Source: Risungbinella massiliensis
Lineage (GTDB): Bacteria; Bacillota; Bacilli; Thermoactinomycetales; Thermoactinomycetaceae
Reading direction: 5' to 3'
Length of the DNA stretch: 64,000 bases
Assembly (NCBI RefSeq): GCF_000942395.1
Contig: NZ_LN812102.1
Coordinates: 1,462,816-1,526,815, forward strand
The stretch's first letter is position 1. Each line of letters begins with the position of its first letter. The notes under the pieces were generated by a model that saw nothing but the letters and a program-made list of their open reading frames with translations, was not told the origin of the DNA and did no database searches. The position numbers and the translations under genes were made by a program. Below, piece by piece: positions 1 through 64,000 of this stretch.

Positions 1-570
1 TTTGAACATGCTGAGATTGAGCCAGATGTCTTAGTATTATCCAAAGCAATTGGTGGATCTCTGCCTTTAGCGGTTGTCGTATATCAAGAAGAATTGGATC
101 AATGGGGTCCAGGAGCTCATGCAGGTACTTTTCGTGGGAATCAGATGGCCATGGCTGCTGGTTTGGCTACGATTTGTTTCATTCGTGAAAACCAAATTGC
201 AAACCATGCAGCCAAAATGGGTGAGCTTCTACAGAGTAAATTACGATTGATTCAACAGGCAACGAGTTCAATCGGAGAGGTACGTGGAAGAGGACTTATG
301 ATTGGGGCGGAAATTATCAACCGACATCTATCTCCTGATCATCTGGGAAGTTATCCAGCACATCCTGAGCTAGCTCGTTTGATCCAGCAAGAGTGTTTCA
401 AACGTGGGCTAATCTTAGAATTAGGTGGTCGTCATGGTAGCGTTGTGCGATTCTTACCACCACTGATTATTACATCCGAACAAATAGAAGAGATTACAAA
501 TATTTTTGGAGAAGCAGTTCTAGCGGCTGAGCGACAATCTTCCCCACATCAGGAGGCTAGCATCTTGTGA
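1..570 (+). CDS. rhbA: Diaminobutyrate--2-oxoglutarate aminotransferase, 3' part (cut by window edge)
   Basis: The reading frame is open from base 1, so the 5' part lies outside the window. The product is the C-terminal half of a class III PLP aminotransferase. The Schiff-base lysine is seen in 'LSKAIGG', followed by 'HAGTFRGNQMAMAAG', the usual sequence around the phosphate-binding threonine. In siderophore operons of the rhizobactin/schizokinen type this enzyme makes L-2,4-diaminobutyrate from aspartate semialdehyde, with glutamate as amino donor. It acts in the cytoplasm. Its stop overlaps the GTG start of the decarboxylase by four bases (GTGA), so the two are translationally coupled. The specific substrate is inferred from the operon; class III membership is clear. 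Confidence 0.88.
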   Translation, partial: FEHAEIEPDVLVLSKAIGGSLPLAVVVYQEELDQWGPGAHAGTFRGNQMAMAAGLATICFIRENQIANHAAKMGELLQSKLRLIQQATSSIGEVRGRGLMIGAEIINRHLSPDHLGSYPAHPELARLIQQECFKRGLILELGGRHGSVVRFLPPLIITSEQIEEITNIFGEAVLAAERQSSPHQEASIL

Positions 571-2084
571 AGGAACAAAATTGGGATCAATGGTTTCTGA
601 ATAATTCGGTTGGCTCTACTATTAATCATAATCTAGCAAGTGAAACAACCCGCGCAGCTATACAAGAGCACTTTGCTAAGCTATCTCAACCATACAGTGG
701 CGCTAGCACTTCTGAAATAGAAACGAAAGTAGCCCAAATAGATATTTGTCCTGATCAAGGAATTCCTTTGACAAAAGCACTATTTGACTTATCTCAAAGT
801 GTACTTCAACACTCGATCGTAGTACACCACCCACGTTCGATTGCGCATCTTCATTGTGCACCACTAATCCCTGCTCTGGCAGCAGAACAATATATCTCAG
901 CTACCAATCAGTCTATGGATTCATGGGATCAGAGCTCAGCAGGGTCATTTGTTGAAAATAGGATGATCGAGTGGCTTTGTCAATTGTATGGCTATTCCAA
1001 CTACGGGGATGGGGTCTTTACGAGTGGTGGGACACAATCCAACCTCATGGGAATTCATTTAGCTAGGGATCACTTCTCCCAAAAAACATGGAATTGGAAT
1101 ATTCAACAACAGGGTTTACCACCTAAAGCATCTCGATTACGAATCTTGTGCTCAGCAATTGCTCATTTTACTGTGCAACAATCAGCTGCTCTGCTTGGGT
1201 TAGGATCACAAGCTGTCATCTCGATCCCTGTTGATAAACAGCAACGGATGTCCATCTCTCATCTAAAAGAAACAATTGATCAGTTGCTAAGTGAAGGATT
1301 TGAACCATTTGCGATTGTAGCAACTGCTGGGACAACCGATTTTGGCAGTATTGATCCACTAACTGAAATTGCAGAAGTCGCTCAGAAACACTCCATTTGG
1401 CTTCATGTTGATGCAGCATATGGAGGTGCCCTTATTCTTAGTAATCAAGAATCTACGAAATTGGCTGGTATCTCTCAATCAGACTCAATCACAGTCGACT
1501 TTCATAAATTGTTTTATCAACCGATTAGCTGCGGAGCTTTTCTCTTGCGAGATCAAGAGAATTTCCGATACATCCGTCTCCATACTGATTATCTCAATCC
1601 AGAAGATGACGAGGAACAAGGTGTTCCGAATCTAGTAAATAAATCCTTGCAAACAACTCGTCGCTTTGATGCCTTAAAGTTGCTTGTTAGCTTGCAGACA
1701 TTAGGGAGAGAACAGTTTGCCAAGATGATTGAGACAACGATTGATTTAACACAAGACATAGCCAAATATTTATCAGATCATTCTGAACTAGAGATTGCCA
1801 ACACTAATCCGGAGATTAATGCTATCGTTTTCCGATTTAAAGGTTCAAACCTTGAACATTCCGATAAAAAACTTGATGAGATCAACCTACAGATTCGGCA
1901 AGCTCTTTTACAGTCCGGTTCAGCTGTGATCGCAAAAACGAAATATAACGGTCATGTTTATCTCAAATTTACATTACTCAATCCACGTACAAAGCGATCT
2001 GACATCCACTCTTTACTTGAAGAAATCGTAGAGATTGGAAAGAGATTAGAAAGGAGAACTATCTCACATGAAAAGTTCAAGTAA
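567..2084 (+). CDS. rhbB: L-2,4-diaminobutyrate decarboxylase (PLP group II)
   Basis: A 505-residue group II PLP decarboxylase of the glutamate/aromatic amino acid decarboxylase fold. The cofactor lysine is K314 in 'TVDFHKLFYQP', with 'HVDAAYGG' upstream and 'TSGGTQSNL' near residue 150. It should convert 2,4-diaminobutyrate to 1,3-diaminopropane, the diamine backbone of schizokinen and rhizobactin 1021. The start is a GTG overlapping the aminotransferase stop. The 3' end overlaps the next gene by 17 bases. Length and motifs are normal, with no sign of decay. Alternative PLP decarboxylase substrates cannot be excluded from sequence alone, but the neighbours make diaminobutyrate the likely one. 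Confidence 0.9.
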   Translation: MKEQNWDQWFLNNSVGSTINHNLASETTRAAIQEHFAKLSQPYSGASTSEIETKVAQIDICPDQGIPLTKALFDLSQSVLQHSIVVHHPRSIAHLHCAPLIPALAAEQYISATNQSMDSWDQSSAGSFVENRMIEWLCQLYGYSNYGDGVFTSGGTQSNLMGIHLARDHFSQKTWNWNIQQQGLPPKASRLRILCSAIAHFTVQQSAALLGLGSQAVISIPVDKQQRMSISHLKETIDQLLSEGFEPFAIVATAGTTDFGSIDPLTEIAEVAQKHSIWLHVDAAYGGALILSNQESTKLAGISQSDSITVDFHKLFYQPISCGAFLLRDQENFRYIRLHTDYLNPEDDEEQGVPNLVNKSLQTTRRFDALKLLVSLQTLGREQFAKMIETTIDLTQDIAKYLSDHSELEIANTNPEINAIVFRFKGSNLEHSDKKLDEINLQIRQALLQSGSAVIAKTKYNGHVYLKFTLLNPRTKRSDIHSLLEEIVEIGKRLERRTISHEKFK

Positions 2085-3909
2085 AAAAATCGCTCAACAG
2101 CATAGCATGCAAAACCTCCTAAACTGTTTTCTACGAGAAATACACATTGGGAAAATCATTCATAGGAGTTCTCTTCCAGAGACACTAGCATCCCAAATCG
2201 AGGTCGAAACGATCTACCAAATTCCTCTTTCCTCTGTAGGAATGACAATTTTGGCACCAGTCTCCTATCTATCTTACACAGATCGACATCTATATAAGTT
2301 CCCGCTCTATTACCAAACTGATTCTACATATGCTGAACTAGACTTTGTATGGTTAGCTTCCTTACTAACAAAAGAGGCTGCTTCTCTTGAAGGAGTAGGA
2401 CAAATTCCAAGTGATCTTCTTGCTAGAATCATTCAAAGCGAGCAGTTGATGGGGAGTTTCATCGAGTCCCGATTCGTTGATCAGGAATCGCTAATCCAAC
2501 CTTCATTCACCTTTATTGAGGCGGAACAGTCTCTCCTAGTCGGTCATCTGCTACATCCAACTCCGAAAAGTAGACAAGGATTACATGAATGGGAGCAGAT
2601 TCGATACGCTCCAGAGGCAAAAGGCTCCTTTTCTTTGCATTATTTTCGGGTCCACCACTCTCTTGTAATAGAGAAAACAAGTCTATCAGAAAGCGCTACC
2701 GATTGTATCAAGCAAGAACTTATGAATGATCCAAACATCTCAACAGAGTGGAAGGAAATGTACTGCCAATCCAGTGATGGATTCTCCATCATCCCAATCC
2801 ATCCTTTACAAGCAGAGTTCTTACTTCAACAAGCATGGGTTCAATCCACCATCGTAAAGGGTATGATTCATAATCTTGGTACAGCTGGAAGAGCCTATCA
2901 AGCTACATCATCTCTACGTACGCTTTATCATCCTGAAGCTCGTTTTATGATAAAAGGCTCTGTTCCAATCCAAATTACCAACTCGCTACGAGTTAACAAA
3001 TATAAAGAACTTGAACGTGGTGTGGAGATCTCCAATCTTGTAGAGAGTCCGATTGGTACAAGCCTACGAAATCGTTATCCTAATTTCCAAATTATTGTAG
3101 ACCCTGCATTCATTACAGTAAAACACCCGCATGAAGAGGAATCTGGATTTGAGGTATCCCTAAGGACAAATCCGTTTATCGCTGGATACGATCAACAAGT
3201 AACCTTAATCGCTGGTTTAGGACAAGATGTATTCCCAGATCAGGGTTCTCGAATCAAGCAAATCATCGAGAATATAGCTCAGCAAGAACAACGGACAATA
3301 AAAGAAGTAAGTCTAGATTGGTTCCAACGTTATCTTGCCATCTCTCTTGAACCAATGTTAGATCTGTATCTTCAACATGGAATTGCCCTAGAAGCGCACC
3401 AACAAAACAGCCTTGTCCAACTTACTCCTATAGGCTATCCAGCTAAGTTTTTCTATCGAGATAATCAAGGTTACTACTATGCCGAATCCATGTTTGAACA
3501 GCTAAAACAATGGATTCCGGATGTAAGTACTATGAGCCAAACCATGTGCTCTGATGTAGTAGCCGATGAACGTTTCCGGTACTATCTCATCTTTAATCAC
3601 ATGTTTGGTCTCATCCATGCATTTGGAAATGCTGGGCTAATCGAAGAAGGAATCCTACTGGCTGAGCTTCGAAATCGTCTTCAAGCATGGCGTATCTATG
3701 ATCGTCCTACTTCTCAGTTCTTAACAAGTCTACTAGAAGATCCCCAAGTACCATGTAAAGCCAATTTCTTAACGCGTTTATATGAGATGGATGAACTTGT
3801 TGGCTCTTTAGAAACTCAATCCGTTTATACCACAATCCCGAATCCTCTTTGGAAAGGAGAAACCTCTATTGATCAGACACCAATTAGCCAATCGAGCCAT
3901 CACAGATGA
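2068..3909 (+). CDS. rhbC: IucA/IucC-family siderophore synthetase (RhbC-like)
   Basis: A 613-residue NRPS-independent siderophore (NIS) synthetase of the IucA/IucC family. Family motifs are visible: 'IIPIHPLQAEFLL' near residue 235, 'SSLRTLYHPEARFMIKGSVPIQITNSLR' split over about residues 288-315 (ATP/citrate binding), and 'GIALEAHQQNSLVQ' near 450 in the C-terminal FhuF-like part. Such enzymes adenylate citrate and condense it with a hydroxamate amine. It is one of two paralogous synthetases here, as expected for attaching two N-hydroxy-N-acetyl-diaminopropane arms to one citrate. The gene overlaps ddc by 17 bases and the acetyltransferase by 41. Confidence 0.9.
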   Translation: MKSSSKKIAQQHSMQNLLNCFLREIHIGKIIHRSSLPETLASQIEVETIYQIPLSSVGMTILAPVSYLSYTDRHLYKFPLYYQTDSTYAELDFVWLASLLTKEAASLEGVGQIPSDLLARIIQSEQLMGSFIESRFVDQESLIQPSFTFIEAEQSLLVGHLLHPTPKSRQGLHEWEQIRYAPEAKGSFSLHYFRVHHSLVIEKTSLSESATDCIKQELMNDPNISTEWKEMYCQSSDGFSIIPIHPLQAEFLLQQAWVQSTIVKGMIHNLGTAGRAYQATSSLRTLYHPEARFMIKGSVPIQITNSLRVNKYKELERGVEISNLVESPIGTSLRNRYPNFQIIVDPAFITVKHPHEEESGFEVSLRTNPFIAGYDQQVTLIAGLGQDVFPDQGSRIKQIIENIAQQEQRTIKEVSLDWFQRYLAISLEPMLDLYLQHGIALEAHQQNSLVQLTPIGYPAKFFYRDNQGYYYAESMFEQLKQWIPDVSTMSQTMCSDVVADERFRYYLIFNHMFGLIHAFGNAGLIEEGILLAELRNRLQAWRIYDRPTSQFLTSLLEDPQVPCKANFLTRLYEMDELVGSLETQSVYTTIPNPLWKGETSIDQTPISQSSHHR

Positions 3910-4477
3910 GTCGATTCAGCAACAAATCACATTTCGCCCAGTTCAGATAGAGACAGACTTTGGTCTACTCCATCGCTGGCAACATGAACAGCACGTTATT
4001 CCTTATTGGAATCTAGATATCTCACTAGAAGCCTATCAGAAACATCTAACTGAATTTCTTCAAGACCCTCATCAAAGCCTTCATATCGGAATGATTGATG
4101 GTATACCGATGAGCTACTGGGAAACGTACTGGGTACAAGGAGACATCTTAGAAGGAAGTTATGACTCTCATCCCGCTGATCAGGGTGTTCATCTTCTAAT
4201 AGGAGAAACGGACTATCTGGGGAAAGGATACGCCCTTCCTCTGTTACGAGCCATTACAAGTCTTTTATTTGAACACCCAGAAACCGAGAAAGTGGTAGCA
4301 GAACCAAACATTTTAAATAAAAAAATGATCCATATCTTTGAGAAGTGCGGATATAGGTTTCAAAAGAAAATCGACCTTCCTGATAAAGAAGCAGCTTTAC
4401 TCTTTTGCTATCGAGAAGAATTTGAAAAGAGGTGGCAAGATGTCCAAGCAATCCATCAACACAAACACAATATATGA
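3869..4477 (+). CDS. rhbD: Siderophore N-acetyltransferase, GNAT (IucB/RhbD-like)
   Basis: A 202-residue GNAT protein of the AlcB/IucB type. The family signature is seen as 'HLLIGETDYLGKGYALPLLRAI' (read in two parts, residues about 110-132) and 'VVAEPNILNKKMIHIFEKCGYRF'. It should acetylate the hydroxylated diamine using acetyl-CoA. The start is chosen as TTG at 3869 because a good ribosome site (GGAAAGGAGA, 3851-3860) sits 8 bases upstream, inside the preceding synthetase gene. The 3' end overlaps the monooxygenase start at 4440 by 38 bases, so the operon is tightly packed. Acyl specificity (acetyl rather than longer chains) is inferred. Confidence 0.88.
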   Translation: MIRHQLANRAITDESIQQQITFRPVQIETDFGLLHRWQHEQHVIPYWNLDISLEAYQKHLTEFLQDPHQSLHIGMIDGIPMSYWETYWVQGDILEGSYDSHPADQGVHLLIGETDYLGKGYALPLLRAITSLLFEHPETEKVVAEPNILNKKMIHIFEKCGYRFQKKIDLPDKEAALLFCYREEFEKRWQDVQAIHQHKHNI

Positions 4478-5795
4478 TGTAATCGGAGTGGGACTTGGGC
4501 CTTTTAATCTAGGATTGGCCGCACTACTAGACCCTATCACAGAAGTAAATGCCTTATTTCTAGAACAAAAAGAACAATTTGCTTGGCATCCTGGTCTCCT
4601 GCTGGAAAATACAACTTTACAAGTACCATTTTTTGCGGATTTGGTTACAATGGCAAATCCAACGAGTCCTTATTCTTATCTCAACTACTTGAAACATCAA
4701 AAAAGACTTTATCATTTCTACTTCTTAGAACGGTTTCACGTACCACGTAAGGAATTCAGTCACTATTGTCACTGGGTTTCTGAACAATTGGAAAGCTGCC
4801 GATTTGGAAAGCAGGTAGTTGGAATCGAATTCCATCAGCAGGATGATCCTACACAAAACTATTACGAGATCTGTGTTCGGGACACATCCAGTGAGCAAAT
4901 GGAGCTTTTACGATGTAAACACCTAGTTCTTGGAGTAGGAACGTCACCTGTGCTAGATAAAAAATTCAGTCTACTTTCGGAACAAGATATTTTTCACTCT
5001 TCCCAATTCTTAGAACGATTGGATCGATGTCGAGAAGCTCATAGGATTACTGTTGTTGGTTCGGGACAAAGTGCCGCAGAAGTATTTCTCACCCTTCTTC
5101 AAGATCAAACGAATTATGGATATGATCTCAATTGGTATACAAGATCTACTGGATTTTTCCCGATGGAGTATTCCAAATTAGGCTTGGAACACTTCTCACC
5201 TGATTACACACGCTACTTCTACTCTCTGCCTCAAGACAAGAGAGATGAACGACGTAGCAAACAAGACCTACTCTATAAAGGAATTAGTGCCACAACCATA
5301 GCTGATATCTATGACTTACTCTATGAACGAACGGTCGGCGGACAAGCAATCCCTGCTACTTTACAAGCGATGACTTCCTTGCAATCTATTCAGTCCATGC
5401 CAGATGGTACATACGAACTAACTTTGACCCATACCGAACAACAAATAAGCTTTACTCACCAAAGTGATGTAATCATCTTAGCAACAGGATATGCATCCCA
5501 GGTAGACCAGCTCCTCCAACCATTCGGGGAGTATATCCAACGTGATGAGAAACAACGTCCTATCATTCAAGAAGACTATCAAATTGCAACACAAGGCTCG
5601 CAATATAATCGCATCTATCTGCAAAATGGAGAACTTCATAGCCATGGAATTGGAGCTCCAGACTTAGGTCTAGGTGCATACCGGAATTCGATCATCATTA
5701 ACTCCTTATGTGACTCAGAAGTATATCCAGTGCAAGAACGCAATGTATTTCAACATTTTGGAACAACCAAAGTTCCTACCCTAGCTCAAATGTAG
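4440..5795 (+). CDS. rhbE: L-lysine/diamine N-monooxygenase (IucD/RhbE-like)
   Basis: A 451-residue FAD- and NADPH-dependent N-hydroxylase. The FAD motif 'GVGLGPFNLGLA' is at residues about 14-25, the NADPH motif 'VVGSGQSAAEVFL' is central, and the C-terminal 'ATGY' and 'HSHGIGAPDLGLGAYRN' are typical of IucD, PvdA and RhbE. It hydroxylates a primary amine, here probably 1,3-diaminopropane, giving the hydroxamate nitrogen. The start is the ATG at 4440, preceded by AAGAGGTGG; the frame is open further upstream but lacks a ribosome site there. The gene overlaps the acetyltransferase and is followed after 13 bases by the second synthetase. Confidence 0.92.
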   Translation: MSKQSINTNTIYDVIGVGLGPFNLGLAALLDPITEVNALFLEQKEQFAWHPGLLLENTTLQVPFFADLVTMANPTSPYSYLNYLKHQKRLYHFYFLERFHVPRKEFSHYCHWVSEQLESCRFGKQVVGIEFHQQDDPTQNYYEICVRDTSSEQMELLRCKHLVLGVGTSPVLDKKFSLLSEQDIFHSSQFLERLDRCREAHRITVVGSGQSAAEVFLTLLQDQTNYGYDLNWYTRSTGFFPMEYSKLGLEHFSPDYTRYFYSLPQDKRDERRSKQDLLYKGISATTIADIYDLLYERTVGGQAIPATLQAMTSLQSIQSMPDGTYELTLTHTEQQISFTHQSDVIILATGYASQVDQLLQPFGEYIQRDEKQRPIIQEDYQIATQGSQYNRIYLQNGELHSHGIGAPDLGLGAYRNSIIINSLCDSEVYPVQERNVFQHFGTTKVPTLAQM

Positions 5796-5808
5796 AGGTG
5801 AGAAAACC

Positions 5809-7635
5809 ATGAGTATTGATCAATCTATGCAAAAGATGAAACAAATTCTAACCCCAACTATTTGGGAAGAAGTATCAATCCAACTACTTTGTAAGATGCT
5901 TGCTGAAATGATGTACGAAGAAATTATTCATCCTACGGAAATGGCTCATCATCCCGAACGAGATACATATTCCTATGAATTAAAAGTAGCAAATGAGGTC
6001 GTTTATATATATGAAGCGAAGAAGCATTTGTTTGATAGTTATAGCATCATCCCTCCTTCTATCAAACGACTTCAGGGAAATACAGTGATTCAAGCGAGTA
6101 ATCCACTACAATTCCTAATTGATTTGCAGCCGACAATCCCAATGTCAGGTGAAACTGCGGCTCATCTAATTCGTGAATACCAACAAACCCTGATCGCTGA
6201 TGCGCACATCCTTCACAAAAAACGGAACAATAAAGACCTCAACCTCACCGAATTAGATTACGCAGAGCTAGAAGGTGAGATGGAAGGACATCCCTGGATT
6301 ACTTATAACAAAGGAAGAGTTGGGTTCAGCTATGAAGATTACCTATCGTATGCACCAGAGCAACAGAAAACGACACAGTTCTTATGGATTGCAGCCTGTA
6401 AAGACCACACAGACCTTCGCACCGTCGAACAAGTCAATTTAGAGAAGTTAATTGAAGAAGAAATAGGCACAGAGCTTGCCGAGAAATGGAGAAAGCAACT
6501 CGTTCAAGAAGGACTTTCACCAGCAGAATATATTTTTATGCCCGTACATGAATGGCAATGGGATCAATACCTTATTCAAATGTTTGCAGAGCAAATCGCA
6601 AACCAAGTTATCGTTCCTCTTGGCCGTGGAGAAGATCAGTATCTCCCACAACAATCTATACGTACCTTTGTCAATATATCAAGAAAACAACGATATCATG
6701 TAAAATTACCAATGAGTATCTTAAATACGCTAGTCTATCGTGGACTTCCTAGTGAACGAACAGTCTTAGCACCACAAATTACTAGCTATATTCAAAACAT
6801 CTATCACCAAGATTCCTTTTTACGTGATGAGCATCGAGTTATTCTACCTGGTGAAAATGCGAGTATCAACATAAGTCACCCATACTTTGAGAGAATTGCG
6901 GGCTCCCCTTATCAATATCTAGAACTGCTTGGATGTATATGGCGTGAAAGTATCTACAACCTAATTGAGGAAGACGAACAACCAATTACATTAGCATCCC
7001 TACTCTATATAGACGGCAATGGAAAACCATTTGTTCAATCGTTAATTGATAAATCTGGTTTGTCTGTAGAAGAATGGTTTAAACAATTATTCGCTGTACT
7101 CCTTCCTCCACTTCTACATTACTTGTATCAATATGGAGTTGTCTTCTCTCCACATGGTCAGAACACGATCTTAGTACTGAAAAACCATCGTCCACATCGC
7201 TTAGCTATCAAAGACTTTGTCGATGATGTCAATGTCAGCAAATATACTCTACCAGAACTAGCAAACCTCTCTGATGAACTTCGTAATGTACTACGAAGCG
7301 AAGAGCCAGAAGGACTTTGTCAGTTTATCTTTACAGGACTCTTCGTCTGTCACTTTCGTTATCTTGGACAATTAGTAGAGGCACATATTGGCTGGAGCGA
7401 GCAATCATTCTGGCAAGAAGTCCGAAGTGTCATCAAGAACTATCAAAAACGTTTCCCTGAACTCCAAGAACGGTTTGAGATCTTTAATCTACTAAGACCT
7501 CAGTTCACCAAACTATGTCTTAACCGAAATCGTATGCTTGATTATGGATATAATGATGATTCAGATCGTCCGCATGCGTCAGAATTTGGTAAAGTAAACA
7601 ATCCATTAGCATTAATTTCCATAAATCAAGAATAA
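5809..7635 (+). CDS. rhbF: IucA/IucC-family siderophore synthetase (RhbF-like)
   Basis: A 608-residue second NIS synthetase. It shows 'FMPVHEWQWDQYL' near residue 245, 'QQSIRTFVNISRKQRYHVKLPMSILNT' (about 285-311, read in two parts), and 'GVVFSPHGQNTILVL' near 446, the pattern of the IucC side of the family. It should attach the second hydroxamate arm to citrate. The ATG is preceded by AGAGGTGAG. It is the last gene of the operon and is followed by a strong hairpin terminator at 7701. No export or uptake gene follows it; a decayed uptake system lies at 41.2-41.9 kb. Confidence 0.9.
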   Translation: MSIDQSMQKMKQILTPTIWEEVSIQLLCKMLAEMMYEEIIHPTEMAHHPERDTYSYELKVANEVVYIYEAKKHLFDSYSIIPPSIKRLQGNTVIQASNPLQFLIDLQPTIPMSGETAAHLIREYQQTLIADAHILHKKRNNKDLNLTELDYAELEGEMEGHPWITYNKGRVGFSYEDYLSYAPEQQKTTQFLWIAACKDHTDLRTVEQVNLEKLIEEEIGTELAEKWRKQLVQEGLSPAEYIFMPVHEWQWDQYLIQMFAEQIANQVIVPLGRGEDQYLPQQSIRTFVNISRKQRYHVKLPMSILNTLVYRGLPSERTVLAPQITSYIQNIYHQDSFLRDEHRVILPGENASINISHPYFERIAGSPYQYLELLGCIWRESIYNLIEEDEQPITLASLLYIDGNGKPFVQSLIDKSGLSVEEWFKQLFAVLLPPLLHYLYQYGVVFSPHGQNTILVLKNHRPHRLAIKDFVDDVNVSKYTLPELANLSDELRNVLRSEEPEGLCQFIFTGLFVCHFRYLGQLVEAHIGWSEQSFWQEVRSVIKNYQKRFPELQERFEIFNLLRPQFTKLCLNRNRMLDYGYNDDSDRPHASEFGKVNNPLALISINQE

Positions 7636-7700
7636 AAGAAAATAACGGAGTTATTTAATTTACAAAAAACGTGTGCAGATTTATCTCCATGTACCACGTC

Positions 7701-7746
7701 AGACTGTAGACAAATCTAAATAAAGATAGTTCTACAGTCTTTTTTG
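7701..7746 (+). terminator. Terminator of the siderophore operon
   Basis: AGACTGTAGA (7701-7710) is repeated inverted as TCTACAGTCT (7731-7740), a perfect 10-bp stem, followed directly by TTTTTT. It lies about 65 bases after the last siderophore gene. Confidence 0.85.
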
Positions 7747-7985
7747 TCAAATTCCATGGAACAGATAGAATTTACTAAAGTTATCGAAACACAAAATAAG
7801 TTTTTGCTACATAACTTTCATCTCTTTGTATTCGGTTTCGTGAAACTTTTCTATCGATTTTCTTATCCAGTCCTGTTCTATAGAAAGAGTCATATTCGAT
7901 TCAATTTCCTCGGTGGTTTCTTCCACCAATTGCAACATCATTTCTCCGTGACCCTGAATAAAAGTCTCGATGTCCACATTTTTAC

Positions 7986-8013
7986 TTGACTCCATGAGTT
8001 TTTTGTATAATAT
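7986..8013 (+). promoter_or_regulatory. Candidate sigma-A promoter for the PheC-like gene
   Basis: TTGACT at 7986-7991 is followed about 16 bases on by TAATAT inside TATAATATTAT. It is 35-60 bases upstream of the ATG at 8048. The match is by eye only. Confidence 0.5.
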
Positions 8014-8047
8014 TATTTTAAAAAATAAGAAAGGGGATAGTGAAATC

Positions 8048-8857
8048 ATGAGTAAGCGGTTTTTAATTGTGAGTTTAATACTCTTAGCATTCGGAATTGG
8101 AACACTATTCCCGCAAGTTAGCAAAACAGTGGTAGCCGAAAAGTCGGCCCATTCCCGGTTGGATAATATTTTAAAGAAAAAGAAAATCCGTATTGGAACT
8201 ACCGGAGATTATAAGCCATTTACCTATTGGAACTCCGAAACCAAACAGTTTGAAGGATATGATATTGATGCTGCTAAGATGCTGGCAAAGAATTTGGGAG
8301 TAGAGGTGGAATTTGTCCGAACATCGTGGCCGACATTGATGCAGGATCTTCAAGCGGATAAATTTGATATTGCTGTGGGGGGAATCTCAAGAAATCTGGA
8401 ACGGCAAAAGACGGCTCATCTAACGGCACCTTATATACGTGATGGGAAATCGCCTCTAATCCGGATCGAAGATAAAGAACGATTTAAAAGCCTAGCGGAT
8501 ATTGATCAGCCATCGGTCAGAATTGGTGTGAACCCTGGAGGTACCAATGAGAAGTTTGTACAGGAGAATATTAAACAAGCTCAGGTAACCGTTGTTGAAA
8601 ATAATCTGGATATCCCCAATATGGTTGCAGAAGGAAAGTTTGATGTCATGATTACAGACAGTGTAGAAGCCAGATTCTATGCGAAACAAGATACACGATT
8701 GTATGCCGCACTGGTGGATCAACCCTTTACAACCCATGAAAAGGGATATCTAATTCACCGAGGCGATCTAGATTTTCAAAACTGGATCAATCTCTGGATG
8801 GAAGAAATGAAGTTGCAAGGAAAATTTAAAGAACTGGAACAGAAATGGCTTGAATAA
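8048..8857 (+). CDS. Secreted cyclohexadienyl dehydratase-like / SBP_bac_3 protein
   Basis: A 269-residue family 3 solute-binding fold with an N-terminal signal peptide (hydrophobic residues 5-22, probable cleavage after VVA at 28-30). There is no lipobox cysteine, which an ABC binding protein of a Gram-positive would normally need to stay at the membrane. Beyond the fold, it matches what is known of periplasmic cyclohexadienyl dehydratase PheC: 'DIDQPSVRIGVNPGGTNEKF' (151-170) and 'MITDSVEARF' (201-210). E207 occupies the place of the catalytic glutamate described for PheC. No permease or ATPase gene is adjacent. The start is the ATG at 8048 with AGAAAGGGG upstream. It could be an arogenate/prephenate dehydratase or an amino acid binding protein; the enzyme is favoured. 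Confidence 0.75.
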   Translation: MSKRFLIVSLILLAFGIGTLFPQVSKTVVAEKSAHSRLDNILKKKKIRIGTTGDYKPFTYWNSETKQFEGYDIDAAKMLAKNLGVEVEFVRTSWPTLMQDLQADKFDIAVGGISRNLERQKTAHLTAPYIRDGKSPLIRIEDKERFKSLADIDQPSVRIGVNPGGTNEKFVQENIKQAQVTVVENNLDIPNMVAEGKFDVMITDSVEARFYAKQDTRLYAALVDQPFTTHEKGYLIHRGDLDFQNWINLWMEEMKLQGKFKELEQKWLE

Positions 8858-8923
8858 AATACCTCCCGGATGAACGAAGCATATGAAAGGGTAAAGTAAA
8901 AAGAAACTTGGCCAGATAATTAA

Positions 8924-8957
8924 GGCTGCTGGATCTCTCCAGTAGCCATTTTTTTAT
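8924..8957 (+). terminator. Terminator after the PheC-like gene
   Basis: GGCTGCTGGA (8924-8933) pairs with TCCAGTAGCC (8938-8947, one G-T pair) around a TCTC loop and is followed by a T-rich run. Confidence 0.85.
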
Positions 8958-8986
8958 ATTCAAATCAAGTCCAAACAAAAAAATAC

Positions 8987-9057
8987 TGTTGAGAAAGCGA
9001 TTTTCCTTCGTCAGAAAAACTGGATCTAATTGAACCGTACCCTTATTTTTAATTTTG
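8987..9057 (+). pseudogene. Tail of a large serine recombinase, second degraded copy
   Basis: The bases translate as 'VEKAIFLRQKNWI' followed by a stop. This corresponds to 'LEKATFLRQKDWIKMDQ' at the end of the recombinase remnant at 13.3-13.7 kb. Only the last 25 or so codons survive here, with a short deletion relative to the other copy. The tail abuts a copy of the yhbH 3' end in the same arrangement as at 13.72 kb. The rest of the gene is missing; what lies to the left is the PheC-like gene and its terminator. This is best read as the scar of an earlier integration event. Confidence 0.75.
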
Positions 9058-9060
9058 TTA

Positions 9061-9260
9061 TTTTACTTCTCGCTTATGGAAGAAATGCTTGAGTGAGTCA
9101 TACACTTGCGATTTCTCCCGAATGATAGTGCAAAAAATGTGGGTCTTTGATATGACGGAAGGCAGTCATGAGAGTACTGTGGCGATTATATTGGTATAAT
9201 TGTTCATGATATAACCCAACTCCAAACATATTGAATTTACTGGTTTCAACCTCTCCCCGT
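9061..9260 (-). pseudogene. Duplicated 3' end of yhbH, degraded
   Basis: The region 9061-9193 is nearly identical to the last part of intact yhbH (13731-13863). Read on the minus strand it gives '[13 protein letters not shown]' and ends in 'DSLKHFFHKREVK' then a stop, against '[13 protein letters not shown]' in the intact gene. A 2-base deletion breaks the frame inside the conserved part. Beyond 9193 the similarity falls off but remains faintly coding-like ('FNMFGVGLYHEQ' against '[10 protein letters not shown]'), then ends. It is a displaced C-terminal fragment, not a functional gene. Confidence 0.8.
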
Positions 9261-9319
9261 CCCTATCACTAGGGGCTGTTTTCATAGAATAAGAGAGTCG
9301 GACAAGCGGGGAGAGGGGG
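9250..9319. repeat. Inverted repeat at the edge of the accessory block, with gene-poor flank
   Basis: CCTCTCCCCG (9250-9259) recurs inverted as CGGGGAGAGG (9308-9317), with a small inner palindrome (CCCTATCACTAGGG) in the loop. It could be an element end or a folded RNA. From here to 9568 no convincing gene is seen; a 48-codon frame at 9361-9507 lacks a proper ribosome site and resembles nothing I recognise. Confidence 0.5.
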
Positions 9320-9568
9320 AGACTTACAGAGAAAAAGGGGATGGTCGAATTAAGAAAGAAATGATTTTAGTCGTCCAAGAGTCCTCCACTTCTGAAAAAA
9401 ATTCTAACCGATACGAAGGAACTCCAATAACTATTTGGAATGAAAAGAAGGAAGAACAAGAGGAAATTTCTTTACCCAACTATAGACTACAAAATCAAAT
9501 CTATTAAAAATAAACTCCCAGCGATTCAAATTTGTGAATACAGGGGTTTATTTTTAGGTAAATCGTTA

Positions 9569-10015
9569 TTACTTCTTAATCTCTTTTGCAACTCTTTCAA
9601 GAAAATCTTTCAAATCCGCACGAATCAAATCTTCACAGAATCCAATACTCACTTCAACGCCATGCTCTCGCAGATGGTCGATTCCTTTCCCGTTGACTTC
9701 ATAATAAGGATCTACTATACCAACAACAACACGAGAGACTCCTGCATCAGTAAGTGCTACACAGCAAGGGCCTGTTCTACCCCAGTGAGCACACGGTTCC
9801 AAGGTACAGTATACCGTTGCCCCTTTTGCTTTCTCATCAGCAGCAGCCAAAGCATTAACTTCCGCATGAGGTCCTCCAAGATGAGATGTGTGACCTCTCC
9901 CAACGATTTCTCCATCTTTCACAATAATTGCTCCTACAGGAGGATTCGTTCCAGTTTTCCCTTGAGCCTTCCTCCCTTCCATAACCGCTTCCATCATGAA
10001 ATCTAAATCACTCAT
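9569..10015 (-). CDS. RibD-like cytidine/pyrimidine deaminase domain protein
   Basis: A 148-residue zinc deaminase of the RibD N-terminal type. It has 'PHAEVNAL' (zinc His and catalytic Glu) near residue 50 and 'TLEPCAHWGRTGPCC' (the two zinc cysteines) near 73-87. The RibD reductase domain is absent, and no riboflavin genes are nearby. The protein therefore probably deaminates a pyrimidine, pterin-like or other heterocyclic amine in another pathway. The start is the ATG at 10015 with AGGAGGCT just upstream. It follows the GntR regulator on the same strand with a 13-base gap, so the two are an operon, divergent from the radical SAM and CYTH genes. Substrate unknown. Confidence 0.8.
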   Translation of the reverse strand: MSDLDFMMEAVMEGRKAQGKTGTNPPVGAIIVKDGEIVGRGHTSHLGGPHAEVNALAAADEKAKGATVYCTLEPCAHWGRTGPCCVALTDAGVSRVVVGIVDPYYEVNGKGIDHLREHGVEVSIGFCEDLIRADLKDFLERVAKEIKK

Positions 10016-10028
10016 CTTTTTTAGCCTC

Positions 10029-10751
10029 CTAAAAGTCAAATTGATATGCAAACTCATATAGATCCGCACGATAGACTAATGGGCAGATTTCTACCAATTG
10101 TTTATTGGCATCAAACGTTTTTCGAATGATACGTACCACAGGGGTATTTGAATTCTTTGGAAGACGCAATTCTTTTCGTTCGTCACTTGTAGCAAAATCG
10201 CAAGTTACAATTTCTTCACAGGAAGTAGGCTTAAATCCTAAATATTCCAAGGATCCATAGAGTGACCCTCCTGCTTGTTTCATCAATTTGTGGAGCTTCC
10301 TAATCGGAATATGATTTGGAATATAAGCTTTCGATACTGCAACTAATTCTTGATTGAGAAATTGCTCTGTATGATAAAACAAAACTGGTGAAGAGAGCTC
10401 TTGTTGTAAAGATTCAGGTATCTCTTCCTTCTTCTGGAGGATTTGTAGAGCTAAGATATTCTTACTCGAAACATTCCCAAACTCAGAACTAAACCCACCT
10501 TTTCGGTAATAACGAGCACGTGTCGGTGCTTTTCGGACAATTCGTGGAGCTTTCTTACCTTGAGATAAAACCAGTCCATCATTTATGAGTGCATTGATTG
10601 CCGATTGAATGGTAGTCGAATGGACATCATACTTTCGCATAAACTCTGCATTTGTAGGAAACTCAGAACCAGGTTGGAACACACCAGTAATAATTTGGTC
10701 TCGGAGTTCTAAATAAATCTGTTCCCATCTTGTTTTTGGTTTCTCGTCCAT
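10029..10751 (-). CDS. GntR-family transcriptional regulator with UTRA domain
   Basis: A 240-residue HutC/GntR-type regulator. The winged helix-turn-helix is at about residues 8-75 ('QIYLELRDQIITGVFQPGSE' then 'PTNAEFMRKYDVHSTTIQSA'), and a UTRA ligand-binding domain fills about 95-235. Such proteins bind inverted repeats near their own promoters and are released by small-molecule effectors. It leads the deaminase gene and faces the radical SAM/CYTH pair across a 430-base intergenic region that contains repeated TAATCTA motifs. It likely controls both directions in response to a substrate or product of the local pathway. The effector is unknown. Confidence 0.85.
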   Translation of the reverse strand: MDEKPKTRWEQIYLELRDQIITGVFQPGSEFPTNAEFMRKYDVHSTTIQSAINALINDGLVLSQGKKAPRIVRKAPTRARYYRKGGFSSEFGNVSSKNILALQILQKKEEIPESLQQELSSPVLFYHTEQFLNQELVAVSKAYIPNHIPIRKLHKLMKQAGGSLYGSLEYLGFKPTSCEEIVTCDFATSDERKELRLPKNSNTPVVRIIRKTFDANKQLVEICPLVYRADLYEFAYQFDF

Positions 10752-10789
10752 TTTTCCTATACTCCTTTGTTGAAGTTACGACTACTCTT

Positions 10790-11008
10790 TAATCTAAACT
10801 AATGAGATCAAATTCATTATATTATACTTTCAGAAAATATTGTATGTTCGGTATTGCACTTTCTATAATCTAAACTTATAATCGTAAATGAAGGTAAATT
10901 TAAAATAGTCAAAATACATAACAAAACTTTATTTCCTAGTAAATATCTATACTTCCCCTATGAACAAGAATATTGAACACCAAAAATCGGACTTATTAAT
11001 CTAGATTA
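10790..11008. promoter_or_regulatory. Candidate GntR operators in the divergent intergenic region
   Basis: TAATCTAAACT occurs at 10790-10800 and again at 10866-10876, and the palindrome TAATCTAGATTA at 10997-11008 contains the same TAATCTA half. All lie between the GntR gene and the radical SAM remnant. Assignment to this GntR protein is inference from position. Apart from these motifs and the hairpin at 11038, nothing gene-like is seen in 10752-11160. Confidence 0.45.
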
Positions 11009-11037
11009 TTCTCAACCTTCTTTTCGCTTCCCAACAT

Positions 11038-11098
11038 CTAAGACAGAATCACGTACACCTAGACACTTCGCTCCAGTACGTTGTTCTGTCTTATTTTT
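11038..11098 (+). terminator. Strong hairpin with T-run upstream of the radical SAM remnant
   Basis: TAAGACAGAA plus CACGTAC pair with GTACG plus TTCTGTCTTA, followed by TTTTTTATATA. It reads as a rho-independent terminator on the plus strand, but no plus-strand gene precedes it. It lies 80 bases before the ribosome site of the radical SAM gene, so it may be a leader attenuator. Confidence 0.6.
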
Positions 11099-11179
11099 TA
11101 TATATAATGTTTGAATTTTCTGCATTAATCACAAGGAACAGGAGAATTTAAATCATTCGGAGAAAAGGAGGAATGTTTT

Positions 11180-12023
11180 ATCAATAACTCAACTATAGGA
11201 GCTCCTACAGCTGTTAAAAGAGTTGTAGATAAGACTGTTAGTCTCAGAGTAAAAATTATTGATGCTTGTGGTATGACTTGTACCTTTTGCCACAATGAAG
11301 GTACTCCAGTTGTGGCTGATAATTTTAATCGGAGTGTTGCTGATTGGAACGACGGTGGTAAGTCAGGGAGAAGATCCATCTACTCTGGTTCAAATGGGGT
11401 TCGGTTTCTACCAAAGATGATTCAACCAACAGAACAATTTATTGATGCAGTTTCATTACTAAGAGATGTTCTAGAAGATCCAAGCATTAAAGAAATCCAT
11501 TAAAACCACGTTAAACAGTGGAATTAAAGCAAGCGCAAACATTGTAGTCCCTGATTACTCACATGCACCACGCATAAAAAGACTCCTGAAAGAGTATTCC
11601 CCTGATCTGTCAGTACGTCTACTAAATAGCTTGGATGATGGCCAGCCTTCCATCGACGGGATATATCTGATACTAGAAGATCTAAATGCCAAGCCGGAAA
11701 CACAATTCTTTACTGCTGGTGTGTCTGGTTCTCGTACCTCCTTTCGTCTACCTACTGGAAGGTTAGTATATTTCAAGCAGATCCGCCCTGTACGGCTACC
11801 TAAGACCTGTGCTTCATGTCAGTTTAATAACGATAAGGATTGCTAGGAAGGGTATTATGGAATGAGGTTATATCAAGATTTCCGTGGTACTTTTCAAGTG
11901 GGTGTATGCATTCAAAGAATGGATTTGTGTTTGCCTCTTGAAGAATTTGTTAAGAGCGATTTACCAAAAGAGATTATCTCTCTTCGAGATAACGAGAATA
12001 CGAGATTAACAGGAGGTTTATAA
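11180..12023 (+). pseudogene. MoaA-like radical SAM protein, decayed
   Basis: The N-terminal piece (11180-11503) reads 'LRVKIIDACGMTCTFCHNEG', with the CxxxCxxC motif that binds the SAM-cleaving 4Fe-4S cluster. It then breaks. The frame resumes at about 11505 ('NSGIKASANIVVPDYSHAPR'), so the central part with the expected GGE SAM-binding motif is missing. The C-terminal part has a second cysteine set ('TCASCQFNNDKDC') and is interrupted by TAG at 11844-11846 directly before 'EGYYGMRLYQDF'. It then runs on to 'QVGVCIQRMDLCLPLEEF' and a stop at 12021. The ribosome site AAGGAGG (11165-11171) points at ATC (11180) rather than ATG, so the start codon also looks lost. The gene end touches the CYTH start at 12024. 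It was probably the key enzyme of the cluster. Confidence 0.8.
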
Positions 12024-12557
12024 ATGGACATTGAATTCGAAGCGAAAGTGATCGAAGTGAATAAGCATGAAATCGAAAAGAAAATCAAGGAGCTTGGTGG
12101 AAAAAAGATAAACGATACAACGCTAATGCGGCGTTATGTATACGACATTACTCCAGGAGATAAAAGTAAGTGGATTAGGCTGCGGGACACTGGAAAAGAA
12201 ACTACATTGACCGTAAAAGAAATCAAACACGACGGAATCGATGGAACTCATGAAGTAGAAACAGTAGTTAGCGATTTTGAAGCAACAAACGAATTGTTAG
12301 GTAAGTTAGGCTATTCCCCTAAAGGTTACCAGGAGAACAAGAGAACAAGTTTCGTTCTGGAAGGAGCACGTCTCGAAATTGATGAATGGCCAATGATTCC
12401 TCCCTATCTAGAGATAGAGGCAGATTCACGCGAAGAAGTAGTGAGAGTTGCAGAAAAATTGGGTTATAGTGAAGATCAACTTACAGGCGAAAATACTATC
12501 AAGACTTATGCACGCTATAGTATTAACTTGAATGAAATTAAGGAACTCCGGTTTTAA
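12024..12557 (+). CDS. CYTH-domain protein (class IV adenylate cyclase / CyaB-like)
   Basis: A 177-residue CYTH (CyaB-thiamine triphosphatase) fold. It opens with 'IEFEAKV' (the ExExK signature at residues 3-8), then 'KWIRLRDTG' and 'TLTVKEI', and has 'RLEIDEWPMIPPYLEIEA' on the closing strands, so the polyphosphate- and metal-binding tunnel residues are present. Family members hydrolyse triphosphates or, rarely, cyclise ATP. The ATG follows AGGAGGTTTATAA, a ribosome site inside the end of the radical SAM gene; the two were one transcription unit. It appears intact although its upstream partner is not. The substrate in this cluster is unknown. Confidence 0.82.
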   Translation: MDIEFEAKVIEVNKHEIEKKIKELGGKKINDTTLMRRYVYDITPGDKSKWIRLRDTGKETTLTVKEIKHDGIDGTHEVETVVSDFEATNELLGKLGYSPKGYQENKRTSFVLEGARLEIDEWPMIPPYLEIEADSREEVVRVAEKLGYSEDQLTGENTIKTYARYSINLNEIKELRF

Positions 12558-12621
12558 AATACATCTTGTTCATCTAGTTGCATGTCTTCTAAGGGATCTT
12601 CCAAATAAAAATTTGGACCTT

Positions 12622-13296
12622 CTAGAGCAAAACATGTTGCCTTCTTAATTTTTTTACAATATGTTGAACAAGTTTCCTGTTTCTAGTTCTTTTTAAGTAA
12701 AGATCCTCAAGATCATTAACACTAAAATATGATGTAAATATGGTTGGCAAGTTCTCTTGTTCTCTAAACATTAAAATTCTATTTACCACACTTTCTAAGT
12801 GCCACTCAGCTATATGTTCTCCACCAAAATCATCTAAAACTCTAATCCTTGGCATACATACATTTAATTTATTTTCGGTCTCCTCTGAATTTGACTCTAT
12901 AATCTCTCTTACGAGTGCAGGATAATGAACCATTAGTGTATCTATTCCTAACAACTCTTGATGATTACATGTTGCACTAGCAAGGTGCGACTTCCCAACA
13001 CCAGATGAACCGAAAAGATAAAATCCGTTAATTGGCCAAGAGTAAAAGTTATCAAAACGAGCACAAAAATCTCCTATAAAATTTAGAATTTCTCGCCGAT
13101 TTTCATTATGTACAAGATATTGGAATCCGGCATTGACCATCTCTGTATTAATCCCGTAACTCTCAAAATTTCTTTTTTTCCTATCTTCTTTCTTTTGTCT
13201 AATGGAATACTCACATTCTTCAGTAGTAACGGAGAGACAGTATCCGCTACATGCAAACAAGCTGTAAAGGTATCCAAAAAGGGGCAGTTCTCTCAT
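12622..13296 (-). CDS. DnaC/IstB-like AAA+ ATPase, probably 5'-truncated
   Basis: The frame encodes 224 residues with Walker A 'GSSGVGKSHLA' (near 92-102), Walker B 'RVLDDFGGE' (near 150), and the flow 'PTIFTSYFSVNDLE' typical of phage and plasmid DnaC/DnaI helicase loaders. The first 20 or so residues run antisense to sequence that seems to belong to the recombinase remnant, so the native N-terminus is probably gone. The gene lies at the right-hand end of the accessory block and suggests that the integrated element carried replication functions. Codon usage is AT-rich compared with the deaminase operon. It could still be expressed, but its helicase partner is absent. Confidence 0.65.
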   Translation of the reverse strand: MRELPLFGYLYSLFACSGYCLSVTTEECEYSIRQKKEDRKKRNFESYGINTEMVNAGFQYLVHNENRREILNFIGDFCARFDNFYSWPINGFYLFGSSGVGKSHLASATCNHQELLGIDTLMVHYPALVREIIESNSEETENKLNVCMPRIRVLDDFGGEHIAEWHLESVVNRILMFREQENLPTIFTSYFSVNDLEDLYLKRTRNRKLVQHIVKKLRRQHVLL

Positions 13297-13720
13297 TGGT
13301 GGAAGAGAAGGTTTTAGAAGGGCTAGAGCAGATCGTTAGTGCTTTTGAAGCTAACGAAAAGAAAAAGAACGCAAGGCTATAGTTGATCAAAAGAACAATC
13401 TTCATGACCTATTGGAAAAAGGTATTTACATGATTGATGTCTTCATGAAGCGGCAAAAAATTGTTTCAGACAAAATCCATGAAGTAGAAGAACAAATTAA
13501 TACCTTAACAATGGAGATACACCAAATGCAACAAAGAAAGAAAACAGAAAATCAATTTATTCCTATAATCAAAAGCATGCTGTTAGAATATCGTGAAACA
13601 GATGATATAGAAAAGAAAAATCGCCTCCTCAAGTCAGTGCTCGAGAAAGCGACTTTCCTTCGACAGAAAGACTGGATCAAAATGGATCAATTTATAATTG
13701 AACTGTACCCTCTCTTCTAA
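13278..13720 (+). pseudogene. Large serine recombinase, C-terminal remnant with frameshift
   Basis: The first frame reads 'LSLVEEKVLEGLEQIVSAFE' up to about 13378. A frameshift follows, then 'IVDQKNNLHDLLEKGIY' continues through a coiled-coil stretch ('IHEVEEQINTLTMEIHQMQQ') to 'LEKATFLRQKDWIK' and a stop at 13718-13720. This is the usual end of large serine integrases. The catalytic and zinc domains are missing. It ends 6 bases from the convergent yhbH stop, which marks the yhbH 3' end as the integration site of the element. Confidence 0.75.
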
Positions 13721-13725
13721 TTTTG

Positions 13726-14880
13726 TTACTTCCCTTCACGCTTATGAAAAAAATACTTGAGTGAGTCATACACTTGCGATTTCTCCCTAATGATATAGTG
13801 CAAAAAGTGTGGGTCTTTGATATGACGGAAGGCGGTCATGAGAGTACTGTGGCGATTATATTGATTCACTTCCCCATACCCAAAAAGATTAGAACGGTTA
13901 ATTAGTTCTTTAACTAGGTGAACACAGCGTTCGTTATCAGAGGTGAGGTTGTCTCCGTCGGAAAAGTGGAATGGATAAATATTAAAACGGCTAGGTGGAT
14001 AGCGTTCATCGATGACCTCAAGAGCTTTTCGGTAAGCAGAGGAACAGATCGTTCCACCGCTTTCTCCTTTGTTGAAAAAAATATCTTCATTCACTTCTTT
14101 GGCTTCGGTATGATGAGCGATGAAAACAATCTCTACTTGTTCGTATTTGGTCCGGAGAAAACGAACCATCCAAAAAAAGAAGCTACGAGCGATATATTTT
14201 TCAAATACCCCCATGGATCCAGAAGTATCCATCATGGCAATGACTACCGCATTGGAGTGTGGTACGATCTTTTCTTCCCACGTTTTAAATCGTAGATCGT
14301 CCAATGTAATTCGTGCTTTCCCTTTTTCTCCAGCCAATGCGTTTCGCTTGATCGCTTGCAAAAGCGTTCGTCGCTTGTCGATATTTCCCATCAAACCTTT
14401 TTTCCGAATATCTTGGAAGCGAATATCTTCTACTGTCTGATCACTTTGTTCTTTTTCCACAAGAAAAGGCAACTCTAATTCTTGGAATAGCATAGTTTCT
14501 AGCTCTTCTAGTGTTACTTCCGCCTCTAAATAATCTTCTCCAGCTTGATCTCCAGCACCACTGCCTTTGCCTGGTCCTTTTTTCCCTTTAGCAGGATCAC
14601 TTGCCAAAACATCTCCTACTTTGCTATCTCCTTGACCCTGCCCCAATTGTTTGCCTTTTTGGTGATTATAACGAAAGCGATACTCCTCTAATGAGCGAAT
14701 TGGAATTTTGACCACTTGCTTCCCATCAGACATCACTACACTTTCTTCACTTACGAGATCTGCTAGGTTCTCTCTAATCGCTTCTTTTACTTTTTCTTGA
14801 TGACGAATCTGATCTTCAAACCCTTTGCGATGTAAGGACCAATCTTCTTCGGAAACGATAAACAGGAAGTCCTCTTTCAC
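13726..14880 (-). CDS. yhbH: Sporulation protein YhbH (DUF444)
   Basis: A protein of about 384 residues with a C-terminal von Willebrand-A-like part containing the metal-ion site 'MMDTSGSMG', and the conserved ending '[17 protein letters not shown]'. YhbH acts with the PrkA kinase and SpoVR in sporulating bacilli. It lies directly downstream of prkA on the same strand; spoVR, often next in other genomes, is not here. I chose GTG at 14880 because GGGGGTG lies 6 bases upstream and the N-terminus then matches the family; GTG at 14889 is an alternative. The 3' end was probably re-supplied by the integrated element, since a displaced copy lies at 9.06 kb. Confidence 0.9.
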
Positions 14881-14956
14881 ATCTTGCACCCCCGTTTCCA
14901 GATAAAGAGAAGAGCAGATCGCAAAGTTGGACCTGCTCTGTTATTCCATAGGTTGA

Positions 14957-16855
14957 TCATCGGTTTAATAGACTTCCAACATACCGCAACAAACCATTGG
15001 CACTTGATGGCGTATAACCATAATCTTCTACTAGTCTGGCGATCACATCATTCATCTTTTGAAGTTGAGTCTTATCAGGTGATTTGATCGAGGTAGTGAT
15101 CTTCACCACGTCTTTTAGATCAGCAAACAACTTCTTTTGGATTGCTTCTCTTAGCCGTTCATGGCTGTTATAGTCAAATCGTTTTCCTTTCCGTGCATAA
15201 GCGGAGATACGAATCAAGATCTCTTCTCGGAAAGCCTTTTTAGCATTTTCTGAAATGCCAATCTGCTCTTCAATAGAGCGCATTAACTTCTCATCGGGTT
15301 GCATCTCATCACCAGTCAACGGATCGCGGATTTTGCCCCAATTACAGTACGCCTCTACATTATCTAGGTAATTGTCCATTAGATTTTTTGCTGATTCTTC
15401 ATACGAGTAGACGAATGCTTTTTGCACCTCTTTTTTGGCGATCTCATCATACTCCTGACGAGCTATCGAAATAAATTGCAGGTACCGATCTCTTTGTTCG
15501 GCAGTGATAGATGGATGTTGATCAAGTCCGTCTTTGAGTGAGCGAAGAATGTCAAGCGCATTGACATAATCTGCATCTGTTCGAATCAATGCACTAGAGA
15601 TTCGATTTATTACATAGCGAGGGTCGATACCTGACATCCCCTCATCTAGAAATTCTGATTGCAGCTCTTCTACATCAATCTCTTTGAGACCTTCCACTTG
15701 TTTGCCATCATAAATTTTGAGCTTTTTGAGTAAGTCGACACCTTGCTTTTTAGATTCTTTGAGACGAGTTAGGATCGAGAAAATTGCGGCTGTGCGCAAG
15801 GAGTGAGGAGCGATGTGTACGTTGCCTAGATCGCTTTGAGAGATTAATTTATCGTAGATTTTTTCTTCTTCGGTCACTTTGAGGTTATATGGAATCGGCA
15901 TTACGATGATCCGAGAGTGGAGTGCTTCATTTTTTTTATTGGCGATAAACGATTTGTACTCTGCTTCGTTCGTATGAGCTACGATTAATTCGTCGGCAGA
16001 GATCAGAGCAAAACGTCCCGCTTTGAAATTTCCTTCTTGGGTGAGTGATAGCAAATTCCAGAGAAACTTCTCATCACATTTTAGCATCTCTTGGAATTCC
16101 ATCAGACCTCGATTCGCTTTGTTTAACTCACCATCAAAACGATATGCCCGCGGATCTGATTCGGAACCGTATTCTGTAATCGTTGCAAAATCAATGCTTC
16201 CCGTTAAATCTGCAATATCTTGTGATTTAGGATCGGATGGACTAAATGTACCAATCCCTACACGCTCATCTTCCGATAGCAAAACTCGTTCTACCATGAC
16301 ATCTTCAAATCGCCCATGGTATTCTTCTTCCAATCGAAAACGACAAGACGGACAAAGATTGCCTTCTATTTTAATTCCAAACTCTTGCTCGAACTCTTTT
16401 CGAAGTGCTTGCGGAACCATATTAAGTGGTTCTTCATGCATTGGGCAACCTTTTATGGCATAGAGCGCACCTTCATCAGTACGAGAGAATTTTTCTAACC
16501 CTTTTTTGAGCAAAGATACAATGGTAGATTTCCCACCACTAACTGGTCCCATCAACAGAAGAACCCGTTTTCGTACATCTAGTCGACGTGCAGCTGAATG
16601 AAAATACTCCTCCACCAAACGCTCAATGGCTCGATCAAGACCGTAGATCTCCCCATCAAAGAAATGATAGAGTTTGTTTCCTTGTCCATCTATTTCAATT
16701 CCGGCTTGAGCAATCATCTGATAAACTCGTGAATGGGCAGTCTGCGAAACATTCGGATTCTTTTTCACTAGTTGTAAATACTCTGCAAATGTACCTTCCC
16801 AATGGAACTGCTTTTCTCTTTCTCGATAGTCTGAAAGTCGTTTTAAGAAATCCAT
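14957..16855 (-). CDS. prkA: PrkA AAA+ serine protein kinase / protease
   Basis: About 632 residues, the size of Bacillus PrkA. The N-terminal AAA domain has Walker A 'LLMGPVSGGKSTIV', and 'CPSCRFRLEEEYHGRFEDV' (in two pieces) marks the PrkA AAA module. The C-terminal part is the PrkA-specific domain ('CNWGKIRDPLTGDEMQPDEKLM', in two pieces). It is made early in sporulation under sigma-E in Bacillus and is linked to control of late sporulation genes. The start is ATG at 16855, with GGGGAGGAGG six bases upstream and 'MDFLKRLSDYRE' matching the family. yhbH follows after 76 bases. From 16856 to 17233 (about 380 bases) I see no gene, only the likely promoter region. Confidence 0.95.
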   Translation of the reverse strand: MDFLKRLSDYREREKQFHWEGTFAEYLQLVKKNPNVSQTAHSRVYQMIAQAGIEIDGQGNKLYHFFDGEIYGLDRAIERLVEEYFHSAARRLDVRKRVLLLMGPVSGGKSTIVSLLKKGLEKFSRTDEGALYAIKGCPMHEEPLNMVPQALRKEFEQEFGIKIEGNLCPSCRFRLEEEYHGRFEDVMVERVLLSEDERVGIGTFSPSDPKSQDIADLTGSIDFATITEYGSESDPRAYRFDGELNKANRGLMEFQEMLKCDEKFLWNLLSLTQEGNFKAGRFALISADELIVAHTNEAEYKSFIANKKNEALHSRIIVMPIPYNLKVTEEEKIYDKLISQSDLGNVHIAPHSLRTAAIFSILTRLKESKKQGVDLLKKLKIYDGKQVEGLKEIDVEELQSEFLDEGMSGIDPRYVINRISSALIRTDADYVNALDILRSLKDGLDQHPSITAEQRDRYLQFISIARQEYDEIAKKEVQKAFVYSYEESAKNLMDNYLDNVEAYCNWGKIRDPLTGDEMQPDEKLMRSIEEQIGISENAKKAFREEILIRISAYARKGKRFDYNSHERLREAIQKKLFADLKDVVKITTSIKSPDKTQLQKMNDVIARLVEDYGYTPSSANGLLRYVGSLLNR

Positions 16856-17233
16856 GGAAGCCTCCTCCCCCTCTGAACGGTTATCCTCCACAGAAACCAT
16901 CTCTCCACTTTTTTGACATTAACATGGTAGCGAAAGAAAGTACCAAAGCATAAAAAAGTTTGTGAGTACAAGGTATGCAACGGACAGGTATTTGGTTGCG
17001 GCAAGTAATGCATTAATAGGGAAAATAGGTATTTATCTCAGAGGAAAATTACTAGATTGTAAGTAGGAGATAGCACCAGTGAAAGCTTGATAACGTGAGG
17101 AATGGTATTTGAAGAGTAGTATGAAAACAGCCAAGAACTTGGCTAACTTAGTTTTAGAGGTTATGAATATTATACAATAATAGAACAGGAAAAACAATTT
17201 CAAAAAGGAAGAAAAAAACAAATCTCCTCCTAT

Positions 17234-17974
17234 TTAGGAAGAGATTTGGGCTGATCTTGCGAACAATCCTACACGATTTTGTATCTGATCCAGAAGCTGC
17301 TCCATCGTGCCTTCTTGGTCTACTTGATATTGTGGTTTTCCACGATCTATACGACATTCTTTTAAGTAGTAGGTTTTCATCCCTGTAGTGGATGATACCA
17401 TATCCTCTTGCATATCATTTCCGACCATCAGGCACTCTTCTGGTTCGATTCCCAATTTAGTGGCTATTTCTCTATAATACGATGGATTTGGTTTACAGAA
17501 ATGGGTCTCTTCATAAACCGTAACAAACGAAATTGGAAGATTTGATACTCCAGCCCAGCGCATTCTTTCCATGATCGCTACTTTTGGAAAAACTGGGTTC
17601 GTTGCGACTACTACCTGATAACCTTGATCGAGAGCAGCTTGGACTACTTTTTTGGCGATCTCTCCTGGCTGAGTATGTTCCATTAGCTTAGGGAAAGTTT
17701 TTTCATAAAAATCGTCAAAGATCGGCCAGACCTCCTCTTTTCTTACCCCAACACGTTTGCAAAAAGAGTCAACAAACACCTCTTCATTGGTACGTTCTGC
17801 TTCCTGATTACGGATCATATCCTCTGTTGCTGCCATTAGATGAGTGGTAAACTCTTTTGGTTCCATCAAATGCGCAAGTGATGGTGCAAGTTTTTGAATA
17901 TAGGCACCCACGAATTGGTGCGTATCCATTGGTAATAATGTACCATCGAGATCAAAAAGTACCGCTTTTATCAT
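17234..17974 (-). CDS. HAD-family hydrolase
   Basis: A 246-residue haloacid dehalogenase-like phosphatase. Motif I is 'LFDLDGTLLPMD' at the N-terminus (nucleophile Asp). A helical C1 cap follows, then motif II 'VVATNP', the lysine of motif III in 'HFCKPNPSYYRE', and motif IV 'CLMVGNDMQED'. The start is ATG at 17974, with GGAGGA six bases upstream. It is a single-gene unit between prkA and trmL. The substrate cannot be told from sequence; small phosphorylated metabolites are usual for the family. Confidence 0.85.
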   Translation of the reverse strand: MIKAVLFDLDGTLLPMDTHQFVGAYIQKLAPSLAHLMEPKEFTTHLMAATEDMIRNQEAERTNEEVFVDSFCKRVGVRKEEVWPIFDDFYEKTFPKLMEHTQPGEIAKKVVQAALDQGYQVVVATNPVFPKVAIMERMRWAGVSNLPISFVTVYEETHFCKPNPSYYREIATKLGIEPEECLMVGNDMQEDMVSSTTGMKTYYLKECRIDRGKPQYQVDQEGTMEQLLDQIQNRVGLFARSAQISS

Positions 17975-18085
17975 GATGATTCCTCCAGTTGCCAAATAAT
18001 GAATATATTGATAGAAGTAATTTCAAAACGGAGCAAATAGCAAGTTGGATCTTATTTTCGTATTGTAGCAATGGTATCCTAAACA

Positions 18086-18550
18086 CTATCTACATCCAGG
18101 AAAATCAATCTGTCGCATCGCTTCCATCAATACGACGGCCACAGAGTTAGATAAATTCATGGATCGGCTGACTGGTAGCATCGGAATACGAATCAGATGG
18201 TCCCGATTCTGCTCTAAGATCTCTTTTGACAAGCCTGCCGTCTCTTTCCCAAAAACTAGAAAGTCTCCATTTTGGTATTGTTGTTGATGATAGAACTTGT
18301 CCGCCTTGGTTGTAGCACAAAAAAAACGCCCTTCCGGATATTTCTCCTGCAATTGGGCAAAGGAATCATGATATTCAATATGTAATTCATTCCAATAATC
18401 GAGCCCAGCTCTTTTTAGCTTTTTGTCATCAATTTCAAACCCAAGAGGACGAACTAGATGAAGCTTCGCACCTGTAACGGAACATTGCCTTGCGATATTG
18501 CCAGTATTTTGTGGGATCTCAGGTTCCACCAGTACAATATGAAAAGCCAC
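18086..18550 (-). CDS. trmL: tRNA (cytidine(34)-2'-O)-methyltransferase TrmL
   Basis: A 154-residue SPOUT methyltransferase. Visible motifs are 'EPEIPQNTGNIARQC' at residues 9-23, 'LVFGKETAGLS' (motif 2) near 98-108, and 'RIPMLPVSRSMNLSNSVAVVL' (in two pieces), the trefoil-knot SAM-binding end. It methylates the ribose of position 34 in the two tRNA-Leu isoacceptors read through CAA and UAA anticodons. Two tRNA-Leu(CAA) genes, its expected substrates, lie in this same window. The length is that of the family and the gene appears intact. Confidence 0.93.
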   Translation of the reverse strand: MAFHIVLVEPEIPQNTGNIARQCSVTGAKLHLVRPLGFEIDDKKLKRAGLDYWNELHIEYHDSFAQLQEKYPEGRFFCATTKADKFYHQQQYQNGDFLVFGKETAGLSKEILEQNRDHLIRIPMLPVSRSMNLSNSVAVVLMEAMRQIDFPGCR

Positions 18551-18642
18551 CTATAAAACCCTTCCTATATATATGGTCAATTAACATACCCATTTGACTA
18601 AAGAAATGGTGATCAAAAATTGTATCTTTTTTATTCTACCCC

Positions 18643-19134
18643 TTAACCGATCTGAAAAAAAGCATATCTTGTGTTCTTTGTGTACCCAGGTGAATCTTGG
18701 TATCTCCAATATCGGGCTTGACTATCACGGGTGTGGGCATTTACCAGTGGTTCTCCGTTCTCATTAAAACCTGTTACCATCGTATTATGATTCCACTTAC
18801 CGTCTCCTTCCCAGTCGTAACAAATCACATCCCCCAAACGTAAATCAGTTGCCTTTGGAACCACTTTTACCCCATCTCTTTTTCGTAAATACCAATATAG
18901 ACTATTAGCCACCGTCCACGAATAGCTCCAGATCGCTCTTTGTCCAATTCCTCGATACCACCAACCCCTTGATTTGGACGCACTCACCTCAATCGGCATC
19001 CCACCTGCAAACAAGCATTGGGAAATAAAATTGGTACAATCATCTGAGAAACGTTTAAACTGTGGATTATAATTTTGCCAATACGTATTGGCATATGCTA
19101 CTGCTTGCTCTCGTTCATACAAAAAAGGCGCCAT
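18643..19134 (-). CDS. Amidase-domain (amidase_6) protein
   Basis: A 163-residue stand-alone amidase_6 domain. The probable catalytic cysteine is C33 in 'DDCTNFISQCL', and the histidine is in 'GKWNHNTMVTGF'. The 'WWYRG' and 'GDVICYDWEGDG' segments are typical. These NlpC/P60-like domains act on peptidoglycan or peptides in spore formers. No signal peptide is seen, so it may act inside the mother cell or forespore. It lies upstream of and divergent from the coat protein gene, which hints at a sporulation role. Substrate not known. Confidence 0.8.
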   Translation of the reverse strand: MAPFLYEREQAVAYANTYWQNYNPQFKRFSDDCTNFISQCLFAGGMPIEVSASKSRGWWYRGIGQRAIWSYSWTVANSLYWYLRKRDGVKVVPKATDLRLGDVICYDWEGDGKWNHNTMVTGFNENGEPLVNAHTRDSQARYWRYQDSPGYTKNTRYAFFQIG

Positions 19135-19280
19135 GGACTTTCCCTCCTTAGATCCTAAAAAACCCGATAGTTACTCCTTACGCATACATATGCAAGGAAA
19201 CCTATCATTCATGACATAATTTCATCCGAAATGGACACAATATCACTGTCATTCCGAAACTCGTCAGAGGAGGGTTTTCA

Positions 19281-19925
19281 ATGGATCTAACTCAACAAAC
19301 TGGTCTTAATCCAGCTCCCAATTTGCAGCAAGGTATGGTAGCTCGTAATCACAGTGGTCATGAGGTAAATGATGTTCATGAGTTGCTATCTGGAACAATC
19401 GGTGTTTTAGATCAGTACATGATGTTTCGTCAGTATGTACAATGCCAAGAACTTCTAGGGATATTGGATCGCCAATATCAGTTCATGATGGACGAATACA
19501 ACATGTTGGTTCAATGCTTCCATACTGGTCAAGACCCACAACATGGTACAAAACGCTACCAAATGCACCAAAGTAACGAAAATATTGTATATGGTATCAA
19601 ACCAGGACAACCAAAAAAACCTGCTCAATCTCTAGCAGAAATCAGTTCCCAACACATTTCCGGCTACATGCTAGGGCATGTTAAATCAATGGCAGGAATG
19701 AAAGCAGTAGCTGCTACGGAAATCACCAACCCGGTAGTTCGTCGTGTAGTAGCAGATAGTGTGCCAAACTGCATTGAAATGGCATACGAGCTCTTCTTGT
19801 ATCAAAATAAAAATGGATATTATCCATTACCGCAATACAATGAGCAAGATATGAAAATGATGCAAAATGCTTATGCACCAGCTCAAGGAATGCCACAAAT
19901 GCCTCAGCCACAAATGATGCAGTAA
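19281..19925 (+). CDS. Spore coat protein, CotF family
   Basis: A 214-residue coat protein of the CotF family (ferritin-like helices; 'DVHELLSGTIGVLDQYMMF' and 'QEYxxM'-like segments such as 'YQFMMDEYNMLVQCFHTGQ'). The tail is rich in Met, Gln and Pro ('PQMPQPQMMQ'), as often seen in coat proteins. The ribosome site GAGGAGGG lies 7 bases before the ATG. A shared terminator with ogt follows. It is expected in the outer layers of the spore. Confidence 0.85.
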   Translation: MDLTQQTGLNPAPNLQQGMVARNHSGHEVNDVHELLSGTIGVLDQYMMFRQYVQCQELLGILDRQYQFMMDEYNMLVQCFHTGQDPQHGTKRYQMHQSNENIVYGIKPGQPKKPAQSLAEISSQHISGYMLGHVKSMAGMKAVAATEITNPVVRRVVADSVPNCIEMAYELFLYQNKNGYYPLPQYNEQDMKMMQNAYAPAQGMPQMPQPQMMQ

Positions 19926-19933
19926 CAAAACAC

Positions 19934-19965
19934 AAAACGCCATCTTGCGTCAGATGGCGTTTTGT
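19934..19965. terminator. Bidirectional terminator between coat gene and ogt
   Basis: AAAACGCCATCT (19934-19945) and AGATGGCGTTTT (19952-19963) form a perfect 12-bp stem. The ogt stop codon lies inside it, so the last ogt codons are part of the stem. Confidence 0.88.
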
Positions 19966-20480
19966 ATGTCGATTCCTTCTAAACGTAAAAGATATTTCTT
20001 TTTATCCAAACCTCCACCATAGCCAACTAATGCCCCATTTGCTCCAATAACACGGTGACAGGGAACGATGATGGAGATAGGATTTTTATTATTAGCTCCA
20101 CCCACAGCACGAACTGCTTTGGGATTTTCAATTTGATTAGCAATATCTTGGTATGACCTAGTTTCCCCAAATGGTATAGTGCGAAGAGCTTCCCACACTT
20201 TCCGTTGAAAAGGGGTCCCTAATAAATCCAATTCCAGATCAAATTCTTGTCTTGCTCCGTGCATATACTCTTGTAGCTGTTTGGTAGCCTCTTGTAGCTC
20301 TAATTCATTTTGTTCCCAAGATGGCGCTATTTGATGTTTGAATAGCCACTTCTCGGCAGAAACCAAAGCAGTAGTAGATGGTGCAAAGTCGAGAAATAAC
20401 AAACCACCTTTTCCTTTACCCAAGGTCATATTTCCCCATGGACTCTTCCACTCAGACCAATAAATGCGCTGCTTATTCAC
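19950..20480 (-). CDS. ogt: Methylated-DNA--protein-cysteine methyltransferase
   Basis: A 176-residue O6-alkylguanine-DNA alkyltransferase. The acceptor cysteine is C141 in '[10 protein letters not shown]', with '[19 protein letters not shown]' and '[11 protein letters not shown]' upstream, all standard for Ogt. It repairs O6-methylguanine by moving the alkyl group to itself. The start is GTG at 20480, which overlaps the queG stop (GTGA); although the frame is open further upstream, that stretch lies inside queG. It is cotranscribed with queG. Its end lies in the shared terminator with the coat gene. Confidence 0.92.
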
Positions 20481-21631
20481 CGATGCCCCCAGCCTTCCTC
20501 GGCTAATGCCTTTTGAATCTCCTCTAGGACTATACTCTCTTTTTCCAGCTCCAACTGAGTTTCCAAGATCTCTCTCGCCTTTGTGGTGCCAATTCGTCCA
20601 AGTGCATAGGCTGCGGTTCCACGAATAACCGGTCGTGGATCTTCCACAAGACACGTTCTCAGTTCTGGAATTGCCGTCTGATCACGAAAATGCCCCAATG
20701 CTAGTATCGCATTTCGTTGTATTGGCTTTTTCCCTCTCCAGGATCCAGCCATCTCACCATATTGCTCTTTAAACTCTCGGTTACTCATGTTCAAAAGCGG
20801 CTTTAGTAGAGGTTTGACCTTTTCTGGGTCAGGTGTAAGTTCAACATGGTGTGAAAAATCACGTTTTCTGTTCTTGGGACAAACCACTTGACAAGTATCG
20901 CAGCCATACAAACGATTTCCGATCTTAGTACGATATTCATCTGGTAACATATCTTTCGTTTGCGTCAAGTAAGCAATACAAGATTTTGCATTTAAAACAC
21001 CCGGCTCCACAATGGCATTGGTGGGACAAGCATCAATACAGATGGTACAATCTCCGCATTGATCGGCAATTGGCTCATCTGGAGGTAAATAAACATCCGT
21101 TATCATTTCTCCAAGATAAACCCAAGAGCCAAATTCTTCTGTGATCAAGGAGGTATTTTTTCCTGACCATCCGATTCCAGCTCGCTCTGCCACCGCTCGA
21201 TCAGACAACACACCTGTATCCACCATGGATTCTACGACTGCATCTGGTACAATCTCCTGTAAATACTCTCCTAACTTCTGCAATTTCCGACGTAAGACAT
21301 GATGATAGTCCTCTCCCCAAGAAGCCCGGGCAAAAATCCCTCGATATGATCCCGGTTTAGAGACGGGAGCATTATGCAAGCGTGATGGATAGGCAATCGC
21401 AATCGCAATAATCGATTTCGCCTTTGGCATCGTTTTCTTGGGCACCACCCGTTTTTCGATATCCTTCTCTTCAAATCCCGATTGGTATTGGCGTTCCTGC
21501 TGTAAACGAAGCCATTCACGCAATTGATCAAAAGGATCTGCTGACGTAAACCCGATTTTATCAATTCCGATCTCTTTCGCTTTTGCTTGCATCAATTCTT
21601 TTAATTCCTCAGGAGTATACTTTGTTGTCAT
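20477..21631 (-). CDS. queG: Epoxyqueuosine reductase QueG with HEAT repeats
   Basis: About 384 residues. The cobalamin-dependent reductase core is followed by two 4Fe-4S clusters ('[16 protein letters not shown]' and '[12 protein letters not shown]') and, at the C-terminus, HEAT-like repeats ('[10 protein letters not shown]', '[12 protein letters not shown]'). It carries out the last step of queuosine synthesis on tRNA, epoxyqueuosine to queuosine. The start is ATG at 21631, six bases after AGGAGGTG; an upstream GTG overlaps that site. It is followed by ogt with a 4-base overlap. Confidence 0.94.
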
Positions 21632-21739
21632 CACTCCCACCTCCTATTCTAGCTGGATTGGTAGTCCAACATCCGTCTTTCCTATTTTGTGTTGAACACA
21701 TCTTGACTATTTTACCAAAAAAGAACATATGTTTCCATT

Positions 21740-22153
21740 TTAATCTCTAGGAACAGCTGCTCTTGCCAGTTCATCACAACGATTGTTCCAGACATCATCA
21801 CTATGTCCTTTTACTTTAATAAACTCGACTTCATGTTGTCTTACCAACGCTAGTAGCTCTTTCCAGAGATCCGGATTCTTTTTAAATCCTTCTCTTTCCC
21901 ATTTTACATACCATTTCTGATGAAAACAGTTGACAATGTAGGCGCTGTCTGAATGAATTTTTACCTTACAACGTTCTTTTAGTGCCTTTAGCGCCTCAAT
22001 CACTGCTTGTAGCTCCATTCGGTTGTTGGTCGTCTCCTTTTCTCCACCACTCAGTTCTTTCTTGTGATCCTGATAGAACAGGACCGCAGCCCAGCCTCCC
22101 GGACCTGGATTATAGGAACAAGCTCCGTCTGTGTAGACAGTAATCTCTTTCAT
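21740..22153 (-). CDS. rnhA: Ribonuclease HI
   Basis: A 137-residue type 1 RNase H. The catalytic set is complete: D9 in 'YTDGACSYNPGPGGW', E47 in 'NNRMELQAV', D69 in 'IHSDSAYIVN', H117 in 'VKGHSDD' and D127 in 'NRCDELARAA'. It degrades RNA in RNA-DNA hybrids. The start is ATG at 22153 with AAAGGGG upstream. It stands alone and is divergent from the HAD pair. Confidence 0.93.
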   Translation of the reverse strand: MKEITVYTDGACSYNPGPGGWAAVLFYQDHKKELSGGEKETTNNRMELQAVIEALKALKERCKVKIHSDSAYIVNCFHQKWYVKWEREGFKKNPDLWKELLALVRQHEVEFIKVKGHSDDVWNNRCDELARAAVPRD

Positions 22154-22277
22154 GAAGTAAACCCCTTTCTTTTGTACCCCATTTACCAATTCTTTGAGAG
22201 ATGTTTACATCCTTTGCCATGCGAAACTTTTGTTTTTCTGCTAATCTATTGTTAGTGAATAGAAGGAGGAGAACATT

Positions 22278-23108
22278 ATGCAGAACTTAACTACTCGTTT
22301 TCTCGTCTCCGATTTAGACGATACTTTGTTATCTAGCGATAAAACCATTTCTGAGTCAAATAAAGCTAGTATTGATCAATTCCGTAAAGCAGGTGGGCAA
22401 TTCACCATCGCTACAGGTCGTTGTGTGCCAGAAGCACTGGAATATATTAAAGAACTAAATTTATCTCTACCTGCCATTCTAGGCAATGGTGCTGTAACCT
22501 ATGAGCCAGCTACTGATGAACTTAATATCTTAGATCAACTATCAGAAGAAACGGTTCACCATATTTTGGAACATGGCACCAACCGTCCTCCTCAATCTGA
22601 TATTTTGATCTACACACCGACTGAAATATATACTGCCGATCTTCGTTATCTAGATCTACAAGATTTCCAAAACTACTATAGCAAAATTGAGGTTCTCCCA
22701 TCCTTTACTGAACTACCAAAAGATGAACCGATTCTTAAAATTGTACTAGTATCTGATCCGAATGAAATGAATCTCGTCTGGGATTGGGCAAATCAAATGG
22801 ATCAACCTGTAGATTATGTACTATCATCTGAACGGTACTTTGAAATCTTGCCAAAAAATGTGTCTAAGGGTAACGCAGTACTCCAACTATTAGACCGCTT
22901 GCAAATCCCAAAAGAAGAGGCTGCTGCAGTAGGCGATCATATGAACGACCTCTCCATGCTATCTCTAGTAGGCAAAGCATTCGCTGTTGCCAATGCTCAT
23001 CCAACTACGATCCAAACGGCAGACCACGTGATCCCATCCAACAACGAATCTGCCATTCATCATATCATCCAGGAATACCTGCTCCAAGATCTAAAAGAAG
23101 TAAATTAA
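22278..23108 (+). CDS. Cof-type HAD phosphatase, first of a tandem pair
   Basis: A 276-residue Cof/YidA-type HAD phosphatase. Motif I is 'FLVSDLDDTLLSSDKTIS', motif II 'TIATGR', and the late acidic motif 'AAVGDHMNDLSMLSLVG', with a C2 cap between. The next gene is a paralogue with many identical stretches ('GGQFTIATGR', 'HAI/VPSNNE' ends), so the pair arose by tandem duplication. The ribosome site AAGGAGGAG precedes the ATG. Substrates of such proteins are sugar phosphates or flavin/pyridoxal phosphates; which one is unknown. Confidence 0.86.
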   Translation: MQNLTTRFLVSDLDDTLLSSDKTISESNKASIDQFRKAGGQFTIATGRCVPEALEYIKELNLSLPAILGNGAVTYEPATDELNILDQLSEETVHHILEHGTNRPPQSDILIYTPTEIYTADLRYLDLQDFQNYYSKIEVLPSFTELPKDEPILKIVLVSDPNEMNLVWDWANQMDQPVDYVLSSERYFEILPKNVSKGNAVLQLLDRLQIPKEEAAAVGDHMNDLSMLSLVGKAFAVANAHPTTIQTADHVIPSNNESAIHHIIQEYLLQDLKEVN

Positions 23109-23110
23109 AA

Positions 23111-23140
23111 AAGCAAGGCACGGCAATCGTCGTGCTTTTC
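23111..23140 (+). terminator. Weak hairpin between the paired HAD genes
   Basis: GCACG and CGTGC pair around a short loop, followed by TTTT. It may only lower read-through to the second gene, which has its own ribosome site (AAAGGAGAG). Confidence 0.55.
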
Positions 23141-23163
23141 TGCTGTTAAAAGGAGAGAACAAA

Positions 23164-23976
23164 ATGATCCCCCTTCTGGTTTCTGATCTAGACGATACGC
23201 TGTTGACTAGTGACAAAACAATCTCCCCGAAAAACAAAGCCAGTATTGAGGCTTTTCGTCAAGCGGGTGGGCAATTCACCATTGCAACGGGGCGTAATTT
23301 GTACGAATCGATCCGGTACATCAAAGAACTAGAACTTACCATTCCAGCCATTTTGGCAAATGGATCTCTCCTCTATGATCCACTGACCAAAGAGACTACG
23401 ATCCTAAATCAATTAGATCGAAAACTCGTCCAAGATCTCTACACTCAAACATCTTTATTACCAAAAGAAGTAGATTTTTTGATCTACTCAACAGAAATAA
23501 TCTATGGATGCGACTTGCAATTCATTAACCAAGATGTAGCAAAAATGTATGATATACGATTAGAAATCTTGGATCAAATCACTTTCCTACCCAATGTGCC
23601 TATTCTGAAACTTGTGGGATTTTCGATGACTCATCTAGAACAATTGCGTAGTTGGACTGAGACGTTGACCCTCCCTATTGAGGCAGCTCAATCGTCTGAT
23701 CGTGCTATTGAAATTCTGCCAATTGGCGTAAACAAAGGAAGCGCACTAGAGCTATTGGTTAAAAGACTAGGACTCTCTTTGGACCACGTAGCAGCGGTAG
23801 GCGATCAACTAAACGATCTTTCCATGTTACGCAAAGTAGGACATTCTTTTGCTGTGGCGAACGCCAATCCACTGACAATCCAAACAGCCAAGCAAATTGT
23901 ACCTTCCCATAATGAAGATGCGATTCATCATATCATTCAAGAATATCTCACCCAGACATCGGAAAAGGCCGAGTAA
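23164..23976 (+). CDS. Cof-type HAD phosphatase, second of a tandem pair
   Basis: A 270-residue paralogue of the preceding protein. Motif I is 'LVSDLDDTLLTSDKTISPKN', motif II 'FTIATGRN', motif III lysine in 'NKGSALELL', and motif IV 'AAVGDQLNDLSMLRKVG'. The C-terminus 'HNEDAIHHIIQEYLTQ' is nearly the same as that of its partner. Both copies keep all catalytic residues, so the second has not decayed; the caps differ most, which suggests substrate divergence. Confidence 0.86.
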   Translation: MIPLLVSDLDDTLLTSDKTISPKNKASIEAFRQAGGQFTIATGRNLYESIRYIKELELTIPAILANGSLLYDPLTKETTILNQLDRKLVQDLYTQTSLLPKEVDFLIYSTEIIYGCDLQFINQDVAKMYDIRLEILDQITFLPNVPILKLVGFSMTHLEQLRSWTETLTLPIEAAQSSDRAIEILPIGVNKGSALELLVKRLGLSLDHVAAVGDQLNDLSMLRKVGHSFAVANANPLTIQTAKQIVPSHNEDAIHHIIQEYLTQTSEKAE

Positions 23977-23983
23977 GAAATAC

Positions 23984-24028
23984 AAAAAGACCTGTTTAGC
24001 ACGAAAAAGTTGCTGACAGGTCTTTTTT
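23984..24028 (+). terminator. Terminator after the HAD pair
   Basis: AAAAAGACCTGT (23984-23995) pairs with ACAGGTCTTTTT (24016-24027) around a 20-base loop, with the T-run in the right arm. Confidence 0.88.
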
Positions 24029-24040
24029 ATCTAAATTCTC

Positions 24041-24253
24041 TTAGGGATTATCGGGATCATCCCAAAATCCTTGATTATTCGATGTAGGATTATTAATAAT
24101 ACCAAGTAACACCAAGATTCCAAGAATACTATCCACAATGCTATCGTACTGTTCTTCGACAAGGTCGATTCCAAAGGCACGGAGTACCATCAAAACAAGA
24201 GAAGCTACCGCAATCCATAAACCATAATTGCGTAAACGCTGTTTAATACGCAA
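24041..24253 (-). CDS. Phage phi-LC3-type holin-like small membrane protein
   Basis: A 70-residue protein with two membrane segments (about residues 11-28 and 40-54) and the family ending 'ILGILVLLGIINNPTS', followed by an acidic tail 'DDPDNP'. It begins with TTG after AAGGAGGG. Phi-LC3 holins make lesions in the membrane for endolysin release, but bacilli also carry stray copies. It lies beside the 3' end of a tRNA-Leu gene, a common phage attachment site, so it may be a relic of a prophage. No endolysin is adjacent. From 24254 to 24406 no gene is seen. Confidence 0.75.
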   Translation of the reverse strand: MRIKQRLRNYGLWIAVASLVLMVLRAFGIDLVEEQYDSIVDSILGILVLLGIINNPTSNNQGFWDDPDNP

Positions 24254-24406
24254 GGCCTCATCCCTCCTTCTTCAATGTTCCGGATATCCTATGAAGGAGG
24301 ACAAAGAAGTGATAATACTTTCGCCTATGAAACCAACAACTCCACTCACCACTATGAATAGAGTAGATAGATTAGCAAACACCTTATTCCACACCAACAA
24401 CTAGAA

Positions 24407-24442
24407 AAAAGACCTCCAACATTATTGTTGAAGGTCCTTTGG
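24407..24442 (-). terminator. Terminator of tRNA-Leu
   Basis: On the minus strand, GACCTTCAACA and TGTTGGAGGTC form a stem followed by TTTTTT, directly after the tRNA 3' end. Confidence 0.75.
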
Positions 24443-24444
24443 GA

Positions 24445-24525
24445 TACCTGAGGCCGGACTTGAACCGGCACGCCTCGCGGCACCGCATTTTGAGTGCGGC
24501 GTGTCTGCCATTCCACCACTCAGGC
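24445..24525 (-). tRNA. trnL-CAA: tRNA-Leu (CAA)
   Basis: A class II cloverleaf with GCCTGAG/CTCAGGT acceptor arms, anticodon stem CCGCA/TGCGG around loop CTCAAAA (anticodon CAA), a long variable arm and T-arm CCGGTTCAAGTCCGG. The 3' CCA is not encoded. Its 3' end faces the holin gene. Confidence 0.95.
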
Positions 24526-24724
24526 TCAATGAATTGACGAATATTATTTTATGATAGTTTGATGATGAAGTCAATAATCACTTTCTATTATTTCACCTTA
24601 ATCGCAAATCTATTTCTTATGATCATGATTCATAAAATAGAAAAGAAGCTGAGAACGATCCTCAGTCTTCTTCATACAGAGTAATATAATTAAAAGTTTG
24701 TTGCTATCCATATCTTTGAACCTC

Positions 24725-25290
24725 CTCCACCTACGCTACGCTAAGAGGTTGGGGATTCTTGGGTGACTGTACTGGATTCCGTTTGCTTTTCCATCTTGGT
24801 CGGTCATTTTGTTTTTGGAAAAAACGCCGAAAAGCGTCAGTTAAGTTCTTTAACGAGTTTTGGAGAGAAGTGGAGTCTACTTCTCGTAACCATTCCTTTT
24901 CTTTTTTGAGTTGTGTCAACAAACGAGAACAAATAGGATAGGTGAGTCCTTTCTTCGTTTCTCGATAGGCTTCTTGCCATTTGGCTAAGAAATGATTAAA
25001 AACAAAGCGACTACAACCGATCGATTGATGGATGAATCGGACTAGTTCCTTAGTAGGGTAGACCCGAAACTGAAAGGCCTTATGCATTGGAATTCACCTT
25101 CCTATAAGCAGTTGAAAGTATTTTAAAACTTTTCAGAATAATGTTCATGACGATCGGGAGGATCAAGAAATTCATGAAGGAAAAAACACCAAAATAGGTC
25201 GGACTTACGGGAGGGTAGAAGCCCTCCCTCGTCCGACGCAGATTCATCTCCCACTTTCGCTACGCTTAGAAGTGGGAGTATTCTCCGCTA
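24725..25290 (-). mobile_element. Internally deleted IS200/IS605-type element
   Basis: Both ends carry the folded, imperfect palindromes of this family. The right-hand end (25230-25290) has CTCCCACTT/AAGTGGGAG around an AGCGTAGCG-containing loop. The left-hand end (24728-24760) has ACCT/AGGT around the same AGCGTAGCG core. A further double hairpin (25199-25236, with GGGAGGG/CCCTCCC inside GTCGGA/TCCGAC) lies near the right end. No TnpA gene is present, and tnpB keeps only its N-terminal part, so mobility would require a transposase in trans. Confidence 0.7.
24731..25087 (-). pseudogene. tnpB: TnpB N-terminal fragment
   Basis: The frame encodes 118 residues of the roughly 370 of TnpB: 'FQFRVYPTKELVRFIHQSIG', 'SRFVFNHFLAKWQE', 'STSLQNSLKNLTDAFRRFF' and 'RPRWKSKR' are the N-terminal helix-turn-helix and wedge parts. 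The coding sequence then runs straight into the element's end, so the RuvC nuclease domain and zinc finger are missing. It cannot be an active RNA-guided nuclease. The break is an internal deletion, since both element ends remain. Confidence 0.82.
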
Positions 25291-25353
25291 TAATAAATAA
25301 ACGCCAAGAGATTTGCTCTACTTGTCCAGGAGTTTCCAAAAAATTATATTCTA

Positions 25354-27197
25354 TTATTTGGCTCCAGACCTCATTGGCTTTTTCTCCTCATCTTCTAACA
25401 CTAACATCGTAAACTCCTCCTCTTCAGGTCTCAAAGGAAGATCGGTCACCCAATTTACCCGTGGTAGATCATTCCACTGGGGCTCTTTAAAATAATAGAG
25501 CTTGTCCAAATACATTGGATAACGACCTGCTTGGAAGACAACCAATTTATCTCGGTCCATCCGTTGAAGTTCATCGGCAGTCATTACTCTGCGCTGAGTA
25601 AAATGGACGCTCTGACCTTCACTTGATCGACCACTATCACTCTCCGAGGAACTTTTGGAATGAATCAATAATGTCGTTTCTCCGAGTTTGCTAGAAAAGT
25701 ACTCCGCAGTGCTAAATTCATTAGAACCGAGGAAACAGATCGTATCACATGAGGCGATTATCGTTTTCCATTTTTCGTACCCTTTTTCTAATTGGTCTAG
25801 GTCTTGGAAAATACAGACTAGTGAAATTCCTCTACTCCGCATGGTAGTAATCTTCTGTTCTAAATCATAAATCGGTGCTACGTTAGCCATCTCATCGATA
25901 AGAAACCGAACTGGAACCTCAAGGGACAATTCATCTTTAGCTCCTGCCTGTGTATACAATACCTGAAATGCTTGTCCAATCAATAAAGATGGGAGTAAAT
26001 TATAAGTTGTATCGTAATCTGGCATCAAAATAAACAATGCCGTCTTTTTACGTCCTAGATTACCTAAATCAAAATCACTTGTAGCGGTGAGCCGTGATAC
26101 CCCTTTTGACGTCCAATGTTGTAATCTGGAACCTAGTCCCATAATGATCGAGGTGCGAGTATTGTCTGAACGACAGCTTTTAAAAACCTCAAACATCGTC
26201 TGTGCTTCGGACTCCTTGGGCAATTCTTCAAATAAACTATTAATTATCTGCTTTTTCCCGCCTGCAATAATACCTAAATTGTAAATACTCCTCAAGTGCT
26301 GCTCTTCTTTGGGAAGCACTTCCTTTACATATAGTATCAAGGCACATAAATAAGCTTTTTCCGCTTTCTCCCAGAATGGATCAGAGCTTTTTTCTCCATC
26401 TGTATTCGTAATAATCGTATTAGCCAACTGCATTGCTTGTTCGGTCGTATGTACATAATCTAACGGATTATATCGCCCAGATTTGCGAAAACCTTCGTTT
26501 TGTTCCCCTGTCAAAAGATTAAATACTACTACTTCATAACCCAATTCTTTGAGTCGAGCCAATGTGAGATTGTAGAGCTCTCCTTTGGGATCGGTTAAGA
26601 TCATCGAATGACCTAATTGTTCCGATGTATAAAGAATATTAGGAATAACATAACCACTCGTTTTTCCACTACCAGGAGACCCGAACGTCATAATGTTCTG
26701 ATTTAGTCGGCCATTAATCGGATGAATAATTCTCTGTTTCTTCAGTCCAATCCGAGTTATTCCTAAGATAAATCCATTGGGATCTCTTGTGTATTGTTTT
26801 TTCATCTCCAACTTACTCGCCCAACGAGAACTCCCGTGACTTCCATAATCAGATGCGTCTTCTTGGGTAAATCGTCCCCAGCGAAATTTCTCCTTTACAT
26901 AACGCCATACCGCCCCAACTACCAATAATCCCAGCAATGGTAATTGTACTTTGAAGGAAATAAGATGGTATGTACTTGGTTCCAAATTGGATCGGTTTCA
27001 GAACCTACAAATAGCTCCCATATGTTTGTTAAGGTAATGTACTGTGAGATCATCGTAATACCATCTATTCCTTTTGCATCAAAAAGTACCTTTATACCGA
27101 TCATCAGCCTGATATTGATACTCAACAAAAAAACGTAGACAAATAATACAGCGAACGGAAATAACTTCCATTTCCAACCGCTATTCCATGAATACAT
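25354..27197 (-). pseudogene. VirD4/TraG-type coupling protein, frameshifted, no other transfer genes
   Basis: The main frame (TTG at 26985 to 25354, 543 residues) is a conjugative coupling ATPase. It has Walker A 'TFGSPGSGKTSGYVIPN', 'LTDPKGELYN', Walker B 'FLIDEMANVAP' and 'FQDLDQLEKGYEKW'. The expected N-terminal membrane segment lies in another frame just upstream (start ATG 27197 with AAGGAAAGAA; 'LFPFAVLFVYVFLLSINIRL'). The two overlap and join near 26975 by a frameshift. Joined, they give a normal-length VirD4 with two membrane spans. No relaxase, VirB4 or other type IV secretion gene is within the window. Expression as two coupled polypeptides is possible but less likely than decay. 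Confidence 0.78.
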
Positions 27198-27334
27198 TTC
27201 TTTCCTTCTTTCTCTATAACAGTCTATCATCTGCACCAAATATCTAGATTTTCCGTTGTACAGAATTTTGGAATAAATATACTTATCTATTTTACTAGAA
27301 AAAACAATCTCGCGTTTATCCATTTCAAAAGTGA

Positions 27335-27381
27335 GACAAAAGAAAGAGTAGTCCTCTATGAAGACTACTCTTTCTTTTGTC
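27335..27381. repeat. Perfect 19-bp inverted repeat
   Basis: GACAAAAGAAAGAGTAGTC (27335-27353) recurs inverted as GACTACTCTTTCTTTTGTC (27363-27381) around a 9-base loop. It lies upstream of virD4 and probably acts as a terminator although no T-run follows the stem. From 27382 to 27543 nothing else is seen. Confidence 0.6.
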
Positions 27382-27543
27382 CCATCGTTTGACAACAGGA
27401 CAGGGACTATTCCACACTCCGAAAATTACTACAAAAAGCCTACCTTACCTAAAATCATCAGGTAGATCTTTCATGTAGTATCATAACTGGATGCAAATTA
27501 TAAAATTCAGTCATTTGATTCCCGACAATACATAAAACTTTTA

Positions 27544-28002
27544 TCATATCAATTTATCACATATTAAAAACTCGTAGCTCTGGCGACACCTCGGGCAATA
27601 GGCTAACTCACGATATGCTGTAGTACCAACTTGATCTTGTGGCTTACCAACTTGCTCACAGTATGGGCAAATTGGTTTTCCATCTACTTGATCTACTGAG
27701 ATGCCCCAAGAACGTAATTTTTTCTTCGCTTCACGACTCGCACGATTCCAAGACCATGGCGGGTTGTATGAAAAAAGAACCCGTACCTCGTGCACCTCTT
27801 CCAAATGTAAAATACGGGTTACAATTTCCTCGCATAATTCAGATAAGTCTTCTAAATGGGAAGGGTTGATGGAGACGATTACTTTGGAATCAAGACAAGT
27901 TACCTCAGCTACAAATCCCATTTCCACAATACTAATATTTGCAAACTCTGGGGTCGGGATCGTTTGGAGAATATTACGCACCTGATCCAATTGCACGTTC
28001 AC
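27544..28002 (-). CDS. PaaD-like (MIP18/DUF59) protein with C-terminal zinc site
   Basis: A 152-residue protein. The N-terminal half resembles the MIP18/DUF59 fold of PaaD ('FANISIVEMGFVAEV', 'VRVLFSYNPPWSWNRAS'). The C-terminal half has 'ICPYCEQ' and 'YCPRCRQSYEF', two CxxC pairs for a metal. PaaD-type proteins mature Fe-S or diiron centres of the phenylacetyl-CoA monooxygenase, but no paaABCE genes are here. The start is taken as GTG at 28002, seven bases after GAGGTG; a GTG at 28017 overlaps that site. Its client is unknown. Confidence 0.7.
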   Translation of the reverse strand: MNVQLDQVRNILQTIPTPEFANISIVEMGFVAEVTCLDSKVIVSINPSHLEDLSELCEEIVTRILHLEEVHEVRVLFSYNPPWSWNRASREAKKKLRSWGISVDQVDGKPICPYCEQVGKPQDQVGTTAYRELAYCPRCRQSYEFLICDKLI

Positions 28003-28156
28003 GCAGACCCACCTCACCCAATTTATAATAAGAAAATTCCCTAATCGTTCTAACTACCTTTCATATCTTTACCCGATTTTTCAAGAATAAAGCATGTTTC
28101 TTAGTAAAGATTAAAATAAAAAAAAGGGGCAACTTCCTTAGAAAGGTACGATCAGA

Positions 28157-28390
28157 TTGATTAAGGGTGTAATGATATTCCTATTGCTTTTTTTGAGTAG
28201 CATCATCTTTATTGTCTCTATTGATTTACTTCAGGGTTTTCCACTTAGTAAGACTGTTTCTTTTTCACAATACTTTTTAGCTTTAGGTCCCACTGATTAT
28301 GTCTTCTTTTTCTTATTTTTTTTACCTCTTCTTTTTCAACTGACGAAGCACTTTTTGCAACAATACCAACAAAAAAGAGCTTCTAAATAG
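28157..28390 (+). CDS. Small membrane protein, unrecognised
   Basis: A 77-residue frame starting at TTG 28157 (AGAAAGG about 10 bases upstream; an ATG at 28172 is the alternative). Two hydrophobic segments (residues 3-26 and 46-62) flank a short loop, and the C-terminus is basic ('QQYQQKRASK'). It lies upstream of, and overlaps by 8 bases with, the convergent germination permease gene. I do not recognise the family. A small membrane partner of the germinant receptor is conceivable but is on the opposite strand. Confidence 0.5.
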   Translation: MIKGVMIFLLLFLSSIIFIVSIDLLQGFPLSKTVSFSQYFLALGPTDYVFFFLFFLPLLFQLTKHFLQQYQQKRASK

Positions 28391-29474
28391 GGGAATTTTT
28401 ATTGTTTTTCAAAGGAAATACCATCAGCAAACTAATCACTAGTGGAATAATGAATTGAAATGGAACATGCAAATACAACGGGACAATATTCAATCCTTCA
28501 GCTATGTGATCTGTATAATTGGATGCGATGGTAAAAGAAAGGAACCATACAATAAATCCTAATGGAAATAAAGTCTGATTTGGTTTTGTGATAGAAAAAA
28601 GCTCATTGGTAGCATAAAATGCAGCAAAAAAGAAGATCGCGATTTTCATAAATCCTGTTAATACCATTACAATCACCACAATAGCATCCAAGTGTTGCAC
28701 GAATTCTCCTATATTTATAACGGATACCGCAGCTAAGACGGGAAATGACATACGTTCCACAGCTTCTCCTCCTAGTATAGCTGCATTAAAAAAAGAGCTG
28801 ATGGATAAGATGACTCCTGCTACCAAAACCCCTAATATACTTGGTTTGTATACTTTTATGTTGGCCAGAGAATATCGAAAAAGCATCATAAATGCAATCA
28901 TTTCTCCAAATGGAAATGTAATCATAGTGGGAAATACATTATGGAAAATAGGCATCCATCCATCTGGTAAAACGGGCTGAAGGTTGCTAATGTCCACCTC
29001 ACTCAATTCTAATAATGTAATCACCACAAAAGGTATTAACAGGGAATAGAATATCAGCACAGATAACCTAGCAAGGATGTGAAAACCTTTAGCCGCGACA
29101 TAAAGTACCACAAGTACCATGGGAGTATGAATCACTGCCAAAGGGGATTTTTCATACGAGGCAATTATTAATAGTTCTCCAAAGTCACGAAGTACTCGTG
29201 AACAGAGATACAAAAAATAGATAATATACAAAAAGGAAATAATCGATCCCAATTTGCTTCCCATTACATTACGAAGTATTCCTATGAGCGACTGTTGCGG
29301 GAAGCGTTTATATATGGATAAGTATAGGAAGATCGGTAGTAGTCCTATCAATGTAGCAATCAAGACCGCAATCCACGCATCTTGTTTAGCACCTTTGCCT
29401 ATGTCTAATAAGATTGCACTTCCGATCTCGTAAATTACAATGAGAAAAAACAATTCAAATTTGTTGATCTTCAT
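28383..29474 (-). CDS. gerKB: Spore germination permease, GerAB/GerKB family
   Basis: About 363 residues with ten predicted membrane segments, of the APC-like endospore germination permease family ('SAILLDIGKGAKQDAWIAVL', 'HFPIFPFGE'-like 'PTMITFPFGEMIAFMMLF'). As the B subunit it holds the germinant-binding pocket in the spore inner membrane. The start is ATG at 29474 after AAGGTGAG; the frame also opens at a GTG inside that site. It is the last gene of a three-gene operon ordered A-C-B, the gerK order. The germinant is unknown. Confidence 0.9.
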   Translation of the reverse strand: MKINKFELFFLIVIYEIGSAILLDIGKGAKQDAWIAVLIATLIGLLPIFLYLSIYKRFPQQSLIGILRNVMGSKLGSIISFLYIIYFLYLCSRVLRDFGELLIIASYEKSPLAVIHTPMVLVVLYVAAKGFHILARLSVLIFYSLLIPFVVITLLELSEVDISNLQPVLPDGWMPIFHNVFPTMITFPFGEMIAFMMLFRYSLANIKVYKPSILGVLVAGVILSISSFFNAAILGGEAVERMSFPVLAAVSVINIGEFVQHLDAIVVIVMVLTGFMKIAIFFFAAFYATNELFSITKPNQTLFPLGFIVWFLSFTIASNYTDHIAEGLNIVPLYLHVPFQFIIPLVISLLMVFPLKNNKNSPI

Positions 29475-29484
29475 ACAACTCACC

Positions 29485-30687
29485 TTATTTTTCTTTTGGG
29501 AAATGTTTTTGTATATATCCTAATCTCTGTATATTTGATTGAACCGAAACTTCAATACTGGCATTTTGGAAAATGCGATCCCAGTCTTTTTCTACTTTCT
29601 TCCATTCCTGCGGTCTCTTTTGATAAATACTTAAACCAAATCCAAACACATCGCTTTGTGTTCTTTGAACTGTTTGAATCCCGTGTACTACATCATCCCG
29701 AAACTTTTTATTTAACTGCTCTTCTAGCTTGTGTACAACAAATGGCTTGGTCACATCTATTTCTTCTTGTAAACCTTCTAATTCTGCGTCGAGCTTTATC
29801 TTTACTTTCAATACGTACTTGCCGTTACGCAGAACCGCCTCTTTGTCTACATTGGATTCAGTTATCTCAAATGTAGTAGAACTATTAGGTAACGACACGA
29901 CCGTATTCTGTAACTTGTTATGTAATAAAGTAATGGTTTTCGCATCTGCGCCATCTACCCATTGAACTAGTTTCATTTCGCGATTAAAAATTCCAATGCC
30001 GCTAATAAAGCTCTGTATTACTTGCGATGATTCAACATTCGCTAGTTTACTTGACTTGTCAAATAGACCATTTACCACTACCCCTGTTAAACAAGGATTA
30101 ATACCCTTAGTGGAGATTCTTTGAACCAATTTGTATAGGGGCACATCCAAACCCGTACCTAGTAATCTTTCCATATTCTTTAGTTTCCCATTAATACTTT
30201 GCGCTGGAATAATATTTAAAGCGCTTAAGGTACCAAGAACATGAAAAGCTGGGACACCCCTAGAGATCAAAACCGGAACTTCAGCACGAACATTTGCATC
30301 TCGCTCAAATGTATCTAATATGCCATTTAATCCTTCTCGTGCAATCTCCTCTCCTATGATGATCACTTCAAGATGACCAAAGTAAGTTTGTCGAGATGTT
30401 TTTCTTGTTGCATCTCGAACTGCTTGAATAATATTCTCTCCTTCTCCTTTTATGTCCAATACGGGCACCCCACTAGCTCCAGGAGTAAACCCTGCGGAAC
30501 TTGCGATCTGATTCGGGTCAACTACTTGAATAGTGACTCGATATAGCTTTTTTCCATCCAGTTGTTGCATTTGATCAACAGCAATACCCAATATTACTGC
30601 CATTTTGTTAATCTCTTGGTAATATACACACCCTGACGAAGTACACAGGATGAAAGTGAGACATATGATCCATAGCTTCTTTTTCAT
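29485..30687 (-). CDS. gerKC: Spore germination lipoprotein, Ger(x)C family
   Basis: A 400-residue lipoprotein. The signal peptide ends in the lipobox 'TSSGC' (C20), and the body shows 'NKMAVILGIAVD', 'TRKTSRQTYFGHLEVIIIG' and 'TKPFVVHKLEEQLN', typical of Ger(x)C. It is anchored on the outer face of the spore inner membrane, with the A and B subunits. The start is ATG at 30687 after AAAGGA; an ATG nine bases earlier lies too close to that site. It overlaps or abuts both neighbours, so the receptor is made from one transcript. Confidence 0.91.
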   Translation of the reverse strand: MKKKLWIICLTFILCTSSGCVYYQEINKMAVILGIAVDQMQQLDGKKLYRVTIQVVDPNQIASSAGFTPGASGVPVLDIKGEGENIIQAVRDATRKTSRQTYFGHLEVIIIGEEIAREGLNGILDTFERDANVRAEVPVLISRGVPAFHVLGTLSALNIIPAQSINGKLKNMERLLGTGLDVPLYKLVQRISTKGINPCLTGVVVNGLFDKSSKLANVESSQVIQSFISGIGIFNREMKLVQWVDGADAKTITLLHNKLQNTVVSLPNSSTTFEITESNVDKEAVLRNGKYVLKVKIKLDAELEGLQEEIDVTKPFVVHKLEEQLNKKFRDDVVHGIQTVQRTQSDVFGFGLSIYQKRPQEWKKVEKDWDRIFQNASIEVSVQSNIQRLGYIQKHFPKEK

Positions 30688-30692
30688 GTAAG

Positions 30693-32195
30693 TCATCCTT
30701 TAAAACCATCGTTTTTTTCTATATCAAAAATTCGCTCCCAAACGCTACGATGTTGCGTTGCTTTTTGAATACTGGGTAATTTCGTTGACATATAAAGATA
30801 ACCGAAAGAATGCAAGCTATAGAGGTGCGCAAATAGAACAAAAAGTCCCAACAATATTCCATAAAAACCAAGTACAAATGCGATAAACATAAACAAAAAC
30901 CGCAATAACCTCGTTGAAATCGCTAAGTTATATTGCGGGATAGCATAACTAGATATCGCAGTGATCGAGACTACAATGAGCATACTGGTAGAAACAAGCC
31001 CTGCCTGGACAGCTGCTTGTCCTAGGACAAGTGCCCCTACAATGGAGATAGTCTGACCAACAATGGTCGGAACCCGTACACCCGCTTCTCGAAGGATCTC
31101 AAACAAAAATTCCATTATGATCGCTTCTATCAGTGGAGGAAAAGGAACTCCTTCTCGTTGTGCATACAAACTAATGAGCAATGTAGTAGGGATCATTGCT
31201 TGATGATACGTGATAAGAGCAATATAGGTAGATGGTGCTAGCAGGGAGAAGAAAAAGGTAATGAAACGTAAAGTACGTAGAAATACGCCAATATCAAAGC
31301 GCTGATAGTAATCATCTGGAGACTGAAAAAATTGAACAAAACAAGACGGTGCGATGAGGACAAATGGAGTTCCATCAACAAAAATACCAACTCGGCCTTC
31401 CAAAATATTTGCAACCACAACATCTGGTCGTTCTGTATGTAGGATCGTCGGAAAGACAGTGGTTTGCTTATCTTGAATTTGTAGCTCTAATTCTCCTGAT
31501 TCCAAAATCACTTCCTTATCGATCTGTTGGATGCGATGTCTTATTTCTTGTAGAAGAGTAGGGTTTACCCTATTTTTTAGATAAACTAGTTCTATTTTTG
31601 TCTGTAGTTTTTGAAGGGAAGGAACTGGTTCTATTCGTAAGTTTTTACTAGTCACTCTTTTTCTAATGAGGGAAGTGTTTGTACGAATGGATTCGACAAA
31701 GCTATCTTTGGGACCCCTAATTACAGATTGGGTAGTTGGCTCGGCGATCGCTCTCTCTTTTATCCCTTTTGTTTCTGCCAAAAATGACTTGGCATAACCA
31801 TCAACAAAGATCACCGTATCACCAGCTAAAATCGCCTCCATGATCTTATGCCAAAGAGCCTCAGAGCGAACTTGAGCTGTTGCGAGCACTGTATTTTGTA
31901 TCTCTTCCCATAGTGAACATGATGGTTCAAGATAATGAAAACTCTCTATAAGTGGTTGAATAACCGTTTCCGTCAACCTTTGCTCATCACTTATTCCTTC
32001 TAACCGAGCAATTGCCACACTAGTAGTCAAATGCTTTCCAATTTCTAAGAAACGAATGGTTAAATCACTACCGTCTCCTAGATCCTGTCTAAGACGGCGA
32101 ATGTTAGACATCAATTTATTTTCTACATATTTTTCCATAATGAGTGTTTGCCCCAAGTCTTCTACCATATCAATTGTTGTTTCATAGGTTACCAC
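30693..32195 (-). CDS. gerKA: Spore germination protein, GerA/GerKA family
   Basis: A 500-residue A subunit. A soluble N-terminal domain (about residues 1-270) is followed by membrane segments, with 'EGRVGIFVDGTPFVLIAPSCF' (in two parts) and 'EREGVPFPPLIEAIIME'-like 'QREGVPFPPLIEAIIMEFLF' as family marks, then 'GVRVPTIVGQTISIVGALVLG'. It forms part of the oligomeric germinant-gated channel. The start at GTG 32195 has only a weak ribosome site, and a start up to 28 codons later is possible. It is the first gene of the ger operon. Confidence 0.9.
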   Translation of the reverse strand: MVTYETTIDMVEDLGQTLIMEKYVENKLMSNIRRLRQDLGDGSDLTIRFLEIGKHLTTSVAIARLEGISDEQRLTETVIQPLIESFHYLEPSCSLWEEIQNTVLATAQVRSEALWHKIMEAILAGDTVIFVDGYAKSFLAETKGIKERAIAEPTTQSVIRGPKDSFVESIRTNTSLIRKRVTSKNLRIEPVPSLQKLQTKIELVYLKNRVNPTLLQEIRHRIQQIDKEVILESGELELQIQDKQTTVFPTILHTERPDVVVANILEGRVGIFVDGTPFVLIAPSCFVQFFQSPDDYYQRFDIGVFLRTLRFITFFFSLLAPSTYIALITYHQAMIPTTLLISLYAQREGVPFPPLIEAIIMEFLFEILREAGVRVPTIVGQTISIVGALVLGQAAVQAGLVSTSMLIVVSITAISSYAIPQYNLAISTRLLRFLFMFIAFVLGFYGILLGLFVLFAHLYSLHSFGYLYMSTKLPSIQKATQHRSVWERIFDIEKNDGFKG

Positions 32196-32227
32196 CGAAT
32201 TGGTTATTTATTCCATACGAACAAAAG

Positions 32228-32256
32228 AAAAGGGATACCTAATGTCTCGGCATCCC
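32228..32256 (-). terminator. Terminator between lplJ and the ger operon
   Basis: On the minus strand GGGATGCC pairs with GGTATCCC around an 8-base loop, followed by TTTTCTTTT. It ends lplJ before gerKA begins. Confidence 0.75.
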
Positions 32257-32276
32257 TGAAAACTAGTTTTTCTTAT

Positions 32277-33281
32277 TTAATAAAGCAAGTCCAAAAACTC
32301 TGCTAAACTTACGTTTCCAAAATAATGCTTTAGATCAACATCCTGAAGCGCTTCTTCTAAAGAATCTCGCTCATACCGTACTCCGATTAGACGTTGTTCA
32401 ATATCTGCAACATCTCCAATACCGAAGAAGTCTCCATAAATCTTACAACCTTGGATAATGGACTTCTCTCCTACATCAAGACGTATATCGATTGTACCCA
32501 CTGGGAAACGCTTTGTCTGTTGTACGTTAAAGACCGGAGACTCACCATAGTTCCAATCCCAATTACCGTAGTGCTCATCTCGGATTTGATAGATTTTCTC
32601 CCAGTCCTTTTCTGTTAATACGTATTCAGGAATCTCATCCGTATTGGCAAAGATATGTTCTAGCAAAAATTGACGGAATTCCAGAATGCTCATCTTCTTC
32701 TCTTCTAGAAACTCGGTGATGTTAGCAACTCTACTTCGTACGGATTTAATTCCTTTGGACTCAATCTTTTCTTTTTTTACATTGAGGGCTTGGACAACAT
32801 CTTCCACTTTTACGTCAAACATTAACGTACCATGGCTAAACATTCTCCCTCTAGTTGAGAACTGTGCATTCCCAGAAATTTTACGTCCATCTACATGAAT
32901 ATCGTTACGCCCACTTAATTCGGCTTGTACACCAAGTTGATGAAGTGCCTGGATTACTGGTTCGGTAAACTTTTTAAAATTAGAGAAACTCTTGCCATCA
33001 TCTTTAGTGATAAAACTAAAGTTTAGATTCCCTAAATCATGATAAACAGCTCCCCCACCTGACAGGCGACGCACCACATGAATCTGGTTATCCCGTACAT
33101 AATCTACGTGAATCTCTTCTACCGTATTTTGATGTTTACCAATAATGATGGATGGTTCATTAATATAAAAGAGAAGATATGTATTTTCTTCTACATCGAG
33201 ATGTTTTAGTACATATTCTTCTATTGCTAGATTGATCCGTGGATCTGTAATATTTTGATTATCAATAAAGAGCATCGACAT
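32277..33281 (-). CDS. lplJ: Lipoate--protein ligase
   Basis: A 334-residue LplA/LplJ-type ligase. 'RRLSGGGAVYHDLGNLNFSF' (residues about 71-90) is the lipoyl-AMP site, and 'GRNDIHVDGRKISGNAQF' carries the conserved lysine; a C-terminal accessory domain follows. It activates free lipoate with ATP and attaches it to E2 and GcvH proteins. The ribosome site GGAGGGA precedes the ATG. It is divergent from recQ with about 115 bases between. Confidence 0.93.
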   Translation of the reverse strand: MSMLFIDNQNITDPRINLAIEEYVLKHLDVEENTYLLFYINEPSIIIGKHQNTVEEIHVDYVRDNQIHVVRRLSGGGAVYHDLGNLNFSFITKDDGKSFSNFKKFTEPVIQALHQLGVQAELSGRNDIHVDGRKISGNAQFSTRGRMFSHGTLMFDVKVEDVVQALNVKKEKIESKGIKSVRSRVANITEFLEEKKMSILEFRQFLLEHIFANTDEIPEYVLTEKDWEKIYQIRDEHYGNWDWNYGESPVFNVQQTKRFPVGTIDIRLDVGEKSIIQGCKIYGDFFGIGDVADIEQRLIGVRYERDSLEEALQDVDLKHYFGNVSLAEFLDLLY

Positions 33282-33397
33282 GCCCTTCCCTCCCTTTGGT
33301 AACGAATTACAACATGATTATTGTATACAAAACTATCTCCTTTTTCCCGTTTTTTGTATGATAGACTAATAAAAAAAATTCCAAGAGAGGAACAGCT

Positions 33398-35587
33398 ATG
33401 GTCTCTCTATCGCAAGCTGAAGAAATTTTACAACGTGTATATGGTTATCCTCGTTTTCGTCGAGGGCAAAAAGAAGTAATCCAGCGTATTCTTCATCACC
33501 AGGATGTACTTGGTATTATGCCAACTGGTGGTGGTAAATCGATCTGCTATCAGATTCCAGCACTATTGTGGGATGGAATTACTATTGTGATCTCCCCACT
33601 CATTTCCTTGATGAAAGATCAGGTAGATGCGTGTACTCAACTAGGAATCCCTGCCTCTTATCTCAACAGCACTCTATCTTGGCAGGAGCAGGAAGAACGA
33701 TTAGCAGATCTTCGAGCAAGGAAAACGAAATTACTCTATATTGCACCTGAACGTTTAGAATCGGAAAGTTTTCTCTCCCTACTTCAAAGTGTCCCCGTTT
33801 CCTTACTGACAGTTGATGAAGCTCATTGTATTTCACAATGGGGACACGATTTTCGACCCAGTTACTTAAAAATTAGTAAGCTATTAAACTCTTTAACAAC
33901 ACGACCTACCGTTGTAGCTTTAACTGCAACGGCTACAGAACAAGTGCGTCAAGATATACTAGATCATCTTCAGATCCCAGCGGAGCATCTAGAATTCACC
34001 AGTTTTCGTCGTACCAATCTATCTTTTTCTGTACTACATGGTGTGGATCGCAAAGAATACTTATTGCGATTTTTACGTGAACATCCTAAACAATCTGGGA
34101 TTATTTACTGTGCAACCAGAAAAGAAGTAGAGAGTGTTAGCAGTTATTTAAACGATCATCATTTCTCTGTAGGAAAATATCATGCAGGGTTAAGCGATAT
34201 GGAGCGTTCTTCCGTCCAAGAGAAGTTCTCCTATGATCAGATCCAAGTGATGGTAGCAACCAATGCATTTGGAATGGGAATTGATAAGTCTAACGTCCGT
34301 TATGTCATCCACTATCAAATGCCACGCAATATCGAAAACTACTATCAAGAGGCGGGGCGTGCTGGACGAGATGGGGAAGAAAGCGAGTGTATTCTACTCT
34401 ACCAACCACAAGATGTCTTTACACAAAGCTTTCTAATCGAGAACTCCGAGTTATCTGAGGAACGTAAGAAATGGGAACTCCAAAAGCTACAAGCAATGAA
34501 AAACTATGCCCATACACAAGTCTGCTTACAACAACAAATCTTGCGTTACTTTGGTGAAAAAACAGAAGATACTTGTGGAAAATGTGAGAACTGCTTACGA
34601 TCGACTCATTCCCAAAAAGAAGAGATCACCTCCACTGCCCAAATGATCTTTTCCTGTATCAGACGTATGCGCGAAAAATACGGACTCTCCCTTGTATCCA
34701 AAGTATTGGTTGGCTCGAGATCAAAACGAGTATTAGAGTTCCAATTTGACAAGTTAACAACCTATGGCATTCTGCAAGACTGGAAAGAAAAAGAGGTTCT
34801 TCGACTTTGCCAACAATTAGTTGGTGATGGTTATATTGAGGTAGTACCCAATAGTAGTGGCTTTCCGATCTCCAAGCTTACTCCAAAAGCTTGGTTGGTC
34901 TTAAAAGGTGAATTAGACGTTTACCGCTATGTTCCAAAAGATGAAGAACGTCTTGTTGAGGAGATGTCTACGCCACGTGAACAGCTCTTTGAGACCCTTC
35001 GAAAACTGCGTCTGATCATCTCCATGCGGGAAAAAGTACCACCGTTTGTAATTTTTCCAGATAGTACGCTGAAAGAGATGACACGATATGTTCCAACAGA
35101 TGAAGCTAGTATGAGACAGATTAAAGGAATGGGGGAAAAGCGCTTTGAACGCTTTGGAGAAGAGTTTTTACGGGAAATCAAGCGTTTTTTAGAAAAGCAA
35201 CCACTAGAAAAGGTAACTAACAACAGTACTAGTAAAAACGTTTCATCCAAAGAAGATCTCTCCAAACCAAAAAGCCCACCAAGTCATCTCGTCACGTATG
35301 AGATGTACCAAGCAGGCCAGACATTGGATCAGATTACGCACGAACGAAACCTTTCTCTCTCCACCGTTCAAGAACATCTCATTCGAGCAGATCAAGAAGG
35401 GTATTCGATTGATTGGAAGCCATTTATTTCAACAGACCACAAGGAATTGATTGAGCAAGTCACAAAACAAGCTGATACTACGAAATTGAGAGCAATCAAA
35501 GAAGCACTTCCGGAAGAGATTTCTTATTTTGAGATCAAAGCCTACTTTGCCATGTTAGCTCAGCAAAAATTAGAAGCTAGTTCATGA
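33398..35587 (+). CDS. recQ: ATP-dependent DNA helicase RecQ
   Basis: A 729-residue RecQ. Walker A 'MPTGGGKS' is at residues 41-48 and the DEAH box in 'LLTVDEAHCISQWGHDFRPS'. Helicase motif VI is 'YYQEAGRAGRDG', the RQC zinc site 'CGKCENCL', and a HRDC domain lies around 515-595. After a linker a C-terminal HTH_40 domain ('HLVTYEMYQAGQTLDQITHE') is present, as in many Firmicutes RecQ. It unwinds DNA in recombination repair. The last 6 bases overlap the convergent metallo-hydrolase gene. Confidence 0.95.
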   Translation: MVSLSQAEEILQRVYGYPRFRRGQKEVIQRILHHQDVLGIMPTGGGKSICYQIPALLWDGITIVISPLISLMKDQVDACTQLGIPASYLNSTLSWQEQEERLADLRARKTKLLYIAPERLESESFLSLLQSVPVSLLTVDEAHCISQWGHDFRPSYLKISKLLNSLTTRPTVVALTATATEQVRQDILDHLQIPAEHLEFTSFRRTNLSFSVLHGVDRKEYLLRFLREHPKQSGIIYCATRKEVESVSSYLNDHHFSVGKYHAGLSDMERSSVQEKFSYDQIQVMVATNAFGMGIDKSNVRYVIHYQMPRNIENYYQEAGRAGRDGEESECILLYQPQDVFTQSFLIENSELSEERKKWELQKLQAMKNYAHTQVCLQQQILRYFGEKTEDTCGKCENCLRSTHSQKEEITSTAQMIFSCIRRMREKYGLSLVSKVLVGSRSKRVLEFQFDKLTTYGILQDWKEKEVLRLCQQLVGDGYIEVVPNSSGFPISKLTPKAWLVLKGELDVYRYVPKDEERLVEEMSTPREQLFETLRKLRLIISMREKVPPFVIFPDSTLKEMTRYVPTDEASMRQIKGMGEKRFERFGEEFLREIKRFLEKQPLEKVTNNSTSKNVSSKEDLSKPKSPPSHLVTYEMYQAGQTLDQITHERNLSLSTVQEHLIRADQEGYSIDWKPFISTDHKELIEQVTKQADTTKLRAIKEALPEEISYFEIKAYFAMLAQQKLEASS

Positions 35588-36526
35588 TGTGATTTCTGAT
35601 TCACTGAGGTGCTCTCTTTTTGATTCAACGTTGTGTTTTAAACTAAAGCTTTCTCCATGTTTTGTTAGGACAATTTGATCTACGTTGTTACCAGCAGCTT
35701 GTTGAAGTCGCTTTATCGGCTCTAAGATCGGTTCTCTTGATAATACAAAAGTATTCCAGTGTATCGGAATCAAATATTTTGCTCCTGTATCCTGATACAT
35801 TTCCCATGCTTGTTCTGGCGTACAATGAGCTCTTTGGAAAGAGTCAGGAGAGTAGGCTCCAATTGGCATACAGGTAATATCTAATTTCAAGTCTCGTAAC
35901 CAACGAAAGTTGGGAGTATAGGCAGTATCACCTGGGAAAAAGATGCGACTTCCTTTTGATTCCAGTACATAACCGCTATACCCAAACTGAACATTCCATG
36001 GAAAGCGATTTCCCCAGTGTCGAACGGGAACTGCTTGAACTCGGACATCATCATCAAACATAATCGCATCTTTTCCCTCTAATTCCACTATCTTTTGAAA
36101 AGGCATGTTGCGAAAGAGTTTGGAAGTATTTTTCGCCGTAACGACTGTGGTGTTGGGATTGGCCAGCTTCTTTAGAGTAGGAATATCCAAGTGATCCATA
36201 TGCGCATGTGACAATAAGATATAATCGATTGGCGGCATCTCTTCCAAATCAATTGCTGGAAGTACATGCCGCTTTATACCAAATTGAAGGTGAAAAATAT
36301 CAACACCTACTCGTTTTCCAAACACTGGATCAGTTAAAATCCACTTTCCATACAAGTTAATCAACAGTGAAGAATGCCCAATCCAACCTATGGTTACTTG
36401 ACTAGAAGACCACTCAGATGGTTGTAAATATTGAGCGGGCTGACGCAAAGATGCTTTCGGCATTTGTTGAAAATGTGCATAAACGGCTCCAGCTAGAAGC
36501 AAAACCACCAATAACAATATCCACAT
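35582..36526 (-). CDS. Membrane-anchored metallo-beta-lactamase-fold hydrolase
   Basis: A 314-residue protein. One N-terminal membrane segment (residues 1-18) precedes an MBL domain with 'LSHAHMDHLDIPTL' (HxHxDH), 'FPGDTAYTPNF' and 'PIGAYSP', the pattern of the NAPE-PLD/RomA-like group. It probably binds two zinc ions and acts outside or at the membrane on a phosphodiester or lactone. The ribosome site GAGGTGG is well placed before the ATG. Its true substrate is not known. Confidence 0.82.
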   Translation of the reverse strand: MWILLLVVLLLAGAVYAHFQQMPKASLRQPAQYLQPSEWSSSQVTIGWIGHSSLLINLYGKWILTDPVFGKRVGVDIFHLQFGIKRHVLPAIDLEEMPPIDYILLSHAHMDHLDIPTLKKLANPNTTVVTAKNTSKLFRNMPFQKIVELEGKDAIMFDDDVRVQAVPVRHWGNRFPWNVQFGYSGYVLESKGSRIFFPGDTAYTPNFRWLRDLKLDITCMPIGAYSPDSFQRAHCTPEQAWEMYQDTGAKYLIPIHWNTFVLSREPILEPIKRLQQAAGNNVDQIVLTKHGESFSLKHNVESKREHLSESEITS

Positions 36527-36731
36527 TCAAACCACCTCGAAGTTTTTTTATGCATGAACATCCCATTTTCATGCTGATGACACTGTTTTACTTAGAAATG
36601 TTGGTCTAGCTTTTTTGGGATCATTCTCTTTGATAACATAGTAGAGAACCAGCTTTTGGTTTACACTACCATATATTGCTCTGATTAAACCTCTATACAA
36701 AAATTATCTTATCCAAGAAACAGGTGATTCT

Positions 36732-37541
36732 ATGATTAAACTATTTGTAACAGACTTAGATGACACATTGCTAAACCAGGCCAAAAAAGTAGAGGAACGG
36801 GACAAAATGGCATTAAGCAAGTTGGTTCAACATGGGATTGCAGTCTGTTTTGCTTCAGGGCGCATGGATGACGAACTAATTCGTGTAATGAAAGAAGTAG
36901 AAGGGACATACCATCGTGTCAGCCACAATGGAGCTTATGTGTTTACTGATCAAGGAGAAGCATTGGGTGAAACTACTTTCGAAGGGGACATTGCAAAGCG
37001 AATTTATGAAGCAGCACGTGAGCATGGATTGTATGGATTTATCAGTACCGATAATATGAAATTGATCCCAGAGTACAATGACTATCTTCGTGAGATGGAT
37101 AATCGATTACATATTGGTTTCCAAGAAAACCCTAATATTCTATCTCAAATCGGGCATGAACTTTTGCCTAGCAAAGTATGTATTTTCGGGGAGAAAGAGA
37201 AGCTGATCCAATTCCAACAAGTGATGAAAAAAGAGTACGACGAACACCATGACAGCTTCATTTCAGCACCAGATTGTATTGATTTTATGCCGAAAAACGT
37301 ATCCAAAGGATCTGGACTCATAAAATTATTAGAGAAACTAGAGATTCGTTCAGAGGAAATGGCTTGTGTTGGTGACTCCTACAATGACATCTCCATGTTC
37401 CAGTTAACTCCTTATAGCTTTGCTATGGCTATTGCAGATGACGAAGTAAAACAGCATGCTAAACAAGGAGTTGTAGAGTCTGTTAGCGAAGCAGCAGAAC
37501 GAGTATTAAAGGTAAATCAACAACTTTCTTCCCAAATTTAA
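36732..37541 (+). CDS. Cof-type HAD phosphatase
   Basis: A 269-residue Cof-like HAD protein. Motif I is 'LFVTDLDDTLLNQAKK', motif II 'CFASGRM', lysine motif 'PKNVSKGSGLIKLLE' and motif IV 'ACVGDSYNDISMFQLTP'. It is less similar to the tandem pair at 22-24 kb than those are to each other. The substrate is likely a small phosphorylated metabolite. The weak upstream site (AAACAGGTGATTCT) precedes the ATG. Confidence 0.84.
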   Translation: MIKLFVTDLDDTLLNQAKKVEERDKMALSKLVQHGIAVCFASGRMDDELIRVMKEVEGTYHRVSHNGAYVFTDQGEALGETTFEGDIAKRIYEAAREHGLYGFISTDNMKLIPEYNDYLREMDNRLHIGFQENPNILSQIGHELLPSKVCIFGEKEKLIQFQQVMKKEYDEHHDSFISAPDCIDFMPKNVSKGSGLIKLLEKLEIRSEEMACVGDSYNDISMFQLTPYSFAMAIADDEVKQHAKQGVVESVSEAAERVLKVNQQLSSQI

Positions 37542-37567
37542 AAGACTTCCATATATCAAATTACGGA

Positions 37568-37629
37568 GAGGATCTTGATCTAGGGAGCGACTTTGTCATT
37601 GCAACGGAGCGAGTCTGATCAAGATCCTC
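37568..37629. repeat. 13-bp perfect inverted repeat before rnz
   Basis: GAGGATCTTGATC (37568-37580) recurs inverted as GATCAAGATCCTC (37617-37629) with 36 bases between. No T-run follows. It could end the HAD transcript or fold in the rnz leader. Confidence 0.5.
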
Positions 37630-37715
37630 GGAGTGTAGTTTCGTTGCGGATCTTCCGCATCCCTAGTGTTACCTGAATAAAAACAATATTTTAAACGGAA
37701 AGTTTGGATGCCAAA

Positions 37716-38627
37716 GTGGAAATAACCTTTCTTGGAACAGGGGCTGGTGTTCCTGCTAAACATCGTAATGTCTCCTCTCTTATTCTCCGTTTTCCAGAAT
37801 ACGATGGAGATCAATGGATATTTGATTGCGGTGAAGGAACCCAACACCAAGTACTCCATACTAACTTACGACTAACCAAGGTTTCTCGTATTTTCATTAC
37901 TCATTTACACGGAGATCATATATATGGTTTGCCTGGTGTTTTAGGTAGTCGATCTTTTCATGGATCTACTGAGCCCTTAACCATATATGGTCCGAAGGGA
38001 ATACAGGAGTTTGTGGATGTTACGCTAGGAGTGAGCAAGACCCACCTTCATTATCCAATTGAATATGTGGAGCTTCAAGATGGACTGACCTTTTCAACTG
38101 ACTTTTTCCATATAACAGTTCGACTACTAGAACATGGTATCCCTTCCTATGGTTTTCGCTTAGAAGAGAAAGAAAAACCAGGGAAACTAGAAATAGAACG
38201 CCTCCAAGCATTAGGAATTCCTTCTGGACCTTTACTAGGCAAGTTAAAACGAGGAGAAGTAGTAGAACTTCCCGATGGCACCGTCTTAGATGGAAGAGAT
38301 TTTCTTGGTCCTCCTACGCCAGGGAAAGTTTATGCAATTTTAGGAGATACCCGCCCTACTCCTTCAATCGAACAGTTAGCCCGTCATGCGGATCTGCTCG
38401 TACACGAAGCAACTAGAAGATCCGGTGATGAAGAACTTGCCAATCTGTACTTTCATTCTACGATCGCACAAGCAACAGAGCTGGCCAAACGTGCCGAAGT
38501 AAAAATGCTACTGATCAACCATATTAGTACGCGTTATGTGGACAACTTAGAAGAACTCCAACAAGAAGCTTCTGCACAATTTGAGCATAGCATAGTTGTA
38601 CAGGATTTCGATCAATTCGTGTTTTAG
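37716..38627 (+). CDS. rnz: Ribonuclease Z
   Basis: About 303 residues of an MBL-fold tRNA 3' endonuclease. It has 'ITFLGTGAGVPAKHRNVSSL' at the N-terminus, the metal motif 'THLHGDHIYGLPGLLG'-type 'THLHGDHIYGLPGVLG', and 'AILGDTRPT' and 'LLINHIS' later. It removes the 3' trailer of tRNA precursors lacking encoded CCA, such as both tRNA-Leu genes here. GTG at 37716 gives the N-terminus usual for the family; TTG at 37704 is an alternative. Ribosome sites are weak for both. Confidence 0.92.
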   Translation: MEITFLGTGAGVPAKHRNVSSLILRFPEYDGDQWIFDCGEGTQHQVLHTNLRLTKVSRIFITHLHGDHIYGLPGVLGSRSFHGSTEPLTIYGPKGIQEFVDVTLGVSKTHLHYPIEYVELQDGLTFSTDFFHITVRLLEHGIPSYGFRLEEKEKPGKLEIERLQALGIPSGPLLGKLKRGEVVELPDGTVLDGRDFLGPPTPGKVYAILGDTRPTPSIEQLARHADLLVHEATRRSGDEELANLYFHSTIAQATELAKRAEVKMLLINHISTRYVDNLEELQQEASAQFEHSIVVQDFDQFVF

Positions 38628-38641
38628 ACTAGTATAAAAAT

Positions 38642-38677
38642 ATACAACAGAGAGTTAATGAATGCCTCTGTTGTATA
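38642..38677. terminator. Hairpin after rnz
   Basis: ATACAACAGAG (38642-38652) pairs with CTCTGTTGTAT (38665-38675), an 11-bp perfect stem just after the rnz stop. Confidence 0.7.
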
Positions 38678-38767
38678 TCCAATCTAAATTGCTATTAACA
38701 AGAAAAGATATCCTAATCCATTTATGATTGTTATAAAATTTAGTATGTTAATATAGTTGTCTTATAT

Positions 38768-38951
38768 GCGCCTGTAGCTCAAACAACGGGAGAGCGCAGT
38801 AAAACGTTGATGGGAGTTCCAGTAGCCTGGAATGGTGAATAGCCAGTAGGATGCGGCACCGAACAACCTCTCGGAGAAGCTTAGTAGGGAAGCGTGTTAT
38901 CCTCTCAGGTATGCTTACAAAAGGAGTGCGGGTACGAATTCCGTCAGGCGA
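38768..38951 (+). ncRNA. tRNA-like structured RNA with ~130-nt domain replacing the anticodon arm
   Basis: The top half of a tRNA is complete. The acceptor-like stem CGCCTG/CAGGCG (38769-38774 with 38945-38950) is followed by the two-base linker TA and a D-arm GCTC/GAGC (38777-38780, 38792-38795) whose loop has A14-, GG- and A21-like bases. The T-arm GCGGG/TCCGT (38928-38932, 38940-38944) has the 7-base loop TACGAAT and abuts the acceptor strand. Between D- and T-arm lie about 130 bases with a perfect hairpin TTCCAG-TAGC-CTGGAA (38817-38832) and other short helices, but no anticodon arm. Strand is judged from tRNA polarity. It might belong to the raiA-type ncRNA class, be an intron-bearing tRNA-Arg, or be new. 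The antisense frame here is a spurious product of the tRNA-like sequence. Confidence 0.6.
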
Positions 38952-38973
38952 ATTCAATTTAAACTATTTCACA

Positions 38974-40797
38974 TTATGGTCTCAATAACCGAAGTCCATT
39001 TAAAATAACCAAAATAGTACTTCCTTCATGACCGATCACCCCAATTGGTAACGTAATCGCTTCTCCAAAATTACTGATCATCAAACAAAGGATGACGAGA
39101 CTTGCAAAAACTAAATTCTGTCTGACTACTTTTCGTACTTTTTGCCCTGTTTGGATCACTTGTAGAACCAGCGGAAGTTGATCCTTCATCAAGATCACAT
39201 CGGCTGTCTCCAGTGCTGCATCGGTTCCCGTTTGTCCCATTGCGATTCCTACATCCGCTAGTGCCAAAGCTGGTGCATCGTTGACCCCATCTCCTAACAT
39301 CGCCACTGTGCGATAGCGTTCTTTTAATTCCCCTATTTTCGCCATTTTCTCTTCAGGTAATAGATTCCCGTAAGTTTCCTCTATGCCCAATCTATGCCCC
39401 ATTTTGGTAGCAGCTATCTCTTGGTCACCAGACAACAAAATCGGAACGATCCCCATCTTTTTCAGTCCTGCAATCAGCTCTCTTGCTTTCTCCCTAATTT
39501 CGTCCTCTAGCGAGATAGCACCTATGATTTTTCCTCCCTGCTCCACGAGAAGAACTGTTCTCCCTAGCGTAGCTTCTTCCTCTACAAATCTACTCCACTC
39601 TTCTGTTACCTCCGCAAACGCACTTGCTTTCTGGATCTTCCATGTCTTCCCTTGGTAGATCGCTTCGATCCCGACCCCTGTATTGGACTGAAGATCTTCG
39701 ACAGTTTCAACCCATATGGCTTGCCTACTTGCATAAGAGGTCAATGCTTTTGCAACTGGATGATTCGACAACTGTTCAATCGCTCCCACTGCTTGCCAAA
39801 AATATTCTGTATCTCCCTCTTGCATCACTCTTACTACACTCAACTCTCCTTTGGTCAACGTACCTGTCTTATCAATCGCAATCGCTTTTAACTGAGATAG
39901 GCTTTCCAAAATCCGACCGTTTTTCAGTAGCACTCCTGTGTTGGCACTTCGGGACGTAGCGGACAAAAGAGCAGGCATAATCGATGCTACAACAGCACAA
40001 GGCGAGGCGACGACGAGAAAGATCATCGCTCGGTAAAAGGCCACGTCCCACGACCATCCCCCACCAAATAGAGGGTACAAACCAATGAGAGTTGTGATCA
40101 ACAGTACTCCATACACGTACCACTGCTCCCAACGTTCTATTTTTTGTTGACTCTTCGGTACCTCATGTTTAACCTGTTCTACTAAGCGAATTATTTTTTG
40201 AAAAGTTGTATCTTCATATAGTTTAGTTACTTTGATCTCCAACGCTCCTGATCCATTTAAAGTTCCAGCGTAGACCTCATCTCCTACTGCTGTCTCCTTT
40301 GGGACCGATTCTCCTGTGATCGAAGCCTGGTTTACTTCCGATCTTCCTTTTTCGACTTTTCCATCCATCGGAACTCGTTCATTTGGTCTCACTAATAACC
40401 GATCCCCGATTTGAATCTGATCTAGCTCGATGATCTCTTCTCCATCTGAGGAGAGCCGGGTAGCTTCATTTGGTTGCATCTCTAAAAGAGCAGATAAGTC
40501 TCGTTCGCTCTTGGCAAGTGTAAGAGATTCTAATGCACCACTCATCGCAAAGATAAAAATCAAGAGATTCCCTTCCAGCCAATAACCAATAGAAATTGCA
40601 CCCGTTGCCGCAAGCAACATGAGAAAATTGACGTCTAGCTTTTTCTCTTCTTTAGCAACCTGCAAAGCTTCTTTTCCTTTATATATTGCACCGATCATAG
40701 ACGATAGTACATATAGTATCGGACTGTCCCAACCCCAAGCCAAAGCTAGTAATATCCCACATATGATCGCTAAAATAAACTCCCCATTTTTACGCAT
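38974..40797 (-). CDS. Heavy-metal P1B-type ATPase (ZosA/PfeT-like)
   Basis: A 607-residue P-type ATPase without N-terminal metal-binding domains. It shows the A-domain 'ITGESVPKE', the membrane motif 'SPCAVVAS' (SPC rather than CPC), the phosphorylation site 'DKTGTLTKG', 'HPVAKAL' and 'GDGVNDAPALALADVGIAMG'. It ends with 'VIGHEGSTILVILNGLRLL', as in zinc/iron-type pumps. SPC is known from Bacillus ZosA (Zn uptake, PerR-controlled), so this is a Zn/Fe/Mn-class transporter in the cell membrane. The start is ATG at 40797 after AGGAGG. Two Fur/PerR-like boxes lie upstream. Metal and direction cannot be settled by sequence. Confidence 0.88.
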   Translation of the reverse strand: MRKNGEFILAIICGILLALAWGWDSPILYVLSSMIGAIYKGKEALQVAKEEKKLDVNFLMLLAATGAISIGYWLEGNLLIFIFAMSGALESLTLAKSERDLSALLEMQPNEATRLSSDGEEIIELDQIQIGDRLLVRPNERVPMDGKVEKGRSEVNQASITGESVPKETAVGDEVYAGTLNGSGALEIKVTKLYEDTTFQKIIRLVEQVKHEVPKSQQKIERWEQWYVYGVLLITTLIGLYPLFGGGWSWDVAFYRAMIFLVVASPCAVVASIMPALLSATSRSANTGVLLKNGRILESLSQLKAIAIDKTGTLTKGELSVVRVMQEGDTEYFWQAVGAIEQLSNHPVAKALTSYASRQAIWVETVEDLQSNTGVGIEAIYQGKTWKIQKASAFAEVTEEWSRFVEEEATLGRTVLLVEQGGKIIGAISLEDEIREKARELIAGLKKMGIVPILLSGDQEIAATKMGHRLGIEETYGNLLPEEKMAKIGELKERYRTVAMLGDGVNDAPALALADVGIAMGQTGTDAALETADVILMKDQLPLVLQVIQTGQKVRKVVRQNLVFASLVILCLMISNFGEAITLPIGVIGHEGSTILVILNGLRLLRP

Positions 40798-40815
40798 AGC
40801 CTTTTTCCTCCTATT

Positions 40816-40890
40816 GAGAGTAATGATCATTCTTACACCTCATAAAACGGCGAAAGCGACCCTGAAAGGTCGCAGTGAGAATGATTCTTA
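40816..40890 (-). promoter_or_regulatory. Two Fur/PerR-like boxes before the P-type ATPase
   Basis: TGAGAATGATTCTTA (40876-40890) is a 7-1-7 inverted repeat with one mismatch, the Fur/PerR layout. A second, AGTAATGATCATTCTT (40818-40833), has a perfect AATGATCATT core. Between them is a GCGACC/GGTCGC hairpin (40857-40874). Both lie within 95 bases of the ATG. Confidence 0.6.
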
Positions 40891-40904
40891 TTTTTGAACA
40901 AGGC

Positions 40905-41152
40905 AAAACAATTTGTTCGCGAGAAACTTTTTTATAATAATTATTATATGAAAATCAATTAAAATTGTACAGAAAAAAACCGTAAAAATGATGTATCATC
41001 TTTACGGCTAATTTTTTCTTGTTTCATTTTAGGTAGACAGTTCTTTCTGGAGATTTTCCACTTTTGTAATCGATGCCTATCAAGTAAAATCTTCACAAAG
41101 ATACACCGTCGGTTGATTGCCTAATACTTCTTTGGTAATTGGATTGACTATT
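40905..41152 (-). pseudogene. Degraded copy of the yyaL 3' end and its terminator
   Basis: Read on the minus strand, 41028-41152 gives 'ITKEVLGNQPTVYLCEDF', two stops, then 'VENLQKELST' and a stop. The intact gene at 43.5 kb ends '[23 protein letters not shown]' and '[12 protein letters not shown]'. The downstream DNA is also shared: GGTAAAACAA/TTGTTCGC and AATTAAAATTGTAC recur at 43397-43450. A terminator hairpin (CCGTAAA/TTTACGG, 40980-41007) takes the place of the intact gene's. It is a displaced gene end bounding a decayed insert. Confidence 0.78.
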
Positions 41153-41507
41153 TAATTTTATTGAGTGAATAACAGGTTTCTTCGTCTGGCTCGATTTCGA
41201 TTTGGGCATGGACGCCAAAAACCTCTTTTAATGTATTGGCATTAATTACTTTATCAGGAGTACCATACTGATAAATCAATCCTTCTTTCATGATTACAAT
41301 TTGATCCGAATAGAGAATAGCTTGATTCAAATCATGTAAAACCATAATAAATGTGATCGCATAACGATCATTGAGATATTTTATCAGCTCCATAATTTCT
41401 AACTGATGGCATATCTAGATAGGTAGTTGGTTCATCCAGTAATAGGATCGTTGGTTGTTGTGCCAATGCCATTGCAATCCTAGCTCTTTGACGTTCTCCA
41501 CGACTGC
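41151..41507 (-). pseudogene. FhuC/FecE-like siderophore ABC transporter ATPase remnant
   Basis: Two frames join to give '[20 protein letters not shown]' then 'LDEPTTYLD' (ABC signature end, Walker B and D-loop) and, after a frameshift near 41410, '[20 protein letters not shown]' with 'VLHDLNQAILYSDQI' (H-loop). The end is 'GVHAQIEIEPDEETCYSLNKI'. The N-terminal half with Walker A is missing. It is fused at its 5' side to a FhuD remnant by deletion, and the membrane permease genes are absent. It was a ferric siderophore importer ATPase. Confidence 0.8.
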
Positions 41508-41883
41508 ACGTAATGTTGCCCATGAAGGGTTGCTCTCAATATCTGTTTTTAGTTTCTTCTCACCAAACTCTTTGGTTCCATGTGCAATGAAAAAAATAAC
41601 ATCTGGATCAAGTTCAACTAACTTTTCTAAACTATCCAGATGCTGTAGCAATTCCTACTGCCTTCCCTCCGATTTGATAAAACAGGCTTTGCATTTCTGT
41701 ATTAAGGACAACAATTCTTTCTGGTTTTTTATGGAGTGTAATTTTTTTGCCTGTACTATCTTGAAACTAGAAGAAGACATTTTGATTAATAACTAAGTGT
41801 TTATGATGTCCACCACTACAACCGACAAAAATGCTGATCATCATAACAAACGAGAAAATATATACATTTCTCTTTCTTTTCAA
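41508..41883 (-). pseudogene. FhuD-like siderophore-binding lipoprotein remnant
   Basis: It starts at TTG 41883 with GGAGCAAA upstream and reads 'VMMISIFVGCSGG', a lipobox signal peptide, then meets a stop. Further on 'QSLFYQIGGKAVGI' and 'LEKLVELDPDVIFFIAHGTK' and '[11 protein letters not shown]' are typical of ferric-siderophore binding proteins. Frameshifts and stops separate these parts, and the end is fused to the FhuC remnant. It no longer encodes a working protein. Confidence 0.78.
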
Positions 41884-41945
41884 TGTTATTTGCTCCTATC
41901 AAAAGCTTTGTATTTATCGCTATTGAGCTCTGAAATAATGAACCA

Positions 41946-42563
41946 TTAGACAAGTATCTTTTTCCTAATTACCCACTCAGCAAATAACAAATTAATGATC
42001 CAACATAACCAAACAGCAATAGAGTAAGACAAACCATATTCAAACTTAAAACCATAATGAGTAACGGCTACGATAATATAAATCGTCATATTTGCAAAAG
42101 AAAGAAATAAACTACGAGTCATCCACTTGATATGCTGTTGCAATTTGTTCTTTCTGATTGATACATATCCAAGAATAGTAGTTGAAATCCATAGTGTATT
42201 TAATAATAGGAATCCAATCGTGCTAGCTATACCACCTGAAGCGAAAAAAGACACATATACTCCTGGAAAGAAATTTAATACAATGGTTAAAATATAGATT
42301 CTCCCATTCCATTTGTGAAATGGAAGATATTTCACACGTAAGCGTTTGATTAATCCCATTGGTCCTGTCACTAAGGCTACAAGTGCAAGAATTATATGAA
42401 TCTGAATTATCAAGATCCATGTTTCTCGATTAGTCAAAATGTTATCTTTTTTAGCTAAGAAAGCGCTAAACGACGGATCAACCATGAAATTTTTGGAGAG
42501 TGTATGCATTACCCACATTATTGCCACAATGCATAAGATCATTATGAAGCGTTTACGTTTCAT
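41946..42563 (-). CDS. DUF2306 integral membrane protein
   Basis: A 205-residue membrane protein with about six membrane segments and a histidine-containing core ('IQIHIILALVALVTGPMG' near 52-70, 'YLPFHKWNGRIYI' near 80-92, 'QQHIKWMTRSL' near 143). This is the DUF2306 pattern, whose conserved histidines suggest haem binding as in ferric-reductase-like proteins. The ATG at 42563 has AAGGAG upstream. It is the only intact gene between the two yyaL ends and lies upstream of the siderophore uptake wreck, so a link with iron reduction is possible but unproven. Confidence 0.75.
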   Translation of the reverse strand: MKRKRFIMILCIVAIMWVMHTLSKNFMVDPSFSAFLAKKDNILTNRETWILIIQIHIILALVALVTGPMGLIKRLRVKYLPFHKWNGRIYILTIVLNFFPGVYVSFFASGGIASTIGFLLLNTLWISTTILGYVSIRKNKLQQHIKWMTRSLFLSFANMTIYIIVAVTHYGFKFEYGLSYSIAVWLCWIINLLFAEWVIRKKILV

Positions 42564-42690
42564 GAAAAAAATACTCCTTATGAAAAAATAGTAGGATGGG
42601 TCATAATGTACAATGCAACGATAATGAAACAGGAGGTAATTACCTAACTAACAGGATAAATAACATATCTGCCAAAATAACTAGTTCATT

Positions 42691-42840
42691 CTAAATATGA
42701 AACTTATCACCCATCAAGCTTTTTAATTGCTTAACTAATGCGGTTGGAGCTTTTTTTGGCGAGCCAGCATCAAAAGGGGGATGGGGATCATATTCCAAAA
42801 TCAACTGAGCGGTTTTGCTTGCATCTTCTCCCCTGTTACG
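42691..42840 (-). pseudogene. DJ-1/PfpI-family C-terminal remnant
   Basis: The frame encodes 'ASKTAQLILEYDPHPPFDAG' followed by 'SPKKAPTALVKQLKSLM', which matches the C-terminal end of DJ-1/PfpI-family proteins ('LEYDPxPPFDxGSP'). The rest of the protein, with its nucleophile cysteine, is not found upstream. It is a fragment. Between 42900 and 43160 no gene is seen. Confidence 0.6.
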
Positions 42841-43163
42841 ATTTTTCCTTGACGTTTGAATTTCTTTGATTCTAAAAGTCCTAATATATACAATTTTCAA
42901 ATTAGATAAAGTCCCTTGTACTACCCGTCGTATAGTTAGTCAAAATAGCCAATTTTACTATAAATCAGTTTTTTATCAAACTTCTTCTATTTAAACGAAA
43001 TAATATGGTTTACGGAAGATACTTTTAAGAAGGAAAATCAAGTTTTGATGATTCGTTTTTTATTGTATATAGGGACAAAAATTTAAGAAATAGCTCTTTT
43101 GGCTCAAATTATATACAAGGATAAGCCCCATACCTCGACATTCCATAATAACCATTTTAAATA

Positions 43164-43324
43164 GAGCATGTTGCATAATGAGCCTAAAGCCAGAGGTTTT
43201 CCCCTTTTGAGATGCGACTTTGAGCGGTAGGGAGCCGGAGCAGATCCCTCAGGACAGGCAGGACAAGCAGAATCGGGAAAACCGGCGGCTTGCCTATGTT
43301 TAACTTTGATTTTTGCAACAAGCT
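43164..43324. repeat. MITE-like repeat, long copy
   Basis: It begins GAGCATGTTGCATAATGA and ends TTTTTGCAACAAGCT, so the ends are imperfect inverted repeats (AGCATGTTGCA / TGCAACAAGCT). A shorter copy with the same ends lies at 48275-48343. The inside is relatively GC-rich and can fold. No coding capacity. Confidence 0.65.
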
Positions 43325-43451
43325 ATAAATAGATTAATCACCCTTTTGAAAATCTGGCAGTGTGTTGAACCGTTTCCTGAACATATATACTTTTATAAGG
43401 TAAAACAACTTGTTCGCAAGAGACTTTGAAAATGAATTAAAATTGTACACA

Positions 43452-43488
43452 CAAAAAAAGGCACAAAATGGCTTCCTCATTTTGCACC
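43452..43488 (-). terminator. Terminator of yyaL
   Basis: On the minus strand GGTGCAAAATG pairs with CATTTTGTGCC (one mismatch), followed by TTTTTTT, just after the yyaL stop. Confidence 0.85.
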
Positions 43489-43501
43489 TCTTACTTTTAT
43501 A

Positions 43502-45586
43502 TTATTTTGTGGCGGAAAGTGCTTTTTGGAGATCCTCCAACTGGGTAATGGGTCTCTGGCAAGCAAAATCTTCACAAAGATACACAGCTGGTTGATTACT
43601 TAATACTTCTTCAGTAATAGGGAGAAAAAGCTGCTCATTCGCCTCAGCGTTAGCTCCAGGATCAAATCCTAAAACTGCTTCTGGTAAGTAGTGGCGATGG
43701 ATCTCCCGTAAAAACCTTTTGGTCATTGGATCCGTTAAAGAACCACGGATTAAAATCTCCTTACTAGGATAAATCCAGAATAAATATCCTACCAAAAAGA
43801 AAGTGTGGGAAATCGGGGCTGATCGAATCTCTTCAGCAAAAGCAGCAGCCTGACGCTCTGCTTCGTTCAGAAGATCTTGGTCTGATGTTAACTTTGCCAA
43901 GCGAATCAAATTCAAGAAGACAACAGAGTTACCCGATGGAACCGCTCCGTCAAAGATTTCTTTCGGTCTGGCAATAAGCTTTTCTGCATCTACTCCAGAG
44001 AAAAAGTATCCACCTTTTTCCTTATCCCCGAATAAACGGATTGTCTCTTTTTGTAATTGAAGTGCCAGCTGCAGAGCTCTAACATCGGTTGTTGCTTCAT
44101 ATAGTTCAATCGCTGCCCAAGTAAAATAAGCATAATCATCTAAGTATCCTAAGATAGCAGATTCATTCTCACGAAAACGTGCAAGAACTCGTCCATCTTC
44201 TCTACATAACCTTTCACGTAGAAAATCAAATGCCCGTTGAGCGCAATCGAGATAATTGGTATTTTGTAATACACGTCCCCCTCTAGCAAAAGCTGCAATC
44301 ATCATCGCATTCCATGAGGTTAACACTTTGTCATCCAGAAAAGGACGCTCGCGTTTATTTCGGTATTCTAACACTAATTTGCGTGCTTGCTCGAGCTTTT
44401 CTGTTAACGTATCTGATGACATCTTGTATTGGTCTGCTAACCTGTCAAGATCCATCTCGATCTGATGAAGGATACTTGCGTTCCCATCAAAATTGCCCTC
44501 TGGTGTCACTCCATAATAGTCTAGAAAAATAGGGGCAAGTTCTTCTCCGAGGACTTCTTCCAGTTCTTCAAATTGGAAAACATAGAACTTCCCTTCTTCT
44601 CCTTCTGAATCTGCATCCTCCGCAGAGTAAAATGCTCCCTCTGGAGAAGTCATTTGACTCATTATGTATGAAAAAATTTCTTCCGCTACTTTCGCGAAGA
44701 ACGGATCTTGTGAGTTTTGATATGCTTCTAAATAGGCTATTGCAAGCAATGCCTGATCATAAAGCATTTTTTCAAAGTGCGGAACTAGCCATTCTCGATC
44801 AACAGAGTACCGAGAAAAACCATATCCAATTTGATCAAAGATACCACCTTTTCTCATCTGCCGTAACGTATGGTTGACCATCTGTGCTGCTTCTGGCTCA
44901 CCTGTTGCTCTACTATAGCGCAGTAAAAAAAGCAAATCATGGGGACGAGGGAATTTTGGCGCCTCTCCAAATCCACCATAGGTTTCATCATATTGTCTCG
45001 CCATCTGTTCATAAGCATAATCGATCGTTTCCCGATCCATCGTGCCAGGACTACCAGGATGAAAGAATGTATCTAATTGACTGATCAACTGAGTTCCCAT
45101 GTTTTCTGCTTTGTCTTTTTCCTCAGCCCACATTTTACTTAGCGAGGTTAGAAGCTTTACAAGACCTGTTCGACCATAGCGATCTTCTTTTGGAAAATAG
45201 GTTCCTGCAAAAAACGGCTTCTGGCTAGGTGTCAGCAATATGGTAAGAGGCCAACCACCGTGACCCGTCAAAGCCTGACATACTGTCATATAGAGATTAT
45301 CTAGATCAGGACGTTCTTCCCGATCCACTTTGATCGAAACAAAATGCTGATTGAGAATCTCTGCTACCTCTTCATCTTCAAAACTCTCTCGTTCCATCAC
45401 ATGACACCAATGACAAGTGCTATAGCCGATGGACAAGAATATAGGTTTATCTTCTGCTTTCGCTTTGCTGAATGCCTCATCTGACCATGGATACCAGTTG
45501 ACAGGGTTATAAGCATGCTGTAATAAATAAGGTGATTTTTCATTAACTAATCTATTTGGTTTCTTTCCTGCCTTCTCTTTGCCCAT
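43502..45586 (-). CDS. yyaL: Thioredoxin-domain protein YyaL (DUF255/SPATA20 family)
   Basis: A 694-residue protein. The N-terminal thioredoxin-like domain has '[13 protein letters not shown]' and the CxxC '[16 protein letters not shown]' (C58 and C61). The remainder is an alpha/alpha toroid similar to N-acylglucosamine epimerases ('[20 protein letters not shown]' in two pieces, '[14 protein letters not shown]', '[13 protein letters not shown]'). The role of the family is not established; a redox or glycan-related function is likely. The 3' end has a degraded second copy at 41.0-41.15 kb. Confidence 0.88.
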
Positions 45587-45699
45587 ATACTATCTCCTTC
45601 CAAAATTTTCTTTGGTTAGTATACACTATATATGCGATGTCTACTAACAAGACAGTTTCAAGGTAATTTGCGCAAGTAACTACTACGGAGGATTTACAT

Positions 45700-46239
45700 A
45701 TGCCATTTCCTGTTCTTTTAACTGAGCGCTTAGTTCTAAGAGAAATTAACGAAAAAGACTATCTTGATATCTTTCAATATCTTTCAGATAGGGAAGTGAT
45801 GAAATATTATGGTATGATGCCCTTCCAAAAGGAAGAAGAAGCTTTAGAGGAGATTAAATGGTATCAACAAATTTACCATTCCCAATCCGGAATTCGTTGG
45901 GGAATTTCTCTTCAAGGCTCATCTCAAATAATCGGTTCTTGTGGATTTTTAAATTGGGACAAAAAGCATCATCGGGTTGAGATTGGTTTTGAGCTTTCAA
46001 AAGAATATTGGAAGTTAGGAATGATGACGGAAGCACTATCTAAAATAATTCCATTTGGTTTTGAGAATTATAGATTTAATCGGATTCAAGCACTGGTAGA
46101 ACCAGATAATAGAGCATCCCATGTGCTTCTAAAGAAGCTAGGTTTCGTAGAAGAAGGAGTTTTATCCCAATATGAATTTACTTGTGGTAAATACGATGAT
46201 CTACTGATGTTAGCTTTACTTAAAAGAGATTTTATATAA
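45700..46239 (+). CDS. GNAT N-acetyltransferase (RimJ/RimL-like)
   Basis: A 179-residue GNAT protein of the RimJ/RimL type ('LTERLVLREINEKDYLDIF' at the start, 'EIGFELSKEYWKLGMMTEAL' with the acetyl-CoA loop near 105-120, 'RIQALVEPDNRASHVLLKKL' and 'LGFVEEGVLSQYEF'). Such enzymes acetylate protein N-termini or small amines. GGAGG precedes the ATG by 8 bases. A single-gene unit; the substrate is unknown. Confidence 0.86.
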   Translation: MPFPVLLTERLVLREINEKDYLDIFQYLSDREVMKYYGMMPFQKEEEALEEIKWYQQIYHSQSGIRWGISLQGSSQIIGSCGFLNWDKKHHRVEIGFELSKEYWKLGMMTEALSKIIPFGFENYRFNRIQALVEPDNRASHVLLKKLGFVEEGVLSQYEFTCGKYDDLLMLALLKRDFI

Positions 46240-46352
46240 GTCTATCAATCATTTTTAAGTAAAAATATTCTAATTCCTCATTCCAAATGCCTTTTCCAAA
46301 AAGTAACTCTGTTAATAGAATATAGTATCTCTCAAAGAAGGGAGGATACTAT

Positions 46353-46478
46353 ATGTGTAGAAAACATTGGTTAAAGAAAAAGAAAGATGATAACAAGAAA
46401 GTAATCTTTGTATGTAAGAAAATTGAACTCGACAAACACGACAAGAAAAAGAAAGACAAAAAAAGACTTTGTTGGTAA
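46353..46478 (+). CDS. 41-residue lysine-rich small protein, unrecognised
   Basis: An ATG at 46353 is preceded by GAAGGGAGG with good spacing and followed by a strong terminator at 46485, so this short frame is probably expressed. The product is highly basic: 'MCRKHWLKKKKDD', then 'VIFVCKKIELDKHDKKKKD' and 'KKRLCW'. It has three cysteines and a Cys-Trp end. I do not recognise the family. Small basic proteins of this kind may be spore core or nucleic-acid-binding proteins; no evidence decides. Confidence 0.6.
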   Translation: MCRKHWLKKKKDDNKKVIFVCKKIELDKHDKKKKDKKRLCW

Positions 46479-46484
46479 TAGATC

Positions 46485-46514
46485 TAACCCCATCTAAATA
46501 GATGGGGTTTTTTA
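46485..46514 (+). terminator. Terminator after the small basic gene
   Basis: AACCCCATCT and AGATGGGGTT form a perfect 10-bp stem around a 4-base loop, followed by TTTT. Confidence 0.88.
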
Positions 46515-46692
46515 GATGAAACCATCCTTATCAAATTTGACATGACATCAATGGCAAGGATAGCCTATACTAGGGAAGATTGACTTTTTGTCCGACTCTG
46601 TCTAAATAAGCTCGCAATCACGGAAAGCCAATCTATATATGATTCAAACGAAGTACACACTAAAAAAAGTTACTGGAAAGGACGTACTACCC

Positions 46693-47352
46693 TTGAAGCA
46701 GTTTGTGGTTATTGGACTTGGTCGATTTGGCGGAAGTATTGCCAAAACGCTCTCCGAACTAGGACATGAAGTAATGGCTATTGACCAAGATGAGCAAAAA
46801 GTACAGGATTTCCTACCGATCGTGACACAAACGATCCAAGCAGACGCAACAGATGAAAAGCTGCTCCTTGATCTTGGAGTTCGGAATGTGGACAATGCCA
46901 TCGTCTCAATCGGAGATGACATTCAAGCAAGCATCTTAGCCACCTTGATTCTGAAAGATATCGGAGTACCACATGTTACAGTAAAAGCGATCAGTGAACT
47001 TCATCAAAAAGTGCTCGAAAAAATCGGTGCTGATAAAGTGATTCATCCAGAGCGAGATATGGGAATTCGGGTAGCTCATCATCTGATCTCCAAAAACATT
47101 TTAGATCATATTGAGATCTCTTCGAAGTATAGTATCGTGGAAGTAGTTGCAACGGAAAAAGTATTTGGGAAAAGCCTTGCAGCTCTAGATGTTCGAGCAA
47201 AATATCACTGTAATGTCATTGCAATCCGCTCCAAGGATAACAAAATGAATATCACCCCAGCTGCAGACGAAAAAATTCAGCCCGGAGATGTATTCATCGT
47301 GATCGGACGCAACGAAGATATACATGCATTTGAAAAGAAAATTGGAGAATAA
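46693..47352 (+). CDS. ktrA: Ktr/Trk potassium uptake regulatory subunit (KtrA/KtrC-type)
   Basis: A 219-residue RCK protein. The Rossmann nucleotide site 'VVIGLGRFGGSIAKTLSELG' is at residues 4-23, 'AIDQDEQKVQ' next, and a C-terminal RCK_C domain ('VIAIRSKDNKMNITPAADE', 'GDVFIVIGRNEDI') that binds c-di-AMP in homologues. It gates a KtrB/KtrD-type K+ channel from the cytoplasmic side. No membrane partner gene is adjacent, as for Bacillus ktrC. TTG at 46693 gives the usual length and has AAAGGA 10 bases upstream; the ATG at 46639 is an alternative. Confidence 0.88.
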   Translation: MKQFVVIGLGRFGGSIAKTLSELGHEVMAIDQDEQKVQDFLPIVTQTIQADATDEKLLLDLGVRNVDNAIVSIGDDIQASILATLILKDIGVPHVTVKAISELHQKVLEKIGADKVIHPERDMGIRVAHHLISKNILDHIEISSKYSIVEVVATEKVFGKSLAALDVRAKYHCNVIAIRSKDNKMNITPAADEKIQPGDVFIVIGRNEDIHAFEKKIGE

Positions 47353-47362
47353 TCTCATTTAT

Positions 47363-47403
47363 GCTAGACGCAGTATGCTCGAAAACTGCGTCTAGTTTTT
47401 TTG
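47363..47403 (+). terminator. Terminator after ktrA
   Basis: CTAGACGCAGT and ACTGCGTCTAG form a perfect 11-bp stem around a 10-base loop, followed by TTTTTTT. Confidence 0.92.
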
Positions 47404-47559
47404 TTTTTGAGCTCAAGTCAATGAACAAAAAATACGATTAACTTTTTCATCTAACTAAATATACTATGCTAAAATTTATATATATAATAAATATGTTATA
47501 TTTTCCTTTTAAACAAACCCACTAAATAAGAAATTGCTATTTTTCCAAAGGAGTCTAAC

Positions 47560-47940
47560 ATGAAAAGAGCTTCTTCTCTCTTTTATCGATTGGCTCTTTT
47601 CGTTCCCTGCCATCGAAAACCATCGCGTTGCTTCCATCTACACCAAAAACCGATACCAATTTGCGCTAGATGCTTGGGAATTCTGTGTGGAATCGCATGT
47701 TTTCCTGTTCTGTTTTTTTTCTCTCCTATACCAATCTGGATAGCCTTTCTCTTGCAGATTCCCATGTTAGTAGATGGTTTCACCCAACTATATCGTTGGC
47801 GCACTAGTAACAATCCTTTACGCTTTGCCACTGGTCTGATCAGTGGAATTGGGCTTTCGATCTTTATTGTTAGTGGAACACATATTCTTTTTCTAATCGG
47901 AACACAAGGAGGAATATCATTTTGTTCTTTATTATCTTAA
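47560..47940 (+). CDS. DUF2085 small membrane protein
   Basis: A 126-residue protein with the DUF2085 pattern 'CHRKPSRCFHLHQKPIPICA' leading to 'ICARCLGILCG' (Cys-His cluster, probably metal-binding), followed by three membrane segments and 'PMLVDGFTQLYRWRTSNNPL' with 'RFATGLISG'. Function is unknown. AAGGAG precedes the ATG. It overlaps the next gene by 19 bases, so the two are translated together. Confidence 0.8.
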   Translation: MKRASSLFYRLALFVPCHRKPSRCFHLHQKPIPICARCLGILCGIACFPVLFFFSPIPIWIAFLLQIPMLVDGFTQLYRWRTSNNPLRFATGLISGIGLSIFIVSGTHILFLIGTQGGISFCSLLS

Positions 47941-48257
47941 CCTGTGCGATCACTTTCCTGATCTCTGGTACCATGCTTCTCATCACTTCTGAGAGTATCA
48001 TCCTTGCCTCTACTTTATTAGTAGGGAGTCTAGGAATGGTAGGACTATTGTGGGTGAAATATGGAGCTTCTCTACAAACCGCTCCAGCAGGTGCAACATC
48101 TACTTCCAATATATCAATCCCAGAGTTAAAACAGTTTACGAATCCATCTCAAACTCATTCGAAACAACATCAGCAACAACAAAATAAGAAAAAGAAAAGC
48201 AAATGGGATTGTGATTGTTTTGACTGTGATTGTGATTGTCCTGACTGTGGTTCTTAA
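47922..48257 (+). CDS. Membrane protein with an Asp-Cys repeat tail, unrecognised
   Basis: A 111-residue frame starting at TTG 47922, with AAGGAGG eight bases upstream inside the DUF2085 gene. Two hydrophobic segments (residues 2-22 and 25-46) are followed by a Ser/Thr/Gln-rich stretch, a run of lysines, and the end 'DCDCFDCDCDCPDCGS' with seven cysteines alternating with aspartates. The tail looks suited to binding a soft metal. With its DUF2085 neighbour it may form a small membrane metal-handling pair; this is inference. Confidence 0.62.
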   Translation: MFFIILTCAITFLISGTMLLITSESIILASTLLVGSLGMVGLLWVKYGASLQTAPAGATSTSNISIPELKQFTNPSQTHSKQHQQQQNKKKKSKWDCDCFDCDCDCPDCGS

Positions 48258-48274
48258 TAAATTTTATCAATATT

Positions 48275-48343
48275 GAGCATGTTGCATAATGAACGAAAAG
48301 CCAGCGGCGCGCCTACGCTTCACTTTGATTAATACAACAAGCT
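48275..48343. repeat. MITE-like repeat, short copy
   Basis: It shares its ends with the repeat at 43164: GAGCATGTTGCATAATGAAC at the left and ACAACAAGCT at the right, plus inner AAAGCCAG and CTTTGATT. The middle is deleted. Confidence 0.6.
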
Positions 48344-48350
48344 AAATATT

Positions 48351-48393
48351 AAAAAAGGTGATTTCTGAATGATTCAGAAGTCACCTTTTTTAG
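48351..48393. terminator. Bidirectional terminator
   Basis: AAAAAAGGTGA plus TTCTGA pair with TCAGAA plus TCACCTTTTTT around a short loop. It ends the DUF2085 unit on the plus strand and the PadR operon on the minus strand. Confidence 0.85.
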
Positions 48394-48462
48394 CAAACAA
48401 AAACCTTTGACAAAAATATTATTTGATAACAGATACTAATCAAAAAGCAGTAAACATGCATT

Positions 48463-49344
48463 CTATTTTTTAAATGAGATATCTCCCTTTTCTGTACGAA
48501 CGGTTAGACTTGGGCTATCCGTTTTTGCATTTCCTATAGCGCCCTTCAACACATCCGTAATGGGATCGTCATCCATATCAGTTGTACTTGTAGTATGAGT
48601 AACTGGAAAGTCTGATTGAATATCTCCCAACTCTGCAAAGAAATCTACATTTAGTACAACAGGTTCTTTCATTACTTGGATCTGGATATCACCAAACTGG
48701 CTTTTAACTAGGTTTTTGTTCTTCAACTCTGCCGATGGAAGAACATCTATATTTCCAAACTCCGTTTCGAGTTCAAAGGTAGAATCAATCTCACGTAGTT
48801 TCATGTTACCAAATTGGGTAATGGCTGATAATTGATCTCCTTGGTATCCATTGAGAGAAACATTACCTTTTTCCGTTTTCAGATTTAGTTTCTTTGCAAG
48901 TAGCTTTTGGTCAACCACAATATCGCCAAATTTTGTATTCATGGTGATCGATTCATATGTTTTTTCTGGAAGATAAATATCCATTTTCATTCCAACATTA
49001 AGTAAATTAAAATCAAATCCAAACACTACAAAAGACTTACGTTCTTGCAGTTCCTCTATGTTTAAAGTCTGATTGGCGATATTAACTTGTAAGTCTGTTT
49101 TAGTACTTTTTGGTACAGTACCGGATAGTTTAATCTGCACTTGTTCAGAAGTAGATGGATGAATTTTTATACTCGATATATCACTATTGATAACCATTTG
49201 GGCAATATTTTTCGCATCTACTGTTTTATGGAGATTAATCTTTTCTGTACCACTACCAAATGAAACTCCACTTGCTAGTAGAACAACAATCCCAATCACT
49301 CCAATCACCAGAAGCCCAATCCCTATTTTTACAAGCTTAGCCAT
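48463..49344 (-). CDS. DUF4097 beta-strand repeat protein
   Basis: A 293-residue protein. One N-terminal membrane segment (residues 7-28) is followed by repeated beta-helix-like units ('MNTKFGDIVVD', 'LKTEKGNVSLNG', 'ITQFGNMKL', 'LETEFGNIDV', 'VKSQFGDIQI'). This is the DUF4097/LiaG-YvlB pattern of proteins tied to envelope stress. The body should lie outside the membrane. The ATG is preceded by AAAGGGGAG. It overlaps DUF1700 by 8 bases and is the last gene of the PadR operon. Confidence 0.85.
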   Translation of the reverse strand: MAKLVKIGIGLLVIGVIGIVVLLASGVSFGSGTEKINLHKTVDAKNIAQMVINSDISSIKIHPSTSEQVQIKLSGTVPKSTKTDLQVNIANQTLNIEELQERKSFVVFGFDFNLLNVGMKMDIYLPEKTYESITMNTKFGDIVVDQKLLAKKLNLKTEKGNVSLNGYQGDQLSAITQFGNMKLREIDSTFELETEFGNIDVLPSAELKNKNLVKSQFGDIQIQVMKEPVVLNVDFFAELGDIQSDFPVTHTTSTTDMDDDPITDVLKGAIGNAKTDSPSLTVRTEKGDISFKK

Positions 49345-49900
49345 GTTTGCTCTCCCCTTTGATCACATTCAGATTTGATTGTACATAACGAGTCATCCAA
49401 CCTAAAAATTTTTGAGAAACGTGTTTCATTGCTACCCCAATGAGTAAACCTAAACCAGCCAAAACAAAGGTTACAAATAGATTCAGAAAACCTTCGGCAA
49501 TGCTCTCTACCCAAATAAAAGAAGCGATCGATGCAAATGGGGTTAACACAAATGCCAGTGATACAACATAACCAGAAAAGATAAGAGCTAACATCGCGAT
49601 GAATGGTCCTAGCAAAAATACAAGATTAAAAAATCCTAAACCAATAGAAGTATAAAAAGCTCGAAACAGGCTGGGATAAGATTGATTCTCCTTTGCTTGC
49701 CCAATATGGTAATCTGCCATTAATTCCCTTGCTATTTTTTTCGGACTACCTAATCCTGTAGCAATTTCGTGTTCCGTTCTACCTTTCAATCTGCCATGTT
49801 CAAAATGCTCTTCATAATCCGCTAAAATTTCTTCTTGCTCTATTTTTGGAAGTTTTCGTAACTGGTCCTCTAGTTCAGCAAAAAACTTATCCTTTGTCAT
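49337..49900 (-). CDS. DUF1700 (HAAS-domain) membrane protein
   Basis: A 187-residue protein. The N-terminal helical HAAS domain ('FFAELEDQLRKLP' ... 'EEILADYEEHFEHG' ... 'GSPKKIARELMADY') is followed by three or four membrane segments. These proteins are encoded next to PadR regulators and DUF4097 proteins in many Firmicutes and probably regulate envelope homeostasis by protein contacts. It overlaps padR by 14 bases and the DUF4097 gene by 8. Confidence 0.86.
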   Translation of the reverse strand: MTKDKFFAELEDQLRKLPKIEQEEILADYEEHFEHGRLKGRTEHEIATGLGSPKKIARELMADYHIGQAKENQSYPSLFRAFYTSIGLGFFNLVFLLGPFIAMLALIFSGYVVSLAFVLTPFASIASFIWVESIAEGFLNLFVTFVLAGLGLLIGVAMKHVSQKFLGWMTRYVQSNLNVIKGESKHG

Positions 49901-50216
49901 CTATAAGTCCCTCCTCAATCAACTGATTCACGCCTGTTGCGAAAGATTTCCACTCGCTCACTAAATCCATAACATACTTCTTACCATCTTCTGTTAATTG
50001 ATAATATTTACGGGGTGGTCCTTCTTGAGACTCCACAAGGTATGTGGTGAAATATCCTTCTTTGGTTAACCGACGCAACAAAGGATAAATTGTTCCTTCT
50101 GCGATTAAAAATTTTTCAGAAATCTTATCGACCAATTCATACCCATAACGATCCTTTTTTAGTGTAAGAACTAATACACATAAGGTAAGGACCCCTTTTT
50201 TAAACTGAACATTCAC
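49887..50216 (-). CDS. PadR-family transcriptional regulator
   Basis: A 109-residue PadR. The winged helix has 'DRYGYELVDKISEKF' and 'AEGTIYPLLRRLTKEGYFTT' with 'GPPRKYYQLTEDGKKYV', then one dimerisation helix (subfamily 2, short). It heads a PadR-DUF1700-DUF4097 operon. GATAGG is the nearest ribosome-like site before the ATG. Repeated GCAAGGTAC sites overlap its own promoter, consistent with autorepression. The inducing signal is probably envelope stress. Confidence 0.9.
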   Translation of the reverse strand: MNVQFKKGVLTLCVLVLTLKKDRYGYELVDKISEKFLIAEGTIYPLLRRLTKEGYFTTYLVESQEGPPRKYYQLTEDGKKYVMDLVSEWKSFATGVNQLIEEGLIDDKG

Positions 50217-50230
50217 GCGATCACCTATCT

Positions 50231-50310
50231 TCCAGGTACTAATTAATGCAAGGTACCTGTTTTAATGAGTAAAGTGTATCACCCACTACAAATCATTGCA
50301 AGGTACTGGA
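50231..50310 (-). promoter_or_regulatory. Promoter and candidate PadR operators
   Basis: On the minus strand TTGCAA is followed after 17 bases by TACACT, a sigma-A-like promoter. TGCAAGGTAC occurs at 50248-50257 and 50298-50307, exactly 50 bases apart; one copy overlaps the -35 and the other lies downstream of the expected start. A third half, CAGGTAC at 50233-50239, forms an inverted repeat with GTACCTG. Confidence 0.6.
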
Positions 50311-50518
50311 CAAAAATTTTTTGTTAGTTGGAATTAGAATAGTTCATTTGCTATTAATACCAACATTTCCAGTACTCTTTATATTTTTTGTCTTATTCTC
50401 TAAAGTAATTTTGATCTAATTTGCTGCATTAAAAAACCCCCATATAAATAGGAATGGAGGTGGAATGAATCTTATTCAGATCTATTTTTACAGGAACAAA
50501 TCACTTTTGAAGATAAAT

Positions 50519-50556
50519 CAAAAACGTTCCCTACACAAGTGTAAGAAACGTTTTTT
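50519..50556 (-). terminator. Terminator of tRNA-Leu
   Basis: AAAAACGTT and AACGTTTTT with inner TACAC/GTGTA form a hairpin just after the tRNA 3' end; T-rich on the minus strand. From 50311 to 50518 nothing else is seen. Confidence 0.8.
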
Positions 50557-50560
50557 ATAA

Positions 50561-50642
50561 TACCGATGGTCGGGGTCGAACCGACACTCCCGTAGGAACA
50601 CGATTTTGAGTCGTGCGCGTCTGCCAATTCCGCCACATCGGC
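50561..50642 (-). tRNA. trnL-CAA: tRNA-Leu (CAA), second gene
   Basis: A class II cloverleaf with acceptor GCCGATG/CATCGGT, anticodon stem CACGA/TCGTG around CTCAAAA (anticodon CAA), a long variable arm and T-arm GTCGGTTCGACCCCGAC. CCA is not encoded. Its sequence differs from the tRNA-Leu(CAA) at 24.45 kb although the anticodon is the same. Confidence 0.95.
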
Positions 50643-50679
50643 GTGACAAGATTCATTATACAGAGGCGCACGATAAAAA

Positions 50680-52071
50680 TCAACTATTATTTTTGGCTTT
50701 ACGACCATATAAAAAATAGTACAAGAGATAGCAGCCAATCGTAAGTGGAATCCCAATTGTCAAAGATGGAGCTGTTTCTGGATCTAAAGCAAGACTTAGC
50801 AAAATAACAGCATTTACTGCGAATGTAAAGAGGGGTAAAAATGGATACAGTGGAGTTCTATATTTTAGATCTTCTACTTTTCCACCCTCAGCTAAATATT
50901 TTTTACGGAAAAAGTATTGTGACAAGGCGATGGACATCCATGCCAACACCGCTGTCATCCCCGCCACGGATAACAACCATACATAAACCGTCTCATGAGC
51001 AAATTTATAGGTTAACAGAGATAGTGAGGCAAATGCCATACTAACAATGAGAGCTGGAAATGGAACTCCCCTCTTCGAGACTCTTTGTAAAATAGTCGGT
51101 GCCATCTTATTTTCAGCCAGAGAAAATAACATTCTAGTAGTTGCATAGAGTCCTGAGTTAGCTACTGATAGTAACGCAGTAATAATAACAAAGTTCATGA
51201 TATCAGCAGCATAAGGAACTCCAATCTTATCAAGCGCTGCAACAAATGGACTTTCCGTTACCCCAGCCTCTTGATAGGGCAATAAGGAGACCAATACGAA
51301 GATCGCAAGTCCAAAAAAGAGGATAGTCCGCCAAACCGTCTGACGAATAGAACGAGGAATTGTTTTTTCTGGGTTTTCACTTTCACCAGAAGCAATCCCA
51401 ATCAATTCAGTTCCTTGAAAGGAAAAATTAACAGCTAACATGGTGACCAATACCGATTGGATTCCGGTTGGAAACCAGCCATGTGCTGTCAAATTATGAA
51501 ACATAGGGGCACTTTCACCACTAGACAAAGGAATCCACCCAAAAATTGCAGCTGATCCAAGAATGATAAACAAGATAATAGCTGATAACTTGATACTAGA
51601 GAACCAAAACTCAATCTCCGCAAAACTTCTAACGGAAACAGCATTCACTAAAAATAATAATACTCCAAAAAGGAAACTCCAGATCCAAATTGGGATATCT
51701 GGAAACCAGCGTTGCATCTGAAGGCCAATCGTCACTAGCTCAAGAGCTACTGTGATAGCCCAGCCACCCCAATACATCCAACCTACAGTAAATCCAGTAG
51801 CTGGTCCAATATATTTTGTAGAATAGTCTTGGAAACTTCCTGCGACTGGTCGAGCCACCGCCAATTCTCCTAAACAGAGCATAACAAAATACATAACTAA
51901 GCCACCGACTAAATAGGATAAAATCGTACCAATTGGTCCTGCATTCGCGATGGTAAACCCAGTACTGTTAAAGAACCCTGTTCCCAAAACTCCCCCTAGT
52001 GCGATCATAAACAAGTGTCTACTTTTCATTGTTCGATGTAATTTTTCAGTCTTTCTATCCTGGTTCGTCAT
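50680..52071 (-). CDS. Amino acid permease (APC superfamily, AAT family)
   Basis: A 463-residue permease with about twelve membrane segments. The N-terminal 'HLFMIALGGVLGTGFFNSTG' is the conserved substrate loop of the amino acid transporter family, and 'NFSFQGTELIGIASGESENP' with 'KTIPRSIRQTVWR' is the next signature. It is close in pattern to RocE/RocC and related proline/arginine/aromatic permeases. The ribosome site AAAGGTGG precedes the ATG. It ends 38 bases upstream of tRNA-Leu on the same strand. The substrate cannot be assigned safely. Confidence 0.86.
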   Translation of the reverse strand: MTNQDRKTEKLHRTMKSRHLFMIALGGVLGTGFFNSTGFTIANAGPIGTILSYLVGGLVMYFVMLCLGELAVARPVAGSFQDYSTKYIGPATGFTVGWMYWGGWAITVALELVTIGLQMQRWFPDIPIWIWSFLFGVLLFLVNAVSVRSFAEIEFWFSSIKLSAIILFIILGSAAIFGWIPLSSGESAPMFHNLTAHGWFPTGIQSVLVTMLAVNFSFQGTELIGIASGESENPEKTIPRSIRQTVWRTILFFGLAIFVLVSLLPYQEAGVTESPFVAALDKIGVPYAADIMNFVIITALLSVANSGLYATTRMLFSLAENKMAPTILQRVSKRGVPFPALIVSMAFASLSLLTYKFAHETVYVWLLSVAGMTAVLAWMSIALSQYFFRKKYLAEGGKVEDLKYRTPLYPFLPLFTFAVNAVILLSLALDPETAPSLTIGIPLTIGCYLLYYFLYGRKAKNNS

Positions 52072-52219
52072 TTGCTACCACCTTTCAACAGAGACCATTG
52101 TAATATCTTTTTATTATTTTTTGTATAGAAATACATGGAATCTAATATTCATAAAATGATAGGATTTTTTTCCCATTCACACGAAGTCTACCCTATTAGA
52201 TGAGAAAGGATGAGCAAAG

Positions 52220-52831
52220 ATGAAGAAACTACTGAACTTAGTTGGGATTCTCATTCTCCTTACTACCGGTTGCACTGCGATGGGAGACACCATCAGTCCC
52301 AGTCAATTAGCACAAGAGATGAATGTTCAAGTAAGAGGATTTAATCAAGCAAATGCAAGCCATTTAACTGAATTGGAGAAATTAGATCAGGAAACAGTAA
52401 CAATGTTGAATCAAATGCCAAACCCCAATGCAGAAAGTAAACCTACCATACTCGGAAAGATCGAGGAGCAGAAAAAAGTACTATCTACCTTACAATCCAA
52501 AATAGAAAAGATAGGTCAGAGCTTACCAGATCTACAAACCAAATCAGCTCAACTTTCCGATCAAGAATCCCAAAAACAAGCAACTACCTTTCTTCAATCT
52601 TTTACGAAAGTGTATCAACTTGAACAAGACCTCTTACAAAAAAATCAAAGTTATTTGGTATCACAACAAGAATATTTACAAAACATCTCCCCTGAAAAAC
52701 AAGAAAAGTTGAATCAGCTGAAAGAAGAAATCAATAAAGCATACCAAACTTATACCAAAGAGGTTGAGAAATTTAATCAATCCTGGAAAAAATTCGTGGA
52801 GACATCTGCTAATGGAAAAGTAGGCAAATAA
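52220..52831 (+). CDS. YkyA-family lipoprotein
   Basis: A 203-residue lipoprotein. The signal peptide 'MKKLLNLVGILILLTTGC' puts the lipid on C18. The mature part is almost entirely helical and Gln/Lys/Glu-rich, with coiled-coil stretches ('KLDQETVTMLNQMPNPNAE', 'YQLEQDLLQKNQSYLVSQQE'). This matches YkyA, a putative cell-wall-binding lipoprotein of bacilli. It faces the outside of the membrane. The start is preceded by GAAAGGATGAG. Confidence 0.82.
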   Translation: MKKLLNLVGILILLTTGCTAMGDTISPSQLAQEMNVQVRGFNQANASHLTELEKLDQETVTMLNQMPNPNAESKPTILGKIEEQKKVLSTLQSKIEKIGQSLPDLQTKSAQLSDQESQKQATTFLQSFTKVYQLEQDLLQKNQSYLVSQQEYLQNISPEKQEKLNQLKEEINKAYQTYTKEVEKFNQSWKKFVETSANGKVGK

Positions 52832-52854
52832 AAAAACAAAAAGGAACAATTGTT

Positions 52855-52882
52855 AACCAGCTTGTTGAAAGCTGGATTTTTA
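52855..52882 (+). terminator. Terminator after ykyA-like gene
   Basis: CCAGCTT and AAGCTGG pair around GTTG and are followed by a T-rich run. Confidence 0.8.
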
Positions 52883-52959
52883 TTTTCTAGCGTTTCATGA
52901 GAGAATAGATAAGAACTTATCAATTTTTCTTAAATGGAATTTAGGAAAGGAGAAGCAAT

Positions 52960-53442
52960 ATGTTTTCACCATTGCTTTCCAACTTTGCGCTTTGGACATC
53001 TATCTTAGCAATTATTCTGGCACAACTTCTCAAAATCCCTTGGAATTATACACTTACTCAAAAATGGGAATGGAAATGGTTCTATTTTTCAGGCGGCATG
53101 CCTAGTAGTCATACTGCTGCTGTCACTTCGCTTGCTACTTCAGTCGGAATCTTAAATGGCTGGAACAGCGTAGACTTTGCAATTGCTACCATACTGAGTG
53201 TCATTGTGATGTATGATGCTACTGGAGTACGAAGACAAGCTGGAATGCAAGCTCAAGTACTCAATAGGTTAGTAGAAGATTTCCAACAATTCGTGGTAGA
53301 GATCCGTGAAATGAATAAAAAATCTCCTGAAGAAACACGTATTAAATTAAAAGAAATATTAGGACACAAACCAATTGAAGTCTTTGTAGGTGCATGGTTT
53401 GGAGTGTTATTTTCACTATTGATGTATTGGTTTTGGTACTAA
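52960..53442 (+). CDS. yuiD: Divergent PAP2-family protein (YuiD-like)
   Basis: A 160-residue membrane protein of the divergent PAP2/VanZ-like DUF212 group. It shows 'AQLLKIPWNY' near 22, the acid phosphatase-like 'FSGGMPSSHTAAVTSLATSV' at about 47-66, and 'YDATGVRRQAGMQAQVLN' near 88-105. It probably acts on a lipid phosphate in the membrane. AAAGGAG precedes the ATG. It lies beside yuiB and near yumB/yumC, as in Bacillus. Confidence 0.88.
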   Translation: MFSPLLSNFALWTSILAIILAQLLKIPWNYTLTQKWEWKWFYFSGGMPSSHTAAVTSLATSVGILNGWNSVDFAIATILSVIVMYDATGVRRQAGMQAQVLNRLVEDFQQFVVEIREMNKKSPEETRIKLKEILGHKPIEVFVGAWFGVLFSLLMYWFWY

Positions 53443-53472
53443 ACTTAAATGATATTATTATTCTATTGTACA

Positions 53473-53516
53473 TAGAAAAGCACCCTTCTCCAGTAATCGG
53501 AAGAGGGTGCTTTTCT
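53473..53516. terminator. Bidirectional terminator between yuiD and yuiB
   Basis: AGAAAAGCACCCT and AGGGTGCTTTTCT form a long perfect stem around a central loop, between two convergent genes. Confidence 0.9.
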
Positions 53517-53521
53517 GATAT

Positions 53522-53815
53522 TTAGAACATACGATATCCATTTTGTCTTAAGTATCGAATTGTCCAGCCACAACCCACTGCTCCTGCCAAACCAGCAATA
53601 AACCAAGTAATATCGGCGAGTTGTGGTGCACCTTTTAATTGAAATGCGAGATAAATAACCAATGCGAGATACAAAATAAGTGGTATCCACGTCGTCTTTA
53701 GGATCATGTTGAGAATAAAACCAATTCCAAAAATTAATACCAGAATTAACGGAATCGAAATTACCAATTGAATCAAATTAATGGGGGGAGATGCTGCAAG
53801 AAATAAAGAAAACAA
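53522..53815 (-). CDS. yuiB: YuiB-family membrane protein
   Basis: A 97-residue protein with three membrane segments. It matches YuiB in 'LIFGIGFILNMILKTTWIPLILYL' (in two parts) and in the end 'FIAGLAGAVGCGWTIRYLRQ' with 'NGYRMF'. The function is unknown, but the gene is next to yumB (type II NADH dehydrogenase) in bacilli, and here the NADH dehydrogenase follows 1 kb away with hemQ between. The ribosome site is AGAAAGGAAGT. Confidence 0.82.
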   Translation of the reverse strand: MFSLFLAASPPINLIQLVISIPLILVLIFGIGFILNMILKTTWIPLILYLALVIYLAFQLKGAPQLADITWFIAGLAGAVGCGWTIRYLRQNGYRMF

Positions 53816-53990
53816 GGTCGTCTACTTCCTTTCTAAACTGCCTTACGTTTCATGCCCTTTTTATCATACTACTGATCTATTGAAAAAGCGTCAATGCTAA
53901 TGCTGATTTGCCTAACGCGAATGCTACAGATACAATATAATTTGTAATCCAAAAAAGCGAGGTGACTTCTGCTTATCAGCAGAAACTTAT

Positions 53991-54749
53991 ATGAGACCTA
54001 GAATGAGACCAGGAGCAAACACTGCTACTACTACCGAAACAGCAGCACCAGCACGTCCCAAACTTCCAACACAATACGTCAATTTTTCATTCTTTAAGTT
54101 AGATCCTGCTTTCCGTAGGCTAACAGAAGAAGAACAGCATCATGGAAAAGCAGAATTTGCTGCAGTAGTTAGAGAATACCAAGAGCGTGAAAATGTTTTT
54201 GCTCTCCCTTACTCCTTGGTTGGGATTCGTCCCGATGCAGAATTAATGCTCTGGAGAATTGCAAATGACCTAGAGACATTTCAAGAGATGACAGCACGTC
54301 TCATGAGAACGGGTCTTGGTAAATATCTCGAAATTACATACTCCTATTTGTCTCTCACAAAACGAAGCGTCTATGTAGATTTCATGGATCCAGAACATCA
54401 AAACCCACGAACCCATATTGTACCAGGTAAATTCAAATATCTGTTCGTATATCCGTTTATTAAAACACGTGACTGGTACCAACTTTCCGCCCCAGCACGT
54501 CAAGGAATGATGGACGAGCATATTCAAGTAGGTAGCAAATACCCATCAGTTAAATTAAATACCACTTATAGCTTTGGTATTGATGACCAAGAGTTTGTAG
54601 TAGCATTTGAGACCAATGATCCAAAAGACTTCCTCAATCTGGTTCAAGAACTTCGCGAGACAGAAGCAAGTCGCTATACTTTACGTGATGTGCCAATGTT
54701 CACTTGTATCCATCACGAAGAGGTTGAAGGCGCATTAGAAACTTTATAA
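53991..54749 (+). CDS. hemQ: Coproheme decarboxylase HemQ
   Basis: A 252-residue chlorite-dismutase-family protein. A Pro/Ala/Thr-rich N-terminus (residues 1-25) precedes two ferredoxin-like halves. 'HIVPGKFKYLFVYPFIKTRD' carries the conserved tyrosine and lysine, and 'MMDEHIQVGSKYPSVKL' the proximal haem histidine. It turns coproheme III into haem b in the Gram-positive (coproporphyrin) route, using peroxide. The only in-frame ATG is 24 bases after the ribosome site GCGAGGTGA, with a 7-bp hairpin between (see findings). Confidence 0.92.
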   Translation: MRPRMRPGANTATTTETAAPARPKLPTQYVNFSFFKLDPAFRRLTEEEQHHGKAEFAAVVREYQERENVFALPYSLVGIRPDAELMLWRIANDLETFQEMTARLMRTGLGKYLEITYSYLSLTKRSVYVDFMDPEHQNPRTHIVPGKFKYLFVYPFIKTRDWYQLSAPARQGMMDEHIQVGSKYPSVKLNTTYSFGIDDQEFVVAFETNDPKDFLNLVQELRETEASRYTLRDVPMFTCIHHEEVEGALETL

Positions 54750-54775
54750 AAACAGTAATTCGTTCTTTTTACATA

Positions 54776-54814
54776 ACAAAACCTCCCAAGACCAAATTGT
54801 CTGGGAGGTTTTGT
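54776..54814. terminator. Bidirectional terminator between hemQ and ndh
   Basis: AAAACCTCCCA and TGGGAGGTTTT form a perfect 11-bp stem between convergent genes. Confidence 0.9.
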
Positions 54815-54850
54815 TTCTTCACTCTAACATATTCAGCAATCGAATATAGT

Positions 54851-56044
54851 TTAAAGTTTCCCTTTACGGAGAACTAAACCAATACCGCCTAAAAGGTACA
54901 ACCAACGAAGGTCAATTACTTTTTTCATAAATGCGGCTAGTCCACCTGTTAGCTTTTTGGATCCTACTACGCCAATCGCCACCCTCTTTCCAAGAGAAGC
55001 AACTGTACCTTTTGGTTCATAAACAAATGGTTTCATTTCGCCACCGCGAATGAAGGAAGCAAGATTTTTGGCTAACTGTTGACCTTGTTGTGTTGCCATC
55101 TGTGCAGTTGGTGGGTAAGGACGATCGTTTTCTTTATTAATCATTAACGAACAGTCACCCACAATAAATACGTTCTCATGACCTGGTGCACGTAGCAATT
55201 CATCTACTTTAACTCGACCACGCATCGTATCAATACCCGAATCCTCGACTACTTTGTTACCGCGAACCCCACCAGTCCATACAACGGTAGCTGATTTGAT
55301 TTCTTCGCCACCTTTGAGGATAACTCCCTCTTCGGTGCACTCTTCAATCGGAGTGCTGATTTTGAACTCTACGCCTTTGCTACTGAGATAGTCCACTGCG
55401 TATTTCACAAGTGCCTCATCAAAACCAGGAAGTACCGTTGGAGCTGCTTCGACGTTTACAATGCGTACTTTACCTTCTGGGATATCATAGTAACGGCAAA
55501 GCTCTGGAATACGATCCACTAGCTCACCCACATATTCGATCCCGGTAAATCCGGCACCACCGACTACGATCGTAATTAACTCATCTTTTTTCTCATCTGC
55601 ATAACGTGAGAACATGTATTCCATATGTTCCCGAATGCGACGGACACTATCAATATTACGAATAAAATAAGCATTTTCCAGTAACCCTTTAATTCCAAAG
55701 GTTTCTGGTGCACTACCTAAACCTACTACTAGATAATCATAAGAAAGTTCTTCATTACTTCCTTCTAATTCTACTTTTTTCTCCTCTAACTTGATCGCTT
55801 TTACACGATCTTGCACAAACTTTACGCTACGAGGTAACAAAGAAGCAATCTCAACACGTGTGTGATCATGATGAGATGTTCCTGCTGCTGGTTTGTGAAG
55901 TTCCGTCGTAAAATAGTGATACGAATTTTGATTTACCAGCGTCACTTCTGCTTCAGAACTGCTAAGTTGTTTCGCTAAGCCTTTTGCTGTCATCAAGCCG
56001 CCATATCCAGCTCCTAGCACCAAGACTTTTTTTGGTTCGCTCAT
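54851..56044 (-). CDS. Type II NADH dehydrogenase (YumB/Ndh-like)
   Basis: A 397-residue single-subunit NADH:quinone oxidoreductase. The FAD site is 'VLVLGAGYGGLMTAKGLAK' at residues 8-26, the NADH site 'TIVVGGAGFTGIEYVGEL', and the second FAD motif 'NVFIVGDCSL' with 'PYPPTAQMATQQGQ'. The C-terminus 'KKVIDLRWLYLLGGIGLVLR' is the amphipathic/membrane anchor. It feeds electrons to menaquinone at the inner face of the membrane without pumping protons. It is divergent from yumC. Confidence 0.92.
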   Translation of the reverse strand: MSEPKKVLVLGAGYGGLMTAKGLAKQLSSSEAEVTLVNQNSYHYFTTELHKPAAGTSHHDHTRVEIASLLPRSVKFVQDRVKAIKLEEKKVELEGSNEELSYDYLVVGLGSAPETFGIKGLLENAYFIRNIDSVRRIREHMEYMFSRYADEKKDELITIVVGGAGFTGIEYVGELVDRIPELCRYYDIPEGKVRIVNVEAAPTVLPGFDEALVKYAVDYLSSKGVEFKISTPIEECTEEGVILKGGEEIKSATVVWTGGVRGNKVVEDSGIDTMRGRVKVDELLRAPGHENVFIVGDCSLMINKENDRPYPPTAQMATQQGQQLAKNLASFIRGGEMKPFVYEPKGTVASLGKRVAIGVVGSKKLTGGLAAFMKKVIDLRWLYLLGGIGLVLRKGKL

Positions 56045-56340
56045 CCCATATCACTTCCATCTAATGGTTTTATTGTTATAGTTCTCACAAAGTACTTTAA
56101 AAAAATGGTCGTTTAATATGCCAAACAATATGATATTCCTTTCACGAGCTTTTCGCAAGGACTTTTGTTCACATTGTCTCCATATTTTATATACTTATCC
56201 GAACAATCTACCCAAAACAAGGTGCTGATTTATCTAAATTATTGAAATAATCTACCGGAATATCCCCTTTTGCGTGGTATAATATTTGAATGGGCATTAT
56301 AAATCTAACAGAGATGGAAAGAAATCGGAGGAGATCTCCA

Positions 56341-57321
56341 ATGAGCGAAAAAGATATTTTAATCATCGGTGGCGGTCCAGCTGGTCTTTTTGCTGCTTTT
56401 TATGCTGGTATGCGTAAAGCATCTGTCAAAGTGTTAGAAAGCATGCCTCAGTTGGGTGGACAACTAGCTGCACTATATCCAGATAAATACATTTATGATG
56501 TAGCAGGTTTTCCAAAAGTGACCGCACAAGAACTGGTAAATCAGTTAGTGGAGCAAGCACGTTTGTTTGAGCCAGAGTATTGTCTAGATGAAAAAGTACT
56601 TCAAGTAATCAAAAAGGCAGAACGGCATTTCGAAGTCGTAACAACCAAAGGAATACATACCGCAAAAGCGATTATCATTACTGCAGGTTGCGGAGCATTT
56701 GAGCCACGTAAAGTGAATCTACCTAATGCAGATCAATTCGAAAAGACCAATCTTCATTATTTCGTTTCCGATTTAAGTCGATTTACTGGTAGAAAAGTCC
56801 TCATTGCAGGTGGCGGAGACTCTGCTGTAGACTGGGCGCTTATGTTAGAACCAATTGCGAAACAAGTAACTCTCATTCATCGTCGTGACAAATTCCGTGC
56901 ACATGAACATAGCGTCGATAACTTAAAAAAATCGAGTGTTCAAGTGATTACACCACGCGAACTAGTGTCACTCGAAGGAGAACAACAAATTGAAACTGTC
57001 AAGATTGCGGACCGAAAAAGTGGTATTGAAGAAGAACTAGCAGTCGATGATGTCATCGTGAGCTATGGCTTCGTCTCTTCCTTGGGTCCCATTCAAGATT
57101 GGGGCCTTCAAATTGAAAGCGGTGGAATTGTCGTAAATACTCGGATGGAAACTAACATCGCTGGAATTTACGCAGCAGGAGATATTGCTCACTATGATGG
57201 AAAAGTAAAATTAATTGCGGTTGGCTTCGGTGAAGCACCAACTGCTGTAAATAATGCCAAACAGTATATTGATCCCGAATCCCGTCTGCAACCTGGTCAC
57301 AGTTCCAATTTGTCTTTATAA
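56341..57321 (+). CDS. yumC: Ferredoxin--NADP(+) reductase, thioredoxin-reductase type (YumC)
   Basis: A 326-residue flavoprotein. FAD motif '[20 protein letters not shown]' is at the N-terminus, the NADPH motif '[17 protein letters not shown]' is central, and '[20 protein letters not shown]' at the end. The CxxC of thioredoxin reductase is absent, so this is the YumC-type ferredoxin/flavodoxin reductase. The start is ATG at 56341 after GGAGGAG; an upstream ATG at 56290 has no site. It is divergent from the NADH dehydrogenase. Confidence 0.93.
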
Positions 57322-57488
57322 ACTATAGATAAGTAAAATCCCATTTCAAAATGAGACTGGTGTTTCATCCTTCATTTAAAATGCCTAACGATCTATCTAA
57401 AGACACTAAGGCATTCTAATTGAAAACCATCTCCTTACCAAATATCGGAAGTGTTTTTGTACAAGTCGGGTAGGTAAACCATGAATGA

Positions 57489-57527
57489 TCTCCTCCTCTC
57501 CCTGTAACACTAACCAAGAGGAGGAGA
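57489..57527 (+). promoter_or_regulatory. Hairpin masking the ribosome site of the next gene
   Basis: TCTCCTCCTCT (57489-57499) is the perfect complement of AGAGGAGGAGA (57517-57527), which is the ribosome-binding site of the gene starting at 57535. The loop is 17 bases. In the folded RNA the ribosome site is fully paired. Upstream, 57322-57488 holds no gene. Confidence 0.75.
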
Positions 57528-57534
57528 CTTTTGT

Positions 57535-57798
57535 ATGCAATCTTATATTTGTCCACTTTGTAATGGATGGGAACAAAACTCTAACCCATGTCCAAAATGT
57601 GGTGAGACTCTTTTAGATTATGGACCTGTTTCTTATCTGTATTACGACTATAGCCCTTATTTACCATTAGAAGATATGAAACGGGATAATGGCCTGCTTG
57701 ATCACGCCAATCATCAATGTCCACATCAATTTTATTGTACACAGTGTAATTACATGGGTACTTACTTGGTACAAGAAAAGAGCTCCTCTACATTGTAA
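57535..57798 (+). CDS. Small zinc-ribbon protein, unrecognised
   Basis: An 87-residue protein with two zinc-ribbon half sites at the N-terminus ('YICPLCNGWEQNSNPCPKCG': CxxC and CxxC) and two more cysteine pairs later ('HQCPH' and 'YCTQCNYMGTYLV'). The middle is Tyr-rich ('YLYYDYSPY'). I do not recognise the family. Its strong ribosome site AGAGGAGGAGA is fully paired in an upstream hairpin, so translation may be conditional. The stop overlaps a terminator. Confidence 0.72.
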   Translation: MQSYICPLCNGWEQNSNPCPKCGETLLDYGPVSYLYYDYSPYLPLEDMKRDNGLLDHANHQCPHQFYCTQCNYMGTYLVQEKSSSTL

Positions 57799-57816
57799 GA
57801 GAAGCTCTTTTTTTCG
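57778..57816 (+). terminator. Terminator after the zinc-ribbon gene
   Basis: AAGAGCTCCTCT and AGAGAAGCTCTT pair (one bulge), followed by TTTTTT. The left arm overlaps the end of the gene. Confidence 0.85.
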
Positions 57817-57910
57817 GTACAAGGTTCCATTCTCTAAGACTTAGAGAAGCCCTTGTCCAGTTTATATTGGGAGATGCAGATTCACTCTGCTTATTTTACC
57901 TTTATTCTAT

Positions 57911-58267
57911 TTAGCAATCACCAGGATTTCCTGACTCGGTAGCTGTACGAAACGAAGAACCACATCCACAAGAAGCAATGGCATTTGGGTTTTCTATGGA
58001 GAAACCCCCACCCATCATAGACTCTTTATAGTCGATGACTGTTCCATGCAATATGGGCCGGCTTCGATCATCAACAAGCACACGAACACCATTCGATTCC
58101 ACTACTACATCCTGTTCGCTTTTTTGATCGTCAAATCCCATACTGTATGATAAACCACTACATCCACCATCACTTACGCCTACACGTAAGTATTGCTCTG
58201 TTGGATTGTCTGTTTCTTGTAGCATTTCTTTTACTTTTAAAGCAGCTTGTTCTGTTAAGGTAATCAC
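57911..58267 (-). CDS. Iron-sulfur cluster assembly accessory protein (HesB/IscA family)
   Basis: A 118-residue A-type carrier. The three conserved cysteines are C36 in 'GVSDGGCSGLSYSMGF' and C100 and C102 in 'ASCGCGSSF'. An extra tail 'RTATESGNPGDC' ends in a fourth cysteine (C118). It carries or delivers Fe-S clusters. It has AAAGGGG before the ATG. It lies among Fe-S-dependent genes of this window such as mqnE and queG and the NifU-like gene. Confidence 0.9.
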   Translation of the reverse strand: MITLTEQAALKVKEMLQETDNPTEQYLRVGVSDGGCSGLSYSMGFDDQKSEQDVVVESNGVRVLVDDRSRPILHGTVIDYKESMMGGGFSIENPNAIASCGCGSSFRTATESGNPGDC

Positions 58268-58326
58268 AGGAAAAACCCCTTTCTTTTATCTAGTATACCG
58301 AGGTTTGTTGATCCTGCTCAACCTTT

Positions 58327-58557
58327 TTACACAACGGTGCGATAGTAAATCGATTCTTCTTTCGCATGAACAATAGCCTTGTGATATGTGTAAAAAGAGG
58401 AATTTCTATTATGTCTCTGATGCCATTCATTGTGAAGTTCATCTAACTCCACACTTAATTGATATACTTTGGGATGACCAATCCCCAAAACCTTAGCAGT
58501 ATCTTCCATTTTCTTTCGAGTTGCTTCTATCTTCTCCTCTAGTTTCCGCTTCCACAA
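58327..58557 (-). CDS. Spo0E-like aspartyl-phosphate phosphatase
   Basis: A 76-residue Spo0E-family protein. The two-helix core has 'LEEKIEATRKKM' and the motif 'YQLSVELDELHNEW' (S-x-x-L-D). The family dephosphorylates phospho-Spo0A and so delays sporulation. I take TTG at 58557 as start because AAGGAGGGG sits six bases upstream; the frame opens further upstream without a site. The C-terminal 'SSFYTYHKAIVHAKEESIYY' is an extension beyond the minimal family. Candidate 0A boxes lie upstream. Confidence 0.86.
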   Translation of the reverse strand: MWKRKLEEKIEATRKKMEDTAKVLGIGHPKVYQLSVELDELHNEWHQRHNRNSSFYTYHKAIVHAKEESIYYRTVV

Positions 58558-58753
58558 CGGAAACCCCTCCTTTGCAGAGTCTGTTGTTTCGACCTCCAAA
58601 ATAGCAACAAACTCTAAAATTGTCATTTCTTTACGCTACCAGTTTTTAGTATACAACGGTTCACGTCAGAAAGAAACGCATTTTTTATTTTTTTCACATT
58701 TTTTGTATATTTTTGCTAATTAATAGGCAAAACCCTTCATAGCTGTACGGTTT

Positions 58754-58821
58754 TTCGACTTTTTTCCTTAATATACCTAATGATAAGTATATTTTTGACC
58801 ATTATTTTCCTCATTTCGACA
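58754..58821 (-). promoter_or_regulatory. Candidate Spo0A boxes
   Basis: Read on the minus strand, TGTCGAA (58815-58821) is the exact 0A-box core, and AGTCGAA (58754-58760) differs by one base and is followed by AAAA. They lie between the Spo0E-like gene and mqnE. The rest of 58627-59090 is very AT-rich and shows no gene. Confidence 0.45.
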
Positions 58822-59091
58822 TTATTTGACTACTATAGTGTGTTTGATTGATATTCATCTAAAGAAGTTTGTGATAAAATAGACAAAGTTAGAGTAGTTT
58901 CTATGGAGGATTTTTTTTAGAACTAGAACTAGAAATGATCTTCATATCTTTCGATCCGCACTTACTCCAATATTTGTAGAACATGTTATTTTCGTATAAC
59001 CTTTTGAAAAATTCTATGTTAACTAATAACGATCTTGTTCAACACATCTCAATCAGCAAAACAGGCAAAGAGAAGGAAGGGGAATATCCGA

Positions 59092-60189
59092 ATGTCTACT
59101 CTCATACTCGATCAAAAGTTACAGAAAGTAGCAGACAAAGTACGAAATGGAGAACGACTCTCGATTGAGGACGGACTTGTACTTTATGAAACACCAGATC
59201 TTCTCACAATTGCACAACTAGCAAATGAAGCGAATCTGAAAAGAAATGGAAACAAAGTTTATTTCATCGAAAACATGTACATAAATCCAACCAATGTATG
59301 TGAAGCCAAATGTGCTTTCTGTGGGTTCCGTCGGGATCCTGATGAAGATGGAGCTTACACTATGTCCCCTGATGAGCTACTCCATTATGTTGGAGCTCGT
59401 ATGACGAATACTACTCGCGAATTCCATATAGTGGGTGGGCACAACCATAAAGTGCCATTTGACTATTATTTGGATACGATCGCCATCCTAAAAAAGAATT
59501 ACCCAAATGTAACGATCAAAGCGTATACTGCTGCAGAAATACAATTTTTTAGTCAGATCACAGGACGCTCCGTCGAAACGATCATGCGGGAATTGATAGA
59601 TGCAGGCTTGGATACGATACCTGGTGGTGGTGCCGAAATCCTAACAGAACGTTACCGTGCCATCATGAGCCCAGACAAGGCAAGTACGGATGAATATATT
59701 GAAAACCATCGAATCGCACATCAACTTGGTCTGAAAACACATGTGACCATGCTATATGGCTCTATTGAATCCAAAGAAGAGCGACTAGTTCATATGCAAC
59801 GAGTTAGAGAGCTTCAAGATGAGACGAATGGCTTTATGGTCTTTATTCCTCTTGCTATTCAACCGAAAAAACAAAGTGCCTCTATTCGCCGTCGTAACTC
59901 TGCAATGGACGATATGCGCACTTTGGCTATTAGCCGGTTGATGTTAGATAATTTCCCACATATCAAATCGTATTGGATTAATATCGGTGCTCAACTCACT
60001 CAACTCTCTATGCATTACGGTGTCTCCGATATCCATGGTACCTTGGTAGAAGAGCGAATCAGTCACGCAGCAGGTGCTCTGACCCAAACAGCGTTGACAC
60101 GGGATGAATTAATTTGGCTAATTCAAGGGGCAGGTCGTATTCCAGTTGAGCGAGATACCTTCTATAATGAGATTAAAGTATATGAATAA
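59092..60189 (+). CDS. mqnE: Aminofutalosine synthase MqnE
   Basis: A 365-residue radical SAM enzyme. The cluster motif is C70, C74 and C77 in 'NVCEAKCAFCGF', followed by 'REFHIVGGHNHKVPFDYY' and 'LDTIPGGGAEIL', signatures of MqnE rather than MqnC. It joins a 3-enolpyruvyl benzoate to the S-adenosylmethionine nucleoside to make aminofutalosine, an early step of futalosine-route menaquinone synthesis. The start is ATG at 59092 after GAAGGAAGGGG. Other mqn genes are not in the window. Confidence 0.92.
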   Translation: MSTLILDQKLQKVADKVRNGERLSIEDGLVLYETPDLLTIAQLANEANLKRNGNKVYFIENMYINPTNVCEAKCAFCGFRRDPDEDGAYTMSPDELLHYVGARMTNTTREFHIVGGHNHKVPFDYYLDTIAILKKNYPNVTIKAYTAAEIQFFSQITGRSVETIMRELIDAGLDTIPGGGAEILTERYRAIMSPDKASTDEYIENHRIAHQLGLKTHVTMLYGSIESKEERLVHMQRVRELQDETNGFMVFIPLAIQPKKQSASIRRRNSAMDDMRTLAISRLMLDNFPHIKSYWINIGAQLTQLSMHYGVSDIHGTLVEERISHAAGALTQTALTRDELIWLIQGAGRIPVERDTFYNEIKVYE

Positions 60190-60225
60190 GTATTTGAAAC
60201 TCGTGAGCTAATATTCATGCAAATA

Positions 60226-60258
60226 AAAACCGCTGTCCTTAAAGGCACAGCGGTTTTT
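60226..60258. terminator. Bidirectional terminator between mqnE and yuzB
   Basis: AAAACCGCTGT and ACAGCGGTTTT form a perfect 11-bp stem followed by TT; A-rich before. Confidence 0.9.
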
Positions 60259-60266
60259 TGTCGTGC

Positions 60267-60506
60267 TTAGTATCGAATTTTAATCGCTTCAATCTCACGA
60301 TAAATTCTCTTGTAGAGATCGGTAGCATTCTTGCCTTTTACCATCTCTCCATTTACAAGAGCATATGGCTGGCGAGCACAAATTCCACAATACCCTAAAC
60401 AACCATAATCTATTACATCAATAGAATAGTCTTTTTCTAATTCCTTCTTAATCTCAAGTACGTCTGGAGTTAGATTGTTGACACAGAATTCCACCAACGG
60501 TCTCAT
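60267..60506 (-). CDS. yuzB: YuzB family protein (DUF1450/UPF0349)
   Basis: A 79-residue protein that matches YuzB: 'PLVEFCVNNLTP' at the N-terminus and 'DYGCLGYCGICARQPYALVN' in the centre, with four cysteines. It may have a thioredoxin-like or small Fe-S-related role; the function is unknown. It lies near yuzD, as in Bacillus. Confidence 0.88.
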   Translation of the reverse strand: MRPLVEFCVNNLTPDVLEIKKELEKDYSIDVIDYGCLGYCGICARQPYALVNGEMVKGKNATDLYKRIYREIEAIKIRY

Positions 60507-60657
60507 GTCATCGACTCCGTTTCATCACTGTGTATAATATATTGGTGAGCTTACTAAAAAAATATTATACACATAAACTGCCAATTTCCCAAGTAGAAAA
60601 AGAGAATAAATGGAATTCGATCTATGTGCCGTCAACAGAAGTCATCTGCAAAAAGGT

Positions 60658-60981
60658 TCAATCTTGGGCTATTGCTCCTAGTTTTTCTACTGATTCATAG
60701 ATTGTTTTTAATTTCGGGTTTCCCTCTGCTACAATATCTTGCTGAATAATAACTACTGGATACCAGAGATCTTCATCTACGATTTTGGTAGCAAACTGTT
60801 GTTGACGGTCGTTTTCAGGTGAATCTAAATCGACGTAGACTACTGCCACTTGGGAACCATATTTTCGTTGTAGTGCTGCTTCTAGCCAACTTGCCGTCTC
60901 TTTAGATGATGGCAGGTTGACACAACTAGCACATCTTTGTTCTAAGCCGTAGACTTCTACTTGAATCGTTTCTTTATCCAT
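60658..60981 (-). CDS. yuzD: YuzD family protein (DUF1462)
   Basis: A 107-residue thioredoxin-fold-like protein. 'IQVEVYGLEQRCASCVNLPS' carries the CxxC pair, and 'LWYPVVIIQQDIVAEGNPKL' is the other conserved part. YuzD of Bacillus lies beside the NifU-like yutI gene; here a NifU-like gene lies 2.3 kb away. A role in disulphide or Fe-S chemistry is plausible. GAGGGGA precedes the ATG. Confidence 0.88.
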   Translation of the reverse strand: MDKETIQVEVYGLEQRCASCVNLPSSKETASWLEAALQRKYGSQVAVVYVDLDSPENDRQQQFATKIVDEDLWYPVVIIQQDIVAEGNPKLKTIYESVEKLGAIAQD

Positions 60982-61064
60982 GATTCCCCTCGATTCTTTC
61001 TTTATTCAGTGGTTCTCGGCTTCCCTCTATACCCCTAAGAATCGTAAAAGGGTGCTCAACTCTA

Positions 61065-62207
61065 TTAAGAGTGGGAAGAAAGTGCCTGTGAAAGATCTTC
61101 AATTAAATCCTCTACGTCTTCTACGCCCACCGAGATCCGAATTAATCCGTCTGTTATTCCTAACTCCTGACGTCTTTCAGCAGGTATGGAGGCGTGAGTC
61201 ATTTTTGCTGGTAGCGAAATGAGACTTTCTACTGCTCCTAAGCTCTCCGCTAAAACAAAATATTTGGTAGAGCGCAGTACTTTTTCTGCTACCTCCCCAT
61301 CTTGCACCTCAAAAGAAATCATACCACCAAACCCATTTGCTTGTTCCGCTGCAATCAAGTGACCTGGATGAGTAGAAAGTCCTGGATAAAAAACCTTCTG
61401 TACTTTCGGATGATCCGCTAACCATTCTGCAATTCGTCTTGCACTTTGTTCATGTTGTTTCATCCGCAGTCCCAATGTCTTTATTCCTCGCATTAGGAGC
61501 CAAGAATCGTGTGGTCCCAATACAGCACCGATCGAGTTTTGAAGAAAATACAGCTGCTCTGCAAGTTCCTCTGAATTGACTACCACTAAACCAGAAACTA
61601 CATCACTATGACCACCTAAATATTTCGTCGCACTGTGCACTACGATATCCGCACCTAATGTAAGTGGATTTTGCCAATATGGGGTCATAAACGTGTTGTC
61701 TACAATAAAATGGAGATTCTTTGCCTTGGATATCTTGGCAATCGCAGACAGGTCCGTTACTTTTAGCAAAGGATTGGTTGGCGTCTCGACAAGAATCGCT
61801 TTTGTATTAGGTTGAATCGCCTTCTCTACTTGGGCTGGATCACTCGTATCTACAGCAGTATGTGTGATCCCTAAACGAGAAAACACTTTATGGAGAACAC
61901 GATATGTTCCACCATAAACATCATCTCCCATCACTAAATGATCCCCTTGGCTATAGAGTGCGAGAACCGTAGACATTGCCGCCATTCCTGAGGCAAAGGC
62001 TAATCCATGAGATCCACTCTCTAGATCCGCAATCAGTCGTTCTAATGCATCACGTGTTGGATTTCCTGTACGAGCATATTCATAACCACGATGCTTTCCT
62101 GCACCATCTTGTGCAAAAGTGGAGACTTGATAAATTGGAACACTTACCGCTCCTGTTGCTTTATCACCCATTACTCCACCATGAATCAATAATGTATCTT
62201 TTTTCAC
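61065..62207 (-). CDS. mccB: Cystathionine gamma-lyase / homocysteine desulfhydrase
   Basis: A 380-residue Cys/Met metabolism PLP enzyme. The cofactor lysine is K195 in 'VVHSATKYLGGHSDVVSG', with 'YEYARTGNPTRDALE' at 43-57 and 'GLAFASGMAAMSTVL' before. Paired with the adjacent cystathionine beta-synthase gene it matches MccB of the methionine-to-cysteine route (reverse transsulphuration). It abuts mccA with no gap. MetB/MetC activity cannot be ruled out by sequence. Confidence 0.87.
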   Translation of the reverse strand: MKKDTLLIHGGVMGDKATGAVSVPIYQVSTFAQDGAGKHRGYEYARTGNPTRDALERLIADLESGSHGLAFASGMAAMSTVLALYSQGDHLVMGDDVYGGTYRVLHKVFSRLGITHTAVDTSDPAQVEKAIQPNTKAILVETPTNPLLKVTDLSAIAKISKAKNLHFIVDNTFMTPYWQNPLTLGADIVVHSATKYLGGHSDVVSGLVVVNSEELAEQLYFLQNSIGAVLGPHDSWLLMRGIKTLGLRMKQHEQSARRIAEWLADHPKVQKVFYPGLSTHPGHLIAAEQANGFGGMISFEVQDGEVAEKVLRSTKYFVLAESLGAVESLISLPAKMTHASIPAERRQELGITDGLIRISVGVEDVEDLIEDLSQALSSHS

Positions 62208-63125
62208 TTAAATGCCTCCTTGATAGATCTGTTTACTCAGATATCGTTCGCTACTATCTGGAAAGATGACCACAATATTCTGATTCACCTGTTTTTGCGC
62301 TTCTTGCATTGCTGCATAATATGCTGCTCCAGAGGAACTCCCCACTAGCATACCATCTTTTTGGGCAAGAACTTGCACCATTTTAAAAGCATCAACATCC
62401 TCTACAGTATACACTTGATCGATTAGCTCACGTTGAAAAAACGAAGGAAATAACTCCATTCCAATTCCTTCGGTTTTATGAGGACCCGGTTCTCCACCAT
62501 TGATAATAGAACCCTCTGGCTCCACGATCACAGTTCGGATCTTCGGGTTTTTCTCTTTCAAATATTTGGCAACCCCCATGAATGTACCAGAAGAACCTGC
62601 ACCTGCTACAAGCACATCCACCTTTCCATCCATCTGTTCCCAGATTTCAGGCCCTGTGGTGTCATAATGAATTTGCGGATTAGCTGGGTTTTCAAATTGT
62701 TGAGGCACATATGATCCAGGGATTTGGCTTGCTAATTCTTGAGCTTTGGCTATCGCTCCTGTGATCCCCAATTCGGTAGGGGTATTTACCACTTCGGCAC
62801 CGAGCGCTCTCATTAACTCTTGTTTTTCCGTAGAAAACTTCTCTGGAACTACAAACATTACATTGTAACCGCTACCAACTGCTGCTAACGCAATTCCAAT
62901 CCCTGTATTTCCCGCTGTTGGTTCAATAATGGTTCCGCCAGGTTGTAATTTGCCTGTTTCCTCGCCATGTCGAATTAACCCAATTCCTAAGCGGTCTTTC
63001 ACGCTTCCCCCAGGATTTAGGAACTCTAGCTTGGCAAAAATCGAACTTTTCCAAGTCGTATCTCCTTGTAATTGCATAATAGGGGTTTTTCCAATTAATT
63101 CTTTGACGTTCCGATAAACCTGCAT
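62208..63125 (-). CDS. mccA: O-acetylserine-dependent cystathionine beta-synthase / cysteine synthase
   Basis: A 305-residue fold-type II PLP enzyme. K43 in 'NPGGSVKDRLG' binds the cofactor, 'EPTAGNTGIGIALAAVG' and 'GAGSSGTFMGVAKYL' are the substrate and phosphate loops. Together with mccB it moves sulphur from homocysteine to cysteine. I take ATG at 63125, where the N-terminus 'MQVYRNVKELIGKTPIMQL' matches the family; the frame extends upstream to 63176 and ribosome sites are weak. Confidence 0.88.
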   Translation of the reverse strand: MQVYRNVKELIGKTPIMQLQGDTTWKSSIFAKLEFLNPGGSVKDRLGIGLIRHGEETGKLQPGGTIIEPTAGNTGIGIALAAVGSGYNVMFVVPEKFSTEKQELMRALGAEVVNTPTELGITGAIAKAQELASQIPGSYVPQQFENPANPQIHYDTTGPEIWEQMDGKVDVLVAGAGSSGTFMGVAKYLKEKNPKIRTVIVEPEGSIINGGEPGPHKTEGIGMELFPSFFQRELIDQVYTVEDVDAFKMVQVLAQKDGMLVGSSSGAAYYAAMQEAQKQVNQNIVVIFPDSSERYLSKQIYQGGI

Positions 63126-63252
63126 CATCCCACGTCCCAACCTAGTTATAGTTATTGCTTCTCTTGATTTTATCATGTATCACTCACTGCTTTCATCCGA
63201 CAGTTAGATTGATTTTCCCGCATTTATTTTTTACAATAATAGGAGGTACGTC

Positions 63253-63498
63253 ATGTTTGGGGAAGGAGATATACCAATGGAAGCAAAAGTACAAGAAGTT
63301 CTAGATAAATTACGCCCATATATCCAACGAGATGGTGGAGACGTAGAGTTAGTAGAAATTGAAGACGGGATTGTACGTGTTCGTCTACTCGGTGCATGCG
63401 GAAGCTGCCCAAGTTCCACTATTACGCTAAAAGCAGGGATTGAACGTGCTTTGATGGAAGAAATTCCAGATGTACGTGAGGTAGAACAAGTACTATAA
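63253..63498 (+). CDS. NifU-like Fe-S scaffold protein (YutI type)
   Basis: An 81-residue NifU C-terminal-type domain. The cluster cysteines are C49 and C52 in '[20 protein letters not shown]', and '[17 protein letters not shown]' is the conserved start. It assembles and delivers Fe-S clusters. Two starts have good sites: ATG at 63253 (AGGAGG) and ATG at 63277 (AAGGAG). It stands alone with a terminator. Confidence 0.92.
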
Positions 63499-63510
63499 GG
63501 TTTGAAAGAA

Positions 63511-63546
63511 AAAAGCCATTCACGAGAAAATCGCGAATGGCTTTTA
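63511..63546. terminator. Bidirectional terminator
   Basis: AAAAGCCATTC and GAATGGCTTTT with inner CG pairs form a stem, followed by T-rich sequence, between the NifU-like gene and the convergent binding-protein gene. Confidence 0.9.
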
Positions 63547-64000
63547 TTATGGATTCGTTTTAAGTGGAATAAGCGTCGCCCACTTTAGTGTATACTCTGG
63601 ACCTGCTGGATGATAGACAACCCCTTTTACTCGTGGTTTTTGAAGCCAACTGCTTCCAAAGAAAAAGAGTGGGATTGTAGCCGCATCTTCTTGTAAGAGA
63701 ACTTGCTCCGCTTGTTCTAATAGCGCTCGTTGATGAGCTGCGTCTGTTGGGTTGTTTTTTGCTTGGTCGAGTAGTTGGTCGAATTTTGGGTTGCTGTAGT
63801 TGGAAGTGTTGTATGGAGATTTGGAGTGCCATTTATCCAAAAAGTCCATTACATCGTAAATTACCCAACTAGTGAGACTAAGATCATATGTACCTTTGTA
63901 TTCTTCTCTTTTTTGTTTATCTAAATTTAATTCAACAATTTTTGTATTAATTTTTAGCTTTTGTAGAAATTGATTTTTTACATTTTGAGCAAGGTTTTTT
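63547..64000 (-). CDS. Peptide/nickel-type ABC substrate-binding protein, C-terminal part (cut by window edge)
   Basis: The frame is open to the window end. It encodes about 150 C-terminal residues of a family 5 extracellular binding protein: 'YDLSLTSWVIYDVMDFLDKW', 'YSNPKFDQLLDQAK', 'LEQAEQVLLQEDAATIPLFF' and 'PRVKGVVYHPAGPEY'. These are typical of OppA/DppA/AppA proteins that bring oligopeptides to an ABC importer. The N-terminal lipoprotein part and the partner genes lie outside. Confidence 0.85.
   Translation of the reverse strand, partial: KNLAQNVKNQFLQKLKINTKIVELNLDKQKREEYKGTYDLSLTSWVIYDVMDFLDKWHSKSPYNTSNYSNPKFDQLLDQAKNNPTDAAHQRALLEQAEQVLLQEDAATIPLFFFGSSWLQKPRVKGVVYHPAGPEYTLKWATLIPLKTNP

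Follow-up and report, generated by a model that had tools for sequence, protein, structure and literature searches.

Few RNA classes of bacteria and phages are known to mimic tRNA, namely tmRNA and YrlA. In YrlA, the bacterial Y RNA (RF02553), a tRNA elbow made of D- and T-arms is joined to a non-tRNA stem, and the RNA is found with Ro60/TROVE genes. In tmRNA (RF00023 and relatives), tRNA-like ends are combined with a large insert and a pseudoknot, and species 1 RNA of phage T4 (rnaC) is a stable RNA of a phage tRNA cluster that has a T-arm. In Bacillus, the excerpts of PMC3399842 used here describe tRNA-Other of Bacillus cereus as a non-translational tRNA-like RNA linked to a genomic island.

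The RNA reported here comes from a 64,000-nt stretch of the Risungbinella massiliensis genome (NZ_LN812102.1, positions 1,462,816 to 1,526,815; hereafter, the window). It belongs to an RNA class that lacks a matching Rfam 15 family and is seemingly undescribed in the open-licence literature, where our searches recognised no description of it. The homology, fold, and covariation of the class are established by comparison of relatives, and it adds to the systems above a widespread tRNA mimic whose tRNA fold is complete, whose anticodon is probably locked in cis, and whose core hardly varies. Like YrlA, it joins a tRNA elbow to a non-tRNA stem, and many of the viruses in which it is found also carry TROVE; it differs from YrlA in that the RF02553 model does not match it, its acceptor ends are open, with CCA encoded in some copies, and its extra domain lies in the variable region. 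It is set apart from tmRNA by a real D-stem and anticodon arm, and by eye no tag reading frame is seen in the class alignment. The T4 rnaC RNA matches R1, our covariance model of the class, through its T-arm alone (11.5 bits, filters off) and is without the core motifs, and neither rnaC nor rnaD was accepted as a member. With its canonical T-arm by the 3' end, rnaC (L164:1409-1547) may be a parallel case, a stable phage RNA derived from a tRNA. As for tRNA-Other, it has a Trp anticodon and is a tRNA-like element inside a longer transcript; the excerpts of PMC3399842 used here do not give a comparable insert as a feature and mention a 133-bp insertion at the 3' end in one strain.

Database models likewise leave the window RNA unclaimed. 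The sequence-only reading had suggested that it might be a raiA RNA, presumably similar to it in length, and had named a new tRNA-like RNA class as the fallback. The first suggestion is not supported, as no Rfam 15 family, raiA included, matches at E<=5 within 38300-39400 and none overlaps the phage copy in L123 (1495-1649); the fallback was borne out by dozens of homologues with covariation. The same reading had doubted a group I intron and a tmRNA, rightly so: the Rfam check that it proposed (raiA, tmRNA, group I intron, tRNA) gave no match over the window RNA, intron models included, and the resemblance to tmRNA consists of T-arm bits alone (13.3 bits against a cut-off of 47). ARAGORN and the Rfam tRNA model also miss the RNA, the tRNAs of the window being two tRNA-Leu (24445-24525 and 50561-50642). 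The locus, with its upstream neighbour, is laid out as follows.

37704 to 38627, forward strand: ribonuclease Z gene (rnz), the neighbour, with Pfam tRNase Z/Lactamase_B matches
38768 to 38952, forward strand: the full tRNA-like RNA, from the acceptor through the discriminator base A, supported by homologues and by an R1 match of 107.8 bits that is not independent, the window sequence being among the 29 used to build R1
38768 to 38774, forward strand: acceptor stem, 5' strand GCGCCTG, from the sequence; the acceptor covaries in the class (helix 1)
38775 to 38776, forward strand: linker UA (U8-A9), from the sequence
38777 to 38795, forward strand: D-arm GCTC-AAACAACGGGA-GAGC, from the sequence, with a 4-bp stem (38777-80/38792-95) and GG in the loop; helix 2 is nearly invariant and thus shows little covariation
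38797 to 38809, forward strand: anticodon-arm remnant with CAGT as its 5' strand and AAAACG as its loop, in which AACG occupies 38803-38806, placed by comparison; most relatives have a 4-5-bp stem here
38811 to 38816, forward strand: insert stem (P2), 5' strand TGGGAG, best helix for the window copy (L001); the stem covaries in relatives
38817 to 38832, forward strand: optional hairpin TTCCAG-TAGC-CTGGAA, read directly from the sequence
38856 to 38863, forward strand: core motif GCACCGAA; GCACCG is present in 88/89 sequences, the viral scans having selected on it and the Bacillota pattern scan not
38884 to 38898, forward strand: core motif GTAGGGAAGC-G-TGTT; TGTT (38895-38898) can pair with AACG of the anticodon loop
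38902 to 38907, forward strand: insert stem (P2), 3' strand CTCTCA, from the best-helix search
38928 to 38944, forward strand: T-arm GCGGG-TACGAAT-TCCGT, abutting the acceptor, from the sequence; loop position 55 is A
38945 to 38951, forward strand: acceptor stem, 3' strand CAGGCGA, from the sequence; CCA is not encoded

Relatives with the pair of D- and T-arms and variable inserts, for which the sequence-only reading had recommended a search, were recovered from several sources. By blastn, the RNA was found in 16 plasmid records out of 72,556 (from Listeria, Cytobacillus, Priestia, Peribacillus, and Bacillus) and in 6 of 101 genomes, one of which is the window's own; a second query was positive in 10 of 398 class-level genomes, one of these being a chance coding match. 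A pattern scan of one genome per species (84,980 species) gave 64 Bacillota loci, of which 59 possess the two tRNA ends (58 identified by script, L035 by R1), four are 3' fragments, and one is a chance match. Because this pattern lies wholly inside the insert, the tRNA ends of the 59 loci constitute independent support. Scans of viral contigs (IMG/VR) yielded 32 distinct loci (22 real, 10 chance), and blastn of phage records yielded 27 Streptomyces-phage records (23 and four more); six of these were inspected at the level of single bases, and alignment was the basis for judging the others. Dropped along the way were the chance matches L026, L038, L092-L095, L107, and L158-L163, two loose motif matches also taken as chance (L203 and L209), seven Enterococcus phage matches that are tRNA-Cys, and two Streptomyces phage matches to a tRNA-Arg-like gene (L097 read). 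The comparison set, collected with the motif AGGGAAGC, comprises 89 unique sequences of 152-243 nt from plasmids, Bacillota, viral contigs, and Streptomyces phages; the partial 3' copies L060, L075, L080, and L090 were left out, and L035, intact by R1, is also outside it, having been missed by the extraction script.

The R1 model gives annotators, together with the motif, a means of detecting the class. Eleven viral loci outside its build set score 41.6-111 bits against 36.7 bits for the best ordinary tRNA in the same search, these loci being not wholly independent in that some are close to model sequences (L149) and all were found by short motifs. Ordinary tRNAs reach 43.8 bits elsewhere, so that L151 (41.6) and L148 (44.8) are not separated by score alone. 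Across 299 genomes of the phylum, four R1 matches exceed 100 bits, all of them known members, and the next reach at most 43.8 bits; the lower matches coincide with tRNA-Arg genes (ARAGORN) in 14/16 loci examined. Descent from tRNA-Arg(ACG), to which the ACG-like loop and the presence of tRNA-Arg among the top R1 matches outside the class had pointed, is not supported, Arg being best in just 3/17 loci when each half was compared with neighbouring tRNAs.

In its overall anatomy, the class keeps the acceptor, D-, anticodon, and T-arms of a tRNA, and its insert occupies the variable region, after the anticodon arm and before the T-arm. The acceptor-like stem, UA linker, D-arm, and T-arm abutting the acceptor, all placed in tRNA geometry by the sequence-only reading, are present in the window copy and supported by homologues. 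Its insert of about 130 nt is also real, with 132 nt separating D-arm from T-arm and a hairpin of its own; the further claim that this insert replaces the anticodon arm failed, since that arm is kept and covaries in the class. Acceptor stems have 6-7 of 7 positions paired in 78/78 sequences (the script required at least 5), and T-stems are fully paired (5/5) in 76/78. The acceptor, D-, and T-arms come with the elbow bases of a tRNA; since the extraction patterns included some of these, namely U8 and most bases of the T-loop, the conservation of those bases is not independent.

The single-sequence fold of the window copy is no better than that of shuffled sequences (z 0.13), and the case for the structure thus rests on comparison with relatives. 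Covariation is strong: the score of 0.370, as opposed to 0.155 for shuffled alignments, is reached by 0/500 shuffles. In a 29-sequence alignment (A2), 94.8% of pair cells are standard, as opposed to 82.3% when shuffled and 38-50% in controls slid out of the native register, and 24/38 pairs change on both sides against 13.3 in shuffles; these include all four pairs of the anticodon helix (helix 3). A 4-5-bp anticodon stem could be parsed in 85/89 sequences. The insert, 82-170 nt long with a median of 120 (85 parsed), is ordered as the P2 stem, the GCACCGAA block, usually at least one hairpin, the GUAGGGAAGC block, and then NGUU. Arm stem P2a occurs in 18 distinct combinations of its strands, which pair 3.72 of 4 positions against 2.06 when permuted (0 of 10,000); this test covered 76 sequences, L120 and the window copy itself (L001) not being parsed and L125 being counted in a poor register. 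An unconstrained search for this stem, in which partners were swapped, did not discriminate (native 12.95, permuted 12.68) because any helix was allowed, whereas the fixed-register test did.

A further feature of the class is the relation between its anticodon loop and its arm. The loop AACN (AACG/AACA) can pair with the internal NGUU (CGUU/UGUU), all four pairs being standard in 85/89 sequences. At the one variable pair, 86/89 are standard against a permuted mean of 70.7 and maximum of 77; this permutation ignores relatedness, and firmer evidence comes from two A-U/G-C swaps, one between L148 (A-U) and L153 (G-C), which are 77% identical, and the other between L012 (G-C) and its nearest relative (A-U), which are 91% identical. 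The exceptions at this pseudoknot pair are L008 and L013 (G-G) and L119 (C-C), and L121 breaks another of the four. In phage forms, ACG faces CGU, that is, a codon-like segment lies against the RNA's own anticodon loop. The loop likely pairs with an internal codon-like segment of the arm. It has 7-10 nt in 17/22 phage/viral forms (e.g., AAAACGGA) and 14-17 nt in 57/67 Bacillus-type forms, and its second base is never U in the 85 parsed sequences, which leaves it without U33; the 7-nt anticodon loop with U33 of a tRNA is absent from the class. With a loop that appears locked, has no U33, and is in most cases enlarged, the RNA probably does not decode.

The window copy is a divergent and perhaps decaying member of this class. 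That it is a dead relic is a reading to which we give real weight while leaning against it. It pairs 6/7 positions in the acceptor (38768-38774 with 38945-38951) with a G1-A72 mismatch, is the only one of 78 sequences with A at T-loop position 55, is one of four (of 89) in which no anticodon stem could be parsed, is missing the GUCGCA found after that stem in most Bacillus-type relatives, and has its nearest relative at 75.5% identity overall. The rnz loci of 11 relatives have no R1 match at E<=0.001, which fits a relic and led us to reject a functional link between the RNA and rnz, their adjacency not being conserved. A relic is, however, at odds with the intact core motifs, D-arm, T-stem, P2, and loop pairing (AACG/UGUU) of the window copy. 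It may be a recent arrival that is now drifting or decaying. On the other side of the RNA gene, at 38974-40830 on the reverse strand, lies a gene whose DKTGTLT motif points, by eye, to a P-type ATPase; it converges on the RNA gene with about 20 bases between.

In Bacilli, the sequence context of the RNA looks like that of a stand-alone gene. A crude ORF caller, applied to one ORF on each side, revealed no conserved neighbour, each Pfam family accounting for at most 2 of 106 proteins, and a TATAAT-like box lies upstream in 56/79 loci, phage loci included, against 27.2 expected. Most phage copies are found among or near tRNA genes; the contigs concerned include two of 512 and 424 kb. The class RNA is not annotated as RNA in the six phage regions examined, and with this class the role of extra stable RNAs in phage tRNA clusters becomes testable in Streptomyces phages. 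Acceptor sequences are of 24 kinds, and the discriminator is A in 61, U in 24, and G in 4 of the 89 sequences; with both variable, no single synthetase identity is kept. Copies of the 3' half lie either upstream of a whole gene, as in L045 and L068, or by themselves (L060, L075, L080, L090), and the viral contig L015 diverges at the acceptor 3' strand. These partial copies and this breakpoint suggest that the RNA gene serves mobile elements as an integration site, as tRNA genes do.

We tentatively favour the reading that this class, a tRNA fold with a giant variable arm, is a non-decoding, tRNA-mimicking adaptor or decoy, in which expression, tRNA-like maturation, lack of decoding, and the adaptor or decoy role are each predicted from sequence. 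The RNA would be expressed and matured as a tRNA is, by RNase P, RNase Z, and CCA addition, as suggested by the CCA encoded in some copies (L008, L012, L013, and L148) and by the proximity of most phage copies to tRNA genes. With an anticodon loop locked in cis, it would not decode; its elbow and CCA end would engage tRNA-binding enzymes; and the conserved GCACCGAA/GUAGGGAAGC module of the arm would bind a partner protein, the Ro60/TROVE protein being the leading candidate in viruses. The likely setting would be a phage/plasmid-host conflict over tRNAs. A possible evolutionary course is that phages spread the class, with a whole tRNA being turned into a non-decoding effector whose anticodon is locked in cis by a codon-like segment (in phage forms, CGU facing ACG), whose arm of 82-170 nt contains a protein-binding or catalytic core, and which acts on the tRNA economy in phage-host conflict and was domesticated in Bacilli.

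A rival and unlikely reading is that the RNA is a decoy or resistant substrate against anticodon nucleases or tRNA-cutting defences, with its anticodon hidden by internal pairing. Its carriers are tRNA-array phages and plasmids, its anticodon loop is probably locked, and phage answers to tRNA-cleaving defences, in the form of phage tRNAs and RNA repair, are on record in the excerpts of PMC7824862 used here. Nevertheless, a simple decoy would not need the strictly conserved arm core, and no defence gene was tied to the class RNA.

The idea that the class is a Y-type RNA, that is, a non-permuted tRNA-like partner of Ro60/TROVE with a CCGAA Ro-binding element in its variable arm, is likewise doubtful. 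Near-invariant in the class, CCGAA is similar to CCGAAG, which occurs in the TROVE-side RNA of the window genome, and to the Y RNA stem of vertebrates. TROVE is present in 6/6 phage records searched (of 27 bearing the RNA) and in 8/12 viral contigs searched (of 22 loci), one of the eight falling below the family cut-off; across phages, 342 of 50,697 records carry TROVE (tblastn). The resulting 14/18 RNA-bearing viral records against 0/13 controls (Fisher p 1.9e-5, the records not being independent) is a confounded comparison, in that some of the RNA-bearing records are closely related to each other and, among the 10 control contigs, 6 are shorter than 15 kb. The excerpted part of PMC7824862 notes that, within a small subset of jumbo phages, TROVE proteins come with a tRNA-like partner.

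Against this stands the observation that the Rfam YrlA model does not match the class RNAs. Moreover, TROVE occurs in 1/9 RNA-bearing Bacilli genomes, the window's own, as compared with 6/81 relatives in general, and is absent from the eight other RNA-bearing Bacilli genomes and from 4/4 plasmids searched. Of TROVE-bearing phages without a blastn match, 0/11 show the RNA by R1 (stricter filters; best 35 bits, in the range of ordinary tRNAs). Finally, distinct YrlA-like RNAs, all below the Rfam cut-off, adjoin TROVE genes in the window genome and in Streptomyces phage Comrade, where the acceptor of the TROVE-side RNA appears closed by eye. The TROVE association is suggestive for viruses and fails for Bacilli. 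Given this failure, the 11 TROVE phages without a copy, and the separate YrlA-like RNAs, we do not file the class as a Y RNA, though its function may be alike.

Last, a tRNA gene interrupted by a small self-splicing intron of unfamiliar type, to which a tRNA with a conserved insert and a loop/insert pairing that could mimic exon-guide pairing might point, is very improbable, as no intron model matches over the RNA in the window or in L123, the spliced product would lack U33 and in Bacillus types usually have a 14-17-nt loop, and the insert is variable (82-170 nt) with optional hairpins.

Other tRNA-like RNAs were seen beside TROVE genes and in further phages. The window genome has apparent tandem tRNA-like RNAs beside its TROVE gene (L216:4124-4242, reverse strand; C6, ~898.6 kb), with a Y-RNA-like stem in place of the anticodon arm; one matches the Rfam tRNA model with 47 bits over 119 nt and YrlA with 29.5 bits, below the cut-off. 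In Rhodococcus phage Trina, a 209-nt RNA annotated as tRNA-OTHER (L187:1140-1348) lies directly upstream of a Ro-like gene; it has tRNA-like arms but none of the core motifs, and was rejected as a class member. In Agrobacterium phage Atu_ph07, a 106-nt R1 match of 34.3 bits (L204; 335108-335213, reverse strand) is not a tRNA among the ARAGORN matches listed and may be another tRNA-like RNA.
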